Shown piece by piece: positions 1 to 64,000 of a stretch of DNA of 64,000 bases. The stretch is taken from positions 372,001-436,000 of the forward strand of contig NZ_CP083239.1 in the NCBI RefSeq assembly GCF_022836935.1, read 5' to 3'. Position numbers and translations under genes: made by a program. The stretch comes from Ancylobacter polymorphus (GTDB lineage Bacteria > Pseudomonadota > Alphaproteobacteria > Rhizobiales > Xanthobacteraceae). Below the pieces are notes generated by a model. It had not been told where the DNA came from, made no database searches, and saw nothing but the letters and a program-made list of their open reading frames with translations. Position 1 is the first letter of the stretch; every line of letters begins with the position of its first letter.

Positions 1-1
1 G

Positions 2-133
2 GTGCTGCTGCCGCATATGGGCTCGGCCACGGTGGAGGCCCGCGTCGACACCGGCGAGAAGGTGATCGTCAACATCAAGGCGTTCATGGACGGCCACCGC
101 CCGCCAGACCGGGTGCTGCCGGCGATGCTGTAG
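2..133 (+). CDS. 2-hydroxyacid dehydrogenase, C-terminal end only
   Basis: The window opens inside this gene; only the last 43 codons and the TAG stop are present. The residues LLPHMGSATVEAR match the conserved stretch of D-isomer-specific 2-hydroxyacid dehydrogenases (glyoxylate/hydroxypyruvate reductase group) in which the catalytic His lies in the LLPHxGSAT segment. The family reduces 2-oxoacids with NAD(P)H in the cytosol. The enzyme's substrate cannot be told from this tail. Confidence 0.75.
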   Translation: MLLPHMGSATVEARVDTGEKVIVNIKAFMDGHRPPDRVLPAML

Positions 134-306
134 GGCGGGGGCGGGCGCGTTCCCCGGACACGCCGCACCCCGCGCGGCGCTGATCCGGGGCCGAGGAGAG
201 GCCTCGCGCCAGCGCAATCGGCTTTCACCCCTCGCATCTGCGTGCTTCGAGGCGCGCTGCGCGCGCACCTCAGCATGACGGGATTGGCCGGGTCGGCTCG
301 ATCGTC

Positions 307-336
307 ATCCCGGACGGCCGAAGGCCCATCCGGGAT
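307..336. repeat. Extragenic palindrome, unit 1
   Basis: ATCCCGGA at 307-314 pairs perfectly with TCCGGGAT at 329-336, with an inner GGCC/GGCC pair. It is a compact REP-like hairpin in the gap 134-539, which contains no gene that I can support. Sequences of the type GTCATCCCGG...CCGGGATG are dispersed intergenic repeats in Hyphomicrobiales genomes; that family assignment is from memory. Confidence 0.55.
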
Positions 337-369
337 CGCGCCGAATGATCGCACGCCCTCAACAACCCG

Positions 370-461
370 ATCCCGGCTCTCGCGCCGCTCGGCCGGGATG
401 ACGCCAGCCTGAAGCCATGCGGGAAGCGCCGCTTCAGCGCCTATGCGCCGCCCCCGACAGA
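370..461. repeat. Extragenic palindrome unit 2 plus flanking repeat, copy A
   Basis: ATCCCGGC (370-377) and GCCGGGAT (392-399) form a second hairpin. From about 385 to 461 the sequence is repeated, with a few differences, at 1584-1656; shared blocks include CGGCCGGGATGACGCC and CGCTTCAGCGCCTATGC. The repeat lies about 80 bp before the 540 gene and has no coding potential that I trust. Confidence 0.55.
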
Positions 462-539
462 TCGCGACGCCTTCGCATGTCTATTCACCGAGCATTTCTC
501 GGGGGATAAGGACGACATAAACGGGGATGAGGCGCGGCA

Positions 540-905
540 ATGACGACTCAAACACTGAGACTGACGGTTCGGAGCCGAAAGGATGTTTCCCCAAAGACCG
601 TAGAGCTTTATTTCGAGTTCGATGGAGAATATTTCCCGCAATTGGGCTGGATGGATATCGAAGACACGCCCCTGTCGTGGAGTCAGGGGCTAGACAAATA
701 TGGATCCCTCGGAACCTTATCCTTTCTGGATGGCCCCTTTGCGTTCGATGTTCAGGAGAATAATGGCGAATACTTATTCAGTTTTTTCGATAAAAATTTC
801 AATAACGTAAATATCATATCAACTCAACACACTACAACCAAGGCCGATTACGAAATTTTCCGAGCTTCACTCAAGACATTCATAAGAGAGCACAAGAAAC
901 GCTAG
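540..905 (+). CDS. Hypothetical protein, 121 aa
   Basis: A soluble protein of 121 residues with no signal peptide or membrane segment. I do not recognise the family. It is rich in aromatic and acidic residues and ends in a basic helix (FIREHKKR). Base composition is clearly lower in GC than the neighbourhood, especially over the last 150 bases, which suggests transfer. GGGATGAGG lies about 7 bases before the ATG as a plausible ribosome site. The size and composition recall small immunity-type proteins, but no toxin gene is adjacent, so that is only a guess. Confidence 0.55.
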   Translation: MTTQTLRLTVRSRKDVSPKTVELYFEFDGEYFPQLGWMDIEDTPLSWSQGLDKYGSLGTLSFLDGPFAFDVQENNGEYLFSFFDKNFNNVNIISTQHTTTKADYEIFRASLKTFIREHKKR

Positions 906-1056
906 TTGCACGCGCCTCTGGGCGCTTCGCGACCATCGCGCGCCGCTGCCACGATGAGTGTGTGCGAACACCCTGTCCGGCAACGCATGTCCGTTCCTCG
1001 CCGGCGCCGCCTCAGAGCCTGTACGAAAATTCGATAGTCGGATGGGGAACTGGCAC

Positions 1057-1308
1057 TTAACTGTCCATCAGCTCTTTTCGGGCTCGTTGCCACTCCTCCC
1101 AGCAATTTTCGGGATCGATATCGAGGTAACCTCGTGCTTCATCGATCTTCCGGGCAACGTCGGGCGGAACAGCAACCGCTTCACAATTGTCGCGGATTTC
1201 GATCACCTCTTCCTCAGTCAAAGGGCTTCCCTTGGTTCGCTCCCGGCTGATTAGAGTGGAGACAAGACTGGGAATTGGATAGATAATGAGATATTCGTCC
1301 TTGCTCAT
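1057..1308 (-). CDS. Hypothetical protein, 83 aa
   Basis: A small acidic protein starting MSKDEYLIIYPIPSLVSTL, with a helical, charged C-terminal half (PPDVARKIDEARGYLDIDPENCWEEWQ). The ATG is preceded by AAGGATG, a usable ribosome site. No family recognised. It faces the 540 gene tail to tail across about 150 bases, and both look like orphan accessory genes. An overlapping plus-strand frame (958-1254) is also open, but its composition is less protein-like. Confidence 0.5.
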   Translation of the reverse strand: MSKDEYLIIYPIPSLVSTLISRERTKGSPLTEEEVIEIRDNCEAVAVPPDVARKIDEARGYLDIDPENCWEEWQRARKELMDS

Positions 1309-1632
1309 GGAACATCCTTCAAAGCGGTGAATAATCTTGGCGCGAAGGCGGCTGTAGGGCCCTGAGCAAACAGCCCGCTTCTGTGAAAACAGCGAGGCTG
1401 AATTCAGAGGGGCGATCTCGCCCGCCCATGCAATACCTGAGAATAGTAGTAATATTCAGAGCAAAGGCAACCTCATACCCGATCTCTCTGCTCAATAGCG
1501 CGACGATAGAGAACGCCCCCTTTGCCTAACGTCAACTTCAGTTCGGCAACCGATGACATAGCTCTCCCGCAGATGGCCACTCTCCGCTCGGCCGGGATGA
1601 CGCCCCCTCGACGTCATGCAGTGAGCGGCGCT
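1309..1632. other. Gene-free stretch
   Basis: Upstream of the 83-aa gene and downstream of the E1-like gene. It contains no convincing reading frame. Its right-hand end holds copy B of the extragenic repeat. Confidence 0.5.
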
Positions 1633-1656
1633 TCAGCGCCTATGCCCTGACAGATC
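1584..1656. repeat. Extragenic repeat, copy B, entering the E1-like gene
   Basis: This matches 385-461 over about 70 bases. It overlaps the last codons and stop (1633-1635) of the minus-strand MoeB/ThiF-like gene, so the final residues of that protein (SGHRR) are encoded by repeat DNA. Confidence 0.5.
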
Positions 1657-2478
1657 CTTGATCGTCGGGTTCTCCCCGGTCAGCGGGTTGTCCGGGTCCC
1701 AGCCATAGCTCAGCGTCTCGAAGCGCATGGTGAGGGTGTCGATCATCAGCAGCCGCCCGACCAGCCCCTCGCCGAAGCCGACCACGGCGCGCGCCGCTTC
1801 CAGCGCCACCAGCGTGCCGGCCACCCCGGCCACCGCGCCGAGAATGCCGGCCTCGGCGCAGCTGGGCACCAGGCCGGCCGGCGGCGGCTCCGGGAACAGG
1901 CAGCGATAGGTCGGGTTCGGCGTGCCGTCCGGCCCCTTCTCATGCGGGCGCAGCGTCGTCACCGTGGCATCAAAACGCCCCAGCGCGGCGGAGACGAGCG
2001 GCCGGCCCGCCAGCGCGCAGGCATCCGAGACGAGATAGCGGGTGGAAAAATTATCCGAGCCGTCGATCACCACATCGGCCTTGCCCACCAGCGCCAGCGC
2101 GTTTTCCGCCGTCAGCCGCGCCGTGATCCCCTCGAACCCCACATGCGGGTTGAGCGCGGCGATGAACGCGCCCGCGCTCTCGGTCTTGCGCCGGCCGATG
2201 GCCTGGGTCGTGTGGATGACCTGACGCTGCAAATTCGACAGCGATACCTCGTCATCGTCGATGACCGTGAGATGGCCGACCCCGGCGGCGGCGAGATACA
2301 TCAGCGCCGGCGCGCCGAGACCACCCGCGCCCACGACCAGCATCCGCGCCTTTTTCAGCTTCTGCTGGCCCGGCCCACCGATTTCGGCCAGCACGAGATG
2401 GCGGGCATAGCGCTCCACCTCCTCGGGGGAGAACAAAGGCGCGCGCGGCGGGGCAGAGGCGGCGGGTGTGTCGGTCAT
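1633..2478 (-). CDS. E1-like adenylyltransferase, MoeB/ThiF/HesA family
   Basis: 281 residues. Near residue 45 the nucleotide-binding loop VVGAGGLGAP is followed by DDDEVSLSNLQRQ, the hallmark of E1-like enzymes that adenylate the C-terminal glycine of MoaD/ThiS-type carriers for molybdopterin or thiamine sulfur transfer. The segment YRCLFPEPPPAGLVPSCAEAGILG supplies the conserved CLFPxPP loop and a second Cys. The second CXXC half of the MoeB zinc site is not visible, and there is no C-terminal rhodanese domain. I chose the ATG at 2478 because upstream residues are low-complexity shadow sequence. No carrier gene lies beside it, so MoeB versus ThiF is open. Confidence 0.85.
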   Translation of the reverse strand: MTDTPAASAPPRAPLFSPEEVERYARHLVLAEIGGPGQQKLKKARMLVVGAGGLGAPALMYLAAAGVGHLTVIDDDEVSLSNLQRQVIHTTQAIGRRKTESAGAFIAALNPHVGFEGITARLTAENALALVGKADVVIDGSDNFSTRYLVSDACALAGRPLVSAALGRFDATVTTLRPHEKGPDGTPNPTYRCLFPEPPPAGLVPSCAEAGILGAVAGVAGTLVALEAARAVVGFGEGLVGRLLMIDTLTMRFETLSYGWDPDNPLTGENPTIKDLSGHRR

Positions 2479-2571
2479 GGCCGAGCTATATAACAACCCG
2501 CCGCCCACCCGCCACACTCTGCGTGGCGAGGAAGCATTGGCCGGGCGGCGATTAGCGGCTATCTCCCCGCC

Positions 2572-3804
2572 ATGACCCCGGACCATGACGCACTCTTCGC
2601 CGCCGCCGCCCGCCACGCCGAGACGCTGACCCGCGCGCGGCTGGTGCTCTATGCCGGCGCCAACCTGCCCTCCCCGGACGTGCTGGCGGCGTTTGCGCCG
2701 GGCCTCGGCGCCATGCCCTCCATGGGCCCGAGCTTCGACAAGGAGCAGCCCGGCACCGAGATCGTCTCGCAGTTCGAGGTGGCCATCCGGGCGGAAGCCT
2801 GCGCGCTGTTCGGCGCCGTCTGGGCCGAGCCGCGCCTGCCGAGCGCCACCCTGTGCAATCTCGCTGTCTTTCACGCCTTCGCTCGCCCGGGCGATGTGAT
2901 GCTGGCGCCTGACAAGGCGCAGGGCGGGCATCTGAGCCAGCGGCGCGGCGGCACGCCAGAGCTTGCCGGACTCATCTGCGAGGAACTGCCCTTCGATGCC
3001 GCCGGCCTGTGCCTCGACGCGACAGGCGCCGCGCGGCTGGTGGAGGCGCGGCGGCCGCGCCTCGTGATGCTCGGGCGCAGCGTGATGGTTCGGGCGGACG
3101 ACATCGCCCCCGTGGTGGCGGCGGCGCGCGCGGTGGGGGCGACGACGGTGTTCGACGCCTCGCATGTCGCCGGGCTGATCGCGGGCGGCACCTACCCCAA
3201 CCCGCTGGCGGCGGGGGTCGATGTGCTGGTCACCTCGACCTACAAGACCCTGCCGGGCCTGCCGCACGGGCTTATCCTCGGCCGCGATCCGGCGCAGGGC
3301 GAGGCGCTGGCGCGGCTGCTCGATGCCCGCTTCCTCGCCAATTATAACGCCGCCCTGCTGCCGCCGCTGCTGCGCCTGCTCACCGACATGCGCGCCGGGG
3401 CGGCGGATTATGCCGGGCGCGTGGTGGCCAACACCGCCGCCCTCGCGCAGGCCTGCCGCGCGCGCGGCCTGCCGGTGATCGCGCCGGAGGCGGGCCATAC
3501 GCACCAGATGCTGATCCCTGTCGCGCCCTCGGCCGAACCGCGCGCGCTGGTGGCGGCACTGGCGGAGGTCGGCATCATTGTCGGCCTGTGCCCCGACATC
3601 ACCCGGCCGGGGCGCAGCGCGCTGCGGGTCGGCACGCAGTTTCTCGCCACGCTGGGGCTCGATGCGGCGGACATGGCTTTGGTCGCCGACCTCCTCGCCG
3701 CTGCGCTGCGGGCGGACACGGCGGGCGTGGAGCTTAATCCCGCCGGCGTAGCGGCCCTGCCCGCGCGGATCGAGTCGCTGCTCGCCGGCGCGCGCGCGGC
3801 CTAG
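2572..3804 (+). CDS. SHMT-fold PLP enzyme (serine hydroxymethyltransferase-like)
   Basis: 410 residues. The segment DASHVAGLIAGG followed by TSTYKTLPG carries the SHMT-type Asp-x-x-His and the PLP-binding Lys (about residue 225). The usual SHMT motif THKTLRGPRGG is altered to TYKTLPGLPHG, and the protein is shorter than classical GlyA. That fits the divergent SHMT-like group that includes 2-methylserine-type and aldolase-like enzymes rather than the folate housekeeping copy; the exact substrate is unknown. It is divergent from the E1-like gene, with 93 bases between them. Confidence 0.8.
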   Translation: MTPDHDALFAAAARHAETLTRARLVLYAGANLPSPDVLAAFAPGLGAMPSMGPSFDKEQPGTEIVSQFEVAIRAEACALFGAVWAEPRLPSATLCNLAVFHAFARPGDVMLAPDKAQGGHLSQRRGGTPELAGLICEELPFDAAGLCLDATGAARLVEARRPRLVMLGRSVMVRADDIAPVVAAARAVGATTVFDASHVAGLIAGGTYPNPLAAGVDVLVTSTYKTLPGLPHGLILGRDPAQGEALARLLDARFLANYNAALLPPLLRLLTDMRAGAADYAGRVVANTAALAQACRARGLPVIAPEAGHTHQMLIPVAPSAEPRALVAALAEVGIIVGLCPDITRPGRSALRVGTQFLATLGLDAADMALVADLLAAALRADTAGVELNPAGVAALPARIESLLAGARAA

Positions 3805-3989
3805 GCGGCGGCTCTCCCTGCGGCCCCCGCCCTCGTCGCCTGGCACCCGGAGCTCAGACACGCATTAATCCAGCTTGGGGCACGGCGCTGCTCAGCTTGC
3901 GCATTCACCACCTGGCCGCCTACCCTTGGCAAGGGAAGCGTGGCCGGTGTCGCGATAAGGCAAGGCCGCGCGCCCAGGGGAAGAAAGGC

Positions 3990-4814
3990 GTGCCCTCCAC
4001 CTGTGTCATAGGCTTCGACTCTGCCTGGACGGACAAGCCCGATGCGCCGGGCGCGATCTGCAGCATCCGCATCGACGAGCGTGGCCATCGCGAACTCATC
4101 GAACCACGCCTCGCCTCCTTCGCTGACGCCCTCAGCTTCATCAGGGCGGAGAGCGCGATGGGTGATCGCTGTCTCGTCGCCCTCGATCAACCGACGATCG
4201 TTCCGAACCTCACAAGCCTGCGACCGGTTGATCGGGTAGCTGCCTCGCTCATCTCCTGGCTCGGCGGTGGCGTGCAGCCCGCCAACCGCTCCAAGATCGG
4301 CATGTTCGATGATGCGGCACCGCTGTGGCCCTTCCTTTCCAAGCTGGACGCCATTGAAGACCCGGAGCAGGCGCGGTCGGCCACATCGGGCCGCTACCTC
4401 ATCGAGGTCTTCCCGGCGCTCGCGATCGCCTCGCTCGAGGCGGCATTCTTCGGCCGGCTGCTCGGTCCACGCTATAACCCGGCTCGGCGGAAGACATTCC
4501 GTCTGTCGGACTGGCAAGCTCTGATGGCCGCGTTGATCCGCTATGGCGATTCCAATGAGATCGAGAGCGTCAGTCGCTGGATCGCTCAGCTGGGCTTGAT
4601 TGAGAGGCCCGCCAAGGCCGATCAGGACAAGCTGGATGCTGTCCTATGTGCCATCGTCGGCTTTCACTGGCTGGCGGCGCCGCGCCATCAATCGATCATG
4701 ATAGGCGACCTCGAAACGGGCTACATGATCGCGCCGGCCACAACCGACGCCAGGGCGCGCCTGGAAGCTGCGGCTCTGCGCTATCGCGTTCCGGTCGACG
4801 GTCTGTTGCGTTAG
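3990..4814 (+). CDS. DUF429 family protein
   Basis: 274 residues from the GTG at 3990, which has AGGGGAAGAAAGG just upstream; an in-frame ATG at 3897 would add 31 basic residues and lacks a ribosome site. CVIGFDSAWTDKPDAPGAI near the start and ALDQPTIVPN near residue 65 are typical of DUF429, an RNase H-like fold family of unknown role with conserved acidic residues. The C-terminal segment ADQDKLDAVLCAIVGF matches the usual family ending. The gene ends 18 bases before a tRNA-derived fragment, a common hot spot for integration. Confidence 0.75.
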   Translation: MPSTCVIGFDSAWTDKPDAPGAICSIRIDERGHRELIEPRLASFADALSFIRAESAMGDRCLVALDQPTIVPNLTSLRPVDRVAASLISWLGGGVQPANRSKIGMFDDAAPLWPFLSKLDAIEDPEQARSATSGRYLIEVFPALAIASLEAAFFGRLLGPRYNPARRKTFRLSDWQALMAALIRYGDSNEIESVSRWIAQLGLIERPAKADQDKLDAVLCAIVGFHWLAAPRHQSIMIGDLETGYMIAPATTDARARLEAAALRYRVPVDGLLR

Positions 4815-4831
4815 GCCCGCCCGGCCGGCAC

Positions 4832-4876
4832 GCACCCGGCACGATTCGAACGCGCGACCTTTGCCGCAGGAGGCAA
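4832..4876 (-). pseudogene. tRNA-Arg(CCT)-like 3' half, remnant
   Basis: Read on the minus strand, this is an anticodon arm with TTGCC/GGCAA stem and CCT in the loop, then AAGGTCGC, a T arm with GTTCGAATC and the acceptor strand CGGGTGC. The 3' 29 nt match tRNA-Arg(CCG) at 8168 except for one base. The anticodon loop has only six bases and no acceptor/D-arm 5' half follows, so it is not a functional tRNA. It is probably an integration scar. An IS66 copy sits 10 bases away. Confidence 0.6.
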
Positions 4877-4925
4877 TGCGAGATACGTACCCCCCCGGCG
4901 AGGGCCACGGGGGTTATCGGCCTGA

Positions 4926-5544
4926 TCAGTTGATTTGACCACGGCTCTTGGCGAACGCGGCTTTGCCGATTGCGCGGCGTCGGGCGAGCCTTGCGATGCG
5001 GGCGCGGATGAGGTCCTCGTCGATGAGAGCCGGATCGAACGGCGCCCCGTACCAGCGCATGAGCTCGTCATGCTCCTCGTGGGTTGGATCGGCGATGGCT
5101 TCGAGGAAGAGCTTGAAGCCGGGGATGCCCGCCGACATCCTCGGGTGGTGCACGGTGGGCACCATCGAGGTAACGGGGATAATCCGTGGCGGGATCGGCT
5201 GCGGTGGTCGCCTCGATCGTGATCGTGTGCCGCCAGTCGTCGCCGAAGTCATAGGTGTAGCTGAACTCGGTGATGCTGCGGTCGATGAGAGCGCCGAGCC
5301 TCAACGTCTTGGCGGAATAGGTCCTGTCGCGCAGGCTGTCCCATTCTGGATCGGGGATGGCAAAGCGCTGCCCGCCGGCGCGGAACTCGAACAGGTGAGT
5401 GTCCTCGAACGGCATGACGGCCTGGATGACGTCGTGCAAGGCCTTGAGCGACGAGGTGAGCGGCACCTCGACACGGCGCCAGATGGTGGGCTGCCAGTCA
5501 TCCAGTTCGATCTTCAGGCGAGCGATCCGATCGACATGGCTCAT
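4926..5544 (-). pseudogene. Frameshifted pRiA4b ORF-3-like passenger gene
   Basis: The frame starting at 5544 gives a 158-residue product (RLKIELDDWQPTIWRRVEVP, then TYDFGDDWRHTI), typical of plasmid pRiA4b ORF-3-like proteins, a family often found as IS passengers. After APPEDVGG the family sequence continues in another frame as IPGFKLFLEAIADPTHEEHD to 4926. One extra base in the CCCGCC run near 5126-5134 explains this. Intact, it would be about 205 residues. The start overlaps the tnpC stop by 4 bases, implying translational coupling. The function of the family is unknown. The lesion is present in both IS copies. Confidence 0.8.
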
Positions 5545-7178
5545 GCCGCGAGACTCCCGGGCTCTCGCGCCGCATGCCAGTTCCAGGGCAGCAGCTCGGC
5601 GAGCCGGTTCTGCGGCATGTCTGCGATGCGAGCGAGCACGTCAGCGAGCCAGGCCTGCGGATCGATGTCGTTGAGCCGGGCGGTCCCGATCAGGCTGTAC
5701 ATGACGGCGGCGCGCTCGGCGCCGCGGTCGGAACCGGCGAACAGCCAGGCCTTGCGGCCGAGGGCGATGCCGCGCAGCGCCCGTTCTGCCGCATTGTTCG
5801 TGAGGCAGACGTGTCCGTCATCGAGGAAGCGGGCGAAGGCGTCCCAGCGCCGCAGCATGTAGTCCATGGCCTGGGCGACAGGTGCATGGCGGGAGAGCCT
5901 GGCGCGATGCTCGCGCATCCAAACCTCAAGCTCGGCGACGAGAGGAGCGCTGCGCTCCTGGCGAACGGCTCGGCGCTGATCGGCACTCAGGCCATTGATC
6001 TCACGCTCCATGTCGAACAGCGCGTCGATGCGGGCGACGGCCTCGAAGGCAATCGGTGAGATCGGTGCGGCGTTACGCCCACGCCGGCGGTTCGCCGCGA
6101 TGTCGGCGAGCTCGAATAACTTGCGGCGTGCATGAGCCCAGCACAGGGCCTCGACGATCGGCCCCGGCTGGCGGTCGGGAGCGAGCAGGCGATTGTAACC
6201 GGCATAGGCGTCGGCCTGCAGGCTGCCGGTGAAGTGCGTCAGATGCTCTTGCGGGTGTTCGCCCGAGCGGTCGCGTGATGCCCGGAACAACACCGCCGGC
6301 GGATCGGCGCCGCCGAAGGGCCGATCGTCGCGCACATACACCCAGGCTCGACCGGTGTCGGTCGTGCCCTTCGCCAGGATCGGCACCGGCGTGTCGTCGC
6401 CATGCAGGCGATCTGCCGCCATGACATGGCGCTCGAGCAGCACGTGCAACGGGTGCAGCGCTGCGGCGCAGGCGCCGACATGATCGGCCAGCGTCGACAG
6501 CGGCAGATCGATGCCCTCGCGAGCATAGCGCTCGCTCTGCCGGTTCAGAGGCTGGTGCTGGCCGAACTTCTCGAACAGCACCATAGCCAGCAGGTTCGGC
6601 CCGACATGGCCGCGCGGGATGACGTGGAACGGCGCCGGCGCCTGGGTCACCGCCTCGCAGGCCCGGCAGGAGAAGCGCTCGCGCACCGTCTGGATCACCT
6701 TCCACTGGCGCGGGATCACCTCCAGCGTCTCGGTGATATCTTCCCCGAGCTTCACCAGTCTGCCGGATCCGCAGCACGGGCAGCTCTCGGGTGCGGCGAC
6801 GATGACGCGCTCACGCGGGAGATGATCAGGGAACGGCTTGCGTGCCGGCCGCTTGCGCTCGAAGGACGCCACATTGGCCGTTTGTGCTGCGGCTTCCGCG
6901 GCCAGTTCGTCTTCGGTGGCGTCAGCCTCCAGGTCCTCGAGCTGCATCTCCAGCTGGTCGAGCAGCCGTGCCTTGCGCTCCGAGCGCGTGCCGTAAAGCT
7001 CGCGCCGGAGCTTCTCGATCTCCAGCTTCAGCCGCGCGATGAGGGCATCCGTGCTGCTGTTCGCAGCGCGCTCCCGGGCGACGGTCGCCTCGGCTTCCAG
7101 CCGCGCGCTACGCTCCGCCAGGATCATGGCGTGGGCCGCGGCAAGGTCGCTCGGCAAAGGATCCATCGGGCTCGACAT
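5541..7178 (-). CDS. tnpC: IS66 transposase TnpC
   Basis: 545 residues. A coiled coil (about 15-100) is followed by a zinc-binding pair CPCCGSG and CRAC, then the DDE catalytic core: LHGDDTPVP near residue 262, LQADAYAGYNRL, and the final acidic block NNAAERALRGIALGRKAW. The C-terminal segment LAELLPWNW is typical of the family. It catalyses cut-and-paste or copy-type transposition together with TnpA and TnpB. The frame is intact. Confidence 0.95.
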   Translation of the reverse strand: MSSPMDPLPSDLAAAHAMILAERSARLEAEATVARERAANSSTDALIARLKLEIEKLRRELYGTRSERKARLLDQLEMQLEDLEADATEDELAAEAAAQTANVASFERKRPARKPFPDHLPRERVIVAAPESCPCCGSGRLVKLGEDITETLEVIPRQWKVIQTVRERFSCRACEAVTQAPAPFHVIPRGHVGPNLLAMVLFEKFGQHQPLNRQSERYAREGIDLPLSTLADHVGACAAALHPLHVLLERHVMAADRLHGDDTPVPILAKGTTDTGRAWVYVRDDRPFGGADPPAVLFRASRDRSGEHPQEHLTHFTGSLQADAYAGYNRLLAPDRQPGPIVEALCWAHARRKLFELADIAANRRRGRNAAPISPIAFEAVARIDALFDMEREINGLSADQRRAVRQERSAPLVAELEVWMREHRARLSRHAPVAQAMDYMLRRWDAFARFLDDGHVCLTNNAAERALRGIALGRKAWLFAGSDRGAERAAVMYSLIGTARLNDIDPQAWLADVLARIADMPQNRLAELLPWNWHAAREPGSLAA

Positions 7179-7221
7179 AGGGCGATGGAATCATATCCGC
7201 CGCTCCTGTGCCACGCCCAAA

Positions 7222-7569
7222 TTACCCCGATGCGCCCGGTCGCCACGTCCTCTGCGGATGCCGCCAGTCTATGCCTTCCAGCAGATAGCCGAGCTGCGCA
7301 GGGGTGATCGTCACCATGCCGTCGGCCGGAGACGGCCACAGAAAACCACCCCGCTCCAGCCGCTTCGAGAACAGGCAGGCGCCCTGGCCGTCATGCCAGA
7401 TCACCTTCACCAGATCGCCGCGCTTGCCCCGGAATACGAACAGGTGCCCGCAATGGGGATCGCGCCGTAGAACTTCCTGGACCTGCAATGCCAGACCCGC
7501 GAAGCCCTTCCTCATATCCGTGTGGCCCGTCGCCAGCCACACCCGAACCCCGCTTGGAACTGGGATCAT
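7222..7569 (-). CDS. tnpB: IS66 accessory protein TnpB
   Basis: 115 residues: [20 protein letters not shown] and [19 protein letters not shown] are diagnostic of the IS66 Orf2 (TnpB) family, which is required for transposition but has no known catalytic activity. Its ATG overlaps the tnpA stop by 4 bases, so translation is probably coupled. Confidence 0.95.
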
Positions 7570-7961
7570 CGCCGGCCTCGCGATAGCCCGCCAGCAATCG
7601 CCACCACGAACTCCGCTGAGGACCCGACAGGCAGGCTAACCGTCACACCTCCAGCCGACGCGATCTCGATCCGAGTGTCGGTGTGGGCAGTGCTGGATGT
7701 GGAACATCCCTCCAGACGATCCATACCCGGCATCGGTGCTGGAAGAGCCTTCGGTGGATCAATAACTGACACTGCCGCAAACCCTGCAGGTTCCATCCGT
7801 TCGGAAAGGCGTTCGCGCCATCGATAAATCTGCTGCGCCTGGATGCCATGGCGCTTCGCCGTCTCGATGACGTTGCCGCTCGCGGCCGCCTCTTCAACGA
7901 CCGCTCGCTTCTCGGCCCAACTCCAGCGCCGACGCCGTACATAGGTCTCTTCTGCGTCCAC
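7566..7961 (-). CDS. tnpA: IS66 DNA-binding protein TnpA
   Basis: 131 residues. [20 protein letters not shown] and [20 protein letters not shown] form the helix-turn-helix found in IS66 TnpA proteins. The C-terminal [20 protein letters not shown] is also typical. First gene of the element's operon; it lies about 100 bases inside the right terminal repeat. Confidence 0.92.
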
Positions 7962-8167
7962 CGTCCTTCTCCAGCACCGCTGCTGGCACTACTGCCAGAT
8001 CAGAGGACCGAAAGGCTGGGCACCTCGCCTACATCACGCAAGGCGGCCCGCAGCGGAGGGGTACCGAGATCCTGCCCCCTCTCCCCATGAAACCTCCCGC
8101 GCCCCCGTTGCCGGGGGCCGGCGCTTCGATTATGAAGACGCGGCACAGGCGCATTCCTCGCGCCCAG

Positions 8168-9490
<1,323 letters not shown>

Positions 9491-9529
9491 GTACCCCCCC
9501 GGCGAGGGCCACGGGGGTTATCGGCCTGA

Positions 9530-10148
9530 TCAGTTGATTTGACCACGGCTCTTGGCGAACGCGGCTTTGCCGATTGCGCGGCGTCGGGCGAGCCTTGCGA
9601 TGCGGGCGCGGATGAGGTCCTCGTCGATGAGAGCCGGATCGAACGGCGCCCCGTACCAGCGCATGAGCTCGTCATGCTCCTCGTGGGTTGGATCGGCGAT
9701 GGCTTCGAGGAAGAGCTTGAAGCCGGGGATGCCCGCCGACATCCTCGGGTGGTGCACGGTGGGCACCATCGAGGTAACGGGGATAATCCGTGGCGGGATC
9801 GGCTGCGGTGGTCGCCTCGATCGTGATCGTGTGCCGCCAGTCGTCGCCGAAGTCATAGGTGTAGCTGAACTCGGTGATGCTGCGGTCGATGAGAGCGCCG
9901 AGCCTCAACGTCTTGGCGGAATAGGTCCTGTCGCGCAGGCTGTCCCATTCTGGATCGGGGATGGCAAAGCGCTGCCCGCCGGCGCGGAACTCGAACAGGT
10001 GAGTGTCCTCGAACGGCATGACGGCCTGGATGACGTCGTGCAAGGCCTTGAGCGACGAGGTGAGCGGCACCTCGACACGGCGCCAGATGGTGGGCTGCCA
10101 GTCATCCAGTTCGATCTTCAGGCGAGCGATCCGATCGACATGGCTCAT
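9530..10148 (-). pseudogene. Frameshifted pRiA4b ORF-3-like passenger gene, copy 2
   Basis: The translated frames match those of copy 1, including the frame break, which falls near 9730-9738. Since both copies share the lesion, it arose before duplication or is maintained, for example as a shift site. Confidence 0.8.
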
Positions 10149-11782
10149 GCCGCGAGACTCCCGGGCTCTCGCGCCGCATGCCAGTTCCAGGGCAGCAGCT
10201 CGGCGAGCCGGTTCTGCGGCATGTCTGCGATGCGAGCGAGCACGTCAGCGAGCCAGGCCTGCGGATCGATGTCGTTGAGCCGGGCGGTCCCGATCAGGCT
10301 GTACATGACGGCGGCGCGCTCGGCGCCGCGGTCGGAACCGGCGAACAGCCAGGCCTTGCGGCCGAGGGCGATGCCGCGCAGCGCCCGTTCTGCCGCATTG
10401 TTCGTGAGGCAGACGTGTCCGTCATCGAGGAAGCGGGCGAAGGCGTCCCAGCGCCGCAGCATGTAGTCCATGGCCTGGGCGACAGGTGCATGGCGGGAGA
10501 GCCTGGCGCGATGCTCGCGCATCCAAACCTCAAGCTCGGCGACGAGAGGAGCGCTGCGCTCCTGGCGAACGGCTCGGCGCTGATCGGCACTCAGGCCATT
10601 GATCTCACGCTCCATGTCGAACAGCGCGTCGATGCGGGCGACGGCCTCGAAGGCAATCGGTGAGATCGGTGCGGCGTTACGCCCACGCCGGCGGTTCGCC
10701 GCGATGTCGGCGAGCTCGAATAACTTGCGGCGTGCATGAGCCCAGCACAGGGCCTCGACGATCGGCCCCGGCTGGCGGTCGGGAGCGAGCAGGCGATTGT
10801 AACCGGCATAGGCGTCGGCCTGCAGGCTGCCGGTGAAGTGCGTCAGATGCTCTTGCGGGTGTTCGCCCGAGCGGTCGCGTGATGCCCGGAACAACACCGC
10901 CGGCGGATCGGCGCCGCCGAAGGGCCGATCGTCGCGCACATACACCCAGGCTCGACCGGTGTCGGTCGTGCCCTTCGCCAGGATCGGCACCGGCGTGTCG
11001 TCGCCATGCAGGCGATCTGCCGCCATGACATGGCGCTCGAGCAGCACGTGCAACGGGTGCAGCGCTGCGGCGCAGGCGCCGACATGATCGGCCAGCGTCG
11101 ACAGCGGCAGATCGATGCCCTCGCGAGCATAGCGCTCGCTCTGCCGGTTCAGAGGCTGGTGCTGGCCGAACTTCTCGAACAGCACCATAGCCAGCAGGTT
11201 CGGCCCGACATGGCCGCGCGGGATGACGTGGAACGGCGCCGGCGCCTGGGTCACCGCCTCGCAGGCCCGGCAGGAGAAGCGCTCGCGCACCGTCTGGATC
11301 ACCTTCCACTGGCGCGGGATCACCTCCAGCGTCTCGGTGATATCTTCCCCGAGCTTCACCAGTCTGCCGGATCCGCAGCACGGGCAGCTCTCGGGTGCGG
11401 CGACGATGACGCGCTCACGCGGGAGATGATCAGGGAACGGCTTGCGTGCCGGCCGCTTGCGCTCGAAGGACGCCACATTGGCCGTTTGTGCTGCGGCTTC
11501 CGCGGCCAGTTCGTCTTCGGTGGCGTCAGCCTCCAGGTCCTCGAGCTGCATCTCCAGCTGGTCGAGCAGCCGTGCCTTGCGCTCCGAGCGCGTGCCGTAA
11601 AGCTCGCGCCGGAGCTTCTCGATCTCCAGCTTCAGCCGCGCGATGAGGGCATCCGTGCTGCTGTTCGCAGCGCGCTCCCGGGCGACGGTCGCCTCGGCTT
11701 CCAGCCGCGCGCTACGCTCCGCCAGGATCATGGCGTGGGCCGCGGCAAGGTCGCTCGGCAAAGGATCCATCGGGCTCGACAT
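10145..11782 (-). CDS. tnpC: IS66 transposase TnpC, copy 2
   Basis: The predicted 545-residue protein is identical to that of copy 1, with an intact zinc-binding region and DDE core (LHGDDTPVP, LQADAYAGYNRL, NNAAERALRG). Its stop overlaps the passenger start by 4 bases. Identity between copies implies recent duplication. Confidence 0.95.
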   Translation of the reverse strand: MSSPMDPLPSDLAAAHAMILAERSARLEAEATVARERAANSSTDALIARLKLEIEKLRRELYGTRSERKARLLDQLEMQLEDLEADATEDELAAEAAAQTANVASFERKRPARKPFPDHLPRERVIVAAPESCPCCGSGRLVKLGEDITETLEVIPRQWKVIQTVRERFSCRACEAVTQAPAPFHVIPRGHVGPNLLAMVLFEKFGQHQPLNRQSERYAREGIDLPLSTLADHVGACAAALHPLHVLLERHVMAADRLHGDDTPVPILAKGTTDTGRAWVYVRDDRPFGGADPPAVLFRASRDRSGEHPQEHLTHFTGSLQADAYAGYNRLLAPDRQPGPIVEALCWAHARRKLFELADIAANRRRGRNAAPISPIAFEAVARIDALFDMEREINGLSADQRRAVRQERSAPLVAELEVWMREHRARLSRHAPVAQAMDYMLRRWDAFARFLDDGHVCLTNNAAERALRGIALGRKAWLFAGSDRGAERAAVMYSLIGTARLNDIDPQAWLADVLARIADMPQNRLAELLPWNWHAAREPGSLAA

Positions 11783-11825
11783 AGGGCGATGGAATCATAT
11801 CCGCCGCTCCTGTGCCACGCCCAAA

Positions 11826-12173
11826 TTACCCCGATGCGCCCGGTCGCCACGTCCTCTGCGGATGCCGCCAGTCTATGCCTTCCAGCAGATAGCCGAGCTG
11901 CGCAGGGGTGATCGTCACCATGCCGTCGGCCGGAGACGGCCACAGAAAACCACCCCGCTCCAGCCGCTTCGAGAACAGGCAGGCGCCCTGGCCGTCATGC
12001 CAGATCACCTTCACCAGATCGCCGCGCTTGCCCCGGAATACGAACAGGTGCCCGCAATGGGGATCGCGCCGTAGAACTTCCTGGACCTGCAATGCCAGAC
12101 CCGCGAAGCCCTTCCTCATATCCGTGTGGCCCGTCGCCAGCCACACCCGAACCCCGCTTGGAACTGGGATCAT
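11826..12173 (-). CDS. tnpB: IS66 accessory protein TnpB, copy 2
   Basis: The 115-residue protein is identical to that of copy 1 ([26 protein letters not shown]). Start overlaps the tnpA stop by 4 bases. Confidence 0.95.
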
Positions 12174-12565
12174 CGCCGGCCTCGCGATAGCCCGCCAGCA
12201 ATCGCCACCACGAACTCCGCTGAGGACCCGACAGGCAGGCTAACCGTCACACCTCCAGCCGACGCGATCTCGATCCGAGTGTCGGTGTGGGCAGTGCTGG
12301 ATGTGGAACATCCCTCCAGACGATCCATACCCGGCATCGGTGCTGGAAGAGCCTTCGGTGGATCAATAACTGACACTGCCGCAAACCCTGCAGGTTCCAT
12401 CCGTTCGGAAAGGCGTTCGCGCCATCGATAAATCTGCTGCGCCTGGATGCCATGGCGCTTCGCCGTCTCGATGACGTTGCCGCTCGCGGCCGCCTCTTCA
12501 ACGACCGCTCGCTTCTCGGCCCAACTCCAGCGCCGACGCCGTACATAGGTCTCTTCTGCGTCCAC
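12170..12565 (-). CDS. tnpA: IS66 DNA-binding protein TnpA, copy 2
   Basis: The 131-residue protein is identical to that of copy 1, with the same helix-turn-helix ([17 protein letters not shown]). Confidence 0.92.
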
Positions 12566-12670
12566 CGTCCTTCTCCAGCACCGCTGCTGGCACTACTGCC
12601 AGATCAGAGGACCGAAAGGCTGGGCACCTCGCCTACATCACGCAAGGCGGCCCGCAGCGGAGGGGTACGA

Positions 12671-13909
12671 TCAAGGCGCGTGCCTAGCGGAATGACGATG
12701 ACCGAACGCAACCGCGACGGCGGCAAGCATCATTGTGCCAGCCAGCAGGAAGGTCAGCCGCATCCCCGAGGCGATGGCCAAAGGCGTCGCACGCGCGAAC
12801 TCCTCCGTCCCCACGCCGAAAGCGAAGACGGCACCCATGGCGGACGCCCCGGCAATTAGGCCGATATTGCGTGACAGGCCGAGCAATCCGGAGACGGCGC
12901 CGCGCCGGTCCTTGGAGATGTCGGCCAGCGCGGCGGTGTTGTTTGCGGCCTGAAACAGCTGATAGCCGGGCGTCAGCACGACGATCGACAGCACATAGCC
13001 CGCAATGCCGATCCCGTTCGGCAGAAACGCCAGCAGAAGCGCGCCTGTCGCCAGCAGGGCCAGGCCGACAGCGAGCATGCGATTGCTGCCCCAGGCATCC
13101 ACCAACCTTCCGGACGGGACGCCGCTGAAGATGGAGATCACAGGGCCGACCGCCATGACGAAGCCGACCTGCCGCGCCGTCAGACCAAGCCCGCCGCTGA
13201 GATAGAAGGGCACGACCAACAGCGTCGTCATCATGACCGCGGCAACGACGATATTCACCAGAAGGCTTGGCGCGAGATTCCGGTTCATGACGGAGCGCAG
13301 GCGAACGGCCGGTGTCCTCTCCTTCACGGGCTCGGCCGGGAGCATGGTGATCGCCAGTACCAGGGCCAGAGCCGCCAATGGCACCTGAACCCAGAAGATA
13401 CCGCGCCATCCTGCCACCGGGATCAGCAGCCCACCGAGCGAGGGGCCAAGCGCCGTGCCTAGCGCCGATACCGTGCCGAGCAGGCCCATAGCTCGCCCGA
13501 CGCGCGCCTCGTTTGCAGTTTGGCGCATCAGCGCCGTGGCGAGCGTCATCAGGAATGCCGCCCCGATGCCTTGAAGCACCCGCGCGCCGATCAGCAGCAA
13601 CAGGTTCGGCGCGACGGCGCACAGCAGCGAGGCAACGGCGAACAGGGCGAGGCCGGCCACCAGCATGGGCTTCAGTCCGCAACGGTCGCCGAGACGACCG
13701 GCGATCACCACGCAGACCGTCAGGGCCGCGAGATAGGCGACGACGACCGCCTGCACCTGTGCGAAGGGGGCCGAGAAGGCCTCAGCAAGCGCCGGCAACG
13801 CGATATTGGCTATGCTCGTGCCGAGCGCGGCCAACAGCGTCCCGAACGCCAGTGTGACCGCGATTCCCGCTTGTGCCTTCTCCATTACGCCTGACCGTGC
13901 CTGTCCCAT
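12671..13909 (-). CDS. MFS drug-type efflux transporter
   Basis: 412 residues from the ATG at 13909, which has GAGGACGAGG upstream; the longer start at 13960 would overlap the MerR operator. Twelve or so hydrophobic helices; GRLGDRCGLKPML is the loop 2-3 motif of the major facilitator superfamily, and GSLGG-type LGPSLGGLLIP matches motif C of drug/proton antiporters. It acts in the inner membrane. It diverges from a MerR regulator and shares its operator, so it is probably induced by the regulator's ligand. The IS66 copy ends 2 bases before the stop codon, so the native C-terminus may have been slightly longer. Confidence 0.85.
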   Translation of the reverse strand: MGQARSGVMEKAQAGIAVTLAFGTLLAALGTSIANIALPALAEAFSAPFAQVQAVVVAYLAALTVCVVIAGRLGDRCGLKPMLVAGLALFAVASLLCAVAPNLLLLIGARVLQGIGAAFLMTLATALMRQTANEARVGRAMGLLGTVSALGTALGPSLGGLLIPVAGWRGIFWVQVPLAALALVLAITMLPAEPVKERTPAVRLRSVMNRNLAPSLLVNIVVAAVMMTTLLVVPFYLSGGLGLTARQVGFVMAVGPVISIFSGVPSGRLVDAWGSNRMLAVGLALLATGALLLAFLPNGIGIAGYVLSIVVLTPGYQLFQAANNTAALADISKDRRGAVSGLLGLSRNIGLIAGASAMGAVFAFGVGTEEFARATPLAIASGMRLTFLLAGTMMLAAVAVAFGHRHSARHAP

Positions 13910-13953
13910 TGCCTCGTCCTCTTGCTTCGAGAGCCGATAGCGAGCAGGCTGCC

Positions 13954-13973
13954 ACTTCAAGCCGAGTTGAGGT
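13954..13973. promoter_or_regulatory. MerR-type operator/promoter
   Basis: ACTTCAA-GCCGAG-TTGAGGT is a near-perfect dyad (one mismatch) in the 69-base gap between the MFS and MerR genes. Read leftwards it overlaps TTGACC with a 19-base spacer, the stretched spacing that MerR-family activators act on. The dyad also covers the MerR gene's own 5' end, allowing autorepression. Confidence 0.65.
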
Positions 13974-13978
13974 CAAGC

Positions 13979-14413
13979 ATGAAATTTCTGGATATTGGCG
14001 AGGTCGCAGAGAGGAGCGGGAACAAGCCCTCGGCGCTGCGCTACTATGAGGAAGCCGGGCTGATTTCCTCGGTCACCCGGCATGGATTGCGCCGACAGTT
14101 TGCCCCCGAGGTGCTGTTGCAGCTCAAGCTGATCGCAATGGGCAAGTCGGCCGGCTTTTCGCTCGACGAGATCGCTGGGATGTTCGGCAGGAACGGTATG
14201 CCGGATCTGCCGCGAGCGGCGCTTCACGCGAAGGCGGAAGAGATTGACCGAAAAATCCGCGAAATGACGGCACTGCGCGATACCCTCCGCCATGTCGCCG
14301 ATTGCCCGGCCCCCTCCCATATGGAGTGCCCGACGTTTCGCCGACTGGTGGACATGGCGGGCAAACGGAGCGGCAAGCGCGGGAAGATGGCAAAGCCGAA
14401 AACGGGCACCTGA
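13979..14413 (+). CDS. MerR-family transcriptional regulator
   Basis: 144 residues starting MKFLDIGEVAERSG, a classic MerR winged helix (KPSALRYYEEAGLI, then RQFAPEVLLQLKLIAMGK). A helical dimerisation segment follows, with Cys residues in ADCPAPSHMECPTF that recall metal- or redox-sensing members such as SoxR/HmrR; the spacing does not identify the ligand. An upstream in-frame start at 13922 is rejected because it would extend through the operator. It is divergent from the MFS gene and probably controls it. Confidence 0.88.
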   Translation: MKFLDIGEVAERSGNKPSALRYYEEAGLISSVTRHGLRRQFAPEVLLQLKLIAMGKSAGFSLDEIAGMFGRNGMPDLPRAALHAKAEEIDRKIREMTALRDTLRHVADCPAPSHMECPTFRRLVDMAGKRSGKRGKMAKPKTGT

Positions 14414-14430
14414 CCATAGAGTTTTCCGGG

Positions 14431-14452
14431 TGCCCACGAGAGCTGGTGGGCA
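14431..14452 (+). terminator. Possible hairpin terminator after MerR gene
   Basis: TGCCCAC and GTGGGCA form a perfect 7-base stem 17 bases after the stop codon. No T run follows, so it may only stabilise the transcript end. Confidence 0.35.
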
Positions 14453-14459
14453 GCGCCCG

Positions 14460-14510
14460 ATGAAGATGAGAACTATGAAATCTTCATAACCCTTTGATTA
14501 TTATGAAGAT
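14460..14510. repeat. AT-rich cluster of ATGAAGAT repeats
   Basis: ATGAAGAT occurs at 14460 and 14503 and inverted (ATCTTCAT) at 14480-14487; TATGAA/TTCATA also form a short hairpin around 14474-14488. The cluster lies in the gene-free gap 14414-14884. The rest of that gap shows nothing that I can support. It may be a regulator-binding site or hairpin pair; function unknown. Confidence 0.4.
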
Positions 14511-14884
14511 ACTTGGCATTGTGAGGTTATCGGCGGCATTTGGGTGGCTAATGGCGGCCATTTCGGGCGCTTGGCGGGGCATCTCCAGTTCGTCGGCCGA
14601 TATCGCCATGCAGTTGCTCCTTCGATCTACCGGTCTGTTAAACCTGTGCTACAGTTCAATCAAACGGTAAGAACTGGGACGATGCCGCCATTCGCAAGCC
14701 GACAGTTGGACGGCAGCTTACGCTGAGAGCGGCGATCCCAAACCCGAATGTGCCGAAACCCGATCGGGAGTCGGTGGCACTTTTACGAGCCCTAGAGCGA
14801 AGATACCGGCATCGCCGATAGGCGCCCGATCATTCGTTTGGAACCGCTATCGCCCGTCCAGCGGTCGCGAGCGACCTGTTTGAC

Positions 14885-16510
14885 CTAGAACTTGAACACC
14901 CCGAGCATCAGCCAGCCGATGGCATCATCGACCTGAATGCAGTTATAGGGCCAGAACTGCCGCAACACGTCAGCATGGGGATGCTTGTCGCCCTTGCTGG
15001 GGTCGGAACAAAAGATGCTCGCACGTGGCGCCACAAGGGCTGCGACCTCGGGCGACGAGTTCCCGGACGCGCCATGATGCATCACTTGGAAAACGGATGC
15101 CTTGTCGAGTCGGCCATAGGGCGTGAAGAAAGTCTCAAACCCTGTCCGACGCGGTTTTGAGTTGAGCGAACCATCCCCTGTGAACAGAATCGAGAAATGG
15201 CTCGCAGAGAGGCGGGACCAATCTGGCTCGTGGTGCCAGGCCATATTCCCAAATAGGGTCTCGCCGGTCCCGAAATAGGCCTCGACGGGTGTCGACACCG
15301 GACCGCCGTACAGGAACAGCGAGATGATATTGCGGCGATAGGCGCCGCCGCCGAAGGTCGCGTCATAATGGGCCTTGAGGGCATCGAGGGCCTTTTTGCG
15401 GTCGGCCGGATTGGCGGCGGCCAGCAACGTCTTGATTAGCGGCTCGACAGTCGCCGGGAAGCCAGCCGGGCAACGCTCGGCCTGGTGCGCGTCGTTATAC
15501 GGCACGAACTCCCACAGCCCGTCGATGTGGAGCACCGATTCTGCCCTCAGGAACTCAGCCTCCGACAGGCGCAGGCCCGTCACGCCAGGGATCTCGCCGT
15601 CGACCACGACCGGGACGCGCTCAGTCTCCAGCCCCAATTTCATCGGCCGGACGTCGAGTTCGCCGCGCGGACCTTCGGGCGGACCGGGATCGGGCGCGGG
15701 CGGGGGCGGGGGCGGGGGATCGCTCTCGCTCGGCGACACAAACACGATCCTCGCCTCCGCGCCGCCGTCCACGCGAAGAAAGTAGCCGGCGGGATCGATC
15801 AGAAACTGGAGGAAGTCGGCGTCGAGATCGTCGGCTGATGCCGCAATCCAGAATCGCTGCCAAAGCTGCAGGAAGGGCAGGAGGATCATCTTGACCTCGA
15901 ACAGCCCGAGCAGGTGCACGAGACCAGAGATATGGTCCGCATCGAAATGGGACAGCGCGACGAAATCGAGCTCGGGTTTCGACCCGTGCGCCGCGCCGCG
16001 TGCGGTGCACAGGTCATCGAGCTCGCTTTCGACCTGCGCCTGCGCGGTGACGCTGCCGCAATCATAGACCCAGGTGAAGGGCGGGCGGCGTCCCTGTCGC
16101 AATTCGCCCGAGTGCAGCATGCCCTGGCCCACGGGATGGAAACGATAAGCGACCTGCCACGCATCCCCATTGAGGCCCTGCTCGTCGAGGCAATACCAAA
16201 AATGGGAGACGGGAGGAAAGGTCGACCAGCAGTCAAGAAAGGCTTGTAACTGCGCGTGGGTTGCGGGCGGCGGCAGGAGGGACCGATCGGCCGAGCGCAG
16301 GGCTGATATCCTGTTATGATTGAAGTCGCGTCCGGGCTGGCTGAAAAAGGCGTGGATCTGCTGATCCTTTAGCCCGGCATCGATCATCGCCAGGATTAGG
16401 CGGAGATCGCGGCGGCAGATGAATACTTGGCCGGTTCGCACCAACCCGTTGAGACGCAGAGGAGAAGGGGAAGTAGGCAAGGGCCGTCTCCTACTACGAT
16501 GATGTCGCAT
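14885..16510 (-). CDS. HTH plus ComEC-type metallo-beta-lactamase-fold protein
   Basis: 541 residues. Residues about 33-75 (DLRLILAMIDAGLKDQQIHA, then FFSQPGRDFNHNRISALRS) look like the small helical, probably DNA-contacting N-terminal module seen in several bacterial defence-type proteins. Near residue 190, SHFDADHISG is the ComEC/Rec2-type HxDxDH metal motif. A proline/acidic linker (about 270-290) precedes a second half ending in VMHHGASGNSSPE, the matching HHGxxxS segment. No signal or membrane helix, unlike ComEC itself, so it is a cytosolic predicted metallohydrolase, perhaps a nuclease. It is a single gene with no partner, beside a tRNA scar. The start is uncertain. Confidence 0.65.
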   Translation of the reverse strand: MRHHRSRRRPLPTSPSPLRLNGLVRTGQVFICRRDLRLILAMIDAGLKDQQIHAFFSQPGRDFNHNRISALRSADRSLLPPPATHAQLQAFLDCWSTFPPVSHFWYCLDEQGLNGDAWQVAYRFHPVGQGMLHSGELRQGRRPPFTWVYDCGSVTAQAQVESELDDLCTARGAAHGSKPELDFVALSHFDADHISGLVHLLGLFEVKMILLPFLQLWQRFWIAASADDLDADFLQFLIDPAGYFLRVDGGAEARIVFVSPSESDPPPPPPPAPDPGPPEGPRGELDVRPMKLGLETERVPVVVDGEIPGVTGLRLSEAEFLRAESVLHIDGLWEFVPYNDAHQAERCPAGFPATVEPLIKTLLAAANPADRKKALDALKAHYDATFGGGAYRRNIISLFLYGGPVSTPVEAYFGTGETLFGNMAWHHEPDWSRLSASHFSILFTGDGSLNSKPRRTGFETFFTPYGRLDKASVFQVMHHGASGNSSPEVAALVAPRASIFCSDPSKGDKHPHADVLRQFWPYNCIQVDDAIGWLMLGVFKF

Positions 16511-16841
16511 TCTGCCGATAGAGCGCAGAAGTATGCTTTGGACAAGATTAGAATTGCGATCCCTCTCCCGGAAGTCCCATCATTAGATGCTGGACCCAAG
16601 GACGCGTAGGAACTAAGTGCTCAGCGGGATGCCCGCGGGATCGTAGGCGGATGACTAGTTCCGGCATGAACAGACGTTAATCTTCGACCCCGGAATGGCA
16701 ATGGTTGGTTGAAAGCTGCTGCACTGCCGGCCCTGGTGTGCAAGTATCGGACAATAGCGTGGAAACGGCGGTTCTTTATACCGCATGGCGATGTGCGGTG
16801 TTCGGCGGCAATATCGGGTCATAGAGGGAAATCGGCGGGGT
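16511..16841. other. Gene-free stretch upstream of the MBL gene
   Basis: About 330 bases with no credible gene. It should contain the promoter of the minus-strand HTH-MBL gene, but I see no clear -35/-10 pair. It ends at the tRNA scar. Confidence 0.4.
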
Positions 16842-16864
16842 TGGCGGAGCGAGAGGGATTCGAA
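16842..16864 (-). other. tRNA-Ser-like 3' end fragment (att scar)
   Basis: On the minus strand, 23 bases from the T loop to CCA (TTCGAATCCCTC, then TCGCTCCGCCA) match a tRNA 3' end, probably tRNA-Ser. The neighbouring bases do not continue as a tRNA, since the 5' half of the T stem is already wrong. A bare 3' tRNA segment of this length is the usual attachment core left by a site-specific integrative element. Confidence 0.6.
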
Positions 16865-16913
16865 CTGCGCCCTGCAACACGGGTTTCAGCAATCTTGATG
16901 CGCGCATCTCAGA

Positions 16914-17387
16914 GTGCCGCAGCGAAAACGTAGTTCTCAGTTTCATCAACGTCGGCGCGCCAATTTTCTCAGTAGCTTAGCTCGTTTTGCGGCTGGCAAA
17001 TCGGTCAGTCCCACATTCGCGTCCCACACAACGCTGATCGGCGCCCTGGCGATCACGGCCTTGTCGACGTCCGGGTGCCAGGGCGTTTCCATGTCCGAGA
17101 ACCATCCGATCAGTGACATGCGCCCGATCGCCGGAATGACGGTGGCTGAGTTCTCCCGGTACACTGGCCTTGTCCCGTCGGATGAATATGACATCGAGGG
17201 CGGGCGCGTTTTCGTGCTGCCGCTAAACGACGGCGCGGGTCCCAAGCTGGAAAGCGGCAGTCTGCCAACGGCTCCAACTGTCTGCCGCCTCCTGCTCGCC
17301 GCGAGGCGGGTTGCGCAGGGCGAAAACGCTTCCAGCTGGCGGATTGAAGAGGTCAGGCGGTCGGGCCTGTGCCGGGAAAGCTCGTAG
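16914..17387 (+). CDS. Putative small lipoprotein
   Basis: The C-terminal 95 residues (IAGMTVAEFSRYTGLVPSDE, GGRVFVLPL, CRLLLAARR, SSWRIEEVRRSGLC) resemble small secreted proteins with a closing Cys pair. Before them, ALAITALSTSGCQG looks like a lipoprotein signal with a lipobox ending at Cys. The true start is unclear: the GTG at 16914 gives a long basic leader, and ATG 17092 would remove the signal. An overlapping minus-strand frame is also open, so confidence is limited. Confidence 0.4.
   Translation: MPQRKRSSQFHQRRRANFLSSLARFAAGKSVSPTFASHTTLIGALAITALSTSGCQGVSMSENHPISDMRPIAGMTVAEFSRYTGLVPSDEYDIEGGRVFVLPLNDGAGPKLESGSLPTAPTVCRLLLAARRVAQGENASSWRIEEVRRSGLCRESS
16932..16962. repeat. 31-bp near-repeat shared with the 40.5-kb integrase region, copy A
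   Basis: 27 of 31 bases match 40486-40516, starting AGTTCTCAGT and ending GCGCCA, and weaker similarity extends to about 80 bases. This copy begins 68 bases from the tRNA-Ser scar; the other lies about 100 bases before a tyrosine-integrase start. Confidence 0.55.
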
Positions 17388-17492
17388 GCGGGCGGCATTC
17401 ACGTGGAAACGGCCGAGCACCCGCGCTGATCGCTGCCGGTCGAGCTTTGCATATGGCAGTCATTCGCCCAGCGTCCGGAGCGCGCCCGGGTG

Positions 17493-18422
17493 CTACGGCT
17501 CGCCAGCCGGCGTGCTGGGGGCGCCGTCAAACTCCTCGATCCACGCGCATATCTTGTCGCTGGCGGCGCGCAGCGGCGAGCCGAGCGGGGTGTAGGCGTA
17601 ATAGCTGCGCGAGGGCAGAAAGATGTGCGGAAAAGGCGTCACCAGCCGGCCGGCGCGCACATCGTCCGCGATCAGGGTGGCGGGCGCCATCGCCACGCCC
17701 AGCCCGTCGATGGCGGCCTGGATCGACAGATAGAAATGGTCGAGCATCAGCGTCGCCGCCGGTTGCAGCGCGCCATGGCCCGCTTTCGCCAGCCAGTCGC
17801 GCCACAGCCGGGGCATGCTGGCGACGTGGAGCAGGGTGTGCTGGCCGAGGTCGCCCACCTCGTCCAGCGGCTGGCGCCGCAGCAGCGCGGGGCTGCAGGC
17901 GGGCAGCCGGCTCTCCGGCAGCAGCAGGCGGGCCTCGAAGCCGTCGAAGGCATCCGGCCCGCCGCGAATGATCAGGTCGTACTCGCCGGCCAGCCCGTCC
18001 ACCGGCTCGCTGCCGGTCGTCAGCTCGATCTCGATATAGGGATGCGCCGCGCGCAACTGGCCGAGCTTCGGCACCAGCCAGCGCAGGCTGAAGGTGGCGA
18101 GCGCATGGGCCCTTAACACCACCGCGCCGCTGGGCTTGCTGCCGTGCCCCGCCGCCGCCCGCGCGATGCGCTCCAGCGCGGGCTGAATCTCGGCCAGCAG
18201 CGCCCGCCCCTCGGCGGTGAGGGCCACGCCGTGGCTGAGCCGCCGGAACAGCGCCGGCGGACCGAGCCATTCCTCCAGCAGCCTTATCTGCCGGCTGACC
18301 GCGCCATGGGTGACGCCGAGTTCCGCCGCCGCGTCCTTGAAACTCGACCGACGCGCGGCCGCCTCGAAGGCCCGCACGGCGTTGAGCGGCGGCAGGGGGC
18401 GATCTTTCGAGGGGGCCGTCAT
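17493..18422 (-). CDS. LysR-family regulator (GcvA-like)
   Basis: 309 residues. PLNAVRAFEAAARRSSFKDA and ELGVTHGAVSRQIRLLEEWL form the LysR winged helix; the LFRRLSHGVALTAEG and LRWLVPKLGQL segments are typical of the GcvA/AmpR subgroup. The effector domain fills the rest. It is divergent from an MFS transporter across 73 bases, so that gene is the likely target. Several T-N11-A candidates are possible in the gap but none is clear. Confidence 0.9.
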   Translation of the reverse strand: MTAPSKDRPLPPLNAVRAFEAAARRSSFKDAAAELGVTHGAVSRQIRLLEEWLGPPALFRRLSHGVALTAEGRALLAEIQPALERIARAAAGHGSKPSGAVVLRAHALATFSLRWLVPKLGQLRAAHPYIEIELTTGSEPVDGLAGEYDLIIRGGPDAFDGFEARLLLPESRLPACSPALLRRQPLDEVGDLGQHTLLHVASMPRLWRDWLAKAGHGALQPAATLMLDHFYLSIQAAIDGLGVAMAPATLIADDVRAGRLVTPFPHIFLPSRSYYAYTPLGSPLRAASDKICAWIEEFDGAPSTPAGEP

Positions 18423-18495
18423 GTGAGTTTATCTGACATCATACCCCGAAATTAGTCGTTTGCGGCCCGCCGTCCAGCGGGCGCATACCGGTGAG

Positions 18496-19698
18496 GTGAC
18501 AAAAACATCAAGCCTCACCTCTTCCGCCGCGTCGCCGGCGCTGTCTTCCCCGCCGGACACCCGCCGGCGCACGCTGGTGCTCTCCGGCCTCGCCCATGCG
18601 CTGCATGACGGCTACACCGACGCGATCTATGTGCTGCTTCCGGTCTGGCGGGCCGAGTTCGGGCTCGACTATGTCGCGCTCGCCCTGCTGCGCGGGCTCT
18701 ATGCCGGCGCCATGGCCGCGCTGCAGGTGCCGGCAAGCTGGCTGGCCGACCGCATGGGTGGGCGCGCGGTGCTGATCCTCGGCACGCTGATCGCCGCCGC
18801 GGGCTATGGGCTGGCCGGGTTCAGCGGCGGCGCGCTGGGGCTCTGCGCGGCGCTGTTCCTCGCCGGCGCCGGCTCCAGCGTCCAGCATCCCATTGCCTCC
18901 AGCGCCGTGTCCCGCGCTTATGGAACGGCCGCGCGCGGGCCGCTCGGCACCTATAATTTCAGCGGCGACCTCGGCAAGGCGGCTCTTCCGGCGGCGCTGT
19001 CCTTCGGGCTGTCCTTCGCGCCGTGGCGTCCCTCGCTCTGGCTGCTGGCGCTAGCGGGGATCGCGGTCGCCGGACTGATCGCCCTCTCCATGCCGAAGAT
19101 CGCGCCCGCTCCGCCCGCGCCCGCCACACGTGCCGCGTCATCGCGCGGCGGCAACGGCTTCCCGCTGCTGCTGGCCATCGGCGTGATCGATACCGGCGTG
19201 CGCATGGGCTTCCTCACCTTCCTACCCTTCCTGCTGCAGCTGAAGGACGCCTCGCAGCCGTTGATCGGCACAGCGCTGGCGCTGGTCTTCCTCGGCGGCG
19301 CGGCGGGCAAGCTCGTCTGCGGCTGGCTCGCCCAGCGCTGGGGCATTGTCGGGGTCACGCTCTGCACCGAAGCGCTGACGGCCCTGATGATCGTGCTCGC
19401 CGCCGTCCTTCCGCTGTGGGCTCTGCTGGTGCTCCTGCCGCTGCTGGGGCTCACCCTCAACGGCACGTCGTCGGTGCTCTATGGCACGGTGCCGGAACTG
19501 GCGCCGGCCGACCGCACCGAGCGGGCCTTCGCCATTTTCTACACCGGGGTGATCGGTTCCGGGGCGCTGGCGCCGCTGCTGTTCGGCGCGGTGGGCGACC
19601 AGGCCGGCCCGGTCATCGCCACGCTCGGAACCGCCGTCGCCGCCCTGATCAACCTGCCGCTCGCCCTCGCCCTCGGGCCGCGGCTGGCGCGGCAGTGA
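18496..19698 (+). CDS. MFS transporter, fosmidomycin-resistance-like
   Basis: About 400 residues from the GTG at 18496; a longer TTG start at 18460 is possible. Helices begin with LVLSGLAHALHDGYTDAIYV, a pattern shared with Fsr-type permeases, and ADRMGGRAVLILG is the MFS loop motif. The second half has six further helices. It probably exports a small organic compound from the cytoplasm. It is paired with the divergent LysR gene, suggesting inducible expression. Confidence 0.8.
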   Translation: MTKTSSLTSSAASPALSSPPDTRRRTLVLSGLAHALHDGYTDAIYVLLPVWRAEFGLDYVALALLRGLYAGAMAALQVPASWLADRMGGRAVLILGTLIAAAGYGLAGFSGGALGLCAALFLAGAGSSVQHPIASSAVSRAYGTAARGPLGTYNFSGDLGKAALPAALSFGLSFAPWRPSLWLLALAGIAVAGLIALSMPKIAPAPPAPATRAASSRGGNGFPLLLAIGVIDTGVRMGFLTFLPFLLQLKDASQPLIGTALALVFLGGAAGKLVCGWLAQRWGIVGVTLCTEALTALMIVLAAVLPLWALLVLLPLLGLTLNGTSSVLYGTVPELAPADRTERAFAIFYTGVIGSGALAPLLFGAVGDQAGPVIATLGTAVAALINLPLALALGPRLARQ

Positions 19699-19753
19699 GG
19701 GGTGGCCGTCACGCGATCAGATCCCCCGCGGGGAGACAGCGACAGGAAACGAC

Positions 19754-20188
19754 ATGACAGGCGATACGAACAGGCGGTTAGGCCAGTGCCATTGCGGGGC
19801 GGTGCGCTTCGCGGTAGCGCTCAGCGACGGCTTCAACTCGATCCGTCGCTGCACCTGCTCCTATTGCCGCATGCGCGGCGCGGTCGTCGCCATGGCCGAA
19901 ATGGGCGGGATCGAGATCCTGCAGGGGGAAGAGGTGCTGACCCGCTACCGTTTCCACACCGGTGCCGCGCAGCACTTCTTCTGTTCCCGCTGCGGGATCT
20001 ACACCCACCATCAGCGCCGCTCGAACCAGAGCCTGTACGCGGTCAACGTCGCCTGCCTCGACGGCGTCAGCCCCTTCGATTTCGCCGAGGTGCCGGTAAT
20101 GGACGGCATCAACCACACCAGCGACACCGGCAAGCCGACGCGCCGGGCTGGAACCCTGCGTTTCATTTCAGCAAGCTGTCCGTCATGA
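19754..20188 (+). CDS. GFA/CENP-V family zinc protein
   Basis: 144 residues. QCHCGAVRF, RCTCSYCRMRGA and FFCSRCGIYTHH supply the Cys pairs that bind zinc in the glutathione-dependent formaldehyde-activating (Gfa) family. Many members are not formaldehyde enzymes, so no reaction is assigned. The gene follows the MFS gene on the same strand after 55 bases and could share its transcript. The gap 20189-20386 after it holds nothing recognisable. Confidence 0.85.
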   Translation: MTGDTNRRLGQCHCGAVRFAVALSDGFNSIRRCTCSYCRMRGAVVAMAEMGGIEILQGEEVLTRYRFHTGAAQHFFCSRCGIYTHHQRRSNQSLYAVNVACLDGVSPFDFAEVPVMDGINHTSDTGKPTRRAGTLRFISASCPS

Positions 20189-20386
20189 ATCGGCAGGTCC
20201 TGTTATGGGCGGTTCACAGCGGCTATCGCGAATGACCCGCTTGGGGCCGTCAGCGGACCGACCGAATTGGGCTGCCGCTGTAGAAAATAGCCACCGTTCT
20301 GCAGCCGCCTCCATCGGCCAATGTCCTCCTCGCGCTGCATTTCCGCCCCTGGCGCCAACGGCCGCATTCGCGCGTGGGGGGGTGAA

Positions 20387-21238
20387 CTATGCTTTCACCG
20401 CTCCGGCCGTCAGTCCCGCCACGAAATGCTTCTGCATCAGGAAGAACAGGCACACCGGCGGCAAGGCGGCGAAGAGCGCCGCGGAGGAAATAAGGTTCCA
20501 GGCCGTCAGCCACTCGCCCTTGAGGCCGGCGATGCCGAGCGTCAGCGGCTTGGCGGAATCGCTCTGCACCAGCACCAGCGCCCAGAAATAGTCGTTCCAG
20601 ACAAAGGTGAAGATCAGCACGGCCAGTCCCGCGAGCGCCGGGCGCAGCAGCGGCAGTACGATGCGGCGCAGGATCTGCATCTCGGTGGCCCCCTCGATGC
20701 GCGCCGCCTCGAACAACTCGTTGGGCAGCGAGATGATGAAGTTGCGCAGGAACAGGGTGGCGAACCCCGTCTGGAACGCGGTGTGGAACAGCACCAGCCC
20801 CCACACGGTGTCATAGAGCCCGACCCCCAGCACCATGTTGCGCACCGGGATCATCAGGATCTGGTAGGGGATGAAATTGCCGCCGATGAACATCGCGAAC
20901 AGCAAGGTACTGCCGGGGATGCGGTATTTCGCCAGCGCCACAGCAGCCATGGTGGCGAGGATCAGCACCAGCACCACCGTGGTGCCGGTAACCGTGACGC
21001 TGTTGAGGAAGAACCCCCACATCGGCGAGGTCGCGAACATTTCACGGTAATTATCGACCAATGCGAAGCGCGACGGCGCGCCCCAGTAATTGCCTTCCAA
21101 CAGGTCCGACTGCGAGCGGATCGCCGTCATCATGATGGCGAGGAGCGGCAGCATCCACACCAGCATCGCCGCATAGAGCGCCAAGCGATAGCCCAGGCGC
21201 ACGCCGGCGGAGCGTTCAGTGACCGGGGTGGGATACAT
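20387..21238 (-). CDS. Carbohydrate ABC transporter permease (second)
   Basis: 283 residues with six membrane helices. The EAA loop reads LPNELFEAARIEGATEMQIL RRIVLPLLRPAL, as in CUT1 MalG/UgpE-type permeases. The start overlaps the preceding permease stop by 1 base. It is the last gene of the solute-binding protein/permease/permease run on the minus strand. Confidence 0.93.
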   Translation of the reverse strand: MYPTPVTERSAGVRLGYRLALYAAMLVWMLPLLAIMMTAIRSQSDLLEGNYWGAPSRFALVDNYREMFATSPMWGFFLNSVTVTGTTVVLVLILATMAAVALAKYRIPGSTLLFAMFIGGNFIPYQILMIPVRNMVLGVGLYDTVWGLVLFHTAFQTGFATLFLRNFIISLPNELFEAARIEGATEMQILRRIVLPLLRPALAGLAVLIFTFVWNDYFWALVLVQSDSAKPLTLGIAGLKGEWLTAWNLISSAALFAALPPVCLFFLMQKHFVAGLTAGAVKA

Positions 21239-22122
21239 CAGGCGCCCCTCTGTTCACGACGCAGCGTGTGCCGCAGGAAGAAGGCGATGTAGACGCTCAT
21301 GATGAGGAACAGCACCGTGGCGATGGCGGCGCCATAGCCGGCGCGGTAGCTAAAGATGGTGGCGTCGTACATCTGATAGGCGAGGACGGTGGAACTGCCA
21401 TAGGGCCCGCCCTGCGTCATCACCGCGATGAGGTCGAAATTCCGCAGCGAGCCGATCACCGTGATGATCGTCGCCACGAAGGAGACGGCGCGCAGCTGCG
21501 GCAGCACGATGTGGCGCAGCAGCGTCCAGCCGGAGGCGCCGTCAATCCGGCCCGCAGCGATCAGTTCGCCGTCGAGCTGGGAAAGCCCGGCGAGGAACAG
21601 CACCAGGCAGAAGGCGGTCTGCGCCCACAGCGCGGCGAAGACGATGCCGAAAGTGACGAAATGCTCGTCGGAGAGAATGGCGAAGGGTTCGAAGCCGAAG
21701 AAACGCATCACTATGGCGAGGATGCCGAAGGTCGGGTCGTAGAACCAGGTGAACACTACACCGATGATGACATTGGCCAGCACCAGCGGGATGAAGAACA
21801 CGGATTTGACGATGCGCATCTCGCCGAGCGGCTGGTTGAGAAACAGCGCGAGCGCGAGACCGAACACCGGCGCCAGAAGAAACAGAACGATCCAGATGAT
21901 GTTGTTCTTCAATGAGGTGAAGAACTGCGCGTCGGCGAACAGTTCCCGGTAATTGTCCAGCCCGACGAAGGTGGCCGGACCCGTGCCGTCCCACTCATAG
22001 AAGCTGATGGCGATGCTCTGGAGGATCGGCCAGACGATCATCATCAGGAACAGCGCCAGCGGCAGCAGCAGCAGGAGGATTGGCGTCAGCCAGGACTGGT
22101 TTCGGCGCCAGATGCGCAGCAT
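21238..22122 (-). CDS. Carbohydrate ABC transporter permease (first)
   Basis: 294 residues, six helices. The EAA loop LIAAGRIDGASGWTLLRHIV and an N-terminal helix ending in IAISFYEWDG are typical of MalF/UgpA-type CUT1 permeases. It forms the membrane channel with the second permease and lies 70 bases after the solute-binding protein. Confidence 0.93.
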   Translation of the reverse strand: MLRIWRRNQSWLTPILLLLLPLALFLMMIVWPILQSIAISFYEWDGTGPATFVGLDNYRELFADAQFFTSLKNNIIWIVLFLLAPVFGLALALFLNQPLGEMRIVKSVFFIPLVLANVIIGVVFTWFYDPTFGILAIVMRFFGFEPFAILSDEHFVTFGIVFAALWAQTAFCLVLFLAGLSQLDGELIAAGRIDGASGWTLLRHIVLPQLRAVSFVATIITVIGSLRNFDLIAVMTQGGPYGSSTVLAYQMYDATIFSYRAGYGAAIATVLFLIMSVYIAFFLRHTLRREQRGA

Positions 22123-22192
22123 GGGAACCTCGGGCGAGAAGGGACGGGTCGCCCCGCCGATAGGGGCCCGCCATGGCGGGCCCCGGCCGCGT

Positions 22193-23452
22193 TCAGTTGA
22201 AGATGCGCTTGCGGGCCGCGTCCAGCCGCTCGAGGATCGCGTCCTCGCGGTCGGGCTTGGCGAGGAACTCCTGGAAGCCCTTCATGCCGACCTGCGCCAT
22301 TTCCGGGTCGGTGTCGCGGTCATAGAACTGCGACGAGCCGGCGGAATTGCGTACCTGTTCCATCTGCACCGAGGCGAAATCATTCGGGTCGATCTGGATA
22401 TCGGTGCGCGCGGGCACCACCGAGCCGCCCTTAGCGAAGGCCGAGAGGTTCTCCGGCTGGGCGAGGAAGGCGAGGAACTTCAGCGCCAGCTCCTTGTTCT
22501 TCGCGCCTTTGGGAATGCCGACGCCGTTGATCGAGACCTGCTCGATATTGGGCACGGAAGGATCGACCGTCGGGAACGGGAAGAAGCCGATGTTCTTGCG
22601 GGCTTCCTCGGGCAGCGAAGTCAGCACATAGGGGCCGAGCAGATACATCGCCGCCTTGCCCTGCGCCAGGAACGGGATCGCTTCCTGCCAGCCATAGGAG
22701 GAGGCATTATCGAGGAAATAGCCCTTCTCGATCGGCACGCGCCAGGTGTCGAACACCTTCTTCATGCGCGGATCGGTGTAGCTTTCCTGCCCGTTCATCA
22801 GGCCCATGTAGAAATCGAGGCCGTTGATACGCTTGGTGAGATAGTCGAACCACAGCGCATTGGCCCAGAGGTCGCGCGTGCCGATGGTGAACGGCACGAT
22901 GCCGGCCGCCTTCGCTTTCTCGGCGATCGCCATCAGCTCGTCCCACGTCTTGGGCGGCTCGACGCCGAGCTTGGCGAACACTTCCTTGTTGTAGAAGAAG
23001 CCCCAGGTGTTGAAATTGGTGGGCATCATATACTGCTTGCCGTTGTCCGTGACGGCGGCAAGGAAGGGCTCCATCGGCTTCTCAAGCTTGTTCTGCGTGT
23101 AGAAGCCGCTGATATCGGTGAACAGGTCGCGCTTGGTGAAGGCGCGCATGCGGGCGCCGGTGAACCAGAAGGCTACGTCCGGCGGGCTGGCGACAAGGAA
23201 GTTGCGGATCGAGGTCTTGTAGGATTCGACGTCGCTGTAATTGACGGTGACCTTGACGCCGGGATTGGCGGCCTCGAAATCGGCGACGATCTTGTTCATC
23301 GCCGCCTTCTGCCCGGCGCCGCTGCGATCGGTGTTGATCACCAGCGTTTCCTGGGCCGCCGCCGGGGTGGCGAAGGGGTGGAGCAGGCCGCAGGCGAGGG
23401 CAAGCGCACCCGCCCCCATGAGCAGGGCGCGACGCGGCAGGGAAAGCGTCAT
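22193..23452 (-). CDS. Extracellular sugar-type solute-binding protein
   Basis: 419 residues from the ATG at 23452, chosen because GGAGG lies exactly 7 bases before it; the ATG two codons earlier is too close. The signal sequence RRALLMGAGALALACG ends near TPAAAQE. The mature part (DFEAANPGVKVTVNYSDVES, then FWFTGARMRAF) is a family 1 carbohydrate-binding protein. It captures the substrate in the periplasm for the two permeases downstream. A copy of the TetR palindrome sits about 120 bases upstream. Confidence 0.92.
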   Translation of the reverse strand: MTLSLPRRALLMGAGALALACGLLHPFATPAAAQETLVINTDRSGAGQKAAMNKIVADFEAANPGVKVTVNYSDVESYKTSIRNFLVASPPDVAFWFTGARMRAFTKRDLFTDISGFYTQNKLEKPMEPFLAAVTDNGKQYMMPTNFNTWGFFYNKEVFAKLGVEPPKTWDELMAIAEKAKAAGIVPFTIGTRDLWANALWFDYLTKRINGLDFYMGLMNGQESYTDPRMKKVFDTWRVPIEKGYFLDNASSYGWQEAIPFLAQGKAAMYLLGPYVLTSLPEEARKNIGFFPFPTVDPSVPNIEQVSINGVGIPKGAKNKELALKFLAFLAQPENLSAFAKGGSVVPARTDIQIDPNDFASVQMEQVRNSAGSSQFYDRDTDPEMAQVGMKGFQEFLAKPDREDAILERLDAARKRIFN

Positions 23453-23570
23453 TGTCATTCCTCCGTTGCTGGGCCGGTTTCGATCTCGCATCCACATTTC
23501 TCGGGACGCTTCAAATGCGCGGCAAGGGTGCGGCCCATCGCTTGTCGCGTCTCATGCCAGAGAACTCTAG

Positions 23571-23591
23571 ACTTACTTATCGATAAGTCAA
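23571..23591. promoter_or_regulatory. TetR-type operator, site 1
   Basis: ACTTATCGATAAGT (23575-23588) is a perfect 14-base palindrome, flanked by ACTTACT/AGTCA. It lies between the ABC ATPase and the solute-binding protein gene, upstream of the latter, and shares its core with site 2 at 24817 and arms with site 3 at 26260. Confidence 0.75.
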
Positions 23592-23625
23592 TTTCGGGTC
23601 CAGCCTGCCACGCCCGAGGCGGGGG

Positions 23626-24681
23626 TCAACTGATGCGGCGCCCCGTTGTCCGGTCGAACAGATGCACCTGATCCGCATCGGGCAGGACGCGGATTTTCTC
23701 GCCCGGCCGGACGGCGACGCGGCTGCGGAACAGACAGTTGAACTCGGCACCGCCGACGCGGACCAGCACCTCGGTCTCCGAGCCCGTGGGCTCGACAACC
23801 ACCACATCGGCCTCGACGCCGGCGTCGTCGATGCGGAAATGCTCGGGGCGCACGCCATAGACCGCCTCACCCTGTGGGGCCGCCTGCCACCGCCGGCCCG
23901 CCGGAAGCACCAGCCGGTCGCCGGCGCGAAACGCGCCGTTCTCGAACTGCCCTTCGAGAAAGTTCATGCTGGGCGAGCCGATGAAGCCGGCGACGAACTG
24001 ATTGTCCGGGCGATCATAGAGGTCGAGCGGCGCGCCGATCTGCTCGATCACCCCGTCGCGCATCACCACGATCTTGTCCGCCATCGTCATCGCCTCGATC
24101 TGGTCATGGGTGACGTAGACGGTGGTGGTCTTGAGCCGCTGCTGCAGTTCCTTGATTTCCGCCCGCATGGCGACGCGCAGCTTGGCGTCCAGGTTGGAGA
24201 GCGGCTCGTCGAACAGGAACACCTGCGGGTCGCGGACGATGGCGCGCCCCATGGCGACGCGCTGGCGCTGGCCGCCGGAGAGCTGGCGCGGATAGCGGTC
24301 GAGCAGCGGCATCAGGCCGAGGATCTGCGCCGCCTTTTCGACCCGCTGGCGGATTTCCTCTTTCGGCGCGCTGCGCAGCGACAGGGCGAAGGCCATGTTC
24401 TCGTAGATCGACATGTGCGGGTAGAGCGCGTAGCTCTGGAACACCATGGCGATGTCGCGATCCTTCGGCGACACGTCGTTGACCACGCGCGTGCCGATCT
24501 GGATCTCGCCGGCCGTCGCCTTCTCAAGCCCGGCGATGGTACGCAGGAGCGTTGATTTTCCGCAGCCGGACGGGCCGACGAGGATGACGAACTCCCCGTC
24601 CGCAATGTCGACCGAAACGCCCCGCAGAATATGGGTTTCCCCGAACTTCTTGTGGACGTCGCGGATGGTCACCGATGCCAT
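23626..24681 (-). CDS. Sugar ABC transporter ATPase (UgpC/MsmK type)
   Basis: 351 residues from the ATG at 24681; the longer frame to 24741 adds an unlikely Cys-rich leader. Walker A GPSGCGKST near residue 40, signature LSGGQRQRVAMGRA, Walker B VFLFDEPLSNLDAKL and the switch His in VTHDQ are intact. The C-terminal TOBE-like domain (GVRPEHFRI) marks it as a CUT1 ATPase. It energises the two downstream permeases. Confidence 0.93.
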   Translation of the reverse strand: MASVTIRDVHKKFGETHILRGVSVDIADGEFVILVGPSGCGKSTLLRTIAGLEKATAGEIQIGTRVVNDVSPKDRDIAMVFQSYALYPHMSIYENMAFALSLRSAPKEEIRQRVEKAAQILGLMPLLDRYPRQLSGGQRQRVAMGRAIVRDPQVFLFDEPLSNLDAKLRVAMRAEIKELQQRLKTTTVYVTHDQIEAMTMADKIVVMRDGVIEQIGAPLDLYDRPDNQFVAGFIGSPSMNFLEGQFENGAFRAGDRLVLPAGRRWQAAPQGEAVYGVRPEHFRIDDAGVEADVVVVEPTGSETEVLVRVGGAEFNCLFRSRVAVRPGEKIRVLPDADQVHLFDRTTGRRIS

Positions 24682-24816
24682 GGGGAAGGTCTCACGATCC
24701 TGGATTCGCCACCCGAGGCAGGCGTGGCACTGCGTTTCCACTGCGCCTCTTAGGCCTTGCCGGGCCGACGCTCGTCCAGAGAGCTAGCATTGACCTTGGA
24801 GGCGGTCAATGCAAAG

Positions 24817-24834
24817 TTACTTATCGATAAGTAA
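24817..24834. promoter_or_regulatory. TetR-type operator, site 2
   Basis: TTACTTATCGATAAGTAA is a perfect 18-base palindrome in the gap between the ABC ATPase (leftward) and the MaoC-like gene (rightward). It can control both. It ends 18 bases before the MaoC start. Confidence 0.8.
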
Positions 24835-24852
24835 GTTTTCTGGGGAGGCCGC

Positions 24853-25362
24853 ATGACCGTTGACGCAACGACACTTCTTTCGCCTGCCGGCGCGCTGCCG
24901 CCCGGTCTTTACGGCTATGACGACCTCTCCGAAGGAGCTTTCTTCCTCACCTCCGGCGTCACCGTCACCGAAGCCCATATCGTCGGCTATGCCGGCATCT
25001 CCGGCGATCTGTTCGACGTGCATATGGACGATGCCTTCGCGCGCGAGCAGGGCTTTCCCGGCCGCATCGCCCATGGCCTGCTGGGCCTCGCCCTGATCGA
25101 CGGGCTGAAGACCCGTTGCCCGGTCAGGCTGCAGGGAATCGCGACGCTGTCGTGGAACTGGTCGTTCAAGGCGCCAATCCTGATCGGCGACCGCATCGCC
25201 GCACGCTTCGATGTGTACGCCAAGCGCCCGACCCGCCGCGCCGACCGGGGCATCGTCAGCTTTAACGTGAACGTCGTGAACCAGAATGGCGAGGTGGTGC
25301 AGGAAGGGCAGACCCTGCTGATGATGGGGGGACGAAAAACGAGCGACGCGGCATCGGCTTGA
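24853..25362 (+). CDS. MaoC-like (R)-enoyl-CoA hydratase family protein
   Basis: 169 residues, ATG preceded by GGGGAGG. GYAGISGDLFDVHMDDAFAR and FPGRIAHGLLGL are the hydratase 2 motif with the catalytic Asp and His of MaoC/PhaJ hot-dog-fold enzymes that add water to enoyl-CoA. Only a single domain is present. It is the first gene of the rightward unit and is followed by the TetR regulator. A CoA-dependent step here fits the CoA-transferase gene downstream. Confidence 0.88.
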   Translation: MTVDATTLLSPAGALPPGLYGYDDLSEGAFFLTSGVTVTEAHIVGYAGISGDLFDVHMDDAFAREQGFPGRIAHGLLGLALIDGLKTRCPVRLQGIATLSWNWSFKAPILIGDRIAARFDVYAKRPTRRADRGIVSFNVNVVNQNGEVVQEGQTLLMMGGRKTSDAASA

Positions 25363-25431
25363 CCGATTGCCGCCGCTTGCTCATCTGTTTGCAGCACGCG
25401 AATACGCCGCGTGAGTGGGAGTTATCAGCCG

Positions 25432-26100
25432 ATGGCGCGCAAGGCCGGCGGAGAGACGGTGGCACCGAGCCGCCTGTCGATGCGCGACAACATCAAGAAG
25501 GTGGCGACCGAACTGCTGATCCGCCACGGCTATCACGGCACCAGCTTTCGCCACATCGCCGACCGGCTCGATATCACCACGACCAATATCCACTACCATT
25601 TCGGCAACAAGGAAAAGCTGGTCGAGGAGGTCGTGCGCGACTACGTCACCAGCACCTGCGCCAAACACAAGGCGATCTGGGAAGCGCCGGACCGTTCGCT
25701 GCCGCAGAAGCTGATGGACGTCGCCGTCTTCAACCGCACCCGCTACAAGGCGTTCAACCGCGGCCGCAAGAGCGGGCAGCCCTGGAGCCTCATCGGGCGG
25801 CTGCGTCTGGAAGGCGAAGTGCTGAGCCCGGGCGCGCGCGAATCACTCGCCTCGTTCACCGACAATGTGCAGGCCGCCGTCCGCGTCGCGGTGCAGATCG
25901 CCTATGACCGCGGCGAACTCGTCAGCGACGCGCCGCTGGACGACATCGCCTTTCTCTTGGTGAACATCGTCAACAGTTCGTCGGTCTTCACCCAGGACGC
26001 CGGCAATTTCGAGCGGCTGGAACAGTTCTTCGAGGCTTTCTCGCGGGTGATGCTCTCCGCCTACGCGCCTGTGAGCCGACCGGACGTCGCGGCCCAGTAA
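25432..26100 (+). CDS. TetR-family regulator of the cluster
   Basis: 222 residues from ATG 25432 (a GTG at 25411 is possible but has no ribosome site). NIKKVATELLIRHGYHGTSF and DRLDITTTNIHYHFGNKEKL form the TetR helix-turn-helix. The C-terminal ligand domain has no recognised substrate signature. The gene follows the MaoC gene by 69 bases. With the three palindromes at 23571, 24817 and 26260, it is probably an autoregulating repressor of the transporter and catabolic genes. Confidence 0.9.
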   Translation: MARKAGGETVAPSRLSMRDNIKKVATELLIRHGYHGTSFRHIADRLDITTTNIHYHFGNKEKLVEEVVRDYVTSTCAKHKAIWEAPDRSLPQKLMDVAVFNRTRYKAFNRGRKSGQPWSLIGRLRLEGEVLSPGARESLASFTDNVQAAVRVAVQIAYDRGELVSDAPLDDIAFLLVNIVNSSSVFTQDAGNFERLEQFFEAFSRVMLSAYAPVSRPDVAAQ

Positions 26101-26259
26101 CCTCCGGCGCCGTCCCGTCCCGCACCACCGCGCCCTTCTCACGTCATTCTCGCCCTTGCGCCGAAGAGCCGCCTTGCCATGCAGGGCGGTCCCGGGCGCA
26201 GCACCGCCGTTGCGCGGGAAGGTCGTCTCAAGCACAGGGTTGCGGATGTGCGGATTCTG

Positions 26260-26277
26260 ACTTACTGATAAGTAAGT
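26260..26277. promoter_or_regulatory. TetR-type operator, site 3
   Basis: ACTTACT-GATA-AGTAAGT: 7-base arms as in sites 1-2 but with a 4-base instead of 8-base centre. It lies 42 bases before the CoA-transferase start. The shorter centre may change affinity. Confidence 0.65.
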
Positions 26278-26318
26278 TTAGAGGCAATTGGTGCCTTCCA
26301 TCCTTCTGGAGTCTTGGG

Positions 26319-27908
26319 ATGAATATCCTCACGGCGTCGGCCGCAGCGGCGCTCGTGCGCGATGGCGACACGATTCTCATCGGCGGTTCCGGGTCCGGAC
26401 ACGCGGTACCGGAAGCTCTCATCGCCGCCGTCGAACTGCGTTTCCTGGCCGAACAGCAGCCGCGCCGCCTGACCACGATCCACCCCGTTGGTCTCGGCAA
26501 TCGCGGCGAGGCTGGCGCCTCGCGCTTCGCCCATGACGGCCTGATCCGCCGCGTGGTCTGCGGCACTGTGGTCGACGCGCCGCCTCTGGCCGCCATGGCG
26601 AGCCGCGACGCGATCGAGTGCTACACCCTGCCCCAGGGCGCCCTGTCCCAGCTGATCCGCGAGATCGCCGCCGGCCGGCCGGGGCTGCTGACCCATGTCG
26701 GGCTGCACACCTTCGTCGATCCCCGCCTCGCCGGCGGCAAGCAGAGCCGAGCCTGCTCCGAGGACCTCGTGGAGCTGGTCACGCTGAAGGACCGCGAATG
26801 GCTGTTCTACAAGCCCTTCCCCATCGACGTCGCCTTCCTGCGCGGGACCACTGCCGATGAGGATGGCAACATCTCGATGGAGGACGAGGCGATCTTCGGC
26901 GAGATGCTCTCCATGGCGCAGGCCACGCGGCGCCTTGGCGGGCTGGTGATCGTGCAGGTCAAGCGCCTCGCGCGACGCGGCACGCTGCCCGCCAAGACGG
27001 TGAAAATCCCCGGCATGCTGGTGGACGCCGTTGTGGTCGATGCCGAGCAGAAGCAGACCTACCAGACCTTCTTCGATCCCGCCTTCGCCGGCCAACTCCG
27101 CATGCCGCTGGAAGGCTTCCCGCGCCTGCCGCTCGACGAGCGCAAGATCGTCGCCCGGCGTTGCGCGATGGAATTGCGGCGGGGCGCCGTCTGCAACATC
27201 GGATCGGGCATCTGCACCGGCATCGGCCTTGTGGGCGCCGAGGAGGGGCTGCTCGACGAGGTGGTGCTCACCAATGAACAGGGACTGATCGGCGGCGCGC
27301 CGGCCTCCGGCCTCGATGCGGGCGCGGCGCGCAACTATTGGGCGATGATCGACCAGCCCTACCAGTTCGATTTCTATGATGGCGGCGGGCTCGACATCGC
27401 TTTCCTCTCCGCGGTGGAGGTCGACCGCGCCGGCAATGTGAACATCAGTCGCTTCGCCGGCCGGGTCGTCGGCATTGGCGGCTTCGTCAACATCAGCCAG
27501 AACGCGCGCACCATGGTGTTCGGCGGCACCTTCACCGCCGGAGGCCTGAAGGTGCGGGCCGAGAATGGCGAACTCGTCATCGTCGAGGAAGGCAAGCACC
27601 GCAAATTCGTCGAGGCCGTCGAGCAGGTCGCCTATAGCGGCCCCTATGGACGCTCCCGCGGCCAGACCACGCTGTTCGTCACCGAGCGCGCGGTGTTCCG
27701 CACCGGTGAGGATGGGATCGAACTGATCGAGATCGCCCCCGGCATCGATCTGGAGCGCGACGTGCTCGGCCAGATGGCCTTCACCCCCCGCATCGCTCCA
27801 ACGCTCAAGTGCATGGATGCACGCCTCTTCCGTCCCGAGCCGATGGGAATCGCCGCCGACATGCCGGGCGACTGGCGCGTGCACGATCGGCTGCGCTCCG
27901 CCTCGTGA
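26319..27908 (+). CDS. Acyl-CoA:acetate/3-oxoacid CoA-transferase (YdiF-like)
   Basis: 529 residues, alpha and beta halves fused. VRDGDTILIGGSGSGHAVPE opens the N-terminal half and VLTNEQGLIGGAP near residue 319 carries the glutamate expected to form the glutamyl-CoA intermediate of class I transferases. It moves CoA between carboxylic acids in the cytosol. It starts the right-hand catabolic operon, with a TetR-type palindrome upstream and the DUF993 gene 20 bases downstream. The real acid substrate is unknown. Confidence 0.9.
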   Translation: MNILTASAAAALVRDGDTILIGGSGSGHAVPEALIAAVELRFLAEQQPRRLTTIHPVGLGNRGEAGASRFAHDGLIRRVVCGTVVDAPPLAAMASRDAIECYTLPQGALSQLIREIAAGRPGLLTHVGLHTFVDPRLAGGKQSRACSEDLVELVTLKDREWLFYKPFPIDVAFLRGTTADEDGNISMEDEAIFGEMLSMAQATRRLGGLVIVQVKRLARRGTLPAKTVKIPGMLVDAVVVDAEQKQTYQTFFDPAFAGQLRMPLEGFPRLPLDERKIVARRCAMELRRGAVCNIGSGICTGIGLVGAEEGLLDEVVLTNEQGLIGGAPASGLDAGAARNYWAMIDQPYQFDFYDGGGLDIAFLSAVEVDRAGNVNISRFAGRVVGIGGFVNISQNARTMVFGGTFTAGGLKVRAENGELVIVEEGKHRKFVEAVEQVAYSGPYGRSRGQTTLFVTERAVFRTGEDGIELIEIAPGIDLERDVLGQMAFTPRIAPTLKCMDARLFRPEPMGIAADMPGDWRVHDRLRSAS

Positions 27909-27928
27909 ACCTCAGCAGGGAAAACGCC

Positions 27929-29116
27929 ATGACACCCCCCGCGACGCGCCCCTCTGGCCTCTCCCTCTCGCTTCCTCGCGCGGACGGCACGCTGGAGACC
28001 TATCGTCTCACCGGCACGCCGCTGCCGGCGACCGCGCCGCAGCGTCCGTTCACCCGCATCGCCTATGCCGCCGGCCATGTCGTCGTCGACCCGCGCGCGC
28101 CCTTCGACCCTGCAGTTCGGACGGTGGTGGACTGGGAGCGCACCCTGGCGTTCCGCGAGCATCTGTGGGGTCTTGGGCTCGGCATCGCCGAGGCGATGGA
28201 CACCGCCCAGCGCGGCATGGGCGTGGACTGGCCGACCTCGCTGGAGCTGATCCGCCGCACCAGCGCCGCCGCCGGCCGCGACCGGCTCGTGGTCTCCGGC
28301 TGCGGCACCGATCAGCTCGCGCCGGCCGAGGCCCGCACGCTCGACGATGTCATCCGCGCCTATGAAGAACAGATCGAGGCGATCGAGGCCAGCGGCAGCC
28401 GTCTCGTGCTCATGGCGTCGCGCGCGCTCGCCCGCGTCGCCAAAGGACCCGACGATTATATCGCCGTCTATGACCGGCTGCTGCGGCAGGTCAGCCGTCC
28501 CGTCGTGCTGCACTGGCTCGGCGACATGTTCGACCCCGCTCTGGCGGGGTATTGGGGAACGCCGGACGTAGCCGGCGCCATGGATGTGGTGGCCGGCATC
28601 ATCGGCACCCACGCCGCGAAGGTGGACGGCATCAAGATCTCCCTGCTTGAGGCCGCCCACGAGATCGCGCTGCGCCGTCGCCTACCGGAGGGCGTGAGGA
28701 TGTATACGGGCGACGACTTCAACTATGTCGCGCTGATCGAGGGCGACGGCAGCTATCACTCGCATGCGCTGCTCGGCGCCTTCGATGCCATTGCGCCGGC
28801 AGCCTCCGCCGCTTTGGGCCGGCTGGCGGATGGCGATGCCGAGGGATACCGCGCCCTCCTCCAGCCGACCGAATCGCTGTCCCGGCACCTCTTCGCCGCG
28901 CCGACCCAGTTCTACAAGACGGGCGTGGTGTTCATGGCCTATCTCAATGGCCACCAGGATCATTTCACCATGGCCGGCGGGCTGGAGAGCGCGCGCTCGG
29001 CCGTTCACCTCGCCGACATTTTCCGTCTCGCCGATGCGAATGGCCTGCTGGCCGATCCCGAACGGGCGACGCGCCGGATGAAGGTGGTGATGGCGCTGCG
29101 CGGGATCGAGGGATGA
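27929..29116 (+). CDS. DUF993 dihydrodipicolinate-synthase-like protein
   Basis: 395 residues from the ATG at 27929; an upstream frame start at 27809 lies inside the CoA-transferase gene. The fold is DapA-like: TIM-barrel segments VVLHWLGDMFDPALAGYW, AKVDGIKISLLEA (Lys in the Schiff-base strand position) and YTGDDFNYVALIEGDG match the DUF993 family. That suggests an aldolase or lyase on a 2-oxo or keto-sugar acid. The stop overlaps the AroE-like start by 4 bases. Confidence 0.85.
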   Translation: MTPPATRPSGLSLSLPRADGTLETYRLTGTPLPATAPQRPFTRIAYAAGHVVVDPRAPFDPAVRTVVDWERTLAFREHLWGLGLGIAEAMDTAQRGMGVDWPTSLELIRRTSAAAGRDRLVVSGCGTDQLAPAEARTLDDVIRAYEEQIEAIEASGSRLVLMASRALARVAKGPDDYIAVYDRLLRQVSRPVVLHWLGDMFDPALAGYWGTPDVAGAMDVVAGIIGTHAAKVDGIKISLLEAAHEIALRRRLPEGVRMYTGDDFNYVALIEGDGSYHSHALLGAFDAIAPAASAALGRLADGDAEGYRALLQPTESLSRHLFAAPTQFYKTGVVFMAYLNGHQDHFTMAGGLESARSAVHLADIFRLADANGLLADPERATRRMKVVMALRGIEG

Positions 29117-29946
29117 CACCCGCCACGCTTCCCGACCTCCCCGGCCTGCCGCTGCCCCTTTCCGGCGCCACGCGGGTCTATGCCATTGTCGGCGATCCGA
29201 TCGCGCAGGTCGGCTCGCCCGGCCTGTTCAACGCCGCCTTCCGGCGCCGGGGCGTCGAAGCGATTCTCGTGCCGCTGCATGTAGCGCCGGACGGCCTCGC
29301 CGACCTTATGCGCATGTTTCGCGCGACGAAGAACTTTGACGGCCTCATCGTCACCGTTCCGCACAAGATCGCCATTGCCGCACTGATCGACGAGATCGGT
29401 CCGATGGGGCGCCGGATCGGCGCGGTGAACGCCATCCACAAGCGCGACGGCCGGCTCGTCGGCGACAATTTCGACGGCACCGGCTTTGTGCGCGGGCTGC
29501 AGGCCAAGGGCCATGGGCTCGGCCGCCGCCGCGTCCTCGTCATCGGCTCCGGCGGTGCCGGCCGCGCCGTGGCGCATGCCGTTGCCGATGAAAGGCCGGC
29601 GCGGCTGCGCCTGTTCGATGTCGATCCCGCGCGCGCGCAAACCGTGGTCGCGGAGCTCAAGGCTGCCGCTCCCGGTCTCGACGCCGATATCGGCGCGCCC
29701 GACCCGTCCGGCTTCGACGTGGTGGTCAACTGCACCTCGGTCGGCATGCGGCCGGAGGATCCGTTCCCGGTGGCTGTCGACCCTCTCGGCCCCGGCACGC
29801 TCGTTGTCGACATCATCCTCAAGCCGACGGTGACGCCGCTGCTAGCCGAAGCCGGCCGCCGCGGCTGCCTCACCCATGCCGGCGCCCCCATGCTCGAGGG
29901 CCAGGTCGACGCGGTGTGCGATTTCTTTGGGCTGGCCGCGCCATGA
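29113..29946 (+). CDS. Shikimate-dehydrogenase-like oxidoreductase (AroE family)
   Basis: 277 residues. VTVPHK (Lys 85) and DNFDGTGF (Asp 121) are the catalytic pair and GSGGAGRAVAHAV is the NAD(P) loop. The substrate-side motif SxSP of housekeeping AroE is changed: QVGSPGLFN has Val in place of the first Ser. This and the operon point to a shikimate- or quinate-like polyol other than the aromatic-pathway substrate. Overlaps both neighbours by 4 bases. Confidence 0.88.
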   Translation: MTPATLPDLPGLPLPLSGATRVYAIVGDPIAQVGSPGLFNAAFRRRGVEAILVPLHVAPDGLADLMRMFRATKNFDGLIVTVPHKIAIAALIDEIGPMGRRIGAVNAIHKRDGRLVGDNFDGTGFVRGLQAKGHGLGRRRVLVIGSGGAGRAVAHAVADERPARLRLFDVDPARAQTVVAELKAAAPGLDADIGAPDPSGFDVVVNCTSVGMRPEDPFPVAVDPLGPGTLVVDIILKPTVTPLLAEAGRRGCLTHAGAPMLEGQVDAVCDFFGLAAP

Positions 29947-30779
29947 CGCTAACGCCACAACACTGTGCGATCAACACGGCAACGCTTGGCTATAAGGAGC
30001 CGATCGACCGCGTCATCGACCAGATCGCCCGCCATGGCTTCGGCGCCATCGCCCCATGGCGCCGGGAAGTCGAGGGCGGCGACGTTGCCGCGATCGGCCG
30101 GCAGATACGCGATGCCGGCCTTGCCGTCTCCGGCTATTGCCGCAGCACGGCGATCCCTGCCGAGACGGCTGCGGCGCGGCGGGCGCAGCTGGAGGAGAAC
30201 CGGCGGGCTCTGGCGGATGCCGCCACGCTGGGCGCGGCATGTTTCGTCATCGTCGCCGGCGGGCTTGCAGGCGGCAGCCGCGACCTCGCGGATGCCCGTG
30301 CCCAGGTCGAGGAAGGGCTCGGCCATCTGCTGGTGGAGGCGCGCTCTCTCGGTGTGCCCGTCGCCATCGAGCCACTTCACCCGATGTACGCGGCCGACCG
30401 ATGCTGCGTGAACACCCTGGCGCAGGCCCTCGATCTGTGCGCTCGCCTCGATCCCGACAATGCCGGCGGCATCGGCGTCGCGCTCGACGCCTATCACGTG
30501 TGGTGGGACCCGGACCTTTCCGCCGGCATCCGTCGCGCTGGCCGCGAGCGGCGGCTCCTCGCCTTTCACATCTGCGATTGGCTGGTCCCCACCGCCGATC
30601 TGCTGATGGATCGCGGCATGATGGGCGATGGTGTCATTGATCTTGGCGAACTGCGCCGCAATGTTGAGGCCACCGATTTCACCGGATTTGCTGAGATCGA
30701 GATATTCTCGAATCGGTGGTGGTCCACCGCCAGCGATGAGACGCTGCGAGTCTGTGTCGATCGCTTACGCTCGTTATAG
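29943..30779 (+). CDS. Sugar phosphate isomerase/epimerase-like TIM barrel
   Basis: 278 residues from the ATG overlapping the previous stop; the longer start at 29916 is inside the AroE-like gene. ATLGYKEPIDRVIDQIARHG, VAIEPLHPMYAADRCCVNTL, ALDAYHVWWDP and FHICDW place metal-binding Glu, Asp and His on strand ends, as in xylose-isomerase-like and 3-dehydroshikimate-dehydratase-like barrels. It is the last gene of the operon. Role: isomerisation or dehydration of the same ring substrate is likely but not shown. Confidence 0.85.
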   Translation: MTLTPQHCAINTATLGYKEPIDRVIDQIARHGFGAIAPWRREVEGGDVAAIGRQIRDAGLAVSGYCRSTAIPAETAAARRAQLEENRRALADAATLGAACFVIVAGGLAGGSRDLADARAQVEEGLGHLLVEARSLGVPVAIEPLHPMYAADRCCVNTLAQALDLCARLDPDNAGGIGVALDAYHVWWDPDLSAGIRRAGRERRLLAFHICDWLVPTADLLMDRGMMGDGVIDLGELRRNVEATDFTGFAEIEIFSNRWWSTASDETLRVCVDRLRSL

Positions 30780-31038
30780 CTGAATGTCGCTTGGCTAAGG
30801 GGTGGACGTCCGATGGCAAGATTTGGCCACGCGCAGCATGGCGTCTAGCTCAACAACGTCGATGCTTGGACGAGAGAATATTCCCCGAGATTAAGGTTCA
30901 GACGACAGTACGCCGTCATGCCCGCTAGTGTCCTCTTTCGGAACATATCTTACGTTCCGCACCGGCGCCGCGTTTATGATGACGTTGCTCCCTGAAGCAC
31001 CCTCGGTTTGAATTGGATTCCGTCGGAAGGAGACGGAG

Positions 31039-31452
31039 ATGAACAAGAGCCGGTTCAGCGAAGAGCAGATCATTGCGGTGCTGAAGGAGCATCAGGCCGG
31101 GATTGCGGTCGCGGATATCTGCCGCAAGCACGGGATCAGCGACGCGGCCTTCTACAACTGGCGCAATCGCTATGGCGGGATGGAAGTATCCGACGCACGT
31201 CGGCTGAAGGCGTTGGACGACGAGAACCGCAAGCTCAAGAAGCTTTTGGCGGAATCGATGCTGGACGTCGCGACGCTTCGCGAGGCGCTCGGAAAAAATT
31301 CTGAAGCCCGGATCGCGGAGAGCGCTAGTGAACTGGGCGATCGAGGAGAAGAGCTACTCGCAGCGTCGGGCCTGCGGTCTGATCGGGCTCGCCCCAAAAG
31401 ACCTTGCCTCGCGGCGAGCAGACGATGCGGATATTCACCAGCTTCTGTCTGT
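31039..31452 (+). pseudogene. IS3-family transposase fragment (orfA and start of orfB)
   Basis: MNKSRFSEEQIIAVLKEHQA and RKHGISDAAFYNWRNRYGGM are the orfA helix-turn-helix of IS3-family elements, with the leucine-zipper region after it. OrfB begins in the -1 frame after an A-run near 31290 (VNWAIEEKSYSQRRACGLIG) and is cut after about 45 residues, before any catalytic residue. Ends are not definable. The gap 30780-31038 before it contains no gene. Confidence 0.85.
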
Positions 31453-31570
31453 AGCTTGGCGCGGGCGGCGTCAGAGAAGCGCTTCAGGCTCTCGATGATG
31501 ACTTTCGGGCCGATCCGCTCGACCGCGGCCTGCGCGCGTCGGCCTGGGCCTTTTCACGAATCGCGGTCCA
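31453..31570 (-). pseudogene. Relic of a large serine recombinase coiled-coil region
   Basis: Read on the minus strand: RPQAAVERIGPKV, then ESLKRFSDAARAKL, which parallels AQAAVERTGPKV and ESLKRFSEVARAKL in the recombinase at 8179-9490. It is about 118 bases long, in frame and without ends. It joins directly onto the truncated IS3 orfB, marking an old recombination joint. Confidence 0.7.
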
Positions 31571-31636
31571 TTCACCGCCCGCGCGACCCTGCCCAGCAGC
31601 ACTGTTGAGCAGGCGACAAGCGCGATCACCCACCGC

Positions 31637-32416
31637 TCAGGCCTCGCTGAGTATCTGCCGGCGCAGCTCGTCCGCCAGCGGATGCAGCCGGTCCGGGGCC
31701 ACCGCTCCGATGAGGCTGTAGCCAAGGCCATCGTCAGCCCAGGCGAAGCCGTTGAGGGCGCCTTCGGTGTGCGGCGACATTGGCAGGGTCGGATCGACCT
31801 TCATCGGGCGCGCCAGCATCACGAGGCGCGTCCCGCGATCGTCGTCAAACATGAACAGCGCGGCAGGACCGTGCTCGGTTGGAACCACGCGCCCGCCCAT
31901 CAGCCGATAGCCGGCCGCCGTCAGATCCGGAATGCCTATCGGACGACCGATGCGCTTGGCGGTCCAGGCGGCGAGCACGTCACGATCGCTGGCCCGAATT
32001 TCGACTGGTCGCACCAGGTCCGGCACATAGGTCGCATAACTCGCGGCCGCCTCGCGGGCGAGTGCCTGAACGCCTTCCGAGCTCGGGGCGCTCAGGTCGC
32101 GCAGCGACCAGCCGCCGGCGGCGCCCATTGACAGCAGCAACACCGCCGCCGCCGCAATCGCCCAGCGTGGCGCCTGCCGTGGCAGGCGGCGTTCCTCGAT
32201 CATGCGCGACAGGTCGAGTTCCGTCGGCACCGGCTCGTCCATGACAGGCGCGAAGGCGGCACGCAGCATGTCGCGCTGCTCGCCATAGACCGCGATTCGT
32301 TGGCCAATGTGCGGATGTGCGTCGAGATAGGCGCTTACCTCGGCGCGGCGATCGGGAGTGAGCGTGCCGTCGACGAAACCGTTCAGGTCGTCCTCGGTGA
32401 TCGGAAGAGGGGTCAT
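31637..32416 (-). CDS. Anti-sigma factor (membrane-anchored)
   Basis: 259 residues. The N-terminal 80 residues (LPITEDDLNGFVDGTLTPDR) resemble anti-sigma domains that hold ECF sigma factors, but the HxxxCxxC zinc motif is absent. One membrane helix (WAIAAAAVLLLSMGAAGGW, about 84-103) is followed by a periplasmic domain. The start overlaps the sigma gene stop by 4 bases, the standard sigma/anti-sigma arrangement. It would release the sigma factor on an envelope signal. Confidence 0.88.
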   Translation of the reverse strand: MTPLPITEDDLNGFVDGTLTPDRRAEVSAYLDAHPHIGQRIAVYGEQRDMLRAAFAPVMDEPVPTELDLSRMIEERRLPRQAPRWAIAAAAVLLLSMGAAGGWSLRDLSAPSSEGVQALAREAAASYATYVPDLVRPVEIRASDRDVLAAWTAKRIGRPIGIPDLTAAGYRLMGGRVVPTEHGPAALFMFDDDRGTRLVMLARPMKVDPTLPMSPHTEGALNGFAWADDGLGYSLIGAVAPDRLHPLADELRRQILSEA

Positions 32417-32943
32417 TTCACGCTCCGGAGATGGGGCGACTGGCGGGCTGTGGGCGGCTCTGCGGACATCAGCTTCGCAAGGCGTTCGCGGGCACGCGAC
32501 AGGCGCGACATGACCGTGCCGATCGGCACGCCCAACACCTGCGCCGCGTCGACATAGGAGAGTTCCTCGACAGTGACCAGCAGAAGCACGGTCCGCTGCT
32601 CATCGGGCAACTGCGCCAGCGCGTCGACGAGGTCTCGATGGCGCAACCCGTCCTCCTGTCGGGCCGCCGAGGCAAAGCTCGCCGGATCGGCATCGTCGAG
32701 CGCTATATGGATCGGACGCTGCGTCGACCGGCGCAGCCGCGTCATGGCGAGATTGTGCAGGATAGTGAAGATCCAGGCCCGAGGGTCTTCGCCCGGCCGC
32801 CGCTGGTGCCAGCGGCTGATGGTACGCTCCAGACAATCCTGCACCAGATCGTCCGCCGCCGTCCGCTCCCGCATCAGCGCGCGCGCATATCGCCGCAATG
32901 CGGGGATCAGCGGCTCGAAGAGGCGCACCATCTCGTGGTTCAC
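32413..32943 (-). CDS. ECF RNA polymerase sigma factor
   Basis: 176 residues from the GTG at 32943, which has AAGGAGA 4 bases before it; the frame to 33042 lacks a ribosome site. Region 2 (ADDLVQDCLERTISRW, AWIFTILHNLAMTRLR) and region 4 (LPDEQRTVLLLVTVEELSY, then VPIGTVMSRLSRARERL) are intact. It sits at the end of an operon with DUF305 and YVTN proteins; the twin GGAATAA-N13-GAGTC sites at 35 kb are its likely promoters. Confidence 0.93.
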   Translation of the reverse strand: MNHEMVRLFEPLIPALRRYARALMRERTAADDLVQDCLERTISRWHQRRPGEDPRAWIFTILHNLAMTRLRRSTQRPIHIALDDADPASFASAARQEDGLRHRDLVDALAQLPDEQRTVLLLVTVEELSYVDAAQVLGVPIGTVMSRLSRARERLAKLMSAEPPTARQSPHLRSVK

Positions 32944-33010
32944 GGTGTCTCCTTTCGGGGAGAGGCGCGCCTCCCCTATGAGCGACTGTCCAGGCGGAGG
33001 CGGTGGCGCG

Positions 33011-34467
33011 TCAATCCAGAGCCTGGCGCTGGACGACGGCATCAGGCTGAGCGACCGTACCCTCCATGATGACGAGATAGCGGCGCCCTGCCTTGGCCTC
33101 GTTCTGCACGATCTGGCGGATGGGTCCGGCGGCGTTGACGATTGCGGAGCCGGCGGGATTGGTCATGAAGACCGAGAGCGGCTCGATCGCGCCCGTGCCG
33201 TCGGGCTGGCTGGCCAGCGCCAATGTATGCGGCGTCTTCGGCGCGAGGCCGGTCACCGACGCCTGCAGGACCTGGATAAGCCCCTGGTCGAACAGCGAGA
33301 GGCTGGTCGGGGCCTTGCCGGCGGCCTTGCCGTCCCTGGTCAGGCCGAGATGGGCCGCCTGCCCGGCGACGCCGAGCGGCTGGAGGTTCTGCGTGCCCTC
33401 GCCCTCCGGCACGGCGCCTGGCACATAATTGACCACCTGCGGCGCCTGGCCAACGGGAATGGTGGCAATCACCGTGTTGGTCAGCGTGTCGATCGCGGCC
33501 AGCGCATCGGCGTTCTCCAGCCCGACATAAACGCGCGAGCCATCACCCGACGGCCAGAGGCCGTGCGGCAGCTTGCCGACCGGGATCATCGCCACCTGCG
33601 TGAAGTCGTCCGTGCGGAACACCTTGACCTCGTTGAGGCCGCCGATTGTCACATAGGCGAAGCTGCCATTGGCGTTCCGCGCGAAGTTGACGTGGTTGGT
33701 AAGCGGGCCGGTGTCGATCGTCGTGATCACGTCGAAGGGCGGCTGTGCGTTGAACACTTGCGTCTTTCCGATGTCCTTCAGCGTGAGCCAGACCTGCTTG
33801 CCGTCCGGCGTCGCGGCGATGTTCGGACAGAACGGGCTCGCCTGCTTCACACGGCCGACAATCGCGTGGTCGGTGACCGAAACGACCACCGTTTCGGGCA
33901 TGAAGGAGGAGCAGACATAGCCGTATTTGCCGTCCGGCGAGAAGATCTGCATACCCGGCCCGTTTGGCACCTTGATGCGCGTCTTCTCCTCATAGGTGGC
34001 GCTGTCGAGCACGGCGATATAGTCCTCGCCGCGCACCGTCACCCAGACCTCCTTGCCGTCCGGCGTGAAGAAGGCCTCGTGCGGCGGCGACCGACATACG
34101 TCGTGTGCTTCACCGCATTGGTGGCGGTGTCGATGAAGGTGACCGCGTTCGAGCCGATCGACACCACCGCGAGCGTCTTGCGGTCGGGTGAGAAGCCCAT
34201 GCCGTGCACCAGCACCTGCCCCTTGTAGAGCGGGCTGAAATTCATCGGCTGCGGCTCGCCCAGCCGGATGATGCCGACCAGCCGGTTGGTGGCTGGATCG
34301 GTGACGGAGATGGTGTTGGAGAACTGCTCGGCGGCATAAACGCGGTCGCGGCTGCTCAGCGGAATGTCCGGGGCGGAGGCGGCGAACGGGGCCTGTCCGG
34401 CAACGGCGGGCACCGCACAGGAGAGCAGGGTGCTGGCGAGCAGGCCGGTGAGGACGGATCTGTTCAT
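33011..34467 (-). pseudogene. YVTN beta-propeller secreted protein, frameshifted
   Basis: A signal peptide (LLASTLLSCAVPAVAGQ) and propeller repeats (YAAEQFSNTISVTDPATNRL) are read from 34467 to about 34090. The rest (FFTPDGKEVWVTVRGEDYIA onward) is in another frame down to 33011. A single missing base in the CGCCGCCGC run near 34088-34100 accounts for the break; intact length would be about 485 residues. The last 110 residues form a separate CHRD-like module (LALASQPDGTGAIEPLSVFM). It could be a sequencing error, since all other regions are well preserved. Upstream gene: DUF305. Confidence 0.8.
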
Positions 34468-34477
34468 GGGAAGGTTC

Positions 34478-34987
34478 CTACTTCACCGGGGTCGGCAGGG
34501 CCGGCATCGCCATGGTGCTGGCGGATATCGGGCCGGGCGACAGGGTGCTTTTGGGCATGGCGGAATGGTCATGGGCCGCGCTGGCCTCGGGCTGGGTCGG
34601 AGCCGGCGCGGAAGGCGGCAGAGGCTGGCCGGTCGCGAGCCGCATCGCCGCGATCTCCTGCTGCTGCTCGATGATGATCTCCTGCGCGAGGCGGCGCAGC
34701 TGCGGGTTCTGGCCGTAGCGCAGATAGGCGACGGCCATGTCGATGGCGCCCTGATGATGCGGGATCATCATCGCCGTGAAATCGGCGTCGATGCCGCCGG
34801 TCGGCGTCACCTCCATGTCCGCCATCATCTTGTCCATGGCAGCGGCGTTCTCGGCGATAAACGGAGATTCGGCGCTGGTTGTCGAAGCTGCATTGGGGTC
34901 ATGGTTGTGGTCGCCCGCCGCGGCCGCGCTGCCGGTCAGGCAGAGCGCGAGCAGCACGCCGACACAAGACAGGTGTCGTTGTCGCAT
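34478..34987 (-). CDS. DUF305 secreted protein
   Basis: 169 residues. A signal peptide (VGVLLALCLTGSAAAAG) precedes a four-helix DUF305 domain with DFTAMMIPHHQGAIDMA and the Met/His-rich region that suggests copper or other metal binding. The C-terminal tail is Pro/Met-rich and has AAHDHSAMP. It is the first gene of the ECF operon, 10 bases before the YVTN gene, and is preceded by an ECF-type promoter at 35027-35051. Confidence 0.88.
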   Translation of the reverse strand: MRQRHLSCVGVLLALCLTGSAAAAGDHNHDPNAASTTSAESPFIAENAAAMDKMMADMEVTPTGGIDADFTAMMIPHHQGAIDMAVAYLRYGQNPQLRRLAQEIIIEQQQEIAAMRLATGQPLPPSAPAPTQPEASAAHDHSAMPKSTLSPGPISASTMAMPALPTPVK

Positions 34988-35026
34988 GGACTTTTCTCCT
35001 TCGGGCGATGACGCCTTCGGAAGGTG

Positions 35027-35051
35027 GACTCGCAGCCGGCGCGATTATTCC
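35027..35051 (-). promoter_or_regulatory. ECF-type promoter, leftward
   Basis: On the minus strand: GGAATAA, 13 bases, GAGTC, with CCGGGC before the -35 box. It ends 40 bases before the DUF305 start. The same two boxes with the same spacing occur on the plus strand at 35147. Confidence 0.65.
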
Positions 35052-35146
35052 GCCCGGGCGGGAATTTTCTCCGGGCCTCCGCCCCCGCCCCCGCCCCCGA
35101 CCCCATGCCGTTCGACGCGAAAAGCGGAAGGTGAGCCCTTCCCGGC

Positions 35147-35171
35147 GGAATAAAGCGGCGCGGCACGAGTC
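35147..35171 (+). promoter_or_regulatory. ECF-type promoter, rightward
   Basis: GGAATAA, 13 bases, GAGTC, ending 33 bases before the NTF2-like gene. It shares the extended -35 CGGCGGAATAA... pattern and CGAGTC with the leftward copy; the intervening 13 bases differ, as expected of promoter boxes rather than a duplicated block. Confidence 0.65.
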
Positions 35172-35204
35172 TCCCGGTGCAGGCCACAATGGAGATCGAG
35201 TCAC

Positions 35205-35632
35205 ATGCGCCTTTCAACCCTCACCGCTACCCTACTCTTTGTCACCGCTTCCGGCTCGGCCGCGCTGGCGGGATCCGCCGAGGACCTCGCCAGGTCGCGC
35301 ATCGCCGCCATTGCCGGGGGAAACCTCGCGGACGTGTCGGCTGCCTATGGCCCCGGCGCGACCCTGCACTGGGTCGGCGGCCCGCTCGACGGCACCTATA
35401 GCCAGCCGGCCAAAATCAAGGAGGTCTGGTCGAAGTTCTTCGCCGTCCAAGGCGCCCAGAAGGCGACCATCGCCGCGGCGGTGGAAGCGGCCAATCCCAA
35501 GGGCGGCACCGTGACGGTGGACGCCACCTTCGCCGGCAGAAGAACACCGTCAAGGTGCGCTACGTGCTGCTCTATCGCGGCGACAAGCTGGTCGACGAAA
35601 TCTGGCAGGTCGATCCGGCCGCGACGTACTGA
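35205..35632 (+). pseudogene. Secreted NTF2/SnoaL-like protein, frameshifted
   Basis: A signal peptide (TLLFVTASGSAALAG) is followed by AAYGPGATLHWVGGPLDGTY and the first strands of a cone-fold NTF2-like domain. After VDATFAG the family sequence continues one frame over (NTVKVRYVLLYRGDKLVDEI, stop at 35630-35632), so one base is lost near 35540. Without the shift the frame reads Arg-rich shadow sequence to 35861. It is divergent from the ECF/DUF305 operon and has the matching promoter. Restored, it would be about 141 residues. Confidence 0.75.
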
Positions 35633-35928
35633 GCGGGCCGATCGCGCCGGGGGGCGTTCTCGGCCCCCCGGACGGGCGAGCCGGCGGGGCACGGGCCCAC
35701 GCCGAACGACCGACACCCCCACACCCATCCCGGCCGCAGACGCACGGCGCCTCAGGCCGGGCGATCGGCGGCGCACGACGAAGCGCGGCGACGAGGGGGC
35801 CCCCGCAGTTGCGGCGACGAGGCCTTGCTGTCGCGCGTCGCGGCCCCCCGCAGCGTCCTAGCACAAAGACTATATTTGCTGAATTTGACAAATTTGATAC
35901 TGCGTCGCCATTCAGAGGAGTTTGCGAC

Positions 35929-37544
35929 ATGAGCGAGATGGACAAGAACGACGCGCTGGATTCGCCAGGCGGGCCGCCGAGAACCAGCACCGGCTGAGGG
36001 AAAGACCGCCGGCGCAGTACAGTTTCATCGTCTGCGGCGCCGGCTCTTCCGGCTCGGTGGTGGCGCGGCGTCTGGCTGAGAACCCCGATGTCGAGGTGCT
36101 CCTCGTCGAGGCGGGGGGAGATGACGAAGCCGAGACGGTGCTCGACCCGTCGAAATGGCCGCTCAATCTCGGCAGCGCGCGTGACTGGGGCTTTCAGGCG
36201 ACACCCAATCCGCACCTCGACGGCCGGACCCTGTCGATGTCGATGGGCAAGGGTCTGGGCGGCGGGTCCAGCATCAATGTGATGGTGTGGGCGCGCGGGC
36301 ACCGCAGCGACTGGGACTTCTTTGCCCAGGAGAGCGGCGATCCCGCCTGGGGCTATCCGGCGGTGCTCGATATCTATCGTGGCATCGAAAACTGGCAGGG
36401 CACACCCGATCCGCACTATCGCGGCACAACGGGTCCGGTGTGGGTGCAGCCGCCGCGCGATCCCAGCCCGGTCGCGCTCGCCCTGCTCGATGCCGCGACC
36501 GAAATCGGCATCCCGCGCTTCGATCATCCCAATGGCGCGATGATGGAAGGCGCTGGAGGCGTCGCCCTCTCCGACATGCCGGTGCGAGACGGGCGACGCC
36601 ACTCCCTCTTCCGCGCCTATGCGCGGCCCTCGATGGACCGGCCCAACCTGACGGTGCTCACGGGAACGACGGTGCGTCGGGTGATCTTCGAAGGCCGGCG
36701 CGCCGTCGGGATCGAAGTGGGCCGCGACGGAGAGGTCTCGCGCATTTGCGCTAGCGCGGAGGTGATCCTTTCGCTCGGCGCCATCCATACGCCGAAGGTG
36801 CTGATGCATTCGGGGATCGGCGATGCCTCGGAGCTTGGGCGACACGGCATCCCGGTCCGCCAGCACCTACCCGGTGTCGGTGCGAACCTACAGGATCACA
36901 CAGCCTTCTGCTGCATCTGGGAGTACCGCGACGCCATTGCCCCCCGCAACAATGGCAGCGAAGCGAAACTGTACTGGAAGACTCGTCCCGAGCTTGAATC
37001 GCCCGACCTGCTGTTCTGCCAGGCCGAGTTCCCGGTGCCGAGCGAGCGGACGGCGGCACGGGGTGTGCCCGCGCAGGGGTGGACGATGTTCGCCGGGCTG
37101 GCGCGGCCAAGCAGCCGTGGCCGGCTTCGCCTCACCGGCGCTGATCCGCTGTCCGCGATCGAGATCGACGCGAACATGCTGTCGGACCCCGCCGACATGG
37201 AGACGGCACTCGCCTGTATCGATCTCTGCCGTGAGCTTGGCACTGCTCGGGCCTTCCAGCCTCTGGTGAAGGGTGAGGCGCTGCCGGGCCCGCTCAAGGG
37301 CGAGGCGATGAAGCAGTTCGTGCGCGAATCCGCCGTCACCTACTGGCACCAGAGCTGCACGGCGAAGATGGGTCGTGACGCGATGTCGGTCGTGGACGCC
37401 TCTCTCAATGTCTATGGGGTCGAGGGTCTGCGGATCGCCGATGCCTCGATCATGCCGCGCGTCACCACCGGAAACACGCAGGCCCCCTGTGCCGTCATCG
37501 GTGAGCGTGCCGCCGGAATAATCCGCCGGACCTATGATCTCTGA
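35929..37544 (+). CDS. GMC-family FAD oxidoreductase (choline dehydrogenase-like)
   Basis: About 530 residues. FIVCGAGSSGSVVARRLAEN (FAD loop), GKGLGGGSSINVMVWARGHR, the second signature GAIHTPKVLMHSGIGD and the C-terminal YWHQSCTAKMG plus PRVTTGNTQAPCAVIGE are all present, so the core is intact. The ATG at 35929 with GAGGAG 8 bases before it is the natural start, but its frame stops after 22 residues at 35997. The enzyme frame runs open from a TTG at 35922. Either a base is lost near the N-terminus or translation uses the TTG. It is an oxidase or dehydrogenase of an alcohol; substrate unknown. Confidence 0.85.
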
Positions 37545-38740
37545 CGTCCTCGCGCCGGCCGTCCCCTGTGAGATCGGCCTCCACCTTCAGGCACGGCTGG
37601 CGCGACCGGCGCGATGTGGCCCTGGCGGGGTGTCTGCCGCTCTGCCTTGCCAAGCGCGTCCCGCAGCTGCCGCTCGGTGGAGCGCAGCCGCACCTCGTCC
37701 GATGCCAGCGCCGCAAGCGCCATCAGCGCCCGCCTCTCGCCATCGTCCAGCGTGCGCGGCCTCCGGTCGATGACGCACAGCGACCCCACGGTGAAGCCCT
37801 CATTGTCATGAACAGTGGCCCCGGCGTAGAAGCGGAAACCGAGGTCCCCCGCGACGGCCGGATTGGCGGCAAAGCGCGGATCGCCCGACAGGTCCTCCAC
37901 TGCGAACACACCCTTCTGCAGGATCGTATGATTGCAGAAGGCCCAGCTTCGCGGGGTTTCCGGCGCATCAACGCCGATGCGCGACTTGAACCATTGCCGC
38001 GTGGGAGTGAGCAGGGTCAGCAGCGCGATCGGCGCGTCGAGAGTGCGGGCGGCCAGCCATGTCAGACGGTCGAACGCTTCCTCGGGAAGCGTGTCCAACA
38101 GCCCCGAGCGCTCGAGCGCCACCAGCCTCTGGCTCTCGTTGAGCGCGAGTGGAAACAGCGTTTCGCCGGGCGGGGGGATCGGCGCACCCGTATCGGTCAG
38201 GGACACACGTATCGCGGCGGCCGCCTGTTCGGCGGTCTCGACCGGCACGACACGGCCGGGCAAATCCGCGCTAGCGATCGTGCCTGTGGCCGCGACCGCG
38301 AGAATCCGGCTGTGACCCAGCGACGGGTTGGCAGAAAGGCTGTGCAGTAGCCGCACCCGCTCGGCATCGGGCGGCTCAAGATCGACGATGATGGCGTAAG
38401 GGCGGACGGAGCCGATGGCAAACAGGGCCCTGTGGACGTTATCGATGGCTTCCACCATGCATTCGGCTATGCCGGCGAACAGGCGATCATAATGGGTTAG
38501 CCGTTCGGTCGGAGCGACGATGATGACGGTGGCGGACGCGGGCGGCGCAACGGGCGCGCCCGGTACGGGCCGCTCGATCAGTCCCATGACATCCGCGCGG
38601 TAGACCCGGCGGTGCCCGCCCGGTGTCTTCCACGACGGCACGGAGCCACCCTCGATGAGCAATTGTGCTGTGCGGACCGACACGCCGAGTATTTTGGCGG
38701 TTTCGGCCGTCGTCAGGATGTCCTTGTCCGTCTTTCCCAT
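37532..38740 (-). CDS. Excisionase-type HTH, receiver-like and GAF domain protein
   Basis: 402 residues. Residues 10-55 (LTTAETAKILGVSVRTAQLL, then WKTPGGHRRVYRADV) are an excisionase/MerR-like helix-turn-helix. Residues about 70-175 resemble a receiver domain, with IIVDLEPPD in the phospho-Asp position. Residues about 205-365 are a GAF domain (RLTWLAARTLDAPIALLTLL, WAFCNHTILQKGVFAVEDLS). No catalytic output domain follows. The likely role is a sensory DNA-binding regulator. It converges with the GMC gene and overlaps its end by 13 bases. Confidence 0.75.
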   Translation of the reverse strand: MGKTDKDILTTAETAKILGVSVRTAQLLIEGGSVPSWKTPGGHRRVYRADVMGLIERPVPGAPVAPPASATVIIVAPTERLTHYDRLFAGIAECMVEAIDNVHRALFAIGSVRPYAIIVDLEPPDAERVRLLHSLSANPSLGHSRILAVAATGTIASADLPGRVVPVETAEQAAAAIRVSLTDTGAPIPPPGETLFPLALNESQRLVALERSGLLDTLPEEAFDRLTWLAARTLDAPIALLTLLTPTRQWFKSRIGVDAPETPRSWAFCNHTILQKGVFAVEDLSGDPRFAANPAVAGDLGFRFYAGATVHDNEGFTVGSLCVIDRRPRTLDDGERRALMALAALASDEVRLRSTERQLRDALGKAERQTPRQGHIAPVAPAVPEGGGRSHRGRPARGRQRS

Positions 38741-38879
38741 CGCCTTCCCACACGCGGAGATCGGCGTCCCACCCCGGCGAAGGCGTCGGGAAGGGGCGCC
38801 GACCCCGCACTATAGGACGCACGACGAAGAAATGGGAGAGTTGCTGCATTTGATTGAAACGATAGCAAACACCACCAGC

Positions 38880-38987
38880 AGGAGACGCCGCGCCAAGGAA
38901 ACGGCCCCACCTTGCCGGGGCGGCGCCCTTTGTTCCCGCCGTTATCAGGGCGCGCTTGCCGTTCAGGTTCAGGAAATCGGTCATCAT
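38880..38987 (-). pseudogene. SDR oxidoreductase remnant
   Basis: On the minus strand [21 protein letters not shown] is the start of a short-chain dehydrogenase, up to the glycine-rich loop. Then the frame dissolves with no catalytic YxxxK. Its ATG overlaps the NTF2-like gene's stop, so a two-gene operon once existed here; the rest of the SDR gene has been deleted. Confidence 0.7.
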
Positions 38988-39304
38988 CCGATCTCCAGCG
39001 CGACGATCTTGCCCTGCGCGATCGTGAAGGCGAAATCGAGCGTCGCCGGGCTGTTGGGGAAAACGCCTGACACCAGCGCGCAGACGGACACCGTGTCCCC
39101 GCCTCCGGATATCTCGATCGGGGCGGTGACGTGGTGGGTCTTCTCCTTGGCCGCGACCCACCAGCGGCGGATCGCGGGGAGCCCCTCATGGACGGCCCCC
39201 TCATCCCGCACCACCGCTCCGGCGGCAAACGCCGCCACCAGCGCATCGGGGTCGTTGCGACGCTCGGCGTCGAAATAGGCCTGCACGCTCTCCGGCATAT
39301 GCAT
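38984..39304 (-). CDS. NTF2/SnoaL-like protein
   Basis: 106 residues from the ATG at 39304, with GATGAGGAG 7 bases before it. [20 protein letters not shown] and [20 protein letters not shown] are typical of SnoaL-like cone-fold proteins (hydratase, isomerase or binding roles). The pairing with an SDR and a divergent LysR regulator is a frequent arrangement; a LysR-controlled operon is inferred. It is not related in sequence to the 35205 gene beyond fold. Confidence 0.8.
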
Positions 39305-39406
39305 CGTTCGGCTCCTCATCGGAAAATCCTGACTTTCACAATAAGGCTCGACCATTATTCTCATAAGTGGGACAAAGCAGGATGTCGTATCGAGGATTTC
39401 GGGACA

Positions 39407-40324
39407 ATGAACCGCGCGGGCCTAAGTGAGCTGGAGGCCATCCTCACGATCGCCCGGCGCGGGACCTTCCGCGCCGCCGCGATCGATCTCGGCATGTCGA
39501 CCACCGCGCTCAGCCACGCGGTCGCCAAGCTGGAGACGAGCCTCGGTGTCCGCCTGTTCAACCGCACGACCCGCAGCGTCGCCTTGACCGAAGCCGGCAA
39601 GCTGTTCGTGGAACAGGTGGGGCCGGCGCTAAAGGACATTCACGGCGCGCTGGAGGCGGTGCGCGCGCAGCGCGAGACCCTGTCCGGCACCATCCGGATC
39701 AACGCGGCGCCCTTTGCTGCCCGCGCCATTCTCTCACCCCTGGTGCTGGAATTTCTGCGTCGCTACCCCGACATGCATGTGGACCTCGTCACCGAGGGAC
39801 GCCTGATCGACGTCGTCGCCGAGGGGTTCGACCTAGGCGTACGCGTCGCCGGGCTGGTTCCCACGGACATGATCGCCTTGTCGCTCGGGCGCCCGCAGCG
39901 GCACGCCATCGTCGGGTCGGCCGACTATTTCGCCCGGCATGAGAGGCCGCGCGTTCCCCCGGATCTGATCAACCACCGGTGCATCCGCGTGCGCCTGCCG
40001 GACGGTTCGCTGTTCCGCTGGCGCTTCGAGAAGGACGGGGAGGCCGTCCAGATCGACGTGCAAGGCCCGCTCATCCTCGACGAAGCCAGCCTCGCCCGAA
40101 CAGCGGTGCTGGAGAATGTCGGCATTGGCTACTTCATGGAGCAAAGCGTTCTTGCCGACATAGAGGCCGGCCATCTGATCCGGGTGCTGCAAGATTGGAC
40201 GCCCCCCTATCCCGGCCTTAGCCTCTATTACCCCGGACGCCGGAATTTATCGGCGGGCGTGCAGGCCTTCCTCGCTCTGGCGCGCGAGATGGCGGGGCGC
40301 CAGGGCACCTTCTCTGCGGGTTGA
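39407..40324 (+). CDS. LysR-family regulator
   Basis: 305 residues from the ATG at 39407. [20 protein letters not shown] and [20 protein letters not shown] are the winged helix, followed by [15 protein letters not shown] and a CrgA/DmlR-like effector domain. The frame is open upstream to 39131, but that stretch is the divergent gene in antisense. It probably regulates the divergent NTF2-like/SDR operon, whose second gene is now broken. Confidence 0.92.
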
Positions 40325-40613
40325 CGATGCCGGCCTGCACCCGGCTTCGGCTCGACGTTCGACTGTATTCCGGACGCGTGCAAACCACACTGTGGGAACC
40401 GGAATCTGACGCAACCGCGAGGGCCGCGCCGGCCTTTATTGTCATCGGAACGGCAGTGGGCTTTGGAGTGCTGGAGCGCAGATGCAGTTCTCAGTCTCAT
40501 TAACGGCGGTGCGCCACTCTTAAGCCTTGAGAGGCTTAGATTTTGCGCCGGAAGGCCACGCCGTCGAAACAGCCCCGGAGTCAAACCCGTCACAGCTGAA
40601 CGGAAAACGACTG
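40325..40613. other. Intergenic stretch with near-repeat copy B
   Basis: No gene. It contains, at 40486-40516, the 31-base sequence that recurs near the tRNA-Ser scar at 16932. Confidence 0.5.
40486..40516. repeat. 31-bp near-repeat, copy B
   Basis: Partner of 16932-16962, with 4 mismatches and the same orientation. The flanks also share CTTAG and TTTTGCG downstream. It lies upstream of the integrase N-terminal relic, so it is likely an attachment-region or integrase-promoter sequence. Confidence 0.55.
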
Positions 40614-40690
40614 ATGGCGACCATCCGCAAACGCGGCTCATCCTGGCAGGCCCAAGTGCGCCGGGAGGGTTTTCCGCCTCTCTCTAACAA
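40614..40690 (+). pseudogene. Tyrosine integrase N-terminal remnant
   Basis: MATIRKRGSSWQAQVRREGF matches the arm-binding start of phage/ICE tyrosine recombinases. The frame then becomes unrelated sequence after about 25 residues. It is cut off head to head by the opposite-strand integrase C-terminal relic. Confidence 0.7.
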
Positions 40691-40709
40691 GCCGACGCAG
40701 CCGATGGTG

Positions 40710-40940
40710 AGCGCCTGTTCGTGGCCGAGATTCTGGCTCCAGGCCCTGCCATCCTCCGGCGTGCGGCACCGTTGCTCGCCGAGCCGCGCAAGTGGCTTTG
40801 AGAACGAATGCGGGTTGAAAGAGCCAAGCCCGGCTCTTTCGAAGGCATTGCGGAAGATCGTGAGAATCGGCACGGCCGTGCTCCAGCATTTGCGGTCCAG
40901 CCCGGCGGGTTCGAACATGCCGTGCGGACCAGGCGGCGAG
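40710..40940 (-). pseudogene. Tyrosine integrase C-terminal remnant
   Basis: On the minus strand, LTIFRNAFERAGLGSFNPHS, then LARLGEQRCRTPEDGRAWSQ and NLGHEQALT are the end of a tyrosine recombinase: the catalytic His-x-x-Arg box is degraded (HSFSKP for HSFRKT) and the GHE box survives, but the final Tyr is missing. It is the opposite strand to the N-terminal piece, so these are fragments of two genes or of one rearranged gene. Confidence 0.75.
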
Positions 40941-40963
40941 CCGGTGCTCACCCATGGCTCGGT

Positions 40964-41383
40964 TCAGTACTTACTGTACAGAGGCGATGCCACAGCCTGC
41001 ACCATTCTGGGGGCGGATGGGGCGCTGGCGGAGAGGGGCGGGGAAGCGAACAAGGCCCATCGGGCCTCGGTGGGTCCTCCGCCCATGGCGATCCCGGTGA
41101 GCAGGAGAGCGAAGCCCGCGCCAGCACCGAGGGCGTAGGCGACACAGGCGCGCGGCGCGTAGACGAAGCGCGCGAAGGCAAGGGCCGCGGCCAGCGCGAT
41201 GATGGCGTAGGCCCAACCCGATTGGGTGCCGAGAAGCAGCAGCGAACCCATCAGCGCCGAGGTCCCCAACGTCGCCGTCACGGGAGATACCCGTTCATTC
41301 TGTCCCCCAAGCAGAACCAGAAAGCTCGGCAAGCTGAGGGTGACGGCGAGAACAAGCACCAGGGTCAGGACAAGGAAGGGCAT
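40964..41383 (-). CDS. Small membrane protein downstream of nasA
   Basis: 139 residues with four hydrophobic helices (LVLTLVLVLAVTLSLPSFLV, then ALMGSLLLLGT, YAIIALAAALAFARF, VAYALGAGAGFALLL). The ATG is inside nasA, 19 bases before its stop, so it is the last gene of the nitrate operon. Not recognised. The tail (MVQAVASPLYSKY) runs to the integrase relic and may be altered by it. Confidence 0.65.
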   Translation of the reverse strand: MPFLVLTLVLVLAVTLSLPSFLVLLGGQNERVSPVTATLGTSALMGSLLLLGTQSGWAYAIIALAAALAFARFVYAPRACVAYALGAGAGFALLLTGIAMGGGPTEARWALFASPPLSASAPSAPRMVQAVASPLYSKY

Positions 41384-44052
41384 GGCTGCTCGCGTGACTG
41401 GATGCCGGGCTGAACCGCAAGGAACTGGCGCAGCTCGGGAAGACAGGAGCCGCAATTCGTGCCGCATTTCAGGACCTTGCCGAGCTCGGCCGTCGTGCGG
41501 GAACCCGCGCGGACGGCGTCGAGGATCGCGTCGGCACCTATGCCGAAACAGGAACAGACGATGTCCCCGCTCGCCGGCGCCGGCTCGCCGCCGCGCGCGG
41601 CCAGCAGGTTTCGGCGGGTGCGTGCCTCCAGCGGCGCGTCGGAGGCGAAGGTCGCGAGCAGCCAGCCCGGATCGGGCAGCGTGCCGGGCGCGCCCATCAT
41701 CAGGCAATCCAGCAGCCGGCCCGTCTCATCCGTCGTCGAACAGCGGAACACGCCGCGCCTTGCATCGCGCAGTTCGGCCCGCCCGGTGCTGTCGCCGAGA
41801 AGGGCGAGCACGCGATCGAGGCTGTCCTGTGCCGATCCCGCCCCCGCGAGCCGGTAGGCGTGCCCGCCCGCGATGGGCGTGCGCGACCAATGCTCGATCG
41901 CCTCGGGCCGCAGGCGGCGGCGCGAGAGGAGCAGCCCCTCCCAGCGAAGGGCCACCGGGGCGAGCCTTACGGGCGTGTGCTTCAACTCCGGCTGGCCGGA
42001 GATCGGGTCGCAGGCGGGATTGACCACCCGGCCGGGCGATCCGCCGGGCATGGCCTCGTCGGTCCAGTGCATCGGCATGAAGATCTGGCCGGTCGCCACG
42101 TCATCGCTGATGCTCACCCGAGCGACCGCCCTGCCCCAGGCGCTCGTGACCTCGGCTAGGGCGCCCGCCCGCAGCCCGGCCGCCGCCGCGTCCGCGGGAT
42201 GGACGGCGACGAACGCCTCGGGCGCCTGCATCCTCAGGCGCGGCACGTCGCCGGTGCGGGTCATGGTGTGCCACTGGTCGCGCAGCCGTCCGGTGTTCAA
42301 GACCAGCGGCGCCGCGAGGGAGGGGGCGTTGACGGCAGCCGCCTGCCGGACGGGGACGAGACGCGCCCGGCCGTCCGGCGTGGGGAAGCGCCCCTGGGTG
42401 AACAGCCGCGCCGTGCCGTCTTTCTGACCGGCCGGCACGGGCCATTGCACGGGATCGAGTGCCTCATAGGCGGCGTCGGAGAGAGCGGCGAGGCCTGAGA
42501 TGTCGAACAGGCGGCGCCCGGTGCGAAAGCCGGACAGCGCCGCATGCTCGCGGAAAATGTCCGCAGGGGCCTTATAGGGGAAGGCCTCGCCATGGCCGAG
42601 GCGCCTGGCGACTTCGGTCAGCATCCACCAGTCGGGCCGCGCCTCGCCCGGCAGCGGCATGAAGGCGCGCTGGCGGGAGATGCGGCGTTCCGAATTGGTG
42701 ACGGTGCCCGCCTTCTCGCCCCAGGCGGCGGCCGGCAGCAGCACGTCGGCATGGCGCGCCGTGTCGGTGCCGGCGACGCAATCGGAAACGACGAGGAAGT
42801 CGCAGGCCGCCAGTGCCGCCCGCACCCGCCCGCCATCGGGAAGGCTCGCGGCCGGGTTGGTCCCCATCACCCAGAGGGCGCGGATGCGGCCCTCGCCCAG
42901 CGCTGTGAACAGATCGACCGCCTTAAGACCGGGGCGCTCGGCAAGGCGGGGGGCGCGCCAGAAATCGCGCACGCGGGCGAGGTCGTCGGCATCGCCGAAG
43001 CCGGCATGGGCGGCGAGCTGATTGGCGAGGCCCCCGACCTCGCGCCCGCCCATCGCATTGGGCTGGCCGGTGAAGGAGAAGGGCCCCATCCCCGGCCCGC
43101 CGATCCGCCCGGTGGCGAGATGGCAGTTGATGATGGCGTTGACCTTGTCCGTGCCCTGCGAGGACTGGTTCACACCCTGCGAATAGACGGTGACGACGCG
43201 ACGGGTCGCGGCGAAGGCGGCGTAAAAGTCTTCGACCTGCGCCGGGTCGAGCCCGCAGCCCCGCGCCACCGTGCCGATGTCCGGCGCGTCGTCGCGTGCT
43301 GCGGCGAGTGCGGCGGCATAGCCGGCGGTCGAACGCTCGATATAGGCCGTGTCGAGCGCGCCGGTGCGGGCGAGATGGGCCAGCAGCCCATTGAACAGCA
43401 GCACATCGGTGCCGGGGCGGAGCGGCAGGAACAGATCGCAATCGGCGGCAGTGGCGCTGCGGCGCGGATCGATCGCCACCAGCCTTGTGCCGCGCCGTGT
43501 ACGGGCGTCGTTCAGCCGGCGGAACAGGATCGGGTGGCACCAGGCGGCATTGGAGCCGACGAGCACGACAAGGTCGGCCTCGTCCAGATCCTCGTAGCAG
43601 CCAGGGACGATGTCCTCGCCGAAGGCACGGACATGGCCGGCGACCGAGGAGGCCATGCAGAGGCGGGAATTGGTGTCGATGTTGGCGGCGCCGATGAAGC
43701 CTTTCATCAGCTTGTTGGCGACATAATAGTCCTCGGTCAGAAGCTGACCCGAGCCGTAGAGGGCCACCGATTCCGGGCCGTGCGTCTCGATGGCGGTGCG
43801 AAAGCGGGTCGCCACCAGATCGAGCGCCTCGTCCCAGCTGGCGCGGGCGCCCTTCACCAGCGGGTGAAGCAGCCGTCGATCCAGCGCGAGCGTTTCACCC
43901 AGCGCCGCTCCCTTGGTGCAGACCCGCCCGTGATTGGCCGGGTGGGCCGGATCGCCCTTGGTCACGGGCGACGCGCCCCCCAGCACCCCGCATCCCGTGC
44001 CGCAATAGGGACAGGTGGTGCGAACCGGAGCGGGATGTGTGAACGCGGTCAT
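41365..44052 (-). CDS. nasA: Assimilatory nitrate reductase, catalytic subunit
   Basis: 895 residues from ATG 44052; a TTG at 44067 overlapping the previous stop is possible. TTCPYCGTGCGVLGG near residue 10 binds the [4Fe-4S] cluster, GPESVALYGSGQ and GTNPAASLPDG are molybdopterin-guanine dinucleotide regions, and a C-terminal BFD-like [2Fe-2S] domain carries CSCFGIG and LKCGTNCGSCLPE. It reduces nitrate to nitrite in the cytoplasm. No twin-arginine signal, as expected for NasA. It follows the flavoprotein gene that probably feeds it electrons. Confidence 0.95.
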   Translation of the reverse strand: MTAFTHPAPVRTTCPYCGTGCGVLGGASPVTKGDPAHPANHGRVCTKGAALGETLALDRRLLHPLVKGARASWDEALDLVATRFRTAIETHGPESVALYGSGQLLTEDYYVANKLMKGFIGAANIDTNSRLCMASSVAGHVRAFGEDIVPGCYEDLDEADLVVLVGSNAAWCHPILFRRLNDARTRRGTRLVAIDPRRSATAADCDLFLPLRPGTDVLLFNGLLAHLARTGALDTAYIERSTAGYAAALAAARDDAPDIGTVARGCGLDPAQVEDFYAAFAATRRVVTVYSQGVNQSSQGTDKVNAIINCHLATGRIGGPGMGPFSFTGQPNAMGGREVGGLANQLAAHAGFGDADDLARVRDFWRAPRLAERPGLKAVDLFTALGEGRIRALWVMGTNPAASLPDGGRVRAALAACDFLVVSDCVAGTDTARHADVLLPAAAWGEKAGTVTNSERRISRQRAFMPLPGEARPDWWMLTEVARRLGHGEAFPYKAPADIFREHAALSGFRTGRRLFDISGLAALSDAAYEALDPVQWPVPAGQKDGTARLFTQGRFPTPDGRARLVPVRQAAAVNAPSLAAPLVLNTGRLRDQWHTMTRTGDVPRLRMQAPEAFVAVHPADAAAAGLRAGALAEVTSAWGRAVARVSISDDVATGQIFMPMHWTDEAMPGGSPGRVVNPACDPISGQPELKHTPVRLAPVALRWEGLLLSRRRLRPEAIEHWSRTPIAGGHAYRLAGAGSAQDSLDRVLALLGDSTGRAELRDARRGVFRCSTTDETGRLLDCLMMGAPGTLPDPGWLLATFASDAPLEARTRRNLLAARGGEPAPASGDIVCSCFGIGADAILDAVRAGSRTTAELGKVLKCGTNCGSCLPELRQFLAVQPGIQSREQPCPSLS

Positions 44053-44063
44053 CCGTCGCCCCG

Positions 44064-45713
44064 TCAATACACATCGGCCTGGTAGCGACCGGCGGCTTTC
44101 AGCGCGGCGATATAAGCCTTGGCGCCGGCGGCATCGCGCGGGCCGTGCTGCTCGACCACGGCGTGCAGCGCCTTGTCGACATCGGCCGCCATGCGCTTGG
44201 CATCGCCGCAGATGTAGAAATGCGCTCCCCGCTCAAGCCATTCGAACAGGGCCGCGCCTTCCTCCCGCATCCGGTCCTGCACATAGACCTTGGGGCCGGC
44301 GTCACGCGACCAGGCCAAAGACAGGCGCGTGAGCGTTCCGGTGGCCTGCAGGCCGCCGAGTTCCTCCTCATAGAAAAAGTCGCTGTCGCGCCGCTGGTGG
44401 CCGAAGAACAGCCAGGCGCCGCCGGTGGCCCGCAGCGCGAGCCGCTCCTGCAGGAAGGCGCGGAAGGGCGCGATGCCGGTGCCGGGCCCCACCATGATGA
44501 TCGGCACCTCGCCGGACGCCGGCAGGGCGAAGCCATGCGCCTTCTGCACATAGACCGGCAGTTCGGTGCCGGGTTCGATCCGGTCGGCGAGGAAGGTCGA
44601 GGCGACACCGAGGCGCGTGCGGGCGCCAATATCGTAACGCACCGTGTCCACCGTCAGGCTCAGCTGGCCAGGTGACGCCTTCGGGCTGGAGGAGATGGAG
44701 TAGAGGCGCGGCTGGAGGGGATCGAGCGCGGCGAGGAAGGCGCCCGCCTCCGGCACGGCCGAGCACTTGTCGAGCGCGGCGAGGACATCGGTTGTGTCGA
44801 GGTCGCCGTCGGGATCCTCCCCTTCGGCGAGGCGGGCGAGCTTCACCTTCTCGTCCGGCGCGGCCGTCGTCTCGGCGAGCAGGGTGAAGAGCCCGTCCGG
44901 CGCGGCACCGAGCGCCTTCTCCCTCAGAAGCATGTCGCGTATCGGGCGCCCGTCGAGGCGTGCGTCGCTGGCAAGACCGAGCCGGGCCATCACCGCCGCG
45001 ACCAGTTCGGGCGCGTTCACCGGCAGCAGGCCGAAACTGTCGCCGGCGGCATAGTCGAGCCCGGCGGGAAGGCGGAAGTCGAGGTGCCAGGTTTGTTTTG
45101 CCGACGCCTCGGCGTTGAGCCGGCGGCGCGACAGGAAGGTCGCCTTGACCGGATGATCGCGCGAATAGCCCGGCTGGGGCCCCGCCGGTGCCGCATGTTC
45201 CACCCGTGCCGGCACCGCTGCGCCCGTGGCGGGCGGGGGCGCCTGCGCTGAGCCCTCCCCTTCCGCCGCCAGCTTCTTCAGCATGCGCAGCGTGTCCTTG
45301 CCGCCGGGCTGGCAGAGATTGAGCCGCGTCTCGCTGCCGGCGGCGAGCGCGTTGGAATAGTCCTCGCAATTGTAGCCGCACTGGCCGCAATCCTGCTGCG
45401 CCATGGCCGCCATCATCCGCCGGCGCAGCGGACGGCCGGCCGCCATGTCCATGCGCTCGGCAAGCGGGAGCGAGGGGTCGTGCCAGGGGGCGGCGCCGTC
45501 ATCGCCATCGCCCGGCGTGGCGGACGGGGAGGCGAGATCGACGCCCGGCATCAGCGCCTTCGCCTGTTCGGGCGCGAGCGGCGCGGCGCCCTGGCCTTCA
45601 AGCGAGAGGAGACCGGCGAAAAAGCCGTTGAGCCAGGCGCGCTGGGCGGGGCTGAAGGGCGCATTGTCCGGCAGAAGCGGGGTCAGGAAGGGCGGCGGCT
45701 GAACGCTCATCAC
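44064..45713 (-). CDS. CysJ-like flavoprotein reductase without flavodoxin domain
   Basis: 549 residues. After an N-terminal 100-residue segment, QDCGQCGYNCEDYSNALAAG supplies a Cys-rich iron-sulfur motif, then an FAD/NADPH reductase module (RLYSISSSPKA, GPGTGIAPFRAFLQER, FFGHQRRDSDFFY, FYICGDAKRMAADV). The FMN flavodoxin domain of true CysJ is missing. It is probably the NAD(P)H electron donor of NasA or NirA. Start overlaps the nirA stop by 4 bases. Confidence 0.88.
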   Translation of the reverse strand: MMSVQPPPFLTPLLPDNAPFSPAQRAWLNGFFAGLLSLEGQGAAPLAPEQAKALMPGVDLASPSATPGDGDDGAAPWHDPSLPLAERMDMAAGRPLRRRMMAAMAQQDCGQCGYNCEDYSNALAAGSETRLNLCQPGGKDTLRMLKKLAAEGEGSAQAPPPATGAAVPARVEHAAPAGPQPGYSRDHPVKATFLSRRRLNAEASAKQTWHLDFRLPAGLDYAAGDSFGLLPVNAPELVAAVMARLGLASDARLDGRPIRDMLLREKALGAAPDGLFTLLAETTAAPDEKVKLARLAEGEDPDGDLDTTDVLAALDKCSAVPEAGAFLAALDPLQPRLYSISSSPKASPGQLSLTVDTVRYDIGARTRLGVASTFLADRIEPGTELPVYVQKAHGFALPASGEVPIIMVGPGTGIAPFRAFLQERLALRATGGAWLFFGHQRRDSDFFYEEELGGLQATGTLTRLSLAWSRDAGPKVYVQDRMREEGAALFEWLERGAHFYICGDAKRMAADVDKALHAVVEQHGPRDAAGAKAYIAALKAAGRYQADVY

Positions 45714-47503
45714 GTCATCTCCGGGCGGAACATGGCCGCGAGCTCGGCGACCTCGTGGCGGCGGGAGAACTGGGCAAAGCTCTCATCGGCCGAGGCCCGC
45801 CGCTCCATCCACACCCCGAGCATGCGTTCGATCAGAGGGGGCATGTCCTCGGCCTTCACCTTGGCGAAGACCTCGCGGCCGATGGCGGCGTCCGGGCCGA
45901 AGCCGCCGCCCACCAGCACATTGTAGCCATCCACCGTGTCGCCCTCGTCGGAGACGGGCACGCGGGCGCCGATCAGCCCGATATCGCCGATGTAATGCTG
46001 GGCGCAGGAGTGGTGGCAGCCGGTCAGATGGATGTTCACCGGCTGGTCGACGCGGATGCGCCCGTCGCACCACGCCGCGATTTCCTCGGCGTTGCGCTTG
46101 GTGGGGGCGGCGGCGAACTTGCAGCCTTCGCTCCCCGTACACGCCACCAGCCCCGCCCGCACGGCGCTGGCGGAGATGCCGATGCCCAGGGCCTCCAGAG
46201 CGGCGACGGCGAGCGGCACATCCGCATCCTTCACGCCCGGGATCAGCAGGTTCTGCCAGACGGTGAGACGCAGCTCGCCATCGCCGAGGTCGCGCGCGAT
46301 GCGGGCGATGCCGCGCATCTGGTCGACATTCATGCGCCCGACGGGAAGGACGATGCCGATCCAGTTGAGCCCGGCCTGCTTCTGCCGGTGCACGCCGATA
46401 TGGGTCTGCCGTCCCGCGTCCGGCCGGGCGACGATGGCGCCTGCAGGGGCACGGGTCAGCGGCGCGCCGAGCTTGGCCTCGACCTCGGCCAGGAAGGCAT
46501 CGAAGCCCAGCTCATCGAGCACATATTTGAGCCGCGCCTTGTTCCGGTTGCTGCGGTCGCCCCGGTCGATGAACACGCGGACGATGGCGTCGGCGACGCG
46601 GGTGGCGTCCGGCAGCGGGACGATGACGCCGGTGTCGCGGGCGAAATCCTTGTGGCCGGTGATCCCCCCCAGCGCGAGGCGGAACCACACGCCCGGCGCG
46701 ACGCCGTGGCCCTCCCTTACCTCGACAGCCTGGAAGCCGATGTCGTTGGTATCCTCCAGCGCAGCAATCAGGCCTGCGCCGTCGAACGCCACGTTGAACT
46801 TGCGCGGCAGGCCGTACATCGCCCGCTCATTGAGGATGTGGTGGTGCCATTCCAGCGCATAAGGGCGGGTGTCGATCAGTTCCTGCGGGTCGATCCCCGC
46901 CGTCGGCGTGCCGGTGACGTTACGGATGTTGTCGGCCCCTGTCCCCTTGCAGGTGAGGCCGAGCCCGACGAGCTTTTCCAGCACGGCAATGCCATCGCTC
47001 GCCGGCACCTCGCGGATCTGGAGATTGGCGCGGGTGGTGACATGGGCATAGGGGCCGGCATGGGCCTCGGCGATATCGGCCATGCCGGCCAGCTGCCAAT
47101 GCGTCAGGATCCCGTTGGGGATGCGCAGCCGCACCATGTAGCTTTGCTGGGTCGGGCCGACGAAGAACAGCCCGTGATAGCGCCAGCGCAGCACGTCATC
47201 GCCCCTGGGAAACACGCCCTCGCGGGCGGCCTTGACCATACGCGGGTAGGAATCGAGGCCCAGTTCCTCGCGCTTGGCGCGCTCGGCATCTGCCAGCTTC
47301 TTCCCGGCAGCCTCGACGCGCGCCATCGCGCGATGGGCGGCCGCATCCGGTCCTTCCGGCGCGGGCAACGAGGCGGGCGAGGTCGCGCGAGTGCCCTTCG
47401 CCCCGCCGATCGGCGGCAGCCCGCGCGAGGTGCGCAACGCCGCGATGCCGGAGACGAAGCCCTCCAGATAGTTCTTCTGTTCGACCGTGAAATCCGCGCT
47501 CAT
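45710..47503 (-). CDS. nirA: NirA-type ferredoxin-nitrite reductase
   Basis: 597 residues from the ATG at 47503 (GTG two codons earlier is possible). Two half-repeats with siroheme/[4Fe-4S] ligands: CTGSEGCKFA and TGCHHSCAQHYIGDIG. The RANLQIR and RNVTGTPTAGIDP segments are typical of the nitrite/sulfite reductase family. It reduces nitrite to ammonium with six electrons. Between a NirB-like FAD reductase and a flavoprotein, either of which could supply electrons. Confidence 0.92.
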   Translation of the reverse strand: MSADFTVEQKNYLEGFVSGIAALRTSRGLPPIGGAKGTRATSPASLPAPEGPDAAAHRAMARVEAAGKKLADAERAKREELGLDSYPRMVKAAREGVFPRGDDVLRWRYHGLFFVGPTQQSYMVRLRIPNGILTHWQLAGMADIAEAHAGPYAHVTTRANLQIREVPASDGIAVLEKLVGLGLTCKGTGADNIRNVTGTPTAGIDPQELIDTRPYALEWHHHILNERAMYGLPRKFNVAFDGAGLIAALEDTNDIGFQAVEVREGHGVAPGVWFRLALGGITGHKDFARDTGVIVPLPDATRVADAIVRVFIDRGDRSNRNKARLKYVLDELGFDAFLAEVEAKLGAPLTRAPAGAIVARPDAGRQTHIGVHRQKQAGLNWIGIVLPVGRMNVDQMRGIARIARDLGDGELRLTVWQNLLIPGVKDADVPLAVAALEALGIGISASAVRAGLVACTGSEGCKFAAAPTKRNAEEIAAWCDGRIRVDQPVNIHLTGCHHSCAQHYIGDIGLIGARVPVSDEGDTVDGYNVLVGGGFGPDAAIGREVFAKVKAEDMPPLIERMLGVWMERRASADESFAQFSRRHEVAELAAMFRPEMT

Positions 47504-47524
47504 GGGCACCCTCAGCAGGATTTG

Positions 47525-48745
47525 TCAGGCCGCCGCGCACAAGGCCGGGCCAAAGATCAGCGTGTCGCGCATGGCGGAAATGCTCCGCCCGCTCTGAATG
47601 AGATCGGCGAAGAAGGGCGCATCGGCCGTGTTGCCATAGAGGACGGCGCCGACGAGGCGGTCGGCGCGGACCGTCAGCCGGGCGTAATGGCCAAGCCGGA
47701 AATCGCGCAGCACAATGTCCTCGACATCCGGCCCTTCCGTGAAGTCGCCCGCGGAGAACACATCGATGCCGCTCACCTTCAGCCGGGTCGCCGTGGGCGC
47801 GGGGCAGTAGAGGGCTTCCGAGCCCGCAAGATGGGCGGCGAGCGAACGGGCCATCTCATAGAGCGGCGCCACGAGCCCGTGGCAGATGCCCCGGTGCTCG
47901 GCACATTCGCCAAGCGCATAGATGCCGGGCGCGCTGGTGCGCAGCGCGTCGTCGACGACGATACCGCGCGCCACGGCGAGACCTGCGCTGCGGGCGAGGT
48001 CCACGCGCGGCCGAACGCCGATCGCGAGCACGACAAGATCGGCCGGCAGGCATCGGCCATCGGCGAGCCGCACGCCCGAAACGTGGTCGGTGCCCAGAAT
48101 CTCCTGCGTCGTTACGCCCGTGAGCAGGGTCAGGCCCCGGCCTTCCAGGGCACCGCGCAACAGGCCGGCGGCCTCGGCGTCGAGCTGGCGCTCCATCAGA
48201 TGCGGCATGAGATGCAGCACGGTCACCGCCATGCCGCGTTGGGCGAGGCCATGCGCCGCCTCAAGGCCGAGCAGGCCACCGCCAATCACCACGGCGTGCC
48301 GGCCCTCGCCGGCCCTGTCGAGCATGGCGGCGACATCCTCGACATCGCGGAAGCTGACGACACCCGGCAGGCCGGCGCCGGGCAGCGGCGGCATCAGCGG
48401 GCTGGACCCCGTGGCGATCACCAGCCGGTCATAGTCGAACGACCGGCCGTCGGAGGTCGTGACGCGGCGCGCGCCGGCATCCACGGCGGTGGCCGTGACG
48501 CCGCAATGCAGGGCGACGCCACGGCGGGCATACCAGTCAGCCGGATGGATGAGGATATCGTCCGCCGCCCGCTCACCCGCCAGAACCGGCGAGAGCAGGA
48601 TGCGGTTATAGGCCGGGCGCGGCTCGGCACCGAGAAGGGTGATGTTGAAGCGGCCGGGAGCGCGCTCCACCAGTTCCTCGACGAGGCGCGTGCTCGCCAT
48701 TCCATGGCCGATGATGAGGAGGCGCTCGGGCGCGGCGGCGTGCAT
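47525..48745 (-). CDS. NirB-like NAD(P)/FAD oxidoreductase
   Basis: 406 residues from ATG 48745, with GAGGT before it; a GTG at 48757 overlapping the nrtC stop is possible. LLIIGHGMASTRLVEELVER (FAD loop), VVIGGGLLGLEAAHGLAQRG (NAD loop) and APGIYALGECAEHRG match the N-terminal FAD half of NirB and rubredoxin-type reductases. The iron-sulfur and siroheme parts of NirB are absent, so it acts as a stand-alone reductase, probably for NirA. Confidence 0.9.
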   Translation of the reverse strand: MHAAAPERLLIIGHGMASTRLVEELVERAPGRFNITLLGAEPRPAYNRILLSPVLAGERAADDILIHPADWYARRGVALHCGVTATAVDAGARRVTTSDGRSFDYDRLVIATGSSPLMPPLPGAGLPGVVSFRDVEDVAAMLDRAGEGRHAVVIGGGLLGLEAAHGLAQRGMAVTVLHLMPHLMERQLDAEAAGLLRGALEGRGLTLLTGVTTQEILGTDHVSGVRLADGRCLPADLVVLAIGVRPRVDLARSAGLAVARGIVVDDALRTSAPGIYALGECAEHRGICHGLVAPLYEMARSLAAHLAGSEALYCPAPTATRLKVSGIDVFSAGDFTEGPDVEDIVLRDFRLGHYARLTVRADRLVGAVLYGNTADAPFFADLIQSGRSISAMRDTLIFGPALCAAA

Positions 48746-48753
48746 GACCGACC

Positions 48754-49551
48754 TCACGCCGCCTCGACCAGGCGATGACGCTCGTAAAGGAATTTCAGCA
48801 CCGCTGCCCGGCAGCGCAGATAGGTCGGGTCCGCCACGAGATCGAGCCGCTCGCGCGGGCGCGCCAGGGGCACGTCGAGAATCTCGCCGATACGCGCGGC
48901 CGGCCCGTTGGTCATCATCACGATGCGGTCGGAGAGCAGCACGGCCTCGTCGACATCATGGGTGATCATCATCACCGTGTTGCCGAGGCTGGCATGGATC
49001 TGCATCACCGAGTCCTGGAGATGGGCGCGGGTGAGCGCATCGAGCGCGCCGAAGGGCTCGTCGAGCAGCAGCACCTTGGGTTCCATGGCGAGGGCGCGGG
49101 CGATGCCGACACGCTGCTTCATGCCGCCGGAAATCTCCGACGGGCGCCGGGTGCGGGCATGGGCCATCTGCACGAGATCGAGATTGTGCATCGTCCAGTC
49201 GTGGCGCTCGGCCGCGCTCTTGCGGCCGCGAAACACCTTGTCGACCGCGAGGCGGACATTGTCGTAGACGGTGAGCCAGGGCAGCAGCGAGTGGTTCTGA
49301 AACACCACGGCGCGGTCCGGGCCCGGCGCGTTCACCTCGCTATTGTCGAGCAGAACCGCGCCGGTGCTTACCGGGGTGAGGCCGGCCACGATGTTGAGCA
49401 AGGTGGATTTGCCGCAGCCGGAATGGCCGATGATCGAGATGTACTCGCCGCGACCGACCTTCAGGTCGATGTCGGCAAGCACCTGCGTCGTGCTGCCCCC
49501 GCGCGTGAACGACTTGCCGACCTGTTCGATGGAGAGATAGGCGCTGGCCAT
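48754..49551 (-). CDS. nrtC: Nitrate ABC transporter ATPase
   Basis: 265 residues. Walker A GHSGCGKST, signature ISGGMKQRVGIARAL, Walker B VLLLDEPFGALDALTR and switch His in ITHDVDEA are intact. FQNHSLLPWLTVYDNVRLAV is characteristic of the nitrate/taurine type. It lacks the extra NrtA-like domain of cyanobacterial NrtC, so it corresponds to NrtD/NasD. Confidence 0.9.
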   Translation of the reverse strand: MASAYLSIEQVGKSFTRGGSTTQVLADIDLKVGRGEYISIIGHSGCGKSTLLNIVAGLTPVSTGAVLLDNSEVNAPGPDRAVVFQNHSLLPWLTVYDNVRLAVDKVFRGRKSAAERHDWTMHNLDLVQMAHARTRRPSEISGGMKQRVGIARALAMEPKVLLLDEPFGALDALTRAHLQDSVMQIHASLGNTVMMITHDVDEAVLLSDRIVMMTNGPAARIGEILDVPLARPRERLDLVADPTYLRCRAAVLKFLYERHRLVEAA

Positions 49552-49563
49552 GCTGCGGTCTCC

Positions 49564-50505
49564 TCAGGAGGTGGCGGTGCCGCGGGTGACGAGCACCCCG
49601 ACCAGCGCGACGGAACGATCCAGGAAGAAGCCGATGATCCCGACATAGATCAGCGCGACGATGATGTCGCTGATCAGCGAGGAGTTCCAGGCATCCCAGA
49701 TGAAGAAGCCGATGCCGACACCGCCGATCAGCATCTCCGCCGCGACGATGGCCAGCCAGGACAGACCGATACCGATGCGCAGCCCGGTGAAAATGTACGG
49801 CGCGGCGGCTGGGATCATGATCTTGACGGCATATTCGAACGGGTTGAGCTGAAGCACCCGCGCGACATTTCGGTAATCTTCGGGAATATTTCGGATACCG
49901 ACCGCGGTATTGATGATGATCGGCCAGACCGCGGTGATGAAGATCACAAAGATGGCGGACGGCTCGCCGCTCTTGAAAGCTGCGAGCGCCAGCGGCAGCC
50001 AGGCGAGAGGCGGTACGGTGCGCAGCACCTGGAACAGCGGATCGAGGCTGCGCATCGCCCATTGCGACTGACCGATGAGCGTGCCCACCGCCACGCCGCC
50101 GACCGCCGCCAGCGAATAGCCGAGCATCACGCGCTGGAGGCTTGCGAGCAGGTGCCAGAACAGGCCCTTGTCGAGCCCGCCCCGGTCATAGAAGGGGTCG
50201 GTGATCAGTTCCCAGGTATCGGCCAGCACGCGCGAGGGCGGCGGCAGTGCCGCATCGGGGCCCGCGCACAGCAACTCCCACACGCCGAGCAGGACAACGA
50301 GCGGGATGAGGGGCGGCACGACCTCGCCCGCGACTTTGCGTGCGAGCTTTACAAGGCCCGCACCCCGAGGCCGCGTGCGGGTCGTGGCGACCGTCAGAGC
50401 CTGAACCTTGGGGAATGCAGCAACCTTGGTGCCACCGAGAGGAAGGCTCTCCCGCACGGCAGCGCTGTCGAGAGTCGGAACATTGTCTCGGGCCGGAACG
50501 CTCAT
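49564..50505 (-). CDS. nrtB: Nitrate ABC transporter permease
   Basis: 313 residues from the ATG at 50505 with AGGAGA before it. Six membrane helices; the EAA loop LNPFEYAVKIMIPAAAPYIF, followed by GLRIGIGLSWLAIVAAEML, is the signature of nitrate/bicarbonate/taurine permeases. The 80-residue N-terminal extension is cytosolic. It lies 22 bases after nrtA. Confidence 0.93.
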   Translation of the reverse strand: MSVPARDNVPTLDSAAVRESLPLGGTKVAAFPKVQALTVATTRTRPRGAGLVKLARKVAGEVVPPLIPLVVLLGVWELLCAGPDAALPPPSRVLADTWELITDPFYDRGGLDKGLFWHLLASLQRVMLGYSLAAVGGVAVGTLIGQSQWAMRSLDPLFQVLRTVPPLAWLPLALAAFKSGEPSAIFVIFITAVWPIIINTAVGIRNIPEDYRNVARVLQLNPFEYAVKIMIPAAAPYIFTGLRIGIGLSWLAIVAAEMLIGGVGIGFFIWDAWNSSLISDIIVALIYVGIIGFFLDRSVALVGVLVTRGTATS

Positions 50506-50527
50506 GCGGTTCTCCTGCGGCTCGCGT

Positions 50528-51847
50528 TCACGCGGTGACGCGCTTGATCGTGAGGCTGGCGAGATAGTCACCGGGCTTGTCGGGATCGAAGACCTTGCCG
50601 TCGAAGAAGGTTTCGACGCCCCGCGAGGTGGAGGTGGGAATGTCCTTCACGCCCAGCTGGGTCGCGGCGTCCTTCCACAGGTCCTGCCGGTTCACCTTCG
50701 CGACCATCGCCTTGACGTCGGTCTCCGGCGGCAGCTTGCCCCAGCGAATATCTTCGGTGAGGAACCACACTTCATGGCTCTGGAAGGGATAGGAGGCGTG
50801 GTCGCGCCAGAACTTCATGAAGTACGGGCTATTGGGTTCGACGCGGCCATTTCCGTAGTCGTAATTGCCCTTGATGCGGTCGATGATGTCCTTCTTGGGC
50901 ACGTTGAACCAGGCGCGCTTGCCGATGATCTCGGCCATCTGGTCCTTGTTCGCCATGTCGTCGCACCATTGCTGGGCTTCCATCACGGCCATCAGCAGCG
51001 CCTGGGTCGCCTTCGGATTGGCGTCCACCCAATCCGCGCGCATGGCGAAGGTCTTCTCGGGGTGGAGGTTCCACAGTTCGGCGGTGTTGCAGGCGGTGAA
51101 GCCGATGCCCTGATTGACCAGTTGCTCGTTCCAGGGCTCGCCGACGCAGAACGCGTCCATGGTGCCGACCTTCATGTTCGCCACCATCTGCGGGGGCGGC
51201 ACGACGATGGTCTCGACATCCCGGTCGGGGTCGATGCCGGCGGCGGCGAGCCAGTAGCGCATCCAGAGATCATGCGTGCCGCCGGGAAAGGTCACGGCGA
51301 CCTTGGCGGCCTGGCCGGCGGCCTTCTTCTTGGCGAACGCGTCCTTGAGCGGGCCCGCATTCACGCCGACCCCGAGGCTCGCATACTCCTTGGCGACCGA
51401 GATGGCCTGCGCATCGAGATTGAGCCGGGCGAGGATGTACATCGGCAGCGGCACGTTGTTCTGCGTCACCTTGCCGGCCGAGATGAGATAGGGCATCGGC
51501 GTCAGGATGTGCGCGCCGTCAATGCCCGACCCTTGGGAGCCGAGCACGAGATTGTCGCGCGTGGTGCCCCAGCTCGCCTGCTTGTTCACCTCGACATCGG
51601 GCATGCCATATTTGGCGAAGAGGCCCATCTCCTTGGCGATGATGAGGGGCGAGGCATCGGTGAGCGCGATATAGCCGAGCACGGCCCGCGTGGTTTCCGG
51701 GCCGGCGGCCTCGGCCACATGCGCCCCGAACGGGAAGGCGGTTTTCGCGGCGGCCAGCACGGCGGTCGCGGACGCGGCCCGCAGGATGCCCCGCCGGGTG
51801 AGCCCGCCGCGCATGGTGTTGCCGTTCGACTTCGTAGGACCTGTCAT
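50528..51847 (-). CDS. nrtA: Nitrate-binding periplasmic protein
   Basis: 439 residues. LTRRGILRAASATAVLAAAK is a twin-arginine signal. The binding domain (GYIALTDASPLIIAKEMGLF, GSQGSGIDGAHILTPMPYLI and AFCVGEPWNEQ) is the NrtA/CmpA family. It captures nitrate or nitrite for NrtB. GGGGGAGCGAC precedes the ATG. The 247-base leader upstream carries hairpins and an intrinsic terminator, so its expression depends on antitermination by NasT. Confidence 0.95.
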   Translation of the reverse strand: MTGPTKSNGNTMRGGLTRRGILRAASATAVLAAAKTAFPFGAHVAEAAGPETTRAVLGYIALTDASPLIIAKEMGLFAKYGMPDVEVNKQASWGTTRDNLVLGSQGSGIDGAHILTPMPYLISAGKVTQNNVPLPMYILARLNLDAQAISVAKEYASLGVGVNAGPLKDAFAKKKAAGQAAKVAVTFPGGTHDLWMRYWLAAAGIDPDRDVETIVVPPPQMVANMKVGTMDAFCVGEPWNEQLVNQGIGFTACNTAELWNLHPEKTFAMRADWVDANPKATQALLMAVMEAQQWCDDMANKDQMAEIIGKRAWFNVPKKDIIDRIKGNYDYGNGRVEPNSPYFMKFWRDHASYPFQSHEVWFLTEDIRWGKLPPETDVKAMVAKVNRQDLWKDAATQLGVKDIPTSTSRGVETFFDGKVFDPDKPGDYLASLTIKRVTA

Positions 51848-51864
51848 GTCGCTCCCCCTGGGCG

Positions 51865-51918
51865 AAAAACAAAAACGCCGCTGCGCATCCGGGTCAGACG
51901 ACCAGGCTCGCAGCGGCG
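51865..51918 (-). terminator. Leader terminator of the nrt-nas operon
   Basis: On the minus strand CGCCGCTGCG (51909-51918) pairs with CGCAGCGGCG (51876-51885) over a 23-base loop, followed by TTTTTGTTTTT. A perfect 10-base intrinsic terminator placed 18 bases before the nrtA ATG must be bypassed for expression. Confidence 0.85.
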
Positions 51919-51930
51919 ATGCTTATGAAA

Positions 51931-51977
51931 GCGCCCTTCGTTGGGCGCGATAGGTGCCCGCCCACATCATGGGGCGG
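51931..51977 (-). promoter_or_regulatory. NasT (ANTAR) antitermination hairpins
   Basis: Hairpin P2 (51931-51948): GCGCCC-AACGAA-GGGCGC, a 6-base stem with a hexaloop that has A at position 1 and G at position 4, as ANTAR proteins require. A second hairpin 9 bases upstream (51958-51977: CCGCCC/GGGCGG with an 8-base loop) would be P1, though its loop is 2 bases larger than usual. The terminator follows directly. This layout matches NasT-controlled leaders. Confidence 0.75.
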
Positions 51978-52094
51978 CGAATACTCTGGCTCAGACAGCC
52001 TGCACTTGGCAGGGCCGCAACCTGATCATCAGTTTCGAAGCAGTCTTAACTCTGCGCAAGAGTGTTTATTAGGCGGACACTGCCCACCAATTGG

Positions 52095-53237
52095 TCATCT
52101 GCCGATTTCTGCGAGATAAGTCGACAGATCGTGCGGGTCGAAGACCGGGCCGGCGAACGCACCGATTCCGTCGCCGCGTTCGCTCCCGGCCATGCTTTCG
52201 AGCGCGAGATCATGGATTTCCGGCGAATAACACCTTTCCACGGCGCTACGTCCGGCGTCGTCAAGCTTGGCTTGGCCCCAGCGCACCATCTGCGCATAGA
52301 GCCAGAGCGCCTGACGCACATCCGGCCGCGCTGCCGCACTTTCGAGCACCATGTAGCGCGAATACTCCCGTACCGTGCCCTGCAGGTCGATCCGCAGGCG
52401 CCCTTCGAGCGAGCGCAGGACCAGATCCGCCCCGACATTGAGCCGTTCCGGCGCGGCCAGAAGATGGGCAAGGGCCAGCCGATTCTCCGGCGCACCGCAC
52501 CAGGCGGTGGCGCGGATGAGCGCGCGGGTGAGCGCCAGCGCCGCCTCGCGATGTTCCGCGACGAAGCTGGCGCGCGTGGCCAGAACCTTCTCCGGACTGT
52601 TCGCGACGATGTCCGAGCCGAAATGCAGGATGCGGCCCATGCCGACTTCCACCGCGACGCTCGGCCAGGGCGCGCCCACGCAGAAGCCGTGGACATGCCC
52701 GCTCAACAGGGCGTCGACCATGTAGGGCGGGGGCATGACGATGAGGCGGACATCGCGATCCGGGTTGATGCCGGCCGCTGCCATCCAGTAGCGCAGCAGA
52801 TAGTTGTGCGGGGAGAACGGGAAGGTCATGGCGAAGACGAGCTGTCCCTCGCCCCGTGCGGCGCGGGCCGCCACCAGCCGCTTCAGTGCGGCGCCGGAGA
52901 CGTGGGGATCGCCAATCGGCTCGCCCCGCGCCTCCTCTTCCAGCGCCCGAAAGGTCTCGTTGCCCAGGAGGAAGGAGCTGCCATTCTGGTTCAGCGACAC
53001 CAGGGTCGAGAGCGGGACGCGGGCATAGTCGAGCCCGAGGCTGATGGCGATCGCCAATGGCGCGAGGATATGGGCCGCCTCGAAATGACCGAGCGTCAGC
53101 TTGTCGCGGACATTCGACCAGGACACCTCGCGCACGAGTTCAAGCTCGATGCCCTCGGCGGCGGCAAAGCCCTGATCGGCTGCCGCCACCAGCACCGCCG
53201 CATCGACCAGCGGAATGAAGCCGGCGCGGATCCTCAT
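52095..53237 (-). CDS. nasS: Nitrate sensor NasS
   Basis: 380 residues, NrtA-like but without a signal peptide, the mark of NasS. FIPLVDAAVLVAAADQGFAA, FEAAHILAPLAIAISLGLDY and GFCVGAPWPSVA match the nitrate-binding fold. In the known system NasS holds the antiterminator NasT until nitrate or nitrite binds. The start overlaps the nasT stop by 4 bases. Confidence 0.9.
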   Translation of the reverse strand: MRIRAGFIPLVDAAVLVAAADQGFAAAEGIELELVREVSWSNVRDKLTLGHFEAAHILAPLAIAISLGLDYARVPLSTLVSLNQNGSSFLLGNETFRALEEEARGEPIGDPHVSGAALKRLVAARAARGEGQLVFAMTFPFSPHNYLLRYWMAAAGINPDRDVRLIVMPPPYMVDALLSGHVHGFCVGAPWPSVAVEVGMGRILHFGSDIVANSPEKVLATRASFVAEHREAALALTRALIRATAWCGAPENRLALAHLLAAPERLNVGADLVLRSLEGRLRIDLQGTVREYSRYMVLESAAARPDVRQALWLYAQMVRWGQAKLDDAGRSAVERCYSPEIHDLALESMAGSERGDGIGAFAGPVFDPHDLSTYLAEIGR

Positions 53238-53812
53238 TTCAGCAACTCCGACGCCGTGATGACGGACTGGGCGATCTCCGCCACTTTCTTCTGGTCCTTC
53301 ATCGCCTTGGAGCGCAGCAGATTATAGGCGTCTTCCTCGTTCATGCCGCGCGCCCGCATCAATATGCCCTTGGCCCGGTCGATCAGCTTGCGCTCGGCAA
53401 GGCTGGTCCGCGCGAGATCGAGTTCGCGTCGCAGACGTTCGAATTCCTGGAAGCGCGCGACGGCAACCTCCAGCACGGCCTTCACCCGGCGCGGCTGCAG
53501 CCCGTCCACCACATAGGCGCTGACCCCCGCGCTGACGGCGGTGCGCATCGCCTCCGTGTCGCTCTCATCGACGAACAGCACCACCGGCCGGGCGAACTCC
53601 CGGTTGGCGATGCGCAATTGTTCGATTGTGTCGCGATCGGGCAGATCGAGATCGACGATCAGGACATCCGGCGCGGCCTGCCGCAGCAGGGGCAGCAATT
53701 GACCTGAGCTGACGGCGGCAATCTGCACGTCCACATCAGGGTCTGCCCGCAACGCGGCCTCGACGATCTCGGCCCGTTTTCGATTCTGGTCGATCACCAA
53801 TACGCGCAGCAC
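53234..53812 (-). CDS. nasT: ANTAR antiterminator NasT
   Basis: 192 residues with a GTG start at 53812 and GAGGGTGG before it. The N-terminal receiver-like domain (VLIVDLDLPDRDTIEQLRIA) is followed by an ANTAR RNA-binding domain (KLIDRAKGILMRARGMNEED, then AYNLLRSKAMKDQKK). It binds the two-hairpin leader at 51931-51977 to block termination. Directly upstream, a sigma-54-like promoter implies nitrogen control. Confidence 0.93.
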   Translation of the reverse strand: MLRVLVIDQNRKRAEIVEAALRADPDVDVQIAAVSSGQLLPLLRQAAPDVLIVDLDLPDRDTIEQLRIANREFARPVVLFVDESDTEAMRTAVSAGVSAYVVDGLQPRRVKAVLEVAVARFQEFERLRRELDLARTSLAERKLIDRAKGILMRARGMNEEDAYNLLRSKAMKDQKKVAEIAQSVITASELLK

Positions 53813-53838
53813 CAGCCACCCTCATTTTACCACGTATG

Positions 53839-53854
53839 AGCAATTTGCAGGCCA
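53839..53854 (-). promoter_or_regulatory. Sigma-54-like promoter of nasT
   Basis: TGGCCTGCAAATTGCT has GG and GC at the -24/-12 spacing (consensus TGGCAC-N5-TTGC). The predicted start site near 53828 gives a 16-base leader holding the nasT ribosome site. NtrC-type activation under nitrogen limitation is inferred. Confidence 0.6.
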
Positions 53855-53989
53855 GCAGGGGGTCGGGCCGTGCCGTCCCGGCGCAAAAATCGTCGCCCAC
53901 GGGCGTCGTGACGCCGTTGCGTTCCTCATTGAGAAGCACAGGCCCGGCGCTGTTAATCTGCCGAAGGCCACCGCCCACCGAGACGCACC

Positions 53990-55228
53990 ATGACCGAAGC
54001 CAACGATCTGCTCGCCCGCGACAGCGCGGCCTTCTTCCACCAGCACGGCTCCACGCCGAGCCTCGGCGCGCTGCGCGCCGCACAGGGTATCTGGCTGGAA
54101 GATGCGGATGGCCGGCGATTCATCGACCTGCACGGCAACACCGTCCACCATCTCGGCCATGGCAACCCGGAAATCGTGGCGGCGCTGAAGGCGCAGCTGA
54201 ATGAGCTCGCCTTCGCCCCGCGCCGCTACACCAACCCGCCCGCCATCGCGCTGGCGGAAGCGCTGCGCGCGCGCTGGCCCGGTCCACCGGCGCGGGTGCT
54301 GTTCGCCACCGGCGGCTCGGACGCGATCGAGATCGCCCTCAAGCTGGCGCGGGTCGCCACCGGCCGGTCGGAAACGGTGTCGCTCGAAGGCGCCTATCAC
54401 GGCCATGGCTTCGGCGCCTTCGGGCTCTCTTCAGCGGCGCCGGACCCGCGCCTCGGTGCCTTCCTGCCGGGACGCCACCATGTCACGCCCTATTGGGCGG
54501 GTGAGGAGGGGGCGGCGCGGATGTTGGAGGAGATCGCCCGGCATCTCGCCACCGGGCGCATCGCGGCGGTCATCGCCGAGCCGATGCGCGCGAACTGCCA
54601 TGTGCCGCCGGCCGATCTGTGGCCACAGGTTCGTGCGCTGTGCGACGCGCACGGAACCAAGCTGATCTTCGACGAGATACCCTCCGGCCTCGGCAAGACC
54701 GGCCGCTTCTTCGCCTTCGAGCATTTCAACGCGGTGCCGGACCTCGCCGTGCTCGGCAAGGCGCTGGGCGGCGGCATGGTGCCGCTCGCGGCGGTGATCG
54801 GCGATGCCCGGCTCGATGTCGCGCCCGAACTGGAACTCGGCCATTACACCCATGAGAAGAACCCGCTGACCACACGGGCGGCGCTGACCGCGCTGGAGAT
54901 CATCGCCCGCGACGCTCTGGTCGCCCGCGCCGAGGCGGCCGGGCAGAGGCTGCGCGAGGGGATCGCCGCCATCGCCACGCGGAGGCCCTGCGTCAGCGGG
55001 ATACGCGGGCTCGGGCTGCTGCTGGCGGTGGAATTCGCTCCCGACCGTGTCGGCCATCCCCCGGGCCCGGCCTTTGCCGAACGTCTCGTCGCCTGCGCCT
55101 TCGCCGAGGGACTGTCGACCACCGCCAAGGACGACGCCTCCATCGGCCTGTCGCTGCCGCTCACCGTCACCGACGCGGAGATCGCCGAGGTGCTGGCGCG
55201 GATCGAGGCGATGGCCGGAAGGCTCTGA
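53990..55228 (+). CDS. Class III aminotransferase
   Basis: 412 residues. GSDAIEIALKLARVATG, LIFDEIPSGLGKTGRFFAFE (PLP-contacting Asp) and VLGKALGGGMVPLAAVI (PLP Lys) define the omega-transaminase fold. The acceptor is not clear; it may use omega-amino acids or similar amines. It diverges from nasT, but no nitrogen-type promoter on its side is visible. Confidence 0.9.
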   Translation: MTEANDLLARDSAAFFHQHGSTPSLGALRAAQGIWLEDADGRRFIDLHGNTVHHLGHGNPEIVAALKAQLNELAFAPRRYTNPPAIALAEALRARWPGPPARVLFATGGSDAIEIALKLARVATGRSETVSLEGAYHGHGFGAFGLSSAAPDPRLGAFLPGRHHVTPYWAGEEGAARMLEEIARHLATGRIAAVIAEPMRANCHVPPADLWPQVRALCDAHGTKLIFDEIPSGLGKTGRFFAFEHFNAVPDLAVLGKALGGGMVPLAAVIGDARLDVAPELELGHYTHEKNPLTTRAALTALEIIARDALVARAEAAGQRLREGIAAIATRRPCVSGIRGLGLLLAVEFAPDRVGHPPGPAFAERLVACAFAEGLSTTAKDDASIGLSLPLTVTDAEIAEVLARIEAMAGRL

Positions 55229-55245
55229 GGCACCGACGCCGAGGA

Positions 55246-55289
55246 GCGTTTTCGAGCGAAGTGGATACCGGTTCGCGTGAAGAAAACGC
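55246..55289. repeat. Hyphomicrobiales-type dispersed palindromic repeat
   Basis: GCGTTTTC (55246-55253) and GAAAACGC (55282-55289) are the arms, with CGAAGTGGATACCGGTTCGC between. This unit is a common intergenic repeat in rhizobial-order genomes (from memory). It lies between converging genes and may act as a terminator. Confidence 0.6.
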
Positions 55290-55342
55290 GGCAAAACAAA
55301 GAATTAGGTCAATTCGCTGTTTCCGCGAAACGGTGAAATGAT

Positions 55343-56089
55343 CTAGGAGCGGCTGGCCAGCGAGATCGGGGCTTCCGGTACGGCAGGCGGTGCCTCGCCG
55401 GGCTCGACATAGACCCAGGCCTTCTTGGCCGCCAATTCGTCCGTCTGCCCGCTGGAGAGCGCCTTGATATAGGGTTCGGGCGTGAGGAACTTGGTGCCCT
55501 GCACCTTGCGCAACGGGGTGCCCTCCTCCAGCAGCCGCTTGCGGACGGTCAGGGCCCGGGTGACATCCTCGAAGATGAACAGGACGATGGCCATCGCATT
55601 GTGCTGATGCGGATGGCCGTTGGTTAGCGCGACGCGCAGCGTGTTGCAGAACACGAAGACCGGGACCTGGTCCTCCTGCAGGATCGAATCATACAGCGCG
55701 ACGGTGACTTCGGGCCGGACGAGTTCGCTCTGCAGCGTGTGGACCTTGAGCGGGCGGCTGGGGTCCGTCTCCGGCATGTCCTTCAGTTCGAGCCAGCTGG
55801 CGTAGAGGTTGCGCAGGCCGGCGAGATAGCCGGTGATACGATGCACCGCATCGTCGCGCGTGCTGGCGGAATGGCTGTAGAGCACGCCGAGATAGGCGAG
55901 CGCGCCGGCGGTGACGGTGGCGAGGGCGGCGAGGATCGCCCCGGTGAAGCCGAGCCAGTTCGAGATGTTGGCGTCGTTGATGCCGACCAGCAGCCGGTCC
56001 CAAAAACTGGCGGCCAGCGCGAAGCCGACGCAGATGCCGAGCAGCACATTGGCAAGAGCGAAGATCACGATCCGCACGCTGTCTTTCAT
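55343..56089 (-). CDS. Two-helix membrane protein
   Basis: 248 residues from ATG 56089; longer frames upstream are Arg-rich shadow. Two membrane helices (VIFALANVLLGICVGFALAA and FTGAILAALATVTAGALAYL) precede a cytosolic helical domain (HRITGYLAGLRNLYASWLEL, VFCNTLRVALTNGHPHQH). No recognised family. It lies alone between the aminotransferase and the haem locus. Confidence 0.7.
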   Translation of the reverse strand: MKDSVRIVIFALANVLLGICVGFALAASFWDRLLVGINDANISNWLGFTGAILAALATVTAGALAYLGVLYSHSASTRDDAVHRITGYLAGLRNLYASWLELKDMPETDPSRPLKVHTLQSELVRPEVTVALYDSILQEDQVPVFVFCNTLRVALTNGHPHQHNAMAIVLFIFEDVTRALTVRKRLLEEGTPLRKVQGTKFLTPEPYIKALSSGQTDELAAKKAWVYVEPGEAPPAVPEAPISLASRS

Positions 56090-56420
56090 CCCGCATCCTC
56101 TCCGGCCATCGAACCCCAACGGCCCCCTCGCCGTCTCCCGCAAGCCGCCCATCCTTGTCTGATACCATACGCTGACGGCCGGCAAGGCACGCGCCTCACT
56201 CCCGCGCGCGGGCCATGGGTGATTCGCGGGCACGGCTGGCCCGTTCGTTCCCACCCTGTCCACCGCTCTCGCGGGATGACCGCCGGTCACGCCCCAAGGC
56301 GGAGCGGTGGAGGCCGGCGCCGCAGCGCGCCGCCGCCTTCGCCTTACCGCCGGGGCGCGCGGCACCTTGCATTTCCTCGCTTTGGCGCCCTTCCGCCCTG
56401 GCTGACGCCACCTTGTCTTT
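56090..56420. other. GC-rich gene-free stretch
   Basis: No gene supported. Short frames here have biased composition. The region passes abruptly into the AT-rich control region at 56420. Confidence 0.4.
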
Positions 56421-56560
56421 AATTACTCTAATAAGATTCAGTGATCATGTTTAGAACCATACAAAATTGGCGCTCTTTAGAATTGCTATACGTAGCTCCT
56501 TTGTTTTTAAGTTCTAAAAATCAAATTAATACGTGATTTGACTCAACTATTTACTTCTCT
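56420..56560 (+). promoter_or_regulatory. AT-rich control region of the haem-uptake receptor
   Basis: This stretch is sharply AT-rich against a GC-rich background. TTTAGAA occurs at 56450-56456 and 56476-56482, and its inverse TTCTAAA at 56512-56518; such half-sites resemble Irr-type iron-control motifs of rhizobial bacteria. TGATTTGACTCA near 56533 could be a RirA-like box. Iron-dependent control of the receptor gene downstream is inferred. Confidence 0.5.
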
Positions 56561-56679
56561 TAACCGTCCCGCCTCGACATTAACTCTGCGTTCGGCGCCA
56601 CCGAACAGGGATGCGGGCTCCCGGCGCCCGCCGGGGAAGTCGTGTCGTCCGGCGGACGCTCGATTGGGGATGGATAGAG

Positions 56680-58911
56680 ATGCGCAAGACGATCCGGGGG
56701 CGCCGCCCCCTCTCGGCAATGGCAAGGACGGCAGGTTGGGGCGTTTCCTGGCTCGCCCTGCTGGCGGCCGCGCCGGCCATGGCGCAGCAGGCGAGCGCGC
56801 AGGCCCCGGCCTCCACCGCCGCCGTGGTCGAGACGGAGGAGTTCGTCGAGCTTGATCCCATCACCGTCGTCGCCACCCGCACCGCCGAGAGCTGGATCGA
56901 CACGCTGGCCGGCGTCACCGTGCGGCGCTCGGAGCAGCTTGAGGCGCTGATGCCGGAGCGCACGGCGGACCTGTTCCAGGGCATGCCCGGCACGACGGCG
57001 ATCCAGAACGCCAATACCAGCCAGACGCAGATCAATATTCGCGGCCTGCAGGATTTCGGCCGCGTGGCGGTGATCGTCGACGGTGCGCGGCAGAACTTCA
57101 ACCAGCTCGGCCATGCCGGCGCCGGCGGCTTCTTCGTCGAACCCGGCCTCATCGCCGATGTCGACGTGGTGCGCGGCCCGGTGTCGAACATCTATGGCTC
57201 CGGCGCCATTGGCGGCGTGGTCACCATGCGAACCAAGGACGCCGAGGACATCATCGCCCCCGGCAAGAGCTGGGGCGTGGAAGCGACCGGCGAGGCCGCC
57301 GGCAACGGCTTCATGGGCTATGGCTCGGTGCTCGGCGCGGCGAAGGTCGGCCAGAATGTCGACCTGTTCATCGGCGGCACCTATCGCGACGCCGACAACT
57401 ACCATGACGGCAATGGCGACGTGGTGCCCGACAGCGGCTACGAGACCTGGACCGGCATCGCCAAGGCGACCTTCCGCCCGGCCGATTTCCACGAGATCAA
57501 GCTCAGCGCGCTGAACTACGACACTCAGTTCACCACCAGCGCGGACGCCAACGCGGCCACGTCCTATTCGACGCAGGCGACCAACCGCACGGTGACGGCC
57601 GCCTGGAACTACCAGAACCCGGAGGACAATCTGTTCGACTGGCGCAGCTCGGTCTATTGGAACCAGGTCGACCAGGATCAGGTGAAGGTTTCCGGCTCTT
57701 CCAACCCGATCACCGGCGCCGTGGGCGATCCGCGCAGCTTCGTCATCGACACGGTGGGCTTCGACGCCAACAATACCAGCCGCTTCTCGGCCGCCGGCTG
57801 GAACAACGCCATCACCTTCGGCGGCGACTATTTCCAGGACCAGATCGACAACACCGACGATTACGGTTTCGGCGAGGGCTACAACCCCTCGGGCGATCGC
57901 GGCGTCGGCGGCGCCTTCGTGCAGTGGAAGGGCAATTATTCCACCTGGCTGGAAGCCATCGCCGCCCTGCGCTACGACGCCTATTCGCTCAATTCCGACG
58001 ATGGCGGCACCAGCGGCGAGCGTCTCTCGCCGAAATTCACCCTCGGCGTCACCCCCTGGTCGTGGCTGACCCTCTACGGCACCTATGCCGAGGGCTACCG
58101 CGCCCCGACCGTCACCGAGGCGCTGGTCTCCGGCCCGCATCCGCTGCCCTTCAACACCGGCGGCACGATGTTCTACTTCCTGCCCAATCCCGGCCTGCAG
58201 GCCGAAATCGGCAAGAACAAGGAAGTCGGCATCAACATCAAGAAGGACGACCTGTTCGTCGCCGGCGACAAGCTGCGCGCCAAGCTGAACTACTATCAGA
58301 ACGATGTGGAAAACTATATCGAGCTGGTCGAGTTCGGCCCCTCCACCGGCACGATCTGCCCCATTCCCGGCCGGCCGACCACCTGCTTCCCCTATAATTG
58401 GGGCGTGCCCGGCTATGCCCAGTATCAGAACGTGCAGGAAGCGCGGCTGAAGGGCTTCGAGTTCGAAGGCACCTATGATGCCCGCAAATGGTTCGTCGGC
58501 CTGGCCGGGCAGATCTCGGAAGGCGAGGTCACGTCCGGCATCTATGCCGGGCAGCCGCTCTCCAGCATCCAGCCCGACCAGGTCACCGCGACGCTCGGCT
58601 TCCGCTTCCTGGAAGAAAAGCTCACCGTCGCCGTGCGCTGGACGGCCGTCGCCGCCGTCACCGCTTCCGACCTGCCGGCCAATTCGGTGTTCGAGCCGAC
58701 CGACAGCTTCAACCTGGTCAGCGTCTATGCCGGCTATCAGCCCAGCGAGAACATCCTGTGGCGGCTGTCGGTCGAGAACCTGCTCAACGAGCAGTACACC
58801 CAATATGAGAACTTCCTGCCAAGCGCCGGACTGACGGTGAAGGGAGCCCTGACGGTGCGGTTCGGGGGCGGCGAGGTCGCTTCCGTCGCCGACCCGCTCT
58901 ATGTGAAGTGA
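56680..58911 (+). CDS. TonB-dependent haem/haemoglobin receptor
   Basis: 743 residues from ATG 56680. Signal peptide to AMAQQASAQA, TonB box-like EEFVELDPITVVATR, plug domain (QINIRGLQDFGRVAVIVDGA) and a 22-strand barrel ending in Tyr-Val-Lys. YAEGYRAPTVTEALVSGPHP carries the FRAP-like motif with a nearby His, and NPGL the NPxL motif, of the HmuR/BhuR group. It imports haem across the outer membrane. The haem oxygenase follows after 38 bases and HmuTUV lie opposite. Confidence 0.9.
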   Translation: MRKTIRGRRPLSAMARTAGWGVSWLALLAAAPAMAQQASAQAPASTAAVVETEEFVELDPITVVATRTAESWIDTLAGVTVRRSEQLEALMPERTADLFQGMPGTTAIQNANTSQTQINIRGLQDFGRVAVIVDGARQNFNQLGHAGAGGFFVEPGLIADVDVVRGPVSNIYGSGAIGGVVTMRTKDAEDIIAPGKSWGVEATGEAAGNGFMGYGSVLGAAKVGQNVDLFIGGTYRDADNYHDGNGDVVPDSGYETWTGIAKATFRPADFHEIKLSALNYDTQFTTSADANAATSYSTQATNRTVTAAWNYQNPEDNLFDWRSSVYWNQVDQDQVKVSGSSNPITGAVGDPRSFVIDTVGFDANNTSRFSAAGWNNAITFGGDYFQDQIDNTDDYGFGEGYNPSGDRGVGGAFVQWKGNYSTWLEAIAALRYDAYSLNSDDGGTSGERLSPKFTLGVTPWSWLTLYGTYAEGYRAPTVTEALVSGPHPLPFNTGGTMFYFLPNPGLQAEIGKNKEVGINIKKDDLFVAGDKLRAKLNYYQNDVENYIELVEFGPSTGTICPIPGRPTTCFPYNWGVPGYAQYQNVQEARLKGFEFEGTYDARKWFVGLAGQISEGEVTSGIYAGQPLSSIQPDQVTATLGFRFLEEKLTVAVRWTAVAAVTASDLPANSVFEPTDSFNLVSVYAGYQPSENILWRLSVENLLNEQYTQYENFLPSAGLTVKGALTVRFGGGEVASVADPLYVK

Positions 58912-58949
58912 AACGGTCCCGTCGCCGGGCGGGATGAGAGGAGCAGTTG

Positions 58950-59534
58950 ATGTCTATTGCCACCGATGTGGAAGCGCCGAGCCGTGCCAAGCGGCTGAAG
59001 GCCGTGTCCAATGCCGCGCATGAGCGGGTGGATAACGGGGTGATGCAGGCGGCGCCCTTCGCCAGCGCCGAAAACTATGCCCGCTTCCTGAAGTTCCAGT
59101 ATCATCTGCACCGCCGGGTGGAGACGCTCTATGCCGATGCCGCGCTGCAGGAATTACTGCCGGACCTCGCCGAGCGCTCCCGCCTTGAGGCGCTGGAACA
59201 GGACTTCGCCGATCTCGGCATGACGCCTCCCGAGGCGGATCTCGGCCCGTCGCTCAGCCTCGCCGAGGCGCTCGGCTGGCTCTATGTGGTCGAAGGCTCC
59301 AATATGGGCGCCGCCATCCTCGCCAAGGAAGCGGCGAAGATCGGCTTCACCGCCGAGCATGGCGCGCGCCATCTCGCCGGCCACCCGGAAGGGCGGGCGC
59401 TGCACTGGCGCCGCTTCACCGCCGCGCTCAATGAGGTGGAACTGACAGCGGAGGAAGAAGCGCGGATCGAGGCTGCCGCCACCGAAGCCTTCCTGCATGT
59501 GGAGACGCTGGTCGGGCGCGAACTCGCCGCCTGA
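58950..59534 (+). CDS. Biliverdin-producing haem oxygenase
   Basis: 194 residues, ATG 58950 with GAGAGGAG before it. The helical fold is typical of HmuO/BphO-type enzymes: AAHERVDNGVMQAAPF holds the proximal His, and GWLYVVEGSNMGAAILAKE the distal helix glycines. It opens imported haem and releases iron. It shares an operon with the receptor and is followed by a terminator. Confidence 0.88.
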   Translation: MSIATDVEAPSRAKRLKAVSNAAHERVDNGVMQAAPFASAENYARFLKFQYHLHRRVETLYADAALQELLPDLAERSRLEALEQDFADLGMTPPEADLGPSLSLAEALGWLYVVEGSNMGAAILAKEAAKIGFTAEHGARHLAGHPEGRALHWRRFTAALNEVELTAEEEARIEAAATEAFLHVETLVGRELAA

Positions 59535-59557
59535 CACGCATCCGCACCGCCCAATTC

Positions 59558-59589
59558 AAGCCCCGTCCGGTCCCCGGGCGGGGCTTTTT
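59558..59589 (+). terminator. Intrinsic terminator of the receptor/haem oxygenase operon
   Basis: GCCCCG pairs with CGGGGC, with an inner CCGG pair, followed by TTTTT. It starts 24 bases after the haem oxygenase stop and faces the end of hmuV. Confidence 0.85.
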
Positions 59590-59602
59590 CATGCGCGCCA
59601 AT

Positions 59603-60367
59603 TCAAGCGCGTGAAGCGGCCTGCGGCAGCAGGAAGGGGGTCGGGGGCGCCCAGCCGACCCGTACATCCACGCCATAGAGCGCGGCAATGTGCTCCTGCG
59701 TCAGCACCTGTTCCGGCGTGCCGCGCGCGGCGACGCGGCCCTGCTTCAGCGCGACGATCTCGTCCGCCACCATGGCGGCGAGGTTGAGATCGTGCAGCAC
59801 GGCGAGAATGCCGGCCCCCTCGGCCGCGAGATCGCGCATCAGCCGCAGCACCAGCAATTGCTGGGCGAGGTCGAGGCTGGCGGTCGGCTCGTCGAGCAGC
59901 AGATAGCCCGGCCCCTCGCCCGCCTCCAGCTGCACCAGCGCCCGGGCGAGTTGCACACGCTGCTTCTCGCCGCCCGAGAGCAATTCATAGTTCTGACCGG
60001 CGAGAGCGCCGAGTTCGACCCGCGCCAGCGCCCGGCCGATGCGCGCCGGCAGGTCGCGCCCACGAGTCGCGCCGATGCCGACCACTTCCGCGACGGTGAA
60101 GGGAAAGGCCACATGCACGCTCTGCGGCAGTACCGCCCGCAGGCGGGCGAGCTGCGCCGGCCGCAACCCGGCGAGATCGATGCCGTCCAGCGTCACCTGC
60201 CCGCGCTGCGGACGCCGCTCGCCCGCCATCAGCTTGAACAGGGTCGACTTGCCCGCGCCGTTCGGGCCGATCAGCACGGTGACCGTGCCGGGCCGCACCG
60301 CGACCGACGCGCCTTCAAGCAGGCGCCGCCCGCCGGCGGAAAAGCCGATGTCATGGGCACAATACAT
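59603..60367 (-). CDS. hmuV: Haem ABC importer ATPase HmuV
   Basis: 254 residues. Walker A GPNGAGKSTLFKLMAGE, signature LSGGEKQRVQLARALVQLE, Walker B YLLLDEPTASLDLAQQ and LHDLNLAA identify the haem/siderophore importer class. It energises HmuU. It is the last gene of hmuTUV, 4 bases after hmuU. Confidence 0.93.
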   Translation of the reverse strand: MYCAHDIGFSAGGRRLLEGASVAVRPGTVTVLIGPNGAGKSTLFKLMAGERRPQRGQVTLDGIDLAGLRPAQLARLRAVLPQSVHVAFPFTVAEVVGIGATRGRDLPARIGRALARVELGALAGQNYELLSGGEKQRVQLARALVQLEAGEGPGYLLLDEPTASLDLAQQLLVLRLMRDLAAEGAGILAVLHDLNLAAMVADEIVALKQGRVAARGTPEQVLTQEHIAALYGVDVRVGWAPPTPFLLPQAASRA

Positions 60368-60371
60368 CTTC

Positions 60372-61454
60372 TCACCCCATCAGCGCCGCGCGCTTGCGCA
60401 GCAGCAGCCAGAGGAAGAACGGCGCGCCGAAGCCGGCGGTGACGACGCCGAGCGGCAGTTCCGCGGGGCTGACCACGGTGCGCGCCACCACATCCGCCCC
60501 CAGCAGCAGCGCCCCGCCGAGCAACCCGGCACAGGGCAGCAGCAGGCGATGGCCGGGGCCGACCATCAGCCGGATGAGATGGGGCACGACGAGGCCGATG
60601 AAGCCGATCACCCCCGCCACCGCCACCGAGGCCCCCGCCCCGGCGGCGATGCCGAGAATGGCCAGCCATTTCGCCCGCTGCACATCGATGCCGACATGGA
60701 ACGCCTCCGCCTCGCCGAGCGCCAGCGCGTCCAGCGCCCGGGCGAGACGGGTGGAGATCAGCACCAGCAGCGCCATGAAGGGCAGCAGTGCCGCCACCTT
60801 CGCCCAGGTCGCGCCGCCGAGCGAACCGAAGGACCAGAAGGTGAAATCGCGCAATTGCTGATCGGAGGCGGCGAAGACGAGGAGGCCGGTGCCGGCGGCG
60901 GCCAGCGCCGCAATGGCGATGCCGGCGAACAGCATGGTGACCACCGAGGTGCGGCCCTCATGCGTCGAAATCGCGTAAAGCGCCACCGTGGCGATGAGCG
61001 CGCCGCAAAAGGCCATCAGCGGCAGGCCGAGATCGGCGAGCGCCGGCGGCAGATAGCCGGCGAAATGGCTGCCGGCGACGATCCACGCCGCGGCCGCCAG
61101 CGCGGCGCCGTTGGAAATGCCGATGAGGCCGGGATCGGCCAGCGGGTTGCGGAAAATGCCCTGCGTCACCGCGCCCGCGAGCGCGATGCCGCCGCCGACC
61201 AGCAGGCCGAGCAAGGTGCGCGGCAGGCGCACGTCGAGCACGATCACCGCCTCGCGCAGCGCCGCTCCGCTCGCCCGCTCGCCGGCCAGCGCGGCGGCGA
61301 GAATGTCGAGGATGCGCCCGGGGGCGATGGTGACCGGTCCGATCGCCAGTGAGGCCAGGAAGGCCAGTGCGACCAGACCGGCGCACAGGCCGAGGACGAC
61401 GGACGCGCGACGCGGCCGGAACGCCCGCGTTCCGACCACGGGAGAAGCGACCAT
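60372..61454 (-). CDS. hmuU: Haem ABC importer permease HmuU
   Basis: 360 residues from ATG 61454; a GTG two codons upstream overlaps the hmuT stop and may be the real start. The BtuC/FecCD fold has about ten helices, with VRLPRTLLGLLVGGGIALAG, then VTQGIFRNPLADPGLIGISN and the loop GFIGLVVPHLIRLMVG that contacts the ATPase. Inner membrane channel for haem. Confidence 0.93.
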   Translation of the reverse strand: MVASPVVGTRAFRPRRASVVLGLCAGLVALAFLASLAIGPVTIAPGRILDILAAALAGERASGAALREAVIVLDVRLPRTLLGLLVGGGIALAGAVTQGIFRNPLADPGLIGISNGAALAAAAWIVAGSHFAGYLPPALADLGLPLMAFCGALIATVALYAISTHEGRTSVVTMLFAGIAIAALAAAGTGLLVFAASDQQLRDFTFWSFGSLGGATWAKVAALLPFMALLVLISTRLARALDALALGEAEAFHVGIDVQRAKWLAILGIAAGAGASVAVAGVIGFIGLVVPHLIRLMVGPGHRLLLPCAGLLGGALLLGADVVARTVVSPAELPLGVVTAGFGAPFFLWLLLRKRAALMG

Positions 61455-61456
61455 GC

Positions 61457-62419
61457 TCACGGCGTGCCGGTCGCGCTGGGCGTGGAGGCCGCGTTGGCGG
61501 CATGGGCCGGCAGCGGCGGTAGCGCCAGTTCGGGATAGATCAGCGCGGCGAGATCGCGGGCCGCCTGCGGCGTGCGCGGCCCGAAGCTGAGGAGATAGCC
61601 GCCATCCATGCGGTAGAGACGGCCGGCCTCGATCGCCGAGGTGCCGGCAAAAGCCGGCATCGCCTTCACCGCCGCGTCGGAGACCGCGTGGTTCTGGTCT
61701 TTCATCAGCACGATGGCATAGGGGTCGGCGCCCAGCACCGCCTCGCCGACCGCCGGCTTGTAGCCATTGAGCCCCGTCATGGCGTTGCTGACGCCGGCAA
61801 GGGCGAACATCGCCTGCGCGCCCGTGCCGGCCCCGCCGACGACCGGCGCTGTCCCCGATGCCGAAAGCACGAAGACGACGCTGCGCGGCGCGGGAAGGCG
61901 GGCGCGCAGCTGCGCCAGCGCGGCAAAATCCGCCGCCACCTCGCCCGCCAGCACCTCGCCGCGCTCCGGCACACCGGCCAGCGCCGCGACACGGCGGATG
62001 GTGGCGAGCACGCCGGCCTCGTCCCGCGCCTCGGGCAGCGTCTCGAAGGGAATGGCGGCGCTCTTCAGCACCTTCACCGCATCCGGCGGGCCGGCGCCGT
62101 CGAGCGCGATGATGAGATCGGGACCGACCGACAGCACCCCTTCGGGCGACAGCGCGCGCATGTAGCCGACATTGGGCTTCTCGGCGAGGGCGCGCGGGGG
62201 GTAGGTGCTCGACGTGTCGACGGCGACCACGCGATCCTCCAGCCCCAGAGCATAAAGCGTCTCGGTCACGGCGCCGCCAATGGCGAGAATGCGCTGGGGC
62301 GCGGTGGCGGAGGCAGCATGCGCGGCCGGCCCCTGGCCGATGACGGTCAACGCCAGCAGGCCCATAGCCAGCACCACCCTCGCAGGGACACTCGTGATCG
62401 GTATGCGCCGCAGCATCAT
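61457..62419 (-). CDS. hmuT: Haem-binding periplasmic protein HmuT
   Basis: 320 residues from ATG 62419, with AGAAGAGAGA before it. Signal peptide (VVLAMGLLALTVIGQGPAAH) then a class III binding fold with RILAIGGAVTETLYALGLED and VAVDTSSTYPPRALAEKPNV, GYMRALSPEGVL, as in HmuT/PhuT. It carries haem from the receptor to HmuUV. Confidence 0.92.
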   Translation of the reverse strand: MMLRRIPITSVPARVVLAMGLLALTVIGQGPAAHAASATAPQRILAIGGAVTETLYALGLEDRVVAVDTSSTYPPRALAEKPNVGYMRALSPEGVLSVGPDLIIALDGAGPPDAVKVLKSAAIPFETLPEARDEAGVLATIRRVAALAGVPERGEVLAGEVAADFAALAQLRARLPAPRSVVFVLSASGTAPVVGGAGTGAQAMFALAGVSNAMTGLNGYKPAVGEAVLGADPYAIVLMKDQNHAVSDAAVKAMPAFAGTSAIEAGRLYRMDGGYLLSFGPRTPQAARDLAALIYPELALPPLPAHAANAASTPSATGTP

Positions 62420-62702
62420 GCGTCTCTCTTCTGTTCGTCGCCGGCACAATAGGCAGGCGTACCTCCCAATTCCACAGCAACGCGGCACAAAAGAGAGACA
62501 TGACAAAGATTATAAATGTAATAAATTGAAGACGCGCAGATGAGACGAACCTGCCACAACGCCCAGGATCCGCTGCGGTGCGAAGGGCCCGGGCCGCGCC
62601 GCTCTAGGCATCCCCCCTCGGTTTCATATAGTTGTTGCCGGCGGCAGCCTGCGCCGCCCGCCTCGCGGGTCGCGATTGTTCGCCGTCTTTGGATGGGACC
62701 TG
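62420..62702. other. Intergenic stretch between hmuT and the Wzz fragment
   Basis: About 280 bases with both divergent promoters. The AT-rich part near 62500-62540 may hold an iron-control site for hmuTUV, but no clear motif is seen. Confidence 0.35.
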
Positions 62703-62870
62703 ATGCACGGACAGATGAACCGAGCCCCGGCGGCGGAGGATGATGATCGCATCGATCTTCATCAGGTCGTGGACTTCCTTGTCCGCCGCCGCCTGCTGAT
62801 CGGCTTCATCGCCGTGCTGACGATGGCGCTGGCGCTGGGCACGGCCTTGTCCGTCGTCAGCACATTTGGC
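62703..62870 (+). pseudogene. Wzz/GumC-type chain-length protein, N-terminal fragment
   Basis: MHGQMNRAPAAEDDDRIDLH, then QVVDFLVRRRLLIGFIAVLT forms the first cytosolic residues and first membrane helix of a polysaccharide co-polymerase. The protein ends after about 55 residues where IS3 sequence begins, so it is broken. The remainder may lie beyond the IS, outside the window. Confidence 0.65.
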
Positions 62871-62920
62871 GCCGATCGCGGCGCAGATTAGCGGAGAGCG
62901 GGCCTTGTCTGGGGGTGATG

Positions 62921-63897
62921 TTAGGCAGCGAGCTTGCGGTGCTGCACTCGCCGCAGTTCGATGGTCTGTCGCTTGATCCTCATCCGTTGTTGGACGATGG
63001 CTGGAGCCCTGCCGAAGTCGGCATCGACGGGTGTCAGTTTGCCAGGCTCTCGTGGTAACGCTGGTGATTGTAGTGCTCGACGAAAGCCTCGATCCGGGCC
63101 TCAAGGTCGCCGGGCAGGAACTAGTTTTCCAGGAGGATGCGGTTTTTCAGGTTCTGGTGCTACCTCGATCTTGCCTTGGGTCTGAGGATGGCACGGGGCG
63201 CCGCGCACATGGCTCATCTTATTGGCCTCGATGTATCCGGCCAGTTCGCTGGCGATGTAGCTGGGGCCGTTGTCGCTGAGCAGCTGAGACTTGTGCAACA
63301 CCGTGGCGCTGTCGCAGCCGGACGCCGCCAGGGCGAGGTCCAACGTGTCGTTGACGTCCTCGGCGCGCATGTTGGTGCACAGCTTCCAGGCAATGATGTA
63401 GCGCGAGAAGTCGTCGAGCACGGTCGACAGGTACATCCAGCCCCAACCGATCATCTTGAAGTAGGTAAAGTCGGTCTGCCACATCTCGTTTGGGCGGGTG
63501 GTCCGGGTGTGCAAGCATCGGCGGCCTTGATCACGACGAAAGCCGGGCTGGTGATCAGATCGTGCGCCTTGAGCAGCCGGTAGATCGTTGATTCCGACAC
63601 GAAGTAGCGCTTCTCGTCGGTGAAGCGCACGGCCAACTCCCGGGGGCTCAGCTCGGCTTGTTCCAGCGCCAGTTCGATGATCTGGTCGTGGATGCCCGCA
63701 GGGATACGGTTCCACACCCGGCTCGGCGCCGACGGGCGATCCTCCAGCGCCTCCGGCCCGCCTTCAAGGTAGCGATCATACCAGCGGTAAAACGTCCGAC
63801 GGGGGATCCCGAACTGGTCCAGCGTACGCTTGGCCGGCAGGTGCGACCGCTCGACGATCCGGATGATCTCCAGCTTCTCGGATGCGCGATACCTCAT
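62921..63897 (-). pseudogene. IS3-family transposase orfB, degenerate
   Basis: From the ATG at 63897 (overlapping the orfA stop): a helical start (RYRASEKLEIIRIVERSHLP), then WQTDFTYFKMIGWGWMYLST and VLDDFSRYI with the first Asp, LLSDNGPSYIASELAGYIEA with the second, and HPQTQGKIE with the Glu. Frame breaks fall near 63510-63525 and 63140-63160, and a TAG interrupts LLEN*FLPGDLEA. The terminal part PVDA...RRVQHRKLAA ends at the TAA, 62921. It is non-functional. Confidence 0.88.
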
Positions 63898-64000
63898 TCT
63901 TCGTCGCCCCCATCCGCGATCATGCTTTTGAGCAGACGGTTCTCGAGCGTCAGGTCGGCCACGCATTCTTTCAGGGCGCGGGATTCGCGGCGCAGGTCCT
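63894..64000 (-). CDS. IS3-family orfA, C-terminal end
   Basis: Minus-strand reading gives a leucine-zipper-like tail (ESRALKECVADLTLENRLLK, then SMIADGGDEE) ending at 63894 and overlapping the orfB start. It continues beyond the window's right edge. Confidence 0.75.
   Translation of the reverse strand, partial: DLRRESRALKECVADLTLENRLLKSMIADGGDEE

Follow-up and report, generated by a model that had tools for sequence, protein, structure and literature searches.

A putative TetR regulon carrying DUF993, a CoA-transferase and a MaoC-like hydratase in Ancylobacter polymorphus: a predicted CoA-coupled form of a more widespread DUF993 pathway

The window, by which we mean the whole 64,000-nucleotide stretch of Ancylobacter polymorphus DNA analysed here, contains at 20387-30779 a block of ten genes, all present, intact and of the families first ascribed to them. 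L004 below denotes a locus in a second Hyphomicrobiales genome.

20387..21238, minus strand: CUT1-type ABC permease (second), GlcU/UgpE-like; PF00528, 2.1e-14; 86% identical gene in L004
21238..22122, minus strand: CUT1-type ABC permease (first); PF00528, 6.9e-12; 81% in L004
22193..23497, minus strand: solute-binding protein (SBP), AcbH-like; PF01547, 1.8e-43; best solved relative AcbH (3oo6), 2.5e-46
23626..24681, minus strand: UgpC/MalK-type ABC ATPase; NF008653, 502 bits against a cut-off of 432
24853..25362, plus strand: MaoC-like (R)-hydratase; PF01575, 5.1e-20; Asp and His kept (SGDLFDVH)
25411..26100, plus strand: TetR-family regulator; PF00440, 1.1e-13
26319..27908, plus strand: YdiF/FadX-type family I CoA-transferase; PF01144, 1.8e-30; YdiF (2ahu), 1.2e-137, Glu aligned
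27929..29116, plus strand: DUF993 protein with a class I aldolase fold and an invariant K236
29113..29946, plus strand: AroE-like NAD(P) dehydrogenase whose SxSP motif departs from the shikimate type; PF08501, 9.3e-20; best solved relative 4k28
29943..30779, plus strand: AP_endonuc_2 TIM barrel of the sugar isomerase/epimerase type, SMc04130-like; PF01261, 1.6e-35; 3ju2/3qc0

Judging from the sequence, the SBP probably starts near 23458 and the TetR protein at the ATG at 25432. The last operon had been described as joined by 4-base overlaps; an ATGA overlap is found at two of its three junctions, but the CoA-transferase and DUF993 genes are spaced 20 bp apart.

Three copies of an 18-bp putative operator, ACTTAYNNRTAARTAAGT, lie within this block, one before each of the three units, as the initial annotation had claimed.

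23571..23592, minus strand: operator 1, before the SBP-permease-permease genes; exact 18-mer ACTTATCGATAAGTAAGT on the minus strand at 23571-23588
24815..24836, plus strand: operator 2, in the gap separating the ATPase gene from the divergent MaoC-TetR unit; its exact 18-mer spans 24819-24836
26260..26277, plus strand: operator 3, ACTTACTGATAAGTAAGT, before the CoA-transferase catabolic operon

The common element is 18 bp long; the 22-bp palindrome consists of two overlapping 18-mers, and operator 3 is present solely in the 18-bp form. Operator 1 overlaps a sigma-70-like promoter match of the SBP gene. Because the ATPase gene is set apart from the SBP and permease genes and may have its own promoter, three operators would serve up to four transcription units. 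Across the 5.2-Mb genome the exact 18-mer is confined to these three sites, and the half-site GATAAGTAAGT occurs exactly three times, always in the block. Allowing up to two mismatches adds one site (G000:C1:552948, two mismatches), and the reversed-pattern control gave one match in the same search. The chance expectation of the palindrome in the window was 0.00 (100 shuffles in each of two tests).

The operator is also conserved in other genomes. The 18-mer of operator 2 is found at the matching place in L004, operator 3 has counterparts in L004 and in L087, a locus on a Paraburkholderia plasmid, and a related palindrome occurs in L132; no operator was found before the SBP gene of L004. In all three loci a TetR protein 58-67% identical to that of the window adjoins CoA-transferase/MaoC genes. 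With an operator before each unit, tied to the TetR gene and kept with an orthologous regulator elsewhere, the original proposal of a single TetR regulon, predicted to be complete within the block, is well supported. The regulator is wider than genome samples show, because a protein search returned 265 relatives at E<=1e-30 (120 of them listed). Scans of 385 and 398 genomes, in which at most seven candidates were scored per genome, give lower bounds of at least seven genomes and at least one (the window itself), respectively; none was found in 195 genomes of one genus with at most 14 candidates scored per genome, a result that is uninformative.

The aldolase-like character proposed for DUF993 is supported by its fold. 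Structure comparison places its (beta/alpha)8 fold in the dihydrodipicolinate-synthase (DHDPS; class I aldolase) family, and K236, invariant in 27 of 27 sequences, sits in strand 232-238, the sixth by our own count on the model rather than by residue-level superposition. Similarity to a three-sequence profile of DHDPS-family proteins was not significant, so the kinship rests on structure. Relative to the DHDPS / N-acetylneuraminate lyase superfamily, DUF993 is about 100 residues longer and 12-17% identical in the rows listed, and the pyruvate-binding motif, compared by eye, was not recognised in it. Of 149 genomes sampled from the host's bacterial family, 66 carry DUF993 (the window's genome included), and it is also present in 147 plasmid records and in one Chloroflexota genome (L078).

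The other enzymes retain the residues expected of their families. In the AroE-like protein, said initially to lack the SxSP serine, the first serine is indeed valine (QVGSP), while the second is kept; across ten aligned rows, window included, the first position is Val in nine and Ala in one, and the Lys and Asp that are catalytic in the shikimate dehydrogenase superfamily (VPHK, NFDG) are retained in all ten. The protein scores 185.8 bits against a cut-off of 252 in the best NCBIfam model and falls below the cut-off of all 17 listed models; by its sequence it is a member of this superfamily, not AroE proper. Its best solved relative, 4k28, we take to be the protein called RifI2, and the third-best is 5-ketofructose reductase. 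Outside DUF993 loci, three of the four loci of AroE-like relatives that were opened adjoin altronate-dehydratase-family genes, two of these also carrying DHDPS-family and aldehyde-dehydrogenase genes, and the fourth relative sits elsewhere. The altronate-dehydratase-family neighbours therefore point to open-chain sugar acids. Most structural neighbours of the barrel belong to the sugar isomerases or ketose epimerases; in the barrel itself E143, D182, H209, E251 and E253 are invariant in 21 of 21 sequences, and the Glu-Asp-His-Glu metal ligands of PF01261 are present, with a role presumably like that in IolI. The CoA-transferase is similar over its full length to the YdiF type, with the Glu that is catalytic in family I aligned (2ahu). 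The MaoC protein has the Asp-His pair of the hydratase motif (GDLFDVH), and (R)-specific hydratase activity is predicted.

To place this gene set in context, we tallied DUF993 loci among the best 80 of 591 relatives; 17 of the 80, without 6 kb on both sides, were omitted, leaving 63 loci. Because of this sampling, the counts describe the closest DUF993 relatives. A Gfo/Idh dehydrogenase is found in 58 of the 63, an epimerase-fold barrel in 48 and an enolase-superfamily protein, likely a dehydratase, in 38; one locus lacks all seven of the partner types that were counted. A CoA-transferase is present in 15, each time with a hydratase, and an AroE-like gene in a single locus; MaoC is absent from 62. 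The initial annotation had allowed that DUF993 gene sets lacking the partners seen here would speak against it, and this is mostly what is found within 6 kb (48 loci without CoA-transferase, 62 without an AroE-like gene); the regulon is unharmed by it. The rarity of these partners means that they set one variant apart within a broader pathway around DUF993, of which the window is, on gene content, the CoA-coupled form.

This variant is not restricted to one genome. The cassette and operator recur in L004 and also in L087, whose version has a different transporter in place of the window's. The CoA-transferase, MaoC, TetR and AroE-like proteins of L087 are close to their counterparts in the window, and its barrel is of a different lineage (one-clade test rejected, p-AU 0.008). 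A single clade was not rejected for the DUF993 proteins of the window, L004 and L087 (p-AU 0.258), nor for all 14 CoA-linked DUF993 rows (p-AU 0.476). We had considered convergent assembly of the L087 cassette; because a single DUF993 clade is not rejected, re-pairing is claimed for the barrel alone. The DUF993 tree comprised 69 of 93 rows after removal of 24 near-identical ones, and the barrel tree 57 rows after removal of the same near-identical list and of rows shorter than 230 aa; from the CoA-transferase tree 11 near-identical rows were removed, and the L132 sequence was entered twice. The MaoC row of L004, in the wrong frame, was disregarded. Two related assemblies count against the reading proposed below: L120 combines CoA-transferase, AroE-like, MaoC and barrel genes with a regulator of the IclR family, and neither of its two stretches searched yielded a palindrome, while L121 has DUF993, CoA-transferase, MaoC and TetR together and no 18-mer match. 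Glycerate kinase genes also occur in the DUF993 loci L086, L088 and L121. Among CoA-transferase relatives, L191 (67%, 8.7 kb) has no other gene of the module, nor do L192-L195, four of the 11 others (51-54% identity), in their stretches.

We propose, with a probability of roughly 0.6, that the block is a self-contained, substrate-inducible catabolic regulon for import, oxidation, epimerisation, retro-aldol cleavage and processing by CoA-transferase and MaoC. TetR would sit on the 18-bp operators that precede the importer, MaoC-TetR and enzyme operons until either the substrate or an acyl-CoA intermediate released it. The CUT1 importer, going by its family, would bring in a small carbohydrate-like compound, a hydroxyl of which would be oxidised by the AroE-like dehydrogenase; the resulting ketone would be epimerised or isomerised by the metal-dependent barrel, and DUF993 would then carry out a lysine-imine (class I) retro-aldol cleavage. 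Of the two products, one would be a short acid, either hydroxy- or enoic, which the YdiF-type CoA-transferase would activate and MaoC would hydrate or dehydrate on its way into central metabolism; the second would probably be a C3 compound, keto or aldehyde. What is observed is the gene content, the operators, the aldolase fold and the conserved residues, and from these we infer the chemistry and the order of steps. Acryloyl-CoA-reductase-like proteins in CoA-linked DUF993 loci elsewhere had suggested an acryloyl/propionyl-CoA route, which is weakened because no acrylyl-CoA reductase (AcuI) scores above the cut-off in the host genome.

Three alternatives deserve consideration. The DHDPS superfamily includes dehydratases and decarboxylases, which the fold alone cannot separate from aldolases, and DUF993 might be such an enzyme acting on a keto-sugar acid; the separate, likely dehydratase of the enolase superfamily in 38 of the 63 loci (best 80 of 591 relatives) argues against this, and we regard it as unlikely. 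Slightly less likely again is that one repressor governs two functions, with CoA-transferase and MaoC acting on an external short acid and DUF993, dehydrogenase and barrel on a sugar. Consistent with such a split, L132 has CoA-transferase, MaoC, TetR and palindrome beside a TRAP-type solute receptor and no DUF993 in 17.5 kb, and L123 and L124 have MaoC, CoA-transferase and AroE-like genes and no DUF993 in the stretch shown; however, the CoA-transferase gene directly adjoins DUF993 in the window, and a CoA-transferase with hydratase accompanies DUF993 in other locus types and from other CoA-transferase clades. The least probable is the chemistry first suggested, in which a cyclic polyol such as a cyclitol, a quinate-like compound or a carbasugar is oxidised and its ring opened before CoA-dependent cleavage; it is unsupported because the AroE-like relatives lie in sugar-acid-type loci in three of the four cases opened and include 5-ketofructose reductase among those solved, the barrel is ketose-epimerase-like, AcbH, the importer's best solved relative, is a beta-D-galactopyranose-binding protein (PMC8233162), and no ring-opening hydrolase or lyase was recognised among the block's genes.

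Returning to the oxidation, epimerisation and retro-aldol regulon, partial parallels exist. In deoxyribonate catabolism a sugar acid is likewise oxidised, cleaved and sent through CoA, and the Klebsiella cluster contains a CoA-transferase and a glycerate kinase; cleavage there is by a beta-keto acid cleavage enzyme or thiolase, and the sections consulted do not mention DUF993 (PMC6365646). Catabolism of myo-inositol is another carbohydrate pathway for which a DUF protein, DUF2090, has been put forward as a lysine-type aldolase, but it is kinase-fused with a phosphorylated substrate proposed (PMC9007349), whereas the block has no kinase. The window shares its barrel family with Sinorhizobium meliloti SMc04130 (3ju2/3qc0; 50%) and its DUF993 family with SMc04132 (4dnh; 61%, public since 2012), solved structures titled just uncharacterised protein, hypothetical protein or sugar isomerase. 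SMc04132, SMc04133 and SMc04135 appear in one table, in a section on PhaR-regulated gene expression, that gives no function for them (PMC12542648). Neither DUF993 nor PF06187 was named in the literature searched, which also yielded no characterised pathway for DUF993 or, in agreement with the initial annotation, for the block's gene set.

The usual dehydrogenase beside DUF993 is of the Gfo/Idh 3oqb type (the protein of locus L084 matches 3oqb at 7.4e-181), unlike the AroE-like protein of the window. We tentatively hypothesize, at somewhat less than even odds, that a non-phosphorylating route, widespread but so far unrecognised, is made up of dehydrogenase, epimerase barrel and DUF993, the last being a class I aldolase whose active site is unlike that of pyruvate-type DHDPS enzymes. 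The window would be its CoA-coupled version, in which the AroE-like protein replaces Gfo/Idh, and CoA-transferase and MaoC replace the enolase-superfamily branch. The binding protein, through its ligands, and TetR, through its inducers, offer two direct handles on the substrate, and its identification could give DUF993, the SMc04130-type barrel and the 3oqb-type dehydrogenase their functions in one step.

The block at 20387-30779 comprises ten genes, all intact, and the operator palindrome stands before all three of its units, as the initial annotation had described:

20387-24681, minus strand: CUT1 importer (two permeases, solute-binding protein, ATPase)
24853-30779, plus strand: MaoC and TetR, then CoA-transferase, DUF993, AroE-like dehydrogenase and AP_endonuc_2 barrel
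23571-23592: operator 1
24815-24836: operator 2
26260-26277: operator 3, 18 bp only

The 4-base overlaps previously assigned to the last operon occur at two of its three junctions, but a 20 bp gap separates CoA-transferase from DUF993. Beyond the last gene, by 260 bp, lies a transposase-like ORF (31039-31608; PF01527, 1.2e-24), seemingly a truncated IS3-type gene, and a mobile element may mark the limit of the block. Further on, a sigma-factor gene with PhyR-type sigma-2 and sigma-70 region 4 domains (32413-33042) overlaps a gene with no Pfam match (31637-32416), which may encode its anti-sigma partner.

The element common to the aligned operators is the 18-mer ACTTAYNNRTAARTAAGT, and the 22-bp form consists of two such 18-mers overlapping, one per strand. 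Palindrome matches expected by chance in the window amount to 0.00 (100 shuffles), and the half-site occurs three times in the whole genome. At up to two mismatches, the genome holds the 18-mer at the three block sites and one further place (two mismatches), while a control gave one match. Operator 1 overlaps a weak sigma-70-like promoter match of the binding-protein gene (1 found versus 0.3 expected). The ATPase and MaoC genes diverge from the stretch that holds operator 2, which is thus able to serve both.

Of 385 genomes in the class, three contain the stricter 18-mer ACTTAYTNRTAARTAAGT, every one belonging to the at least seven that have a TetR homologue (E<=1e-25). With the window's genome excluded, it occurs in 2/384, both within the 6/384 or more that carry TetR (32% and 40% identity); the chance of this 2-in-6 coincidence is, by arithmetic, 2 in 10,000. 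The distance between site and TetR gene is about 0.55 kb in one case and about 6.3 kb in the other.

Gene set and palindrome recur around DUF993 in two loci. A Rhizobiales MAG (L004) keeps the same ten genes in order (59-86% identity), with exact 18-mers upstream of MaoC and CoA-transferase and none upstream of the binding-protein gene, which there closely trails the ATPase gene. A Paraburkholderia caribensis plasmid (L087) has MaoC, TetR, CoA-transferase, AroE-like, DUF993 and barrel genes (52-76% identity), an MFS transporter in place of the ABC importer, and operators before MaoC (two mismatches) and CoA-transferase (exact). Its AroE-like gene (8128-8952; product 59% identical to the window's) is labelled a ThiF family adenylyltransferase, probably a misannotation. 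In an alphaproteobacterium (L132), TTACTGACTAGTCAGTAA lies between divergent CoA-transferase and MaoC-TetR units, which adjoin a DctP-type (TRAP) solute receptor. Against conservation of the regulon counts L120 (CoA-transferase, AroE-like, MaoC, barrel): its regulator belongs to the IclR family, and neither of two stretches tested contained a palindrome.

Among the best 80 of 591 DUF993 relatives, the 63 loci whose flanks reached 6 kb in both directions contained Gfo/Idh (58), barrel (48), enolase-superfamily protein (38), TetR (31), CoA-transferase (15, every one with a hydratase) and AroE-like (1). DUF993 is present in 66/149 genomes of the window's family, and no CoA-transferase was among the genes scored in 24 of these surroundings (three with a short flank on one side). 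From these tallies and surroundings, the general core is therefore dehydrogenase, barrel and DUF993, with CoA-transferase and hydratase as one branch and the enolase-superfamily protein as another. Two enolase-superfamily-like proteins of 456-471 aa adjoining DUF993 (L084 11172-12587; L005 7470-8840) have at most a weak Pfam signal and form a divergent group; the former has no solved relative at E<=0.01. Within the genus, DUF993 occurs in the window's genome and in G062, and is absent from five other listed genomes. Because of this patchiness, and because the G062 locus (L139) is of Gfo/Idh type, the trait is accessory.

On the DUF993 tree a supported branch (98/92) sets the CoA-linked rows, L087 excepted, apart from the rest, and a single clade including L087 was not rejected. 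A single clade (100/99) takes in the CoA-transferases from the window and from L004, L087 and L132, together with both copies in L120. The L087 barrel sits inside a supported, mostly betaproteobacterial 10-row set, and its union with window and L004 was rejected by topology test. The CoA-transferase module has thus persisted, whereas the barrel, at least, has been swapped. On both trees, L139, from the window's own genus, adjoins its Ancylobacter oerskovii counterparts (L039), which makes Ancylobacter the probable genus. On the same trees, a record (L008) titled Frankia sp. RB7 groups with Bradyrhizobium canariense and is likely mislabelled or contaminated.

The DUF993 protein has an aldolase fold, and catalytic residues are conserved in enzymes of the block. 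We hypothesize that TetR represses the block until the substrate, or alternatively a CoA ester, relieves the repression, and that uptake would be followed by oxidation, epimerisation and retro-aldol cleavage, with one fragment then activated by CoA and (de)hydrated. Further genes in two other CoA-linked loci (L088, L121) encode an aldo/keto reductase, a glycerate kinase and an SDR. L088 also encodes an acyl-CoA dehydrogenase whose best family, acryloyl-CoA reductase, scores below cut-off. The Octadecabacter arcticus plasmid locus (L121) combines DUF993, glycerate kinase and CoA-transferase with aldehyde dehydrogenase, CUT1 importer, MaoC, TetR and GMC oxidoreductase; the 18-mer was not found there. 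The L088 enzyme hints at a C3 acid, but no more than that, because the window genome has no AcuI above cut-off. No paper naming DUF993 or PF06187 was found in the open-access journal papers searched, and broader searches of open papers returned no pathway with this gene set. The block is best read as a TetR catabolic regulon built around an aldolase-fold family without an assigned function.
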